Below, in pieces: positions 1-23,144 of a stretch of 23,144 nt of DNA. The DNA is from a virus. The notes below the pieces were generated by a model, which searched no databases, had not been told where the DNA came from, and saw only the letters and a list, made by a program, of their open reading frames with translations. The first letter of the stretch is position 1. Each line of letters starts with the position of its first letter. The stretch lies in IMG/VR virus record IMGVR_UViG_3300042554_001880, positions 1 through 23,144 of that record; one strand, written 5' to 3'. Made by a program: the position numbers and the translations under genes.

Positions 1-1
1 A

Positions 2-1372
2 GAGGACGGCACCTTCGTCTACAGCGGCAAGATTTACCTGCAAGACGGCACCACCCGCACGGTGCCCATGCCCGACCTGCAGAACATCACCCGCATCACG
101 CGCTCGGCGGGTAACCTGGAGAAGTGGCGGCGCTTCCCTCAGATGCTGATCAAGCGGGAGTTGTACGACCTGTTGGCGATCTCGTGCATCTCTTTCGGCG
201 CTCCGCTCATGCGCTTCACCCAGATGCCCTGCCTGACGTTCCACGCAGGCTCAACCCAGTCGGGTACGGGTAAATCCTTGGCGCTGTCGCTGCTCAATTC
301 GGTGTGGGGTCACCCAGTGCGATATCGCACAGGCAAAAGCACCTCCCCCGTTACGATGCAGCAGCGGATTGGCAATCTTAACTCACTCCCCTTCACATCG
401 GACGAAATCACGCACAAGTCGCGCCACGACATGGAGTGGTTCCCGGGCATGGTGTTCGACCTGTCCGAGGGCCAGGGCAAGGAGAAGTCAGAGGTTCACC
501 ACAACCGCGAGCGCATCAACCTCGTGTCGTGGGCAACCCTGGCGCTCTTCACGTCCAACACCCACATGCAGGACTACATGGCTGGTGTGCGAGCGCACAC
601 TTCCCAAGGCGAGTTGCTGCGGATGTTGGAGTGGACGCCCGAGGAGAAGCTGAACTGGACGCCTGAAGAAGAGCAGACCATCCGCGTCCTGCAGGAGAAC
701 TACGGTGTGGCCGGTGAAGCCTACGTGCGTTGGCTCGTGCAGAACCAGGAGACGGCTGAGCGCGTTACCCGGGAAACCATCGCCATGATCAAGCGCGACT
801 GGCAGATGACCGGTGATGAGCGTTTCTGGGCCGGTGGCTGCGGCGCGATGATCGCAAGCGCCATCCTCGTCTCGTCCAAGTACGCAGGCATCATCGACCT
901 GCCTGTCGCGGAGATCATCAAGAGTCTCAAGCGCATGGTGGACAAGGCCCGCCGCGTGGTGCGCAACGGCGTGCGCACGGCAGAGGATGTGCTCAACGCT
1001 TTCACCCGTGACAGCTACGGCCAGTTCGTCGTGATCAAGAAGAGCGACGGCAAGGTGTTGGCTGCACTGGGCAGCGGGGAGATCATCGACCAGACGATCA
1101 CGCGCAACAAGGTGTTGGGGCGCGTGGAGCACGAGATCGAGGTAGCCGGGTACGTGGACTACTTCATCGAGGAGCAGGTCATCCGCTCACACTGCGTGGC
1201 GATGTCGTTCGGTTACGAAGACTTCAAGAAGCAACTAGAGCAGATTGACGGCTACACCGTGTCGTACATGCGCAAGGACATGATGGCCCGCACCAGGGGG
1301 CCGCAGATGCGCATCCGAGCCATGTGCATCAGGCGCAGGGTTGAGCGTGATACTCCCGTGGACGACGCTTGA
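2..1372 (+). CDS. DUF927-like phage primase/helicase-type ATPase, 3' part (5' end outside the window)
   Basis: The reading frame is open from base 2, so the GTG at 62 is unlikely to be the true start and the gene continues beyond the left edge. A P-loop GTGKS lies at 263-277, with the lysine codon at 272-274. It is followed by a Walker B-like Asp-Glu at 401-406 (context LPFTSDEIT) and a sensor-1-like Ser-Asn at 554-559 (LALFTSNTH). The motif SQGELLRMLEW then resembles the 'GE..R.LE' element of DUF927 proteins. That family pairs a helicase-like ATPase core with primase modules in phages and plasmids, and the role here is probably DNA replication initiation or unwinding. The last ~200 residues are predicted mostly helical, with no further domain recognised. 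It is the only large plus-strand gene, so replication and structural genes point at each other. The ATPase fold is fairly certain; the DUF927 name is moderately so. Confidence 0.72.
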   Translation, partial: EDGTFVYSGKIYLQDGTTRTVPMPDLQNITRITRSAGNLEKWRRFPQMLIKRELYDLLAISCISFGAPLMRFTQMPCLTFHAGSTQSGTGKSLALSLLNSVWGHPVRYRTGKSTSPVTMQQRIGNLNSLPFTSDEITHKSRHDMEWFPGMVFDLSEGQGKEKSEVHHNRERINLVSWATLALFTSNTHMQDYMAGVRAHTSQGELLRMLEWTPEEKLNWTPEEEQTIRVLQENYGVAGEAYVRWLVQNQETAERVTRETIAMIKRDWQMTGDERFWAGGCGAMIASAILVSSKYAGIIDLPVAEIIKSLKRMVDKARRVVRNGVRTAEDVLNAFTRDSYGQFVVIKKSDGKVLAALGSGEIIDQTITRNKVLGRVEHEIEVAGYVDYFIEEQVIRSHCVAMSFGYEDFKKQLEQIDGYTVSYMRKDMMARTRGPQMRIRAMCIRRRVERDTPVDDA

Positions 1373-1604
1373 GAAGGGGCAGGGGTTCTTCATCCCTGCC
1401 CTAGACCTCGACGCCACGCGTGAGGCGGGGCTACTGGCTGCAGTCAAGGCCCGCGTGCTAGACGCTCAAGCCTTGTACTGCCTCCATAACGGTATGCAGG
1501 GCGTCCTGTTCTACCGCAAACCTATTGCTTCTTCTCCATCGTCACGTCGAAAGCCCGCAGGTACATCCGAGCAACCTGCTCCCGCTGAGCATCCAGACGC
1601 TTGA
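1347..1604 (+). CDS. small phage protein of unknown function, about 85 residues
   Basis: The gene overlaps the end of the ATPase gene and begins in another frame. I prefer the GTG at 1347 because AGGG at 1337-1340 lies six bases upstream; a TTG at 1341 in the same frame is the alternative. The conserved-looking core is LEKGQGFFIPALDLD followed by a helical stretch and GMQGVLFYRKP. This resembles a small family often seen beside phage replication genes, with a 'FF(V/I)P.LD' motif and a 'GVLF' ending. The function is unknown and I see no catalytic motif. The last ~26 residues (Ser/Pro/Ala/Arg-rich) are encoded opposite the 3' end of the giant minus-strand gene. They may be a recent read-through extension of an ancestral protein that ended near the YRKP motif. 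Moderately confident it is real. Confidence 0.5.
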   Translation: MILPWTTLEKGQGFFIPALDLDATREAGLLAAVKARVLDAQALYCLHNGMQGVLFYRKPIASSPSSRRKPAGTSEQPAPAEHPDA

Positions 1605-4600
1605 GGATTTCATCCTTCTGCTCGGTGGTCAGGTTCGCCGCATCTCTAACCTGCCGCGCCCTTGCAGCCAGATCGCCAAGCTGCTTGAAGACCGCCCCGC
1701 TGGTGGAGACAAGCGCCAGTTCAGTTGAGTACTGCTGAGCAAGTGCCCGTGCATCCGCCCCACGTCCTGCCTTGAGCATATCCTTGATGGTGCCGTCCAC
1801 CTCCTTGATCTGCTTCATCCGGTCGTAGGCCATGTCGATGGTGCCGCGCCCTTCAACCGGTTGGAACAGGCCGCCGATGAACGGCGTCTTGCTGAGCTTG
1901 GTTGTAGGCTCAGGCACCTCATCCTTGGGCAGCACTACGTTGACCAGCGGGTTGGCCAGTTGCGTGATGGCGATGCCCAAACCACCCGTATAGCCACGGA
2001 TCAGGTAGTCGATCTTGATGGGTGACACGCCCACTTCGCCGGTCACAGACCCAATCAGGCGGGCCAAGCCGGTAGTGGTGTCGCGGTAACGCTCGGTGGC
2101 CAGGACGCCTTGCTCGCGTACAGACTCGATGTCGCCGCTGTAGAACGACTTGCCCAGGATAACTTCCGTGAGCGGCTTGACCGCCTGGGGCAGCGTGAGG
2201 GGGATCGTTTGCGTGAGCAGCCTACGCATACCTTGCATGGCTTGATCGGCTTCAGTATCGCCTTTGGTAGCGTGATACAGCGCCTCGGGCAGCGCCTTGA
2301 ACAGGTAGCCCAGTTCAAACGGGATCGGCACGCGCACGGGCTCAGAGAAGCCGGGGATGTACACAAACCAGTTGGCCAGACGCTCTTCAGGCTTGGCCCG
2401 CTTGTAGGCTTCGTCGTCCTCCATCATCATGGCGTAGGCCATAGTACCCACGCTAAGCAGGAACCCGCGCGTCCACAGCTTCTGCCGAATCTTCAACTGA
2501 TCGTTGTACGGCATCCGCCCTCTGAATGCGCGGTACAGCACGTCCAGGCCCTGAACCTGCGCGTTGAAGAACGGGATCATGATGGACAGCGCCTGCATGG
2601 TGGGCGATATTCCGCGACGGCTGAAGTTCATCGACTCCAGTGTGCGCAGTGCAGCCTGCTGCTCCGTCATACCCTTCTTGAGCGAGTCGTTGTAGATCAC
2701 CGCACGCGTGGCAGCATCACCCTGCATGGCGAACTGGTCGGCCCTAGCCAACAACTTTTCCCATCCGCTCTTGCCTGCGGTAATGTCGCGCAGAAACATC
2801 TCCATGTCGCGCTTATCGCCGGTAAAGACGTTGCTGCTGATGGCGCCCATCGACATGAGCTTCTTCTCAGCGTCGCTACGTCCGGCCACAATCTTGCCCA
2901 ACTCCACGAAGGACGACAGCACAGGCGTCGCATCGGAGCCGGTGGTCAACCAAGCGTTGAGCGGGTCGCGGATAACCTGCCTGATGGCGTATACCGGTGC
3001 GCGTGTCACGAACTTGCGCAGCACATCAGCCGGATATCCCAAGACGTTGAACAGCCCAGGCAGTGTCGTCTGGATACCCTCCAAGCCACGCAACACCAGT
3101 TCTGCCGGGATGTAGTCTTTGTCGCCGGGTTTGCCAAACGCTTGGTCGATGACGACAAAGTGATCCTTGCCCTTGACCTTGAAGCGCACAGTACCAGCGT
3201 TGTTGGCAGGACCAGAGCCGGGGCCCATCCGCGAAGCGATGCCCATGTCGTGCAGACGGAACGCCGTGTCCTTGATGGCCTGATTGCGCAGGCCCATCCG
3301 GGTCAGGATGAAGGTGTTCTGAATGGCGCTTGTGAAGATCGGCAGGATGTCCTCGTTGCCACCAACAAGAGACTTGAGTTCAGGCTGGCTCTTGATGTCG
3401 CCGATGCGGATCGGGCGCTCCTTCTCCACAAACAACTGCACCGTATCGCCGTCGATGCGGTAGTACGGGATGTAGGGCTTGCTCTTGAGTTCAGCAGCCT
3501 TCTCTTTGGTCATCTCCCCCGTCTCAACCAACCAGTCAATCAGCCCGTTGTTGTACTCCTGGTAGATGCGGTTGGCTTCCTTAAATGCTTTCTCAGCCTT
3601 GGGGTTGGCGTTCAAGAACGCCATGACTTCGTTGTACTCGGCTTCCTTTTGTGCCGGGTCTTTGACGTTGAGTTTCTTCCAGCCAACGCTCTTTGCCCGG
3701 AGTCCAGCCACATACGCAGTCAGCATGGCTTCGGCTTCGGTGTCGCTATCGATACCAGCCTCGTTGAGCGCCTCCGCCACTTTGATCATGTTGGCACCGG
3801 CCTTGGATTCGTAGATGTACGAACCCTTGGGGCCCTTCGGATCAGGCACGCGCTTGACCGCGCCGTTGGTCAGGAACTGACCGGCAAACTGGCTGACTTG
3901 TTTACCGAAGCGCAGCGCGTACTCGGCATTGGCAGCATCTACCGAGTTCAGAATACCTTTGTCAGTACCGACCTTGAGCGCCTTGGATACAGCCGCGTAG
4001 TCATCAACGTACTGCACCCGCCCGCCCAGTCCCAGGAAGTTGCCGAACAGCTTGTCCTTGATTGACGACTCCTTGGCCGCAAAGGACTTAGCCATCGTCA
4101 CCGGCTGCTTGCGTGAACGGAAGGCAGTCTCGCCATCGGCGCTCTTGTACACACCGATACGCTTGCTCTCAAACGCCTTGCGCGATTGACGCAGCATGTA
4201 GAAGATGTCGGAGGTGCTGAGCTTAGCAGTCTCCATCATGCCCATGCGCCGCAGACCGGCGCGCACCATGCCTACGAGTTCCTTGATCCAACGACCGGCC
4301 TTCTCTCGGAAGGCAGCAGTAACCCGCGCCTCTTCGGTGTGGGCGATGATCTCGCGCAGCACCTGCAGCTTCTGCACACTTTCGGGCTTGCCCATATCGG
4401 CAAGCGTGTTGGCCACACCGGCTACCTCATTGAGCAGGTTCTTGCCGCCGATCTCTTCGGCCAGCTTGCCCAGGTCAGTCTTGTCGGCATACGCCTGCAA
4501 TTGCTTGAGGCCGATGAGGGTGTCGATACCGTAGTGGCCGACCAACTCGTGGGCAATCGTAGCCTCAAGGTCCTTGAGGTTGGCGTGGTTCTCGCCGATC

Positions 4601-7600
4601 ACGAGCACCGTACCGTCACTGAACACAGCGCCCTGCACCGTAGCTGGGTCGGCCTTTTCCTTGGCCATTTGGTTCAGCAAGCGTACGGGCACAGCGCGTG
4701 CTGTGGCGGCGTAGACAAACTTGACGTTTGAAGGAAGCTCTTCCTTCACTTTCACTATCAACTTCTCTGCTTCTGCAGCGTCAATTTGTCCGCCCTCGTC
4801 TTCACGTTTGCGATATGCAGTTCCTGCGTCGTTATCAAAATCTTGATATTCCCGCTCGCTACGCTGAGCTTCCTCAAAGTCGCGCTTGATCTGCTGCAAG
4901 CGTTCAAACTTTTCAGCCGTGGCTTTACGGCTTTCAGGCGAACCAGTACGCTCTTCGCTCGGAGCCTGGGAAACTTTGCGTGTGACTTGAGGCGTGCGCT
5001 TGGTCGGTACTGCCTGCTTACTAAACTTGGTTTCCTTCAGCGCCTCTTGCATGACGCTGATCTGTTCCTTCAGCGCAGCCTTGTACTCGGGCGTGGCTTT
5101 ACCAAGCGCAGTCGCGCGCTCAGTCGTTGCCAGCTTGGCCTTCTCTTGGAACTCAATAACCGCCGGGTCGTTGGCCCCGGACTTTTCCTTCAGTGCTTCA
5201 AAGCGGCGCTTGATGTCACTGGCAAACTTCTTGTACTCGGCCTCGTTGCGGCCCAGGTCAAGCGCCAACTTGCGCATCTCTTCAGATGCTTCGGCTTCTT
5301 TGCGAACATCACCGCGCTTGATGCGTGCTGCCGTTTGTGCAGCACGAGATACCGGCTGCTCCATCCGAGCGCGACGATCAAGCTCTGCTTCGCGAGCCGC
5401 ACGCTCCGCTGCCGGTGCCTCAACTTTTTCGCGGGTGTACAGACTCTTGTACAGGTCATCAATCTGGCGCTTGATGGGAACGACCCGGGTGTCGTTCAGC
5501 ATGTTGAACCGCCCGGCAATTGACTGCAAACGCTTGGTTGCCGCGCCACGCTCTTGGCCAGTCATTGGACGCTGCTCAGGCACAGCCTCGCCCTTACCCA
5601 ACGTGGCGTTCAACTCAGCCACCTTATCCTTCATAGACGGCTTGTAGGCGATGCCCGTCTCCAGTGCCTTGGAGATGAGCGCGTGCTCAGCGGCGAGGTC
5701 TTCCAGTTCCTGCAGGATCGAACGCTTGGCGTTTTTCTGCGGCTGCTCCACCTTGTTGCGCAGCGTCATGATCTGGTTCATCACGCTGTCTACTTGCTCA
5801 GGCGTAGCCGTGCGAGTAATTTTTTCACCCTTCAGCCCCAAGCGCTCGTCCATTGCTTTAACGAACTGCGCTTGTTCAGCGTCTTTTTGCTCTCGGGTCT
5901 TGGCCAACTCCTCACGCTTACGCGTTTCGATAACGCCCAGTGCTCGCTGCACTGCAACAGGGTCGTTGTTCTGAACACCCGTGCGCAACACATTGATGCT
6001 GCTAAAGATGTCTTCAGTGCGGTCGCGCGTAGGAACTACGTCTTGCAGTTCTTGCTGAAGCTGCGCAAGACGGCGCGGCGATGCGGGCTCAGTCTTTTTC
6101 TCAAGCCCGATGCCCATCTCATCAACTTGCGCGGCTTTGCGCAATGCTTCGGCACGCTTGTCGGCCTCAGACGGCTCAGCAGGCGCGGCTTCTGTAACGG
6201 GCTTAGTCTCAATAGCCGCAGCTTCTTCTGGCTTGGTCGCCAACGTCTCGATGGGCTTGCCTGCCAGAGACTTGAATTTAAGCGGGGTCTGGCCTTCCGG
6301 CTGAGCGGGCATCTCACCAAACAACTCGCGGGTCTGGCCGCGCTGCTCCATGCCGACCTGCTTCTCCTGCAGTGCCTGTAGGCGCTTTGTAGTATCGGCA
6401 GCAAGCGCGTCGCGTTCCTTCTTAGCGGCATCAAGCTGGGTGCCGATGTCCGTGGCCTTGTCGAAATCGCTGGCTTGCGCAGCCTTGGTGAAGTCTTCCT
6501 GCAGCTTGGTGATCCGGCTGTCAATAGCCGTCATCTTGGCCGCAGCCTGCTGCTGGAACTCCGTCTCGGGGATGGCCACACCACCACGCTCTTCGATCAG
6601 CGCAGCGCGCGCATCAATCCGACGCTGGAGTTGCTGACGCTGTTCGTTTAGCGAACGGAAGTCGTCCGTGCGGCCTTCGGTGGCGGCGGTCTGCAACTGG
6701 GGCAGCAGGGATTGAAGCTCGCGGTTGAGCGTGTCCTGCTCAACCATCAGGCGCTGCACATCGGGGATGGGCTCGGGTGCAGGAGCCGGTGCCGCAGGCT
6801 GCGAAGCCTTCAGTGCGTCAATCGCGTCTTTGCGCTTCTCATACTCTTGGCGGACAGGAAGGAATTCGTCTTCCGTAAACGTATCACGTGCCTGTTTGGC
6901 CTCTTGGTACGCCCGCCGCTCATCGGGCGTAGCCCCCTTCTTGGGCTTGACCACCAGAGCGTCGAGTTCTTCTTTCCGAGCCAGTAGCTGCTGATACTGC
7001 GCGTCAAGCGCCATCAGTGCGTCGGGTCGGTTCTTGGCAGCTTCTTCCTGCGCCGCTGCTGCCTGGGCTTGCTCCTGGGCAACACGGGCTTCTTCTGCGG
7101 CCATGCGGCCACGGGCACGACGACCAAGCGTCATGTCCAACAACCCCTGGGCCAAGGCACCAACGGCGCCGCCATAGGCGGCACTTTCACCCACCTGCTC
7201 AATGATCTCCTGCTCGGGCTTGTAGATGCCCTTGGCGATCATGTTCTGTGCAGCCTGGGATGCGGCTTCCTGAGCCGCCTCTTCACCACCGGCAACAAGC
7301 GCGCGTTTGATGGACGCAACCGCCCCGGCTTTGGCCGGTGCAGCTATGCGGTTGAGAATACGGAGGGGAGTGAAGGCTTCACTTACGCCAACAACAGCGC
7401 CAAGTCCTGTAGCTTGAGCGCGTTGGTCTGCCGTCGCGCCCTCGGCTTCGGCCTTGGTGCGGGCCTCACCTGCACCGGCACCCACACCCAGTGCGGTCGC
7501 GGCAGCTATGCCGGGGGCGCCAAACGGAACAGCGGCAATGATCGGAGCAATAGAACCTGCAGCTTCACCGAACTTGCGCCCGATGGTTTCCTCGTAGCCT

Positions 7601-7914
7601 TCCTTGGCAGCAAATGGGCGCTTGAGTGCGCCAGCGCCTTCGGCAATGATCTTGCGAGCGGCTTCTTCCTGCTCTGCGGGCAGCAGCGCGGAGGCGCCAA
7701 CTGCAGCCTGCTCCACCATCCCGATGGCGCCGGGGGCTAGACCCTTGAAAAACTCTCGTACCTGCCCACCCACCGTAGGCTCGGCAGGCTTTGGCTTGAC
7801 CTCTTCAAACAGTTCGGGAAACTTCTCACGGGCCAACTGCATGGCCTCCATGTAAGACATCCGATCCGGTACCTTCAAGGATGAACCATCCGGCAGAGGC
7901 AGATATTTGGCCAT
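1522..7914 (-). CDS. giant (2130 aa) polyvalent/ejection-type virion protein with HELVGH metallopeptidase-like motif and LPD38-like C-terminus
   Basis: Residues 4-21 carry a YLPLPDGSSLKVPDRMSY head motif. Gly/Ala-rich hydrophobic segments follow at about 59-80, 117-150, 166-180 and 243-262. A long charged, coiled-coil-like region (about 268-1010) is rich in Ala, Glu, Lys and Gln. HELVGH lies at residues 1122-1127, an HExxxH metal-binding pattern of the 'HExxGHyG' type. REIIAHTEE at 1187-1195 could supply a third ligand (E1188 or E1194). The C-terminal part (about 1640-2000: DPLNAW, IPFFNAQVQGLDVLYRAF, PFELGYLFKALPEAL) resembles large polyvalent protein-associated domain 38. Such giant proteins are thought to be packaged and enter the host with the DNA, like T7 gp16; that role is inferred. 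The ATG start is preceded by GGGA, and the stop is TAG. It is the last gene of the late operon, with no terminator seen beyond it. The motif is certain; protease activity is untested. Confidence 0.8.
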   Translation of the reverse strand: MAKYLPLPDGSSLKVPDRMSYMEAMQLAREKFPELFEEVKPKPAEPTVGGQVREFFKGLAPGAIGMVEQAAVGASALLPAEQEEAARKIIAEGAGALKRPFAAKEGYEETIGRKFGEAAGSIAPIIAAVPFGAPGIAAATALGVGAGAGEARTKAEAEGATADQRAQATGLGAVVGVSEAFTPLRILNRIAAPAKAGAVASIKRALVAGGEEAAQEAASQAAQNMIAKGIYKPEQEIIEQVGESAAYGGAVGALAQGLLDMTLGRRARGRMAAEEARVAQEQAQAAAAQEEAAKNRPDALMALDAQYQQLLARKEELDALVVKPKKGATPDERRAYQEAKQARDTFTEDEFLPVRQEYEKRKDAIDALKASQPAAPAPAPEPIPDVQRLMVEQDTLNRELQSLLPQLQTAATEGRTDDFRSLNEQRQQLQRRIDARAALIEERGGVAIPETEFQQQAAAKMTAIDSRITKLQEDFTKAAQASDFDKATDIGTQLDAAKKERDALAADTTKRLQALQEKQVGMEQRGQTRELFGEMPAQPEGQTPLKFKSLAGKPIETLATKPEEAAAIETKPVTEAAPAEPSEADKRAEALRKAAQVDEMGIGLEKKTEPASPRRLAQLQQELQDVVPTRDRTEDIFSSINVLRTGVQNNDPVAVQRALGVIETRKREELAKTREQKDAEQAQFVKAMDERLGLKGEKITRTATPEQVDSVMNQIMTLRNKVEQPQKNAKRSILQELEDLAAEHALISKALETGIAYKPSMKDKVAELNATLGKGEAVPEQRPMTGQERGAATKRLQSIAGRFNMLNDTRVVPIKRQIDDLYKSLYTREKVEAPAAERAAREAELDRRARMEQPVSRAAQTAARIKRGDVRKEAEASEEMRKLALDLGRNEAEYKKFASDIKRRFEALKEKSGANDPAVIEFQEKAKLATTERATALGKATPEYKAALKEQISVMQEALKETKFSKQAVPTKRTPQVTRKVSQAPSEERTGSPESRKATAEKFERLQQIKRDFEEAQRSEREYQDFDNDAGTAYRKREDEGGQIDAAEAEKLIVKVKEELPSNVKFVYAATARAVPVRLLNQMAKEKADPATVQGAVFSDGTVLVIGENHANLKDLEATIAHELVGHYGIDTLIGLKQLQAYADKTDLGKLAEEIGGKNLLNEVAGVANTLADMGKPESVQKLQVLREIIAHTEEARVTAAFREKAGRWIKELVGMVRAGLRRMGMMETAKLSTSDIFYMLRQSRKAFESKRIGVYKSADGETAFRSRKQPVTMAKSFAAKESSIKDKLFGNFLGLGGRVQYVDDYAAVSKALKVGTDKGILNSVDAANAEYALRFGKQVSQFAGQFLTNGAVKRVPDPKGPKGSYIYESKAGANMIKVAEALNEAGIDSDTEAEAMLTAYVAGLRAKSVGWKKLNVKDPAQKEAEYNEVMAFLNANPKAEKAFKEANRIYQEYNNGLIDWLVETGEMTKEKAAELKSKPYIPYYRIDGDTVQLFVEKERPIRIGDIKSQPELKSLVGGNEDILPIFTSAIQNTFILTRMGLRNQAIKDTAFRLHDMGIASRMGPGSGPANNAGTVRFKVKGKDHFVVIDQAFGKPGDKDYIPAELVLRGLEGIQTTLPGLFNVLGYPADVLRKFVTRAPVYAIRQVIRDPLNAWLTTGSDATPVLSSFVELGKIVAGRSDAEKKLMSMGAISSNVFTGDKRDMEMFLRDITAGKSGWEKLLARADQFAMQGDAATRAVIYNDSLKKGMTEQQAALRTLESMNFSRRGISPTMQALSIMIPFFNAQVQGLDVLYRAFRGRMPYNDQLKIRQKLWTRGFLLSVGTMAYAMMMEDDEAYKRAKPEERLANWFVYIPGFSEPVRVPIPFELGYLFKALPEALYHATKGDTEADQAMQGMRRLLTQTIPLTLPQAVKPLTEVILGKSFYSGDIESVREQGVLATERYRDTTTGLARLIGSVTGEVGVSPIKIDYLIRGYTGGLGIAITQLANPLVNVVLPKDEVPEPTTKLSKTPFIGGLFQPVEGRGTIDMAYDRMKQIKEVDGTIKDMLKAGRGADARALAQQYSTELALVSTSGAVFKQLGDLAARARQVRDAANLTTEQKDEILKRLDAQREQVARMYLRAFDVTMEKKQ

Positions 7915-7954
7915 ACGTATCCCGACAATGATGACCCGTCCCTAGATGCGCAAA

Positions 7955-7979
7955 CGCCCCAGCGGGTCAGACTGGGGCG
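7955..7979 (-). terminator. possible weak intrinsic terminator or attenuator
   Basis: A perfect 8-bp inverted repeat, CGCCCCAG (7955-7962) and CTGGGGCG (7972-7979), encloses a 9-base loop. Read leftwards, the GC-rich stem is followed by only three T residues, so termination would be weak. It lies in the 88-base gap between the ~535-residue protein gene and the 2130-residue gene, the only gap in the late operon large enough for such a signal. It might lower expression of the giant protein relative to the upstream genes, or it might be an RNA-processing or stability hairpin. Confidence 0.4.
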
Positions 7980-8002
7980 CTGTGTTTCCTATTCTGTCAG
8001 AT

Positions 8003-9610
8003 TCAATCTTTTTCGTCACCGGTATCTTCTAGGTCACGAACCTTGCCGGTAGGAGTAGAACTGAAGAGGGTGTTGGCCAAGAATGGGTTGTTGGCGATGG
8101 CCATATTGATGCGTGAACGGAAAATCTGCTCCTTCTTAGCCGGATCAGTTTCAGTCGTGTAGGCAACATCCTTGGACAGATCGGCCATGACCTGTTTCTG
8201 AATCTTGCCGTACTCTGCCATCATCCGCTCTTGCTGCTGCCTCGGCGCGTCGAGCGCCTTGATCCTTGCCTGCACCAACTTGGCGTTGCTGTTGGCGTTC
8301 TGCTGCATGATGGCCAGACTACCCTGCTGGTACTCACCCGATTGCTTGATCTGCTGAGCCTGCTGCGCCGAACTAACGGCAGCTTGCTGTTGCTGCTGAG
8401 CTTGATTAAACAACGTGACGGCATCACGGCGGTTGCCAATCTGCTCTTGCCGCTCAGCCATGCGCATGGTGATCTGGGACTGACGCAGTGCACGCGCTGC
8501 CTGATCGTCGTACCGCTGTGCTTCCTGATAGGCGTTCAAGCCTTCGGTAGCACCCTTGCCAATGTTCACGGCTGCATGCGGAGAAGTGCCGCTCATCATG
8601 GCCAGACCGGCGCGCAGCAGTGCCTCGGCACCACGCTGACCGCGACGCTGAGCCAGTTCCCTTTCTTCCGGTTCATACAGCTTGCGCAGTTCGGCGTAGG
8701 CTTTGGCCGTCTCTTCGTTCGGCGCTTTAGAAAGCGCCGCAATACCTGCTGCCGTAGCCTCGGGTGTAGGTGCGGCGTAAGCAGGAGGCGCCTGCACAAC
8801 GGGTGCTGCCGGAGCCGCAGGAACAGGAGCGGGTTGACGCACCACATCTGCCGCAGTGCGGGTTTCTTTCTCGGGCGATGGTTCAGTTCTCGGGGCGGGA
8901 GCACCAGTCGGAGCCCCCGGAACATCGAGCGCCGCCCTGCGGGGATCGCGGTAAGCGGCTTCAACAGGGCCAATTTCACGACCCTGCTGGCGGCTCAAAA
9001 TGGCTTCTTGAGTTGGGTATAGCGCCTTGTACAGCTTGCTCTCACCCGAACCAACTGCGCGCAACAAACGCGCAAGCGGGCGCTGCTCAGCCTCTGCTGC
9101 CTCTTCCAACTCCCGCTCTTTTGCACGACGTGCCTTTCGCTCAGCCGCCGTCTCCCCACTTTTGGGCATAGCCTGGGAGTAGAACGTGTCAAGCATGTCG
9201 TCGGGATCACGCAGACGAACAAGGCTCTCAGTACTGCCTTGATACCGTGCTACGCCACCATCGGCCATGCGCACGACTGGCTCCATGCTGTCGGCAAAGT
9301 CCATGTCATCGGCGTAGCCCGCGATCCCGCCATCAGCCATGTTCTGCATGTTCGGAGCCTGCAACGCAGCAATACCCGGCGCTGCTTGGGGCTGCTGCCC
9401 CATCGACATGATGGCCTGATCCGCTACTTTGGGCTGAGGCTGGGCCATCTGTGCCTGAGCGGCCATGCGCATCTTCTTGCGGGCCATGTCCTCCGCAATC
9501 ACCATCGGCAGGATGTACGGGTCTTGCTTGTACATCTGCGCTACGCGCTGCAATGCCTGATCCGGCATCATGCGCAGTTGCTCAGTGAACTGATTGATGT
9601 TCGGGATCAT
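8003..9610 (-). CDS. internal-virion-type structural protein, Ala/Gln-rich, unknown function (~535 aa)
   Basis: The N-terminus (after the ATG at 9610) is helical and Met/Gln-rich: MIPNINQFTEQLRMMPDQAL. Two copies of a Met-Ala-Asp-Gly-Gly motif (MADGGIAGYADD near residue 92 and MADGGVARYQG near 115) lie in a linker. A charged helical region and a Pro/Ala-rich linker (about 230-285) follow, then a long Gln/Ala/Arg-rich, coiled-coil-like C-terminal half. No enzyme motif or signal peptide is seen. A TTG at 9616 is in frame and overlaps the upstream stop as TTGA. I prefer ATG 9610 because GGGG at 9619-9622 is then eight bases away rather than two. Composition and position between two similar proteins and the giant protein suggest a head-internal or ejection component. 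I do not recognise a named family. Confidence 0.75.
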   Translation of the reverse strand: MIPNINQFTEQLRMMPDQALQRVAQMYKQDPYILPMVIAEDMARKKMRMAAQAQMAQPQPKVADQAIMSMGQQPQAAPGIAALQAPNMQNMADGGIAGYADDMDFADSMEPVVRMADGGVARYQGSTESLVRLRDPDDMLDTFYSQAMPKSGETAAERKARRAKERELEEAAEAEQRPLARLLRAVGSGESKLYKALYPTQEAILSRQQGREIGPVEAAYRDPRRAALDVPGAPTGAPAPRTEPSPEKETRTAADVVRQPAPVPAAPAAPVVQAPPAYAAPTPEATAAGIAALSKAPNEETAKAYAELRKLYEPEERELAQRRGQRGAEALLRAGLAMMSGTSPHAAVNIGKGATEGLNAYQEAQRYDDQAARALRQSQITMRMAERQEQIGNRRDAVTLFNQAQQQQQAAVSSAQQAQQIKQSGEYQQGSLAIMQQNANSNAKLVQARIKALDAPRQQQERMMAEYGKIQKQVMADLSKDVAYTTETDPAKKEQIFRSRINMAIANNPFLANTLFSSTPTGKVRDLEDTGDEKD

Positions 9611-9612
9611 GT

Positions 9613-11067
9613 TCAACGCCCCATGTTGTAGATTGCCAGATCAGCCAGACCGGCGGGCTTCTCTCGGTATGCGACGTCTTCGACTTTACCGCCCCTTGCG
9701 AAGCCACCAAACAACTTACTCGCTCCCAGAGCAGCGGTGCCTAGACCGGCAATCTGAGACACCGTAGAAGGCGCCTGACCATAAACCGACGTGCCGGTCT
9801 GCGTAAGCGGGACGCCACGGATAACGTCCGACACAAACCCCATCTGCCGGAACGGATAGTTCTGAGCATTGAGGAAGTCCTGATACTGAGCGCCCAGGAT
9901 GTTCTGCGCCTGCTGCTGTTGCTGCTGTCCGTACTGGTTCTGCAACTGGTTGATCGCCATGTTCTGACCAAACTGCGTCTGACCAATGTTGCCAAGACCC
10001 TGACCGGCCTGCATAGCAGCCTGCAACCCCTGAAGACCCAGACCCGCACCGTACTGGCGTGACTGCTCACCAAGCTGCGCAGCGGCCTGACCGTACTGAG
10101 CGCCCAGCCCAGCACCGGCCATCTGCTGACCATAGCCAAACTGACGCGACTGCTCAGCCTGCTGCTGTGCCTGCATCAGAGCCTGTTGGTTGGCCAGTGC
10201 GGCTTGCAGACCCTGCTGTGAACCAAGCTGCTGTACGCCAAGCTGTGCGGCCAGATTCTGCTGGCCCGTGGTGAGCCCCGCCTGCTGATTGGCCAGTTGT
10301 GCCTGAATACGCGCGGCCTGCTCCGCGTTGAACTGCTGCTGTGCTTGTTGGTACGCCTGCTGAAGTCCGCGCGACTGAATGTCACCCATCTGGGTGCCAA
10401 GATTCCGGGCGCGTTCCGCTTCAACAATAGCCTGTCGAGCGCCGCCAAAGGCCCCGGCACGGGCAAACCGCGCGCCTTCTTGTTGCCGCGCAATATCAGA
10501 CTGACGCTGCGCTTCGCGCTTTTCAATGTCCACCACACTCTGCATGTAAGGGGACATGAAGGACTCAGCAGACCCAGGGCGGGCAAACGACTCTGTAGAG
10601 ACGCGCTCTGCCGGACCCATTTGGTAGGTCTTTAAGTCTCTGGCAGAAACATTGGGCGCTGTAAATGAGGTGGGGCGATATGCCTCTGGAGCACGGTAGA
10701 AGTTGGCAAACTGCCCCGGCTGATACTGGTCGTATCCAAGTGCCCGAAGACCTGCGGTACCGAGCATGGCTGACGCATCGCGCAACTGAGGCGCTGCCTC
10801 CATCGCTTGAGCGCCTGCAAACGCCTGCTGCTGCAGCGGGGTGAACTGCGCAAACCGATCACCCTGGTACTGCATGTAGGGTTTGAAGCCCGCGATTTTG
10901 GGCATCCCCGACGCATCGGTGATGACGTTACCGTTGGCATCACGCGCGTACTCAAACAGCGTGCTCTCAGCACTCCCCAGCAGGCGCTCAGCGTACGGAG
11001 CAATCTGCGGCGCAAAGCCGGTTAGGTATTCGATCTGCTGTTGTTGAACAGTAGGAGCAGTAGACAT
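9613..11067 (-). CDS. Gln-rich internal-virion/DNA-transfer-type protein (484 aa), unknown function
   Basis: The N-terminal part (1-160) contains FTPLQQQAFAGAQAME, of a kind seen in environmental phage structural proteins. It is followed by MSPYMQSVVDIEKREAQRQS (171-190) and RAGAFGGARQAIVEAERARN (203-222), a conserved-looking core of this phage protein type. Residues 225-396 are dominated by Gln, Ala and Gly with runs of Gln, and are probably a long flexible helix. The C-terminus has a Gly/Ala hydrophobic stretch (440-457), then FARGGKVEDVAYREKPAG. No catalytic motif is seen. The ATG follows AAGGA six bases upstream, and that SD overlaps the TAA stop of the 998-residue gene, so the pair is tightly coupled. 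An inner-head or ejection protein is the likely role, by analogy of composition and position; this is inference. Confidence 0.75.
   Translation of the reverse strand: MSTAPTVQQQQIEYLTGFAPQIAPYAERLLGSAESTLFEYARDANGNVITDASGMPKIAGFKPYMQYQGDRFAQFTPLQQQAFAGAQAMEAAPQLRDASAMLGTAGLRALGYDQYQPGQFANFYRAPEAYRPTSFTAPNVSARDLKTYQMGPAERVSTESFARPGSAESFMSPYMQSVVDIEKREAQRQSDIARQQEGARFARAGAFGGARQAIVEAERARNLGTQMGDIQSRGLQQAYQQAQQQFNAEQAARIQAQLANQQAGLTTGQQNLAAQLGVQQLGSQQGLQAALANQQALMQAQQQAEQSRQFGYGQQMAGAGLGAQYGQAAAQLGEQSRQYGAGLGLQGLQAAMQAGQGLGNIGQTQFGQNMAINQLQNQYGQQQQQQAQNILGAQYQDFLNAQNYPFRQMGFVSDVIRGVPLTQTGTSVYGQAPSTVSQIAGLGTAALGASKLFGGFARGGKVEDVAYREKPAGLADLAIYNMGR
9619..9622 (-). promoter_or_regulatory. Shine-Dalgarno-like GGGG deciding the start at 9610
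   Basis: Read leftwards, GGGG lies eight bases before ATG 9610 but only two before the alternative TTG 9616, which favours the ATG. It sits inside the last codons of the upstream 484-residue gene, so re-initiation by ribosomes terminating at 9613-9615 is likely to help. Confidence 0.45.
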
Positions 11068-11076
11068 GATGCGTCC

Positions 11077-14073
11077 TTATGCAGGGAGGTACTTGTCGGC
11101 GCGGGTGTTCTTAGCCACCTTGCCCTTACCGGTTGTCTTAGCGCGGGCGCGCTGCACCCGATCCATCATTGCATACAGCTTGCGTGCGCCTGCTTCGGTC
11201 GAGCCGTTGCCGATCTCAGAGACGATGCGGGCGGGGATCACAAACTCACCATCGGCCAGTCGCGCGGGTTGCCGGTTGCCAATAGTTGCTGGGATGCTGT
11301 CAGAGACGCCATCACCAGGGCCGCGCAACAAACGGCCACCATCGGAGTATCCGCCCAAGTTGTACTGCCGGACGTTGCCTCCGCGTGCAGCGGCGGCAGT
11401 TGCAATAGCCGCAAGCCCGCCTTTGCGCATACCGGCCATAAGTGCAAGCTCTTCGTCGGTGTAGTTGGGGCCACCAACATCGTATTCAGAATCAAACGGG
11501 CCAAAGTCATAACTGCCTGTTTCTGCAGCCGCACGCGCTATCTCCAGTTGGCGCTGGTTATAGGCTTCTTCCTGCTCTCGCAGAATGTCACGCTGAATCT
11601 GTTCGACGTTAAGCACGTCTTCTACTTCGGCTCGGCTCGCATTCAGCGCCGCCTCGTTAGCCAGCAGTTCGCGCATAGCAGCGTCTGTGTAGAAACCGCG
11701 ATCCACCACAGGCACCGTAGACGGGTCTTGCGTACCAAACAAGAAGTCCGTGATGGGCGTGCCGCTGAGTGCGGTGTACTCAGTACCGGTTTCTGGGTTT
11801 ATGCGCGTTATACCGCCTCCGGTTGTGGTGCCGCCGGTTGTAGTGCCACCAACAGTAGAGCCTCCAACAAGCCTTGTGCCTGCGCCGCCTGCGGTCATGC
11901 CACCGCCAACAGTGGCAGCACCAGCACCAGCACCAGCACCAGCACCAGCACCAGCACCAGCACCAGCACCAGCACCAGAATCGACGCCCTGCGCAGTGCT
12001 ACGCGTAGGATCGGTCGGAATTGTTTTGCGCCCGAAGAACCCTGGTGCAGACGAAATGCCAGAAGCCTCAAGATAAGGCCGCATCAGCGATGCTCCACCG
12101 GGCAGAACTTGGTTGACAGGATACGTGCCACGACCCATCAAGTAGTCGTAGGCAGACTTGCTGCCGCCGGTCATCATGTTGAACCGACGCTCGTTAACTG
12201 CCGCACGCAGTTGGTACTCCGGCACGCCGTTGGCGCGGCCCCAAGCGGTGATCTCCGTGGCCGTCGCGTTCGGGTTGTTTGCCAAGTAGGCTTGCAGTGC
12301 GTCAACGACTGCGTTTTGCGTCATCGGGCGCTCGTTCGGACCAAGACGCGTGATTGTGGGCATCTCCGTAGCACCGCCGCCTTGCTCGTATGCCGTGCGG
12401 ACTTGCTCCATCGTCTGGGGCTTGAACTGCGTAGCAGGAGCCAGCGTCGGTGTGGTCGGCGCGAAGTCAACAGGTGCGGGGAGCGGAGCGGGGGTGATGG
12501 TCGTGCCAGTGTCGGTTTCAGTAAACGTGGGAGACACCGCCGTGACTGGTGGCTTGGGCGCTGGCGGTTTGTACGCCAACTCAGCAACCGACTTGCCTGT
12601 GGCCCGCATAACGTCGGCTTCATTGATATCGACCGCTTGCATGGCCTGCCGGATTTGCGCTTCCGTGGCTTGCGGGTTCTCTGCCATCCACATTTGGATG
12701 TTCTTGTTCATCCCCTCCAGGCCAGTAAGACCTGTGCGCGAGCGCCAGTCGGCTTGGGTCAGCACATTCTGCAAACCGCCCGAGCCACCACCGGCGGCAA
12801 TCGCACGTCGGATGTCGTCGGTATCTACGCCGTACTTATTAGCGGCGTCTTGGATTTGGCTGTAGGACAGGTTGGGGTTCTGCTGAACGAAGTTCTGAAT
12901 GTTCTGGTTCAGGCCTGCAAGCCCCGTCTGACCGCCAACGGAAGTCCAATCCGGCGAAGTCAAAACCGTGCGCTCGGCGCCAGACACAGCGGGAGAACCG
13001 CGCTGTGCAGCCAATTGCTGAAGGGTCTGCCAGTCAGTGTCGGTCTGTTGCCCTGCCGCCTGCCGGATAGCGGCATCTGTAAACCCTTGGCTCAGGAACT
13101 TGTTGTACAAGTCCGCCTTTTGCTCAGGCGTGTAGGTGCCGACGTCCGAAGGGAGCGAGGGGCCACCAGCGGCAAGCGCCACGATGCCGCCGCCTGCCAT
13201 GCCTCCAGGCGGTTGTTCTTCTTGCGGGGCAGGGGCAGGGGCCGGAGCGGGCGTGGTGCCTGCCTTGTTGATGGCCGAGAACATCGGCAACTGCTCCAGA
13301 CCGCCCGTGTACTGGTTGTACGCCATCGGGCGAATGCGCGGTGGGTACTGGAAACCAGACCCAGGCTGCTGAGTAACTGTCTTCGGCTGACCAAACGCGT
13401 CTGCGCCGAGCATGGCGGCTGTACCGGCTTTGAATAGACCAGAAGCCCCACCAACTCCTTGCATAAACCCAGAGCGACCAGCTTCTGTGCCAAGTGCTGA
13501 AATACCCGACATGGCTTTTTGAGCCGGGGAAAGCGTGCTGTAAAGCAGTCGCTGAGACTCTGCTGTCGTTAAAGGCTGACCGGCGGTTGCCATTGCCAAC
13601 TCATTTGCCGCAGCGAGTTGTTGCTGCGCCGCCGCACTGCCTGTAAGTGTTTCGACTCCGGGCGTCCCCGCTGCGGCGCTACCTGCCGCTTGCAATCCAC
13701 CAGCCAACGAAGCACCGCCGTAGGCGCCCATACCGGCCATGATGCCCTGCCTAAGACTGCCGGTGGCCAGACCTGTAAGACCGCCAACCGCGATAGCCGT
13801 ACCTGCGGCACCACCCAAACCGAGCATCCCGCCAATAGCAGTGCCGACGCCGGGAGCGATAAAGTTAAGGGCAAACCCTGCAATCGCAGGCAGCAGTTTT
13901 TTCAACCATCCTGCTTCTACTAACCCGGTTTCTGGGTTTACGGTAAGCGATCCACCGTGTGCCAAGGCAAGGGCTTGCAGACCCTGGACTTCTCCGGGGG
14001 TCATGTGGACGAGCATCTTGTCGTCGCCCCGGCCTTTTTCAGCGAGGTGGTTGGCTAGTGCAACAAGGCTCAT
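11077..14073 (-). CDS. large (998 aa) phage structural/internal protein with helical repeats, Gly-Ala repeat and conserved C-terminal SDSIPA domain
   Basis: The N-terminus has HMTPGEVQGLQALALAHGGS followed by VNPETGLVEAGWLKKLLPA (about 45-63). A Gly/Ala-rich hydrophobic region (60-135) could cross or bind a membrane. An MAGGGIVALAAGG motif lies at 292-304. Residues 389-427, 454-493 and 585-626 are copies of a ~40-residue helical repeat with an Asn-Pro in the middle, and a weaker fourth copy may lie near 316-350. A (Gly-Ala)10 run occupies about 700-719. The C-terminus (918-998), GPGDGVSDSIPAT then ARLADGEFVIPARIVSEIGN, is a motif common at the ends of phage virion proteins. The function is unknown. 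The ATG is preceded by AAGGGG. Position and composition fit a virion protein delivered with the DNA or a tail-associated structural protein. Confidence 0.78.
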   Translation of the reverse strand: MSLVALANHLAEKGRGDDKMLVHMTPGEVQGLQALALAHGGSLTVNPETGLVEAGWLKKLLPAIAGFALNFIAPGVGTAIGGMLGLGGAAGTAIAVGGLTGLATGSLRQGIMAGMGAYGGASLAGGLQAAGSAAAGTPGVETLTGSAAAQQQLAAANELAMATAGQPLTTAESQRLLYSTLSPAQKAMSGISALGTEAGRSGFMQGVGGASGLFKAGTAAMLGADAFGQPKTVTQQPGSGFQYPPRIRPMAYNQYTGGLEQLPMFSAINKAGTTPAPAPAPAPQEEQPPGGMAGGGIVALAAGGPSLPSDVGTYTPEQKADLYNKFLSQGFTDAAIRQAAGQQTDTDWQTLQQLAAQRGSPAVSGAERTVLTSPDWTSVGGQTGLAGLNQNIQNFVQQNPNLSYSQIQDAANKYGVDTDDIRRAIAAGGGSGGLQNVLTQADWRSRTGLTGLEGMNKNIQMWMAENPQATEAQIRQAMQAVDINEADVMRATGKSVAELAYKPPAPKPPVTAVSPTFTETDTGTTITPAPLPAPVDFAPTTPTLAPATQFKPQTMEQVRTAYEQGGGATEMPTITRLGPNERPMTQNAVVDALQAYLANNPNATATEITAWGRANGVPEYQLRAAVNERRFNMMTGGSKSAYDYLMGRGTYPVNQVLPGGASLMRPYLEASGISSAPGFFGRKTIPTDPTRSTAQGVDSGAGAGAGAGAGAGAGAGAGAATVGGGMTAGGAGTRLVGGSTVGGTTTGGTTTGGGITRINPETGTEYTALSGTPITDFLFGTQDPSTVPVVDRGFYTDAAMRELLANEAALNASRAEVEDVLNVEQIQRDILREQEEAYNQRQLEIARAAAETGSYDFGPFDSEYDVGGPNYTDEELALMAGMRKGGLAAIATAAAARGGNVRQYNLGGYSDGGRLLRGPGDGVSDSIPATIGNRQPARLADGEFVIPARIVSEIGNGSTEAGARKLYAMMDRVQRARAKTTGKGKVAKNTRADKYLPA
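11918..11977 (-). repeat. hexanucleotide microsatellite, ten perfect copies
   Basis: On the plus strand the unit GCACCA repeats ten times without interruption over 60 bases. On the coding (minus) strand it encodes ten Gly-Ala dipeptides at about residues 700-719 of the 998-residue protein. The unit is two codons, so slippage would lengthen or shorten a flexible linker without breaking the frame. Confidence 0.95.
12595..12909 (-). repeat. two tandem copies of a helical protein repeat in the 998-aa protein
   Basis: Two copies align at residues 389-427 (NQNIQNFVQQNPNLSYSQIQ...) and 454-493 (NKNIQMWMAENPQATEAQIR...). Each is preceded by a similar DW(R/T)S..G.TGL.G(L/M)N lead-in. They share N.NIQ...(Q/E)NP......QI..A and a downstream D(I/V).RA. 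A more diverged copy is at 585-626 (LANNPNATATEI), encoded at about 12196-12321. The pattern is probably a small helical bundle duplicated within the protein. Confidence 0.7.
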
Positions 14074-14120
14074 GTGCGCCCCTTGGAAATGGTTGAGTTC
14101 ATTTTAGGTCGTTTGGGTGC

Positions 14121-15497
14121 TTAGCGGCTAATCTCTTCCCAGTCCAAAGAGCCCAAGACCTGATCCCCGTTGGATGCCGCCGTGCAAGCAAGCGTCAGTT
14201 CATACGCAGTGGCGGTGAACGGATCGCGCTCCAGTTGAGAAGCGAACAACGCTTCCTTCAAAATGTCCACGCTATTGGAACCCTGATTGGAGCCCTGAAA
14301 GAAACCCGTTGCCAGAATCCGACCGGTGCCCACGGTGAACGCCGTGCCGGTGATGTTGTACTCAACTGCGGAGTTTGTGCCTGCACTGACCCAAGTGCCG
14401 CCCGTTGTGGTGCCAGACGCCACAACTTCCCACTTGTAGTTGGCGTTGTTGGTAATGCCCAAAATAGATATAGCCGTCAGGATGGCAATCGCGTCAAGGC
14501 GGGCTGTCTTCAAACGAATCGACACCACGGGGTAGAACGTACCGGCAGTGGTCAATGTTTTGGGGCTTGTGATGGTGTTACCAGCAGACAACTGCGCGCC
14601 ACGCAACTCGTAGCCGCCTTCGGAGATCACAGTCGAGCACACCTGTTTAAGCGTGCTTGCCCCAGTGGTCGCCGCCACATTGGTCATCTCGTACCGCAGC
14701 GGCAAAGAAGCGGTGGTGATGTAGGTGGTATTGACCAGATTGGCGTGGTCAAAGTTGTGGCACGGGACAAATGCCCCGTTGATGATGAAGCCCGTGCGGA
14801 CCGTACCAAGACCAAGCCACTCAATGTCAAGATACAGAATCTGCGCCTTAGAAGAGTCCAGCGTCAGGCCAGACGGACCGGTGCCGTCCAGTGGGTCTTG
14901 ATTCCAATCTGCCTGGGCAACACGGGTGTTGATCGGAGCGCCTGTCACGCTGCTGCGCTCGACCATGTAGTTGGTTGAGCCTTCGCGTTCAAAGTAAATG
15001 CCGTTGGCTGCACCATAGTAGCCCGCACGTTGGCGTAGGTTGGCCTTGGCAGTGCCAAACACAAACGTGTTCATCACCAACAGGCTCTTACCCGGCTGAT
15101 ACGAGAACACCTTGATGGTTTCACGAATGATCTGATCCCCGTTGGCAGTACCCACGGTCAGATTCATCAAGCCTTCGTTTGCACTGAACGTGGCGGCGGC
15201 AGTGCCTGTGATGCTGTTGGCCCAGAGGTTGTTGTCGGCGTAGCGGTGGGATGAGTCGAACAAGGTCAGCGGGTTGCTGACCCGCAGCCGCCCAAAGGCG
15301 TCTACGTTGGTGCCGCCAATGGAGATGGGGATGGGTGTGGTGGTAGTCACAATCCGCCTCAGTATCGCGTCAAGCCGGTTGAAGTACAGGCGCAGAACGT
15401 TATTGAACTGCTCGTGGTAACGCGACTCGTAGTCCCGAGGGGCCAGAGGCAGGTTAGGCGGCGCAGGTACGGTTGCATCTTCGATAAGGAACGTCAT
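14121..15497 (-). CDS. phage virion structural protein (458 aa), tail or fibre-associated
   Basis: The N-terminus, LPLAPRDYESRYHEQFNNVL followed by RLYFNRLDAILRRI, resembles the start of many phage neck or tail-appendage proteins. The motif VDAFGRLRVSNPLTLFDSSH (65-84) is characteristic of a family of phage structural proteins of unknown role. The rest is Gly/Thr/Ala/Ser-rich and predicted beta-strand-rich, with no catalytic motif. The gene begins in an ATGA overlap with the stop of the gp10-like gene, and its own SD is weak (GGA). Expression therefore probably depends on ribosomes terminating on the upstream gene. That coupling suggests the two proteins are needed in linked amounts, perhaps as parts of one tail structure. 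Confidence 0.75.
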   Translation of the reverse strand: MTFLIEDATVPAPPNLPLAPRDYESRYHEQFNNVLRLYFNRLDAILRRIVTTTTPIPISIGGTNVDAFGRLRVSNPLTLFDSSHRYADNNLWANSITGTAAATFSANEGLMNLTVGTANGDQIIRETIKVFSYQPGKSLLVMNTFVFGTAKANLRQRAGYYGAANGIYFEREGSTNYMVERSSVTGAPINTRVAQADWNQDPLDGTGPSGLTLDSSKAQILYLDIEWLGLGTVRTGFIINGAFVPCHNFDHANLVNTTYITTASLPLRYEMTNVAATTGASTLKQVCSTVISEGGYELRGAQLSAGNTITSPKTLTTAGTFYPVVSIRLKTARLDAIAILTAISILGITNNANYKWEVVASGTTTGGTWVSAGTNSAVEYNITGTAFTVGTGRILATGFFQGSNQGSNSVDILKEALFASQLERDPFTATAYELTLACTAASNGDQVLGSLDWEEISR

Positions 15498-17323
15498 CGC
15501 CGTCCATCCGGTCTGATGTCAATACGCGGGGCGCCCAACTGCCACGTCGTGCCCAGTTGATTGGAGTCAATCTTGAAGATCAGTTGTCGCCCACGCACGC
15601 GGGTGTAAATCTGGCCGGTGAACTCTTCGGTAATCACGTACGTCGAACCCCTGACCACCGGTTTGCCAGAACTGTCGATGCTGCCTGAACCGGAGTTGTA
15701 CAGCCCATACAGCGTCATGTTGACGGTAGCCGAGCCTGCGGTGGAGTTCTCAAACGTGATGTCGGGCAGCATGCGCCACACGAACCCGAAGTTGTGGCCG
15801 TCGCCGATGTCGAATTCAGACGAAGAAATGTTGGCGCTGATGGGCAGCGAAGTTGCCGTTTCGTTGTCGTCTATACCCTGCTCGTGGTTCACGAGGTTGT
15901 GGCTGTACGTTGCAGCAATAGGGTAGTCGCGCAGACCCGAATCAAGCCACGCGGTCCTGGCCATCGTGCCGTAGTACCAGATGCGCTCAAGGTAGTTGTA
16001 GACAACGTAACGGTCCACTGAGTAGGAGCCCGCCGAGCAGTAGAACCACCAAACTTCGTTGAAGCCTTCGTTGGTACCGGCAAAAACTTGGGACGCCTGA
16101 CTGGAATTAAAGTCGCTAAAAACGTACCGGCGAACATCGCAGGGCAGCGTCTGCACGCGACCGTCGTAGGCGTAGAACTTGTCCACGCCCATCCAGTAAA
16201 CCACGCCAGAAGCGATGGCCACGGCATTGGGGCCGACGATGGAGATGTTGTCACCCAGAAGTTGAGCGCCCCAGACGATTGGCGGCTCAAGGTACTGAAG
16301 CGAGTACAGGGCCGAGTCCGTGAAGACCACGATTTCCTGACGCGCCTGGATCGCGGTGATGATCTCCGAACCTGTTGACAGGCGTAAGCTGCCCGCTTGA
16401 TTGGTGGCTACTGGAGTCCAGTCAAGCGCGTCCTCCTGCGCTGACCACCGGATCAACATCGGATCGAGCGTAGAAGAGCCGTAGTCGTTGCAGCCCATCG
16501 CAAACACAAACCGATTTACGTCGGACACAAAGATTACGTTCTGTAGGGTCGGCACGTCCGACGCCCCCACCGCAGTGGCCAAGTTGTACCCGCGTGTGGT
16601 GACGCCTGTCGAAGCATCCCAGTAATACATGCCCCCGCCGCGCGGGCCAAACACCAAATCCTCGCCCCAGTTCTTTTGGGTCCACAGTCGGATCGGTAAG
16701 TCGGTGGCCGTGCCGGTGCCCCACGGGCCTGCACCCCACGGGCCTGCACCCCAGCCAGTGATGGGCACGGAGAAGGCCGCGCCAGTATTGATTTGATATG
16801 CCGCAGAAACTGCCGCACCACCGGTGGCTCCGATGGGCACGGAGGAGGAAGTGGTAATGGTGTACGTGTTGACGTTGACGACCGTCAGTTGGAACTCGCC
16901 GTTAAGAAGCGCAGCAGACGCGCCTGTCACCCCACTGAACGTCACAAAGTCGCCCGTCACTGCACCATGCGCAGGGGCGTTGACCGTCACCGTGGTTGTG
17001 CCGTTACCCGTAAACGGATCCAAGGGTAGCGTGGTGGTGACACGCAGCGGCGTGATGTCGTTGTAGGCGCCGCCCTTTTCAATGTAGAACTTGAGGTTTG
17101 TGCCCACCCCTACCAAGTTCAAAAACCCCAAGGTCACCCAGTTCCACAGCGAACGGCAAGTGCCAAGGAAAGTGTTAGGCGAAACGCGCTGCCACCCGCC
17201 GATCTTCTCTGGCGTGCCTTGACGGAACCGAACCTTGTCGCAGTCGTACCACCCGCCTTCGGTGGTATACCGCGTGTTCTCGCGGTTGACTCCGGGCTTG
17301 AACAGGATTTTCTGGAGTGGCAT
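15494..17323 (-). CDS. P22 gp10-like tail hub / packaged-DNA stabilisation protein (609 aa)
   Basis: The N-terminus has KILFKPGVNRENTRYTTEGG, WYDCDKVRFRQGTPEKIGGW and then QRVS. This head motif is widespread in podophage proteins related to the P22 gp10 stabilisation or tail-hub group, which closes the neck after packaging and connects portal to tail. Tryptophan- and Gly-rich beta-propeller-like segments follow (for example RSLWNWVTLGFLNLVGVGTN and GGGMYYWDASTG). Residues about 98-185 look like an inserted beta domain (PAHGAVTGDFVTFSGVTG...LNGEFQLTVVNVNTYTI), which would help explain why it is longer than P22 gp10 (about 470 residues). A duplicated GAGPW lies at 192-201. The ATG is preceded by AGGA ten bases upstream, inside a hairpin that spans the lysozyme stop. 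The family assignment is from memory of the motif and is moderately confident. Confidence 0.68.
   Translation of the reverse strand: MPLQKILFKPGVNRENTRYTTEGGWYDCDKVRFRQGTPEKIGGWQRVSPNTFLGTCRSLWNWVTLGFLNLVGVGTNLKFYIEKGGAYNDITPLRVTTTLPLDPFTGNGTTTVTVNAPAHGAVTGDFVTFSGVTGASAALLNGEFQLTVVNVNTYTITTSSSVPIGATGGAAVSAAYQINTGAAFSVPITGWGAGPWGAGPWGTGTATDLPIRLWTQKNWGEDLVFGPRGGGMYYWDASTGVTTRGYNLATAVGASDVPTLQNVIFVSDVNRFVFAMGCNDYGSSTLDPMLIRWSAQEDALDWTPVATNQAGSLRLSTGSEIITAIQARQEIVVFTDSALYSLQYLEPPIVWGAQLLGDNISIVGPNAVAIASGVVYWMGVDKFYAYDGRVQTLPCDVRRYVFSDFNSSQASQVFAGTNEGFNEVWWFYCSAGSYSVDRYVVYNYLERIWYYGTMARTAWLDSGLRDYPIAATYSHNLVNHEQGIDDNETATSLPISANISSSEFDIGDGHNFGFVWRMLPDITFENSTAGSATVNMTLYGLYNSGSGSIDSSGKPVVRGSTYVITEEFTGQIYTRVRGRQLIFKIDSNQLGTTWQLGAPRIDIRPDGRR
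16719..16754 (-). repeat. 15-bp tandem duplication inside the gp10-like gene
   Basis: The plus-strand unit CCCCACGGGCCTGCA occurs at 16719-16733 and again at 16734-16748, then CCCCA begins a third copy. It encodes Gly-Ala-Gly-Pro-Trp twice. Because it is five codons long it keeps the frame, and the two copies are identical, which suggests a recent duplication. Confidence 0.9.
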
Positions 17324-17330
17324 GGCGGTA

Positions 17331-17352
17331 TTTTCCTGTCAAGACAGAAAAA
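17331..17352 (-). promoter_or_regulatory. hairpin over the lysozyme stop codon and the Shine-Dalgarno of the gp10-like gene
   Basis: In the leftward transcript 17352-17344 (UUUUUCUGU) pairs with 17339-17331 (ACAGGAAAA) around a CUUG loop: nine pairs, one of them G-U. The 3' arm holds the AGGA (17337-17334) that serves the start at 17323. The lysozyme stop UGA is at 17341-17339, at the loop and the first pair. A ribosome finishing the lysozyme would melt the stem and free the site. It is not followed by a U-run, so it is not a typical terminator. Confidence 0.5.
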
Positions 17353-17842
17353 GGGCAATCTCGGCTTCACGGCGTTTTACCAGACCGGGCAGGACTTTGC
17401 CACCACCCATCGTCCACTGGCGGAAGGCGTCTGCCGCCCCGCTCCAGTCATCCCGATTGGCTCGCATCCTGATCTGGCTGCGCTGCAAGTTGCCTAGCCC
17501 CGCATTGAAGGCAAAACTGACCAGAGCGTCAAAGCTGCCTTGACGCCCAGGTACACCGGGAACAAGTCGAAGAACACCACGTTCAAAAGTGACGACGTCA
17601 GCGTGGAATAGTTCGTCGATCTCCGTCTTAGTCCAGACACGGCTGTCCTCCGGCTTCAAAAGGAACTCAGAGCGCAGCATCCCGGTATAGCCTTCCTTGC
17701 GGATGACCGGGAGCCTGATCTGCTCTTGGTACAGGACGTGGCCGTAGCCAATCGTCCAGATTTGGGCAGGGCAAAGGTAGGGTTTACTCCTAAATCCCTC
17801 ATACTTGTGCATGAGGTCTTCGCCCGCCTTGCTCAGTTTCAC
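17339..17842 (-). CDS. endolysin, T4-type/GH24 lysozyme (muramidase), 167 aa
   Basis: This enzyme would cut the beta-1,4 bond between N-acetylmuramic acid and N-acetylglucosamine in peptidoglycan at the end of infection. The catalytic region is YEGFRSKPYLCPAQIWTIGY (14-33) followed by GH. It has E15, C24 and T30 in the Glu-x8-Asp/Cys-x5-Thr spacing of the family, with Cys in the usual Asp position. Downstream family features are the SFDALVSFAFNAGLG segment and a C-terminal LPGLVKRREAE. Its length is normal for single-domain endolysins. There is no clear signal or SAR peptide, so release through the holin encoded just upstream is expected. The start is GTG, overlapping the holin stop (GTGA), with GGAG six bases upstream. 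Confidence 0.93.
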   Translation of the reverse strand: MKLSKAGEDLMHKYEGFRSKPYLCPAQIWTIGYGHVLYQEQIRLPVIRKEGYTGMLRSEFLLKPEDSRVWTKTEIDELFHADVVTFERGVLRLVPGVPGRQGSFDALVSFAFNAGLGNLQRSQIRMRANRDDWSGAADAFRQWTMGGGKVLPGLVKRREAEIALFLS

Positions 17843-18342
17843 TTCTTACTCCACTGGCGAGAACCGAACCAGTAGCCGATGATGCCCCCGAGGATCGCCA
17901 TCTCGTCGGCAGAGAAGATCAGGTCCGAATACTTGATGATGTCGTCCATGCTCTGAATCAGATTCGGGTGGTTCCACAGATACCACGCCATGAAGGCGTT
18001 GATGGCTACCAACTCGAAGACGAAGATGTAGGTAACCGTAGGTCGGACGGTGCCGGTGTAATTCACCACCCATCGAGAAGCCTTGTCCATGATCTTCTGG
18101 TCGTGCGCCAGAGCCGCCTCGGTCATCCGGGCGTCTGTTTCCATCGCCACCTGCTCGGTGCGAATCTCCTCCATCCGAGCCTGGGCGGCAAATCCTGCTG
18201 CGGCCAACTGGAGTTCCCGCTCGGTCTGCACCTGAGCCAGACGCAGTTCATGGGCTTGGTCTGCCTTGTTCTGGAAGTATTCGAGCAATTTGGGCAGGCC
18301 CGAGAGCAGCAAGCCCCCGAGAGTGGAAAGAAGCGACAGCAT
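17839..18342 (-). CDS. 3-TM holin (gene-transfer-agent holin-like family), 167 aa
   Basis: A hydrophobic segment at about 3-20 is followed by a charged, coiled-coil-like stretch (25-88). A transmembrane helix at about 98-122 comes after the TVRPTVTYIFVFEL motif. The C-terminus has a helix ending AILGGIIGYWFGSRQWSKK. The 'RP..TY.F' motif plus the 'GGI.G(Y/F)WFGSR' ending is typical of the 3-TM holin family described in gene-transfer agents and many phages. The protein would form holes in the inner membrane that let the lysozyme out. ATG 18342 has AGGAG six to seven bases upstream. The gene immediately precedes and overlaps the lysozyme gene, forming a lysis cassette. Confidence 0.82.
   Translation of the reverse strand: MLSLLSTLGGLLLSGLPKLLEYFQNKADQAHELRLAQVQTERELQLAAAGFAAQARMEEIRTEQVAMETDARMTEAALAHDQKIMDKASRWVVNYTGTVRPTVTYIFVFELVAINAFMAWYLWNHPNLIQSMDDIIKYSDLIFSADEMAILGGIIGYWFGSRQWSKK
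17849..17852 (-). promoter_or_regulatory. Shine-Dalgarno GGAG supporting the lysozyme GTG start
   Basis: GGAG lies six bases upstream of GTG 17842 within the last codons of the holin gene. No ATG in a suitable position competes, so the non-standard GTG start is well supported. Confidence 0.75.
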
Positions 18343-18343
18343 C

Positions 18344-18820
18344 TCAGGCTCCTAGAGCAAAGAAAAACAGAAGCACCCCAACCGCCCCCACGCCGATGGA
18401 GGCGTAGAACAGGCTCAGAGTGACGGCCAGGATGGCGGCAGAGGACAGGACGATGGCCAGTTGCAGCGCCATGCCGGAGTAAGAGTAGTAGGAAGACTTG
18501 GCCTTGGCAGCGTCGCGTTTGGCTTCAGCAGCACGGGCCTTCTCCATGATCTCGTCCATGTCGGCGCGTTGCTTGACTGCCTTCTGCTCGTTGTTGGTGA
18601 CCTCGTAGATAGTCGCCCGGACATTCTTGGCCTGATACCACGCCCACAGGTTGTTCGACTCTATGGTTCCATTGAGAACCGCAGATGAGTTCCGTCCGGC
18701 AAAGTAATTTGTAACAGCAAGGAGTAGAGCAAGCAGGCTAATAGAAACCGCAGCAAGAGCCTTGACATGGGCCTCCCTCTCTGAACGGCTTGCGCCTTCC
18801 GGCGGCTTCCTGAAACTCAT
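18344..18820 (-). CDS. DUF4337-like membrane protein, 158 aa
   Basis: One transmembrane helix is predicted at about 21-41 and a pair at about 117-139 and 141-157. Between them is a charged helical region containing NNLWAWYQAKNVRATIYE (56-73), the hallmark of the DUF4337 family. The function of that family is unknown; bacterial members are membrane proteins with the same arrangement. The stop is one base before the holin ATG, and the start overlaps the stop of the upstream gene (ATGA), with AAGG seven bases away. The lysis-cassette position suggests a role in lysis or lysis timing, but nothing in the sequence proves it. It does not look like a spanin, because it has C-terminal membrane helices and no lipobox. 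Confidence 0.7.
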   Translation of the reverse strand: MSFRKPPEGASRSEREAHVKALAAVSISLLALLLAVTNYFAGRNSSAVLNGTIESNNLWAWYQAKNVRATIYEVTNNEQKAVKQRADMDEIMEKARAAEAKRDAAKAKSSYYSYSGMALQLAIVLSSAAILAVTLSLFYASIGVGAVGVLLFFFALGA

Positions 18821-19311
18821 TGCTGTACCTTGTCGAGTAAGTAGTAACCCACCCCAATCAGGGCGACTGCCACGAAGGCAATTGCTGCGCCGTACTTGGC
18901 GTTGAGCATGAACTCCTGCTGCCGCAGGCGGTGCTCACGCTCCTTCTTCTCGCGCTCCTTCTTCAGCCGGATGCGCTCCATGATCATCTCGTTGTACACG
19001 TTTTCACCGTAGTGAGCGATGATCAGAATCTTCAGTTCGTACTCCTGCTTGATCAGCGCCTGCTTGTGCATCGTGATCTGCAAGGCTTCCTGCTCAATGC
19101 TGTCGTCATGCAGCAGCCGCTTAAAGACTGAGGGCTTCTTGTTGGCCTTGTCGTTGGCTAGGCGGTTGAAGTCCCCGAAAGCGCCGTACCACTTGCCGAT
19201 CTGACCGGCAACATCTTGGATCTCGCGGCCCGTGGCGACGAGTTTCTTAACGGCCCCAAACGCGGCATTCGCTGCTGAGACTGCCGCAAGAATGCCGGTT
19301 ATGGGCTCCAT
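18817..19311 (-). CDS. phage protein with coiled coil and C-terminal transmembrane helix, 164 aa, unknown function
   Basis: The N-terminus is an amphipathic, Ala-rich segment (AAVSAANAAFGAVKKLV) leading to GREIQDVAGQIGKWYGAFGD and PSVFKRLLHDDSIEQEALQI (60-79). Related small proteins with 'GQIGKW' and 'SIEQEAL' motifs occur in many marine and freshwater phages. Residues 111-132 are almost all charged (RIRLKKEREKKEREHRLRQQ), and a transmembrane helix lies at about 140-159. There is no enzyme motif or signal peptide. The ATG has no clear SD; the upstream stop is four bases away, so coupling is likely. Its neighbours are a tail assembly chaperone and membrane/lysis genes, so a membrane-associated lysis accessory or a virion component are both possible. 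Confidence 0.68.
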   Translation of the reverse strand: MEPITGILAAVSAANAAFGAVKKLVATGREIQDVAGQIGKWYGAFGDFNRLANDKANKKPSVFKRLLHDDSIEQEALQITMHKQALIKQEYELKILIIAHYGENVYNEMIMERIRLKKEREKKEREHRLRQQEFMLNAKYGAAIAFVAVALIGVGYYLLDKVQQ

Positions 19312-19314
19312 AAA

Positions 19315-19824
19315 TTAGGGCTGGTCAGGCCAGTTGACGGTCCAGGGGAACCCAGCCTGCCCAGGCACATCCCGCAAGGCTTGGCGGTACGTTGCCCATA
19401 CAGCCTTGTCCACGGGGGAGTCTGCCAATTGGGTCCAGTCGCAGTCGGCAAGTTTCTGGTTGCGCTGCTCGCGTACACGCTGCGCCTGCTCCGCATCTTT
19501 CTGGGCCTTGTACGCTGCTTCATTCTCGGCGGCAGTCGTGACCTTGCCGTCTTCGTCCGTGGTGTCGGTGAAGATCGGGCCGAGCACATACTTGGTGTGC
19601 CATTTGCCGCCAATCTGCTCGACGCCCTGGCGCATGGAGAACTGATAGACCGTCCCGCCGGTAGCCTGTGGGCCCTCAAACACCACATCTGCCCCATGCG
19701 CGTCCAACCATTCCTCGGTCTGGGGCAACACAGTGATCAATTCACTGGGATTCTGGTTGAGGAGCAGTTCACGGAACTCACTCCAAAACATCACTTGGCC
19801 CGTGGCCCGGATTCTGATTTCCAT
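19315..19824 (-). CDS. phage tail assembly chaperone (Phage_tail_APC-like), 169 aa
   Basis: The C-terminal ~50 residues (RNQKLADCDWTQLADSPVDK followed by AVWATYRQALRDVPGQAGFP and WTVNWP) match the phage tail assembly chaperone family: an 'R..kL..cDWTqL.D.pvd...W..YRqaLRD' helix pair ending in a 'FP' and 'WP' motif. This domain normally sits beside tail-fibre genes and helps fibres fold or assemble. The N-terminal part (1-85) is a small beta-rich segment beginning MEIRIRATGQVMFWSEFREL, also usual for the group. A strong AAGGAG precedes the ATG and overlaps the stop of the adjacent fibre-like gene, tying its translation to the probable client. It is not a frameshifted tape-measure chaperone. 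Confidence 0.85.
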   Translation of the reverse strand: MEIRIRATGQVMFWSEFRELLLNQNPSELITVLPQTEEWLDAHGADVVFEGPQATGGTVYQFSMRQGVEQIGGKWHTKYVLGPIFTDTTDEDGKVTTAAENEAAYKAQKDAEQAQRVREQRNQKLADCDWTQLADSPVDKAVWATYRQALRDVPGQAGFPWTVNWPDQP

Positions 19825-19833
19825 GATTGCTCC

Positions 19834-21924
19834 TTATGCGATGGCAAGGAAGATGTATGTGCCGCCGTTTGCGTTCAACCCCGCTGGGGCTGCTGCGGTG
19901 ACTTGGAACCCCACACTGGTGGTGTCAACGTAGTTGGTGCCCGTAGTTTCCGAAGCGGACGAGTTCAAGATCAGGTAGGGATCATCGCTGCTGCTGATGC
20001 CGCGTGCGCTGTCGTACAACCACCAATCACCCGCGCTGTCCGTGCGCTTAATCAAAACGAACCGAGTGCCGCCTGTGAAGCCGCAGTTGACAGTCTGTAA
20101 CGCGCCAGTGCCGGTGTATGAGCCTACCTTGCTTACACCGGCGACGGTGGCAAAAAGATAGGCAACAAACGTATACGAACTGCTGTTCACGCCGTCAGCC
20201 GTACTTACCGTAAACACACTAGACGTTGGCGTTGTGTTGTTCCAAAACTGGGATGCAGTTATAGGCGCTTGGTCATTGTTTAAAGTTACAGCCCGGGTAT
20301 TACCGAGCGAAGAATGATAGGTAATCCAACTCTCGAAACCGGTGCGCGCCTTCACAATCATCATTTCAGGCACAGCACCCAAATTGTGCGACAGGGTTCT
20401 ATTGGCGCCGTTCCCTGTATAGCAAACCTCATCAAAAAAACCTGGGGCTCGGCGGAATGCCCAAGCGCCGTATCTTCCGGTACTGTTCAGGATCCCTGTT
20501 ACCGATACAGTGGTATTGGACTGGAAAGACGCTGATGGCTGATATGTGCCAGAGTCTTCGACGTTAGTTGAGTTGATCCTAAGGCGTCGGTTTACGCCAC
20601 GCAGCCTGTCCAAGTCCATGCGGTCGCCATTGAACTGGGTTTCTGACGCCCACAACATGTCTACCGGGAAATTTGTCGTAAGCGTTGTGGTGCCGCCAGA
20701 ACCGCCGCCGTTGTACTGGAACGGACTAAACACGCTCGTCCCCGTCGTCGGGGTTTTCATAGGGCCGCGACGGATGGCCATATAGACATGGATTCCTGCC
20801 CCACTATTCTGCTGCCACTGAAAACCGGTTGACGTTGGTCCCCAAACTATATTCCACGTGCTTTCAGCATTTGTTGAATTTGGTCTTAAAACAGATGTCG
20901 TGGTTGCCGGAGATGCGACGAACCCACGCATAGAGTCTGCTAATTGCCAGTTACCGGCATTGACCACCGACTTTACAAGTACCAGTTGCGGCTCATAGCC
21001 AAGCGTCACATCTAGATTTGTGCCGCTGCCGTCATCGGAAAAAAGGCCGCAGGTAATTACATTATCCACGCCTGTCGGACCAAAACCACCGGAGTTATTG
21101 CCAAAAATATAGGCAACATAAGTGCCCCCGCTTGCATTAACATCAGTAACCGAACTTGTGTCAATGGACTGATAGACTGTAAACGTCGTGGCGTTCGCAC
21201 CGCCAACGTATCCATTCCCGGCGGCGCCTGGGGTTGCCGCACTGGAGTTAAAGTCTAGAACTGCGCCACCATTTGTCCAAAATGTTTTCCAAGTCCCCGT
21301 TGTGTCCGTGCGCTTCACTATAATAAGGCCGGGAGTGCTGGTAAGGGCATGAGAAATAGCCCTCGTCCCTGTTCCGTCTCCCGTATACGTCACCACATCA
21401 AAGAACTTTGGCTGCTTGCGGAATGTCCATGAGACGTAGGTCTGCCCATTTTGATTGACGTTGGCATTATTCCCAATAGTAAAACCAGTCGATGTAAATC
21501 CCGTAATATCATTTATGCCTGGGCCTGATTGAGCGGCAGTACTGTTTGAATATATGATATTACCACCGCCCCGAGCCGTATCTGCAAAAGGATTATCCGA
21601 GGAGAGACTCCTGGATTTAACCCAAACAAGCCCGCCGCTACCGGTCAGATTAATTCCGTTGGTTATGGTTTGTGTGCCGCCCGCACCAGTGTATAGCCAC
21701 GTCGAGAATATTTCCTCGATATATACCGGGATGTAATTGGACGTGCCGTAGAAATTTTGAATGGAGATCGTTCCGCTGCTGGGCACTGCACCATACGTAC
21801 CACTGGTGCCCGCAGGAACCAACCCACCTCCGGCGTAATACTCGGACATTGCATGCGGAGTCGATCCGCCGAACTCACCGGCAATATCGTTGATACTAAG
21901 AGGGCCAGATGAAGGCAGTGGCAT
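19834..21924 (-). CDS. fibre-like protein of six tandem ~95-residue units (DUF7483-like), 696 aa
   Basis: Residues 1-60 form a short head: SSGPLSINDIAGEFGG and then AVPSSGTISIQNFYG, the same 'SSG.ISI.(D/N)' theme twice. This is common at the start of phage appendage proteins. From residue 76 to the end, six units follow (about 76-173, 174-274, 289-385, 400-491, 497-592 and 598-696). Each has YTG.G near its start, an 'L...P..(I/M)(I/L)VK.R' strand, a central Trp and a closing aromatic 'Y..(A/W)(Y/F).F' strand. Unit five (YTGNGANRTLSHNLGAVPEM, then MIVKAR) is closest to the DUF7483-type repeats seen in phage tail proteins. The protein is probably a rigid spike or decoration that contacts the host. 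AAGGAG precedes the ATG. Confidence 0.78.
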   Translation of the reverse strand: MPLPSSGPLSINDIAGEFGGSTPHAMSEYYAGGGLVPAGTSGTYGAVPSSGTISIQNFYGTSNYIPVYIEEIFSTWLYTGAGGTQTITNGINLTGSGGLVWVKSRSLSSDNPFADTARGGGNIIYSNSTAAQSGPGINDITGFTSTGFTIGNNANVNQNGQTYVSWTFRKQPKFFDVVTYTGDGTGTRAISHALTSTPGLIIVKRTDTTGTWKTFWTNGGAVLDFNSSAATPGAAGNGYVGGANATTFTVYQSIDTSSVTDVNASGGTYVAYIFGNNSGGFGPTGVDNVITCGLFSDDGSGTNLDVTLGYEPQLVLVKSVVNAGNWQLADSMRGFVASPATTTSVLRPNSTNAESTWNIVWGPTSTGFQWQQNSGAGIHVYMAIRRGPMKTPTTGTSVFSPFQYNGGGSGGTTTLTTNFPVDMLWASETQFNGDRMDLDRLRGVNRRLRINSTNVEDSGTYQPSASFQSNTTVSVTGILNSTGRYGAWAFRRAPGFFDEVCYTGNGANRTLSHNLGAVPEMMIVKARTGFESWITYHSSLGNTRAVTLNNDQAPITASQFWNNTTPTSSVFTVSTADGVNSSSYTFVAYLFATVAGVSKVGSYTGTGALQTVNCGFTGGTRFVLIKRTDSAGDWWLYDSARGISSSDDPYLILNSSASETTGTNYVDTTSVGFQVTAAAPAGLNANGGTYIFLAIA
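19837..21699 (-). repeat. six-unit protein repeat array in the fibre-like gene
   Basis: The units are listed under the 696-residue protein. They are diverged (no obvious DNA identity), so this is an old protein-level repeat, not a recent duplication. Units two, five and six keep the 'TG.G' and 'VK.R / IKR' signatures best; units one, three and four are looser. A short spacer of about 15 residues lies before unit three and another before unit four. Confidence 0.7.
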
Positions 21925-21933
21925 TTCTACTCC

Positions 21934-23144
21934 TTACGGGGTGCCGTAGGCGGTGACGTTGTTCAAGCCGACCAGATTGCCGGTGCTGTCGATACTCAGC
22001 ACCGGGGTGCCGTTGTAACTGATCACCAGTTTAGTGCCAGACTGCGTCACAGTGAAGTTGGTCGTGGACAGCGAACCGGCAGACGTGGCAGTTGTTGCCG
22101 AGGTCGCGGATGTGGCGGTGGTGGCAGAAGTAGCGGTTGTGGCCGACGTAGCGGTCGCCGCGTTGCCGCTAATATTGATGCCCCAGGTGCCGCTTGCGCC
22201 TGTGCCGGTGGGAGATGGAACATCCGTTCCAATAACTAGCCCTAAATTAGTCCGCGCCCCAGACGCCGTAGTAGACCCAGTACCGCCGTTGGCCACGGCC
22301 AGCGTGCCGGTGAAACTGATGTTGGGCGTTGCCCCGCCAGATGAGGCCAAGGGCGCTGAAGCGGTGACCGAAGTGACCGTACCGCCTGAGCCAGAGGCAG
22401 ACAGCGTGCCGCCTGCAAAACTGATGCCCGATCCGATGGTGACGTTGCTGAATCCACCCGCGCCGTTGCCGTACAGAATAGACGTGCCGGACGTGGCCGG
22501 AGCGTAGTCAGTACCCGCCACAGCCGCAGTGAATGCGCTCGTCCCGCTGGCCTTGACGATGCCCGTCAGGGTGTTCACCCCCGTACCGCCGTTGGCCACA
22601 GGCAGGATGCCTGAAACTTGGGAGGTCAAGCTGACCGCAGACAGCGAGCCGCCGAGCGTGAGGGAGCCTGTGGAGGTTACCGTGCCGCTGAGCGTCAAGC
22701 CCTGCACCGTGCCGGTGCCGGACACCGAAGTCACGCCGTCTGCCGTCGAGGTGGCGACCGTTACGAAGTCGGTACCAGTCCAGGCCACAAGCGCCCGAGC
22801 ACCCGCAGCGACAGAAGTGCCAGTGGTGGCAGAACCCTTGACGACAACCGCCGCATCCGACTGGTTGTGGACGATGTAGGCTTTGCTGGTGCTGGGAGCG
22901 ATGATGTTCCGCGTGACACCCGGCGAGCCAGTAGGGACGAGGATCGCGCACCGCGCCTGATTGACAGCCCCGGAGCCGGTGGTGGTCAGGGTCCAATCGC
23001 CAGAGGCGACCGATTGAGTGGCCGTCGCAGCAATGGAGTCTTCGACCAACTCCGTGATGCTGTTGTTGACCGTAGTCCCCCAGGTGCCGTCGAGTTCGCC
23101 CTCGACTGGAAGAGCAAACCCGAGCAGTGAGGTGTACGCGGTGG
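21934..23144 (-). CDS. tail fibre protein, 5' end outside the window
   Basis: The frame stays open to the right edge and translates there as ...TAYTSLLGFALPVEGELDGT then WGTTVNNSITELVEDSIAAT. This is the standard head of many phage tail fibres ('LPv.GeldGTWG..vN..I'). The TTG near 23049 is therefore not the start. Two ANGGTG motifs (ILPVANGGTGVNTLTG and LAVANGGTGSTTASGARTNL) are typical of repeating fibre shaft proteins. They are followed by SGNAATAT and a TATSAT repeat. The C-terminus (GTKLVISYNGTPVLSIDSTG) is a short beta domain with no recognisable autochaperone. The gene lies 9 bases upstream of the 696-residue fibre-like gene, so both may belong to one appendage. Confidence 0.85.
   Translation of the reverse strand, partial: TAYTSLLGFALPVEGELDGTWGTTVNNSITELVEDSIAATATQSVASGDWTLTTTGSGAVNQARCAILVPTGSPGVTRNIIAPSTSKAYIVHNQSDAAVVVKGSATTGTSVAAGARALVAWTGTDFVTVATSTADGVTSVSGTGTVQGLTLSGTVTSTGSLTLGGSLSAVSLTSQVSGILPVANGGTGVNTLTGIVKASGTSAFTAAVAGTDYAPATSGTSILYGNGAGGFSNVTIGSGISFAGGTLSASGSGGTVTSVTASAPLASSGGATPNISFTGTLAVANGGTGSTTASGARTNLGLVIGTDVPSPTGTGASGTWGINISGNAATATSATTATSATTATSATSATTATSAGSLSTTNFTVTQSGTKLVISYNGTPVLSIDSTGNLVGLNNVTAYGTP
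22081..22164 (-). repeat. 18-bp-period imperfect repeat encoding TATSAT hexapeptides in the tail fibre
   Basis: On the coding strand the codons read TATSAT, TATSAT, TATSATSAT, TATSA, with mostly third-base differences between units. Protein identity is kept while DNA differs, so it is an older, selected repeat. This Ala/Thr/Ser motif follows SGNAATAT, as in many fibre shaft linkers. Confidence 0.75.

Follow-up and report, generated by a model that had tools for sequence, protein, structure and literature searches.

A fiber-like gene in a 23,144-base virus record, the whole of which we call the window, raises the question of what its repetitive protein is and how the parts of that protein come to differ between related phages. 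The original prediction had placed a six-unit region at 19837–21699, which corresponds to residues 76–696 of a 696-aa ORF. On the minus strand, the genes are read in the order of a probable fiber gene near the record end, the 696-aa gene, a PF16778 gene, a 164-aa gene, a DUF4337 gene, a holin-like gene, phage lysozyme and virion structural genes. The holin-like gene matched GTA_holin_3TM below threshold only (E 0.89), and its PHROG match is a family of unknown function.

Six homologous units in two DUF7483 triads

The features of the locus are as follows.

19834–21924, minus strand: six-unit fiber-like gene, 696-aa ORF
19315–19824, minus strand: 169-aa downstream gene, tail assembly chaperone family (PF16778, Phage_tail_APC, E 1.8e-21)
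21934–23049, minus strand: upstream ORF near the record end, 371 aa as listed, no Pfam or PHROG match
21736–21924, minus strand: head, residues 1–63 (pLDDT <50 over residues 1–60; no Pfam match in residues 1–71)
21415–21735, minus strand: unit 1 (A of the first DUF7483), residues 64–170 (DUF7483 profile 5–104, E 5.5e-19)
21082–21414, minus strand: unit 2 (B, first DUF7483), residues 171–281 (profile 128–222, E 2.5e-11)
20761–21081, minus strand: unit 3 (C, first DUF7483), residues 282–388 (profile 233–326, E 5.8e-07)
20449–20760, minus strand: unit 4 (A of the second DUF7483), residues 389–492 (profile 5–103, E 1.1e-06)
20134–20448, minus strand: unit 5 (B, second DUF7483), residues 493–597 (profile 128–230, E 6.9e-25)
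19837–20133, minus strand: unit 6 (C, second DUF7483), residues 598–696 (profile 231–327, E 6.3e-17)

The gene directly adjoins that of the tail fiber assembly chaperone, which also matched PHROG tail fiber assembly (E 3.2e-19). A chaperone-like ORF lay at most 1,500 nt downstream in 178 of the 191 six-unit genes with at least 750 nt of downstream sequence. Judged by position and composition, the 371-aa upstream gene probably encodes a fiber protein as well. Across most of the fiber gene (20001–22000), 1-kb windows had a G+C content of 51–53%, compared to 55–64% in other windows. Elsewhere in the record, a 2130-aa protein (1522–7914, minus strand) matched LPD38, a large polyvalent protein associated domain (E 2.3e-31), and contains a HELVGHYG stretch, which we take to resemble a metallopeptidase motif.

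The 696-aa protein matched Pfam DUF7483 (PF24299) in two stretches, residues 72–384 and 399–696, with E 1.4e-86 and 291.1 bits (curated cut-off 27 bits); the first copy and the head alone reached 124.6 bits. Each unit also matched the family by itself, with units 1 and 4 on the first third of the profile, units 2 and 5 on the middle and units 3 and 6 on the last third. Profile–profile comparison of six alignments of 54 sequences linked 15 of 15 unit pairs at probabilities of 95.0–100, while all 15 pairs remained at or below 1.7 in a reversed-target control. Because all pairs matched and the strongest were units 1 and 4 (E 1.1e-16), 2 and 5 (2.2e-42) and 3 and 6 (1.1e-25), the body reads as A-B-C twice, with A, B and C mutually homologous. 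Self-comparison of the single sequence was weak, with a score of 70 for the best 40-residue diagonal and maxima of 28 to 63 in 20 shuffles. Besides the window, the alignments drew on 53 of the 61 representatives selected below 90% identity, with L068 dropped before that count; L002, L016, L069, L073, L075, L077, L078 and L079 were left out as a near-duplicate, or for an unclear start, a long-insert form or a fragment.

The claim of six related units after a head, thus, held up. Its repeated folded units stood as well, but it had missed the two A-B-C copies of DUF7483 and the conserved DNA at the unit junctions discussed below. A shared tryptophan signature was borne out in part: every unit of the protein has at least one Trp, but residues invariant across the 54 sequences (166, 212, 326, 533, 561 and 634) fall in five of the six units and not in unit 4.

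The full-length structural model (mean pLDDT 87.2, pTM 0.86) has six strand repeats of 7–9 strands each, preceded by residues 1–60, predicted to be disordered; the second triad folded alone gave pLDDT 85.2 and pTM 0.73. A continuous beta-helix or a single domain, either of which would have spoken against a six-unit fiber-like protein, does not match these repeats in the model. From the strand order and the kind of weak structural matches, the predicted unit fold would be a sandwich. Among predicted viral proteins, the best match (E 1.5e-73) came from an uncultured phage and belongs to DUF7483. Against the PDB, Foldseek returned one full-length match at E ≤0.001, with probability 0.28 and TM 0.12, and none at that threshold for triad 2, whose sequence profile hit no PDB chain better than E 0.38. 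VIA-align stayed below Z 8, the level termed common by the tool; 3h6j was the top match of both the full model (5.5) and triad 2 (5.9), followed for triad 2 by the Kp9 tail fiber gp42 (7xy1, 5.8), the phiKZ baseplate (9xqs, 5.2), the Fri1 tailspike (6c72, 5.2) and 6e1r (5.2). As regards a C1q/TNF-like trimeric jelly roll, in which three jelly rolls surround a threefold axis, triad 1 aligned weakly to two engineered single-chain trimers, adiponectin (4dou; model residues 67–388, Z 3.8, rmsd 5.1, 195 aligned) and the C1q head (5hzf; residues 70–389, Z 3.7, rmsd 5.4, 222 aligned); neither was among the 50 matches listed for triad 2. As these alignments extend over the whole of triad 1, they hint at a pseudo-threefold triad, and each triad may be a natural single-chain pseudo-trimer, with weak support from triad 1 and none from triad 2.

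Nearly fixed architecture among relatives

Relatives comprised 248 loci beside the window, from three viral scans (best 80 each, out of at least 600 rows in the third), a genome scan (2 loci) and six named records. In these 249 sequences, 273 unit-bearing ORFs were called by HMMs trained on the initial set of 54, and 221 of the 273 carried the exact order 1-2-3-4-5-6. The remainder consisted of 11 ORFs with unit 1 split by an insert, 10 with a single triad 1-2-3 (five running off the end), 28 partial ORFs (24 running off the end and 4 representing the split genes of L164 and L204), two that read 1-2-3-4-2-6 and one that reads 1-2-3-4-5-3. With unit number and order nearly fixed, a change of unit number was ruled out as the main source of diversity. 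Different heads precede a similar body, in six classes of 90, 70, 42, 8, 6 and 5 members by a crude pattern sort of 221 ORFs; the head of the 696-aa protein is probably a tail anchor.

We also looked for an invertible cassette system of the shufflon or Gin/Cin type, in the form of silent alternatives to the units, inverted and next to the gene. In 17 of 249 loci, two or more ORFs each had at least three units, and the extra unit-bearing ORFs of these 17 all lay on the strand of the main gene (249 short stretches, all frames, ORFs of at least 80 aa).

DUF7483 matches occurred in 62 phage records, with phages of Vibrio, Pelagibacter, Synechococcus and Roseobacter represented. Six units also occur in five cultured Roseobacter CRP phages and in the record ctnlZ23. 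Among bacterial genome contigs, 92 stretches matched a search pattern and two of them encode a relative.

Several variant forms were recorded. The unit-1 insert measures ~155–205 residues in its 11 ORFs (L069, L073, L074, L078, L106, L107, L115, L132, L150, L241 and L243). Single-triad genes stand in tandem just before the six-unit gene in L099 (three, 1–3819) and L096 (two, 3–2575), and the six-unit form may have arisen by duplication of such tandem genes. L089, a contig labelled as a Gracilibacteria MAG, has a 2254-aa open frame with three units (3–6764). In L204 (2998–4932) and L164 (2995–4840), two ORFs take the place of the six-unit gene, with the break near unit 2, due either to a sequencing error or to a broken gene.

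Unit-sized exchange blocks between relatives

A unit-by-unit comparison with relatives had been suggested as a way to find units exchanged by recombination, and it uncovered unit-sized DNA blocks with ends clustering at junctions. Among the 1,431 pairs of the 54-sequence set, 68 combined one unit at ≥85% identity with another at ≤60%. Pairwise identities correlated between the two halves of a unit (mean r 0.40, range 0.20–0.56), compared to a mean of 0.09 across a junction. In a sliding version, the correlation was close to zero at junctions 1 and 3 and 0.04 at junction 4, but dropped only to 0.13–0.21 at junctions 2 and 5.

For DNA-level analysis, we used a larger set of 221 bodies (189 unique, 183 representatives under 95%), leaving out 52 ORFs of other architectures. 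Defining a block as at least 45 codons at ≥94% DNA identity and an exchange pair as <80% identical overall, we found 76 blocks, of which 66 belonged to exchange pairs (57 of 16,653 pairs, involving 67 of 183 representatives). Single-unit swaps were identified for unit 1 (window/L003, residues 74–176), unit 2 (L016/L191, 173–280; L102/L124, 180–278), unit 3 (L200/L211, 289–391), unit 4 (L195/L225, 380–505; L004/L007, 383–504; L105/L121, 385–502) and unit 5 (L202/L229, 491–592; L050/L061, 495–605). Whole-unit blocks of this kind are, we presume, unlike the pattern of a diversity-generating retroelement. In 29 of the 57 exchange pairs, flanks were mostly unalignable or <75% identical.

The window itself illustrates both close and distant partners. 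With the gene masked, its flanks were 99.1% identical to those of L003 over 2,453 nt, mostly downstream (93.7% by a cruder, pro-rated estimate), while DNA identities of the unit interiors from unit 1 to unit 6 were 100, 39, 82, 37, 57 and 79%. Compared to L005, a different phage with flanks aligning over 369 nt at 70.7%, the respective values were 49, 41, 43, 36, 99 and 89%. Partners also shift by unit among contigs with the same head as the window, with the window and L003 paired in unit 1, L006 and L007 in unit 3, L004 and L007 in unit 4, and L003/L004 as well as L006/L007 in unit 5.

These mosaics might alternatively reflect no recent exchange but units that differ in evolutionary rate under host-driven selection. 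Such an account would be in line with unit 4 as the most variable unit everywhere (mean identity 31.5% over 1,431 pairs), with unit 6 as the most conserved (64.6%), and with 46 of the 68 uneven pairs being high in unit 6 only. We consider it scarcely credible, as the shared unit differs by pair (unit 1 in window/L003, unit 2 in L016/L191, unit 3 in L200/L211, unit 4 in L004/L007 and unit 5 in window/L005) and shared units are 97–99% identical in DNA with abrupt ends.

Junction zones, which account for 22.6% of the body, received 48 of the 78 block ends; in 2,000 null replicates, the mean was 19.2 and the maximum 34. Collapsing shared events left 52 blocks, with 43 of their 67 ends in the zones (null 16.5, maximum 29), and partly covered unit interiors were fewer than by chance (34 versus a null of 53.0). 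The zones had been defined on the initial 54 sequences, most of which are also in the set used for testing, and P values are approximate because pairs are not independent. The 30 of 78 ends outside the zones include several inside unit 6, for example at 632, 646, 647 and 648; this stretch, residues 629–648 (about 19981–20040, minus strand), is a possible further exchange hotspot.

Another reading is that assemblers jumped between phages at conserved junctions of a variable gene, making the mosaics assembly chimeras. All exchange blocks are between metagenome contigs, many of only 4–6 kb, and 13 of the 66 are 100% identical after rounding; furthermore, none of the 15 pairs formed by the five cultured Roseobacter phages and ctnlZ23 had a unit above 69% identity, and therefore no recent exchange was seen there. 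We nevertheless regard chimeras as improbable. Six-unit combinations recur in different contigs, forming 27 groups at >98.5% DNA identity with at least two contigs each, the window and L002 among them; one group stems from a further gene of previously counted contigs, and some of the contigs may come from a single site. Blocks involve recurring groups, such as those of the window, L018, L050, L232 and L247, and 53 of the 66 blocks are below 100% identity. Recurring combinations speak against chimeras, not against every single case. Chimeric joining would also not produce the synonymous conservation at four of five junctions described below.

L231 contains tandem six-unit paralogs (ORFs from 829 and 2863) that are 38–60% identical in units 1–5 and 94% in unit 6, which suggests that unit 6 was exchanged between copies in one genome. 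L217 and L249 have 99.2% identical flanks and identical DNA for residues 56–399, after which identity falls to 39%; the first triad is kept and unit 4 is different.

Junction DNA and a proposed recombination model

At four of the five junctions, synonymous sites are more conserved than the protein sequence would require. The corresponding stretches, with values for the 183 representatives, are as follows.

21376–21441, minus strand: junction 1 (units 1/2), residues 162–183, synonymous-site identity 0.60, 0.40 expected
21034–21117, minus strand: junction 2 (units 2/3), residues 270–297, synonymous-site identity 0.58, 0.37 expected
20719–20805, minus strand: junction 3 (units 3/4), residues 374–402, synonymous-site identity 0.61, 0.33 expected
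20407–20463, minus strand: junction 4 (units 4/5), residues 488–506, synonymous-site identity 0.55, 0.38 expected

The synonymous excess, defined as codon agreement where the amino acid is shared, beyond the prediction from codon usage, was 0.20, 0.21, 0.27 and 0.18 at junctions 1–4, compared to 0.04–0.08 in unit interiors. Junction 5 had an excess of only 0.07, though equally conserved in protein (identity 0.75). For conserved columns, the mean excess was 0.222 at junctions 1–4 (n = 50) versus 0.054 elsewhere (n = 125; approximate P 1.7e-11). Among 56 representatives from the CRP-like scan, junction 4 had an excess of 0.10, which is not above the unit 1 interior (0.12) or junction 5 (0.09). 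Modal codons were used in the window at 16/19, 6/18, 9/18 and 9/15 positions of junctions 1–4, that is, at a high rate in 1 and 4 but not in 2 and 3, and in ctnlZ23 at 17/20, 16/24, 18/23 and 5/12. The five CRP phages used modal codons mostly near their own unit-interior level; four of the five were higher at junction 3, where CRP-603 was low (4/14).

On inspection, the consensus revealed no short motif common to the different junctions. Between junctions 1 and 4, the modal sequences coincide at 31 of 57 bases, and this may be the reason that exchanged units stay in position.

We consider it probable that the gene encodes a receptor-binding fiber whose units are swapped position by position through homologous recombination at the conserved junctions. 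In a tailed phage, the 696-aa protein would serve as a tail fiber or a different kind of receptor-binding protein, attaching to a receptor on the host surface, with the short head anchoring it to the tail and the body formed by six beta-rich units in two DUF7483 A-B-C triads. Unit number and order would stay nearly fixed, while co-infecting phages, some of them with unrelated flanking genes, recombine homologously and thereby replace the alleles of one or a few positions at a time. The four DNA-conserved junctions would act as homology arms, each specific to its position, and direct incoming units to their own places (type 1 to position 1, and so forth); selection for new combinations may keep the junctions alike. 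Rad52-like phage recombinases have been reported to carry out relaxed homologous recombination (PMC3945230). A recombinase common to the family was not found among 23 large records searched for RecT (0/23), Erf (4/23) and YqaJ (2/23).

The exchange could also be real while the junction DNA is kept for another reason than as homology arms, namely because a site-specific recombinase or a homing nuclease recognizes it or because it acts as an RNA signal. We judge this unlikely. Synonymous conservation local to junctions 1–4, the different DNA of the junctions, as in the comparison of 1 and 4, and the lack of a family-wide annealing recombinase among the three families searched are compatible with it, but the consensus offers no short motif common to the junctions for such a target, and the 30 of 78 block ends outside junctions are as plain homologous recombination would allow.

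Parts of the recombination model have precedents: motif-guided domain swapping, shuffling of host-recognition genes and fiber sharing between distant phages are in print. For the T-even distal tail fiber, Tetart et al. reportedly described in 1998 the exchange of receptor-binding domains at conserved DNA motifs. In the study by Pas et al. 2023 (PMC10408124), conserved DNA motifs are presented as likely hotspots for swapping receptor-binding domains, and exchange across genera is suggested. The likeness lies in conserved DNA around variable receptor-binding parts; the study describes two or three motifs flanking a receptor-binding domain, whereas in our protein four such junctions separate paralogous units, six to a chain, that are exchanged singly. 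In cryoconite phages, according to Bellas et al. 2020 (PMC7468147), near-identical host-recognition variants recur in new combinations in otherwise stable genomes, with tail fiber and C1q-like genes among the variable parts. That shuffling is resolved to genes and domains, and ours to ~100-residue paralogous units with conserved junctions. Distant, otherwise unrelated Alteromonas phages share a fiber and chaperone module (PMC10579305), that is, a whole recognition module compared to single units here, and tail fibers are reported to vary between such phages (PMC6918029). In the open-licence literature searched, we found no case of independent exchange of several paralogous units in one fiber.

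That literature also yielded no account of DUF7483. The Pfam entry (PF24299), matched by both halves of the 696-aa body, gives no function; compared to a plain DUF7483 protein, two copies are fused here, each seen as three homologous units. If the recombination model is right, it would be the first mechanistic reading of this family without stated function. A widespread phage group would then evolve host recognition combinatorially, with single ~100-residue units exchanged in place, and host-range evolution could become readable unit by unit from sequence. The exchanges would also provide natural data on which receptor-binding units recombine without breaking the protein. More tentatively, and in our view doubtfully, the protein could be a position-addressed combinatorial adhesin, with four junction addresses, a common allele pool for the six positions across phages with unrelated flanks, new fiber combinations arising far more quickly than the remaining genome diverges, and triads that are possibly pseudo-trimers; if they are, all six faces would be free to vary independently.
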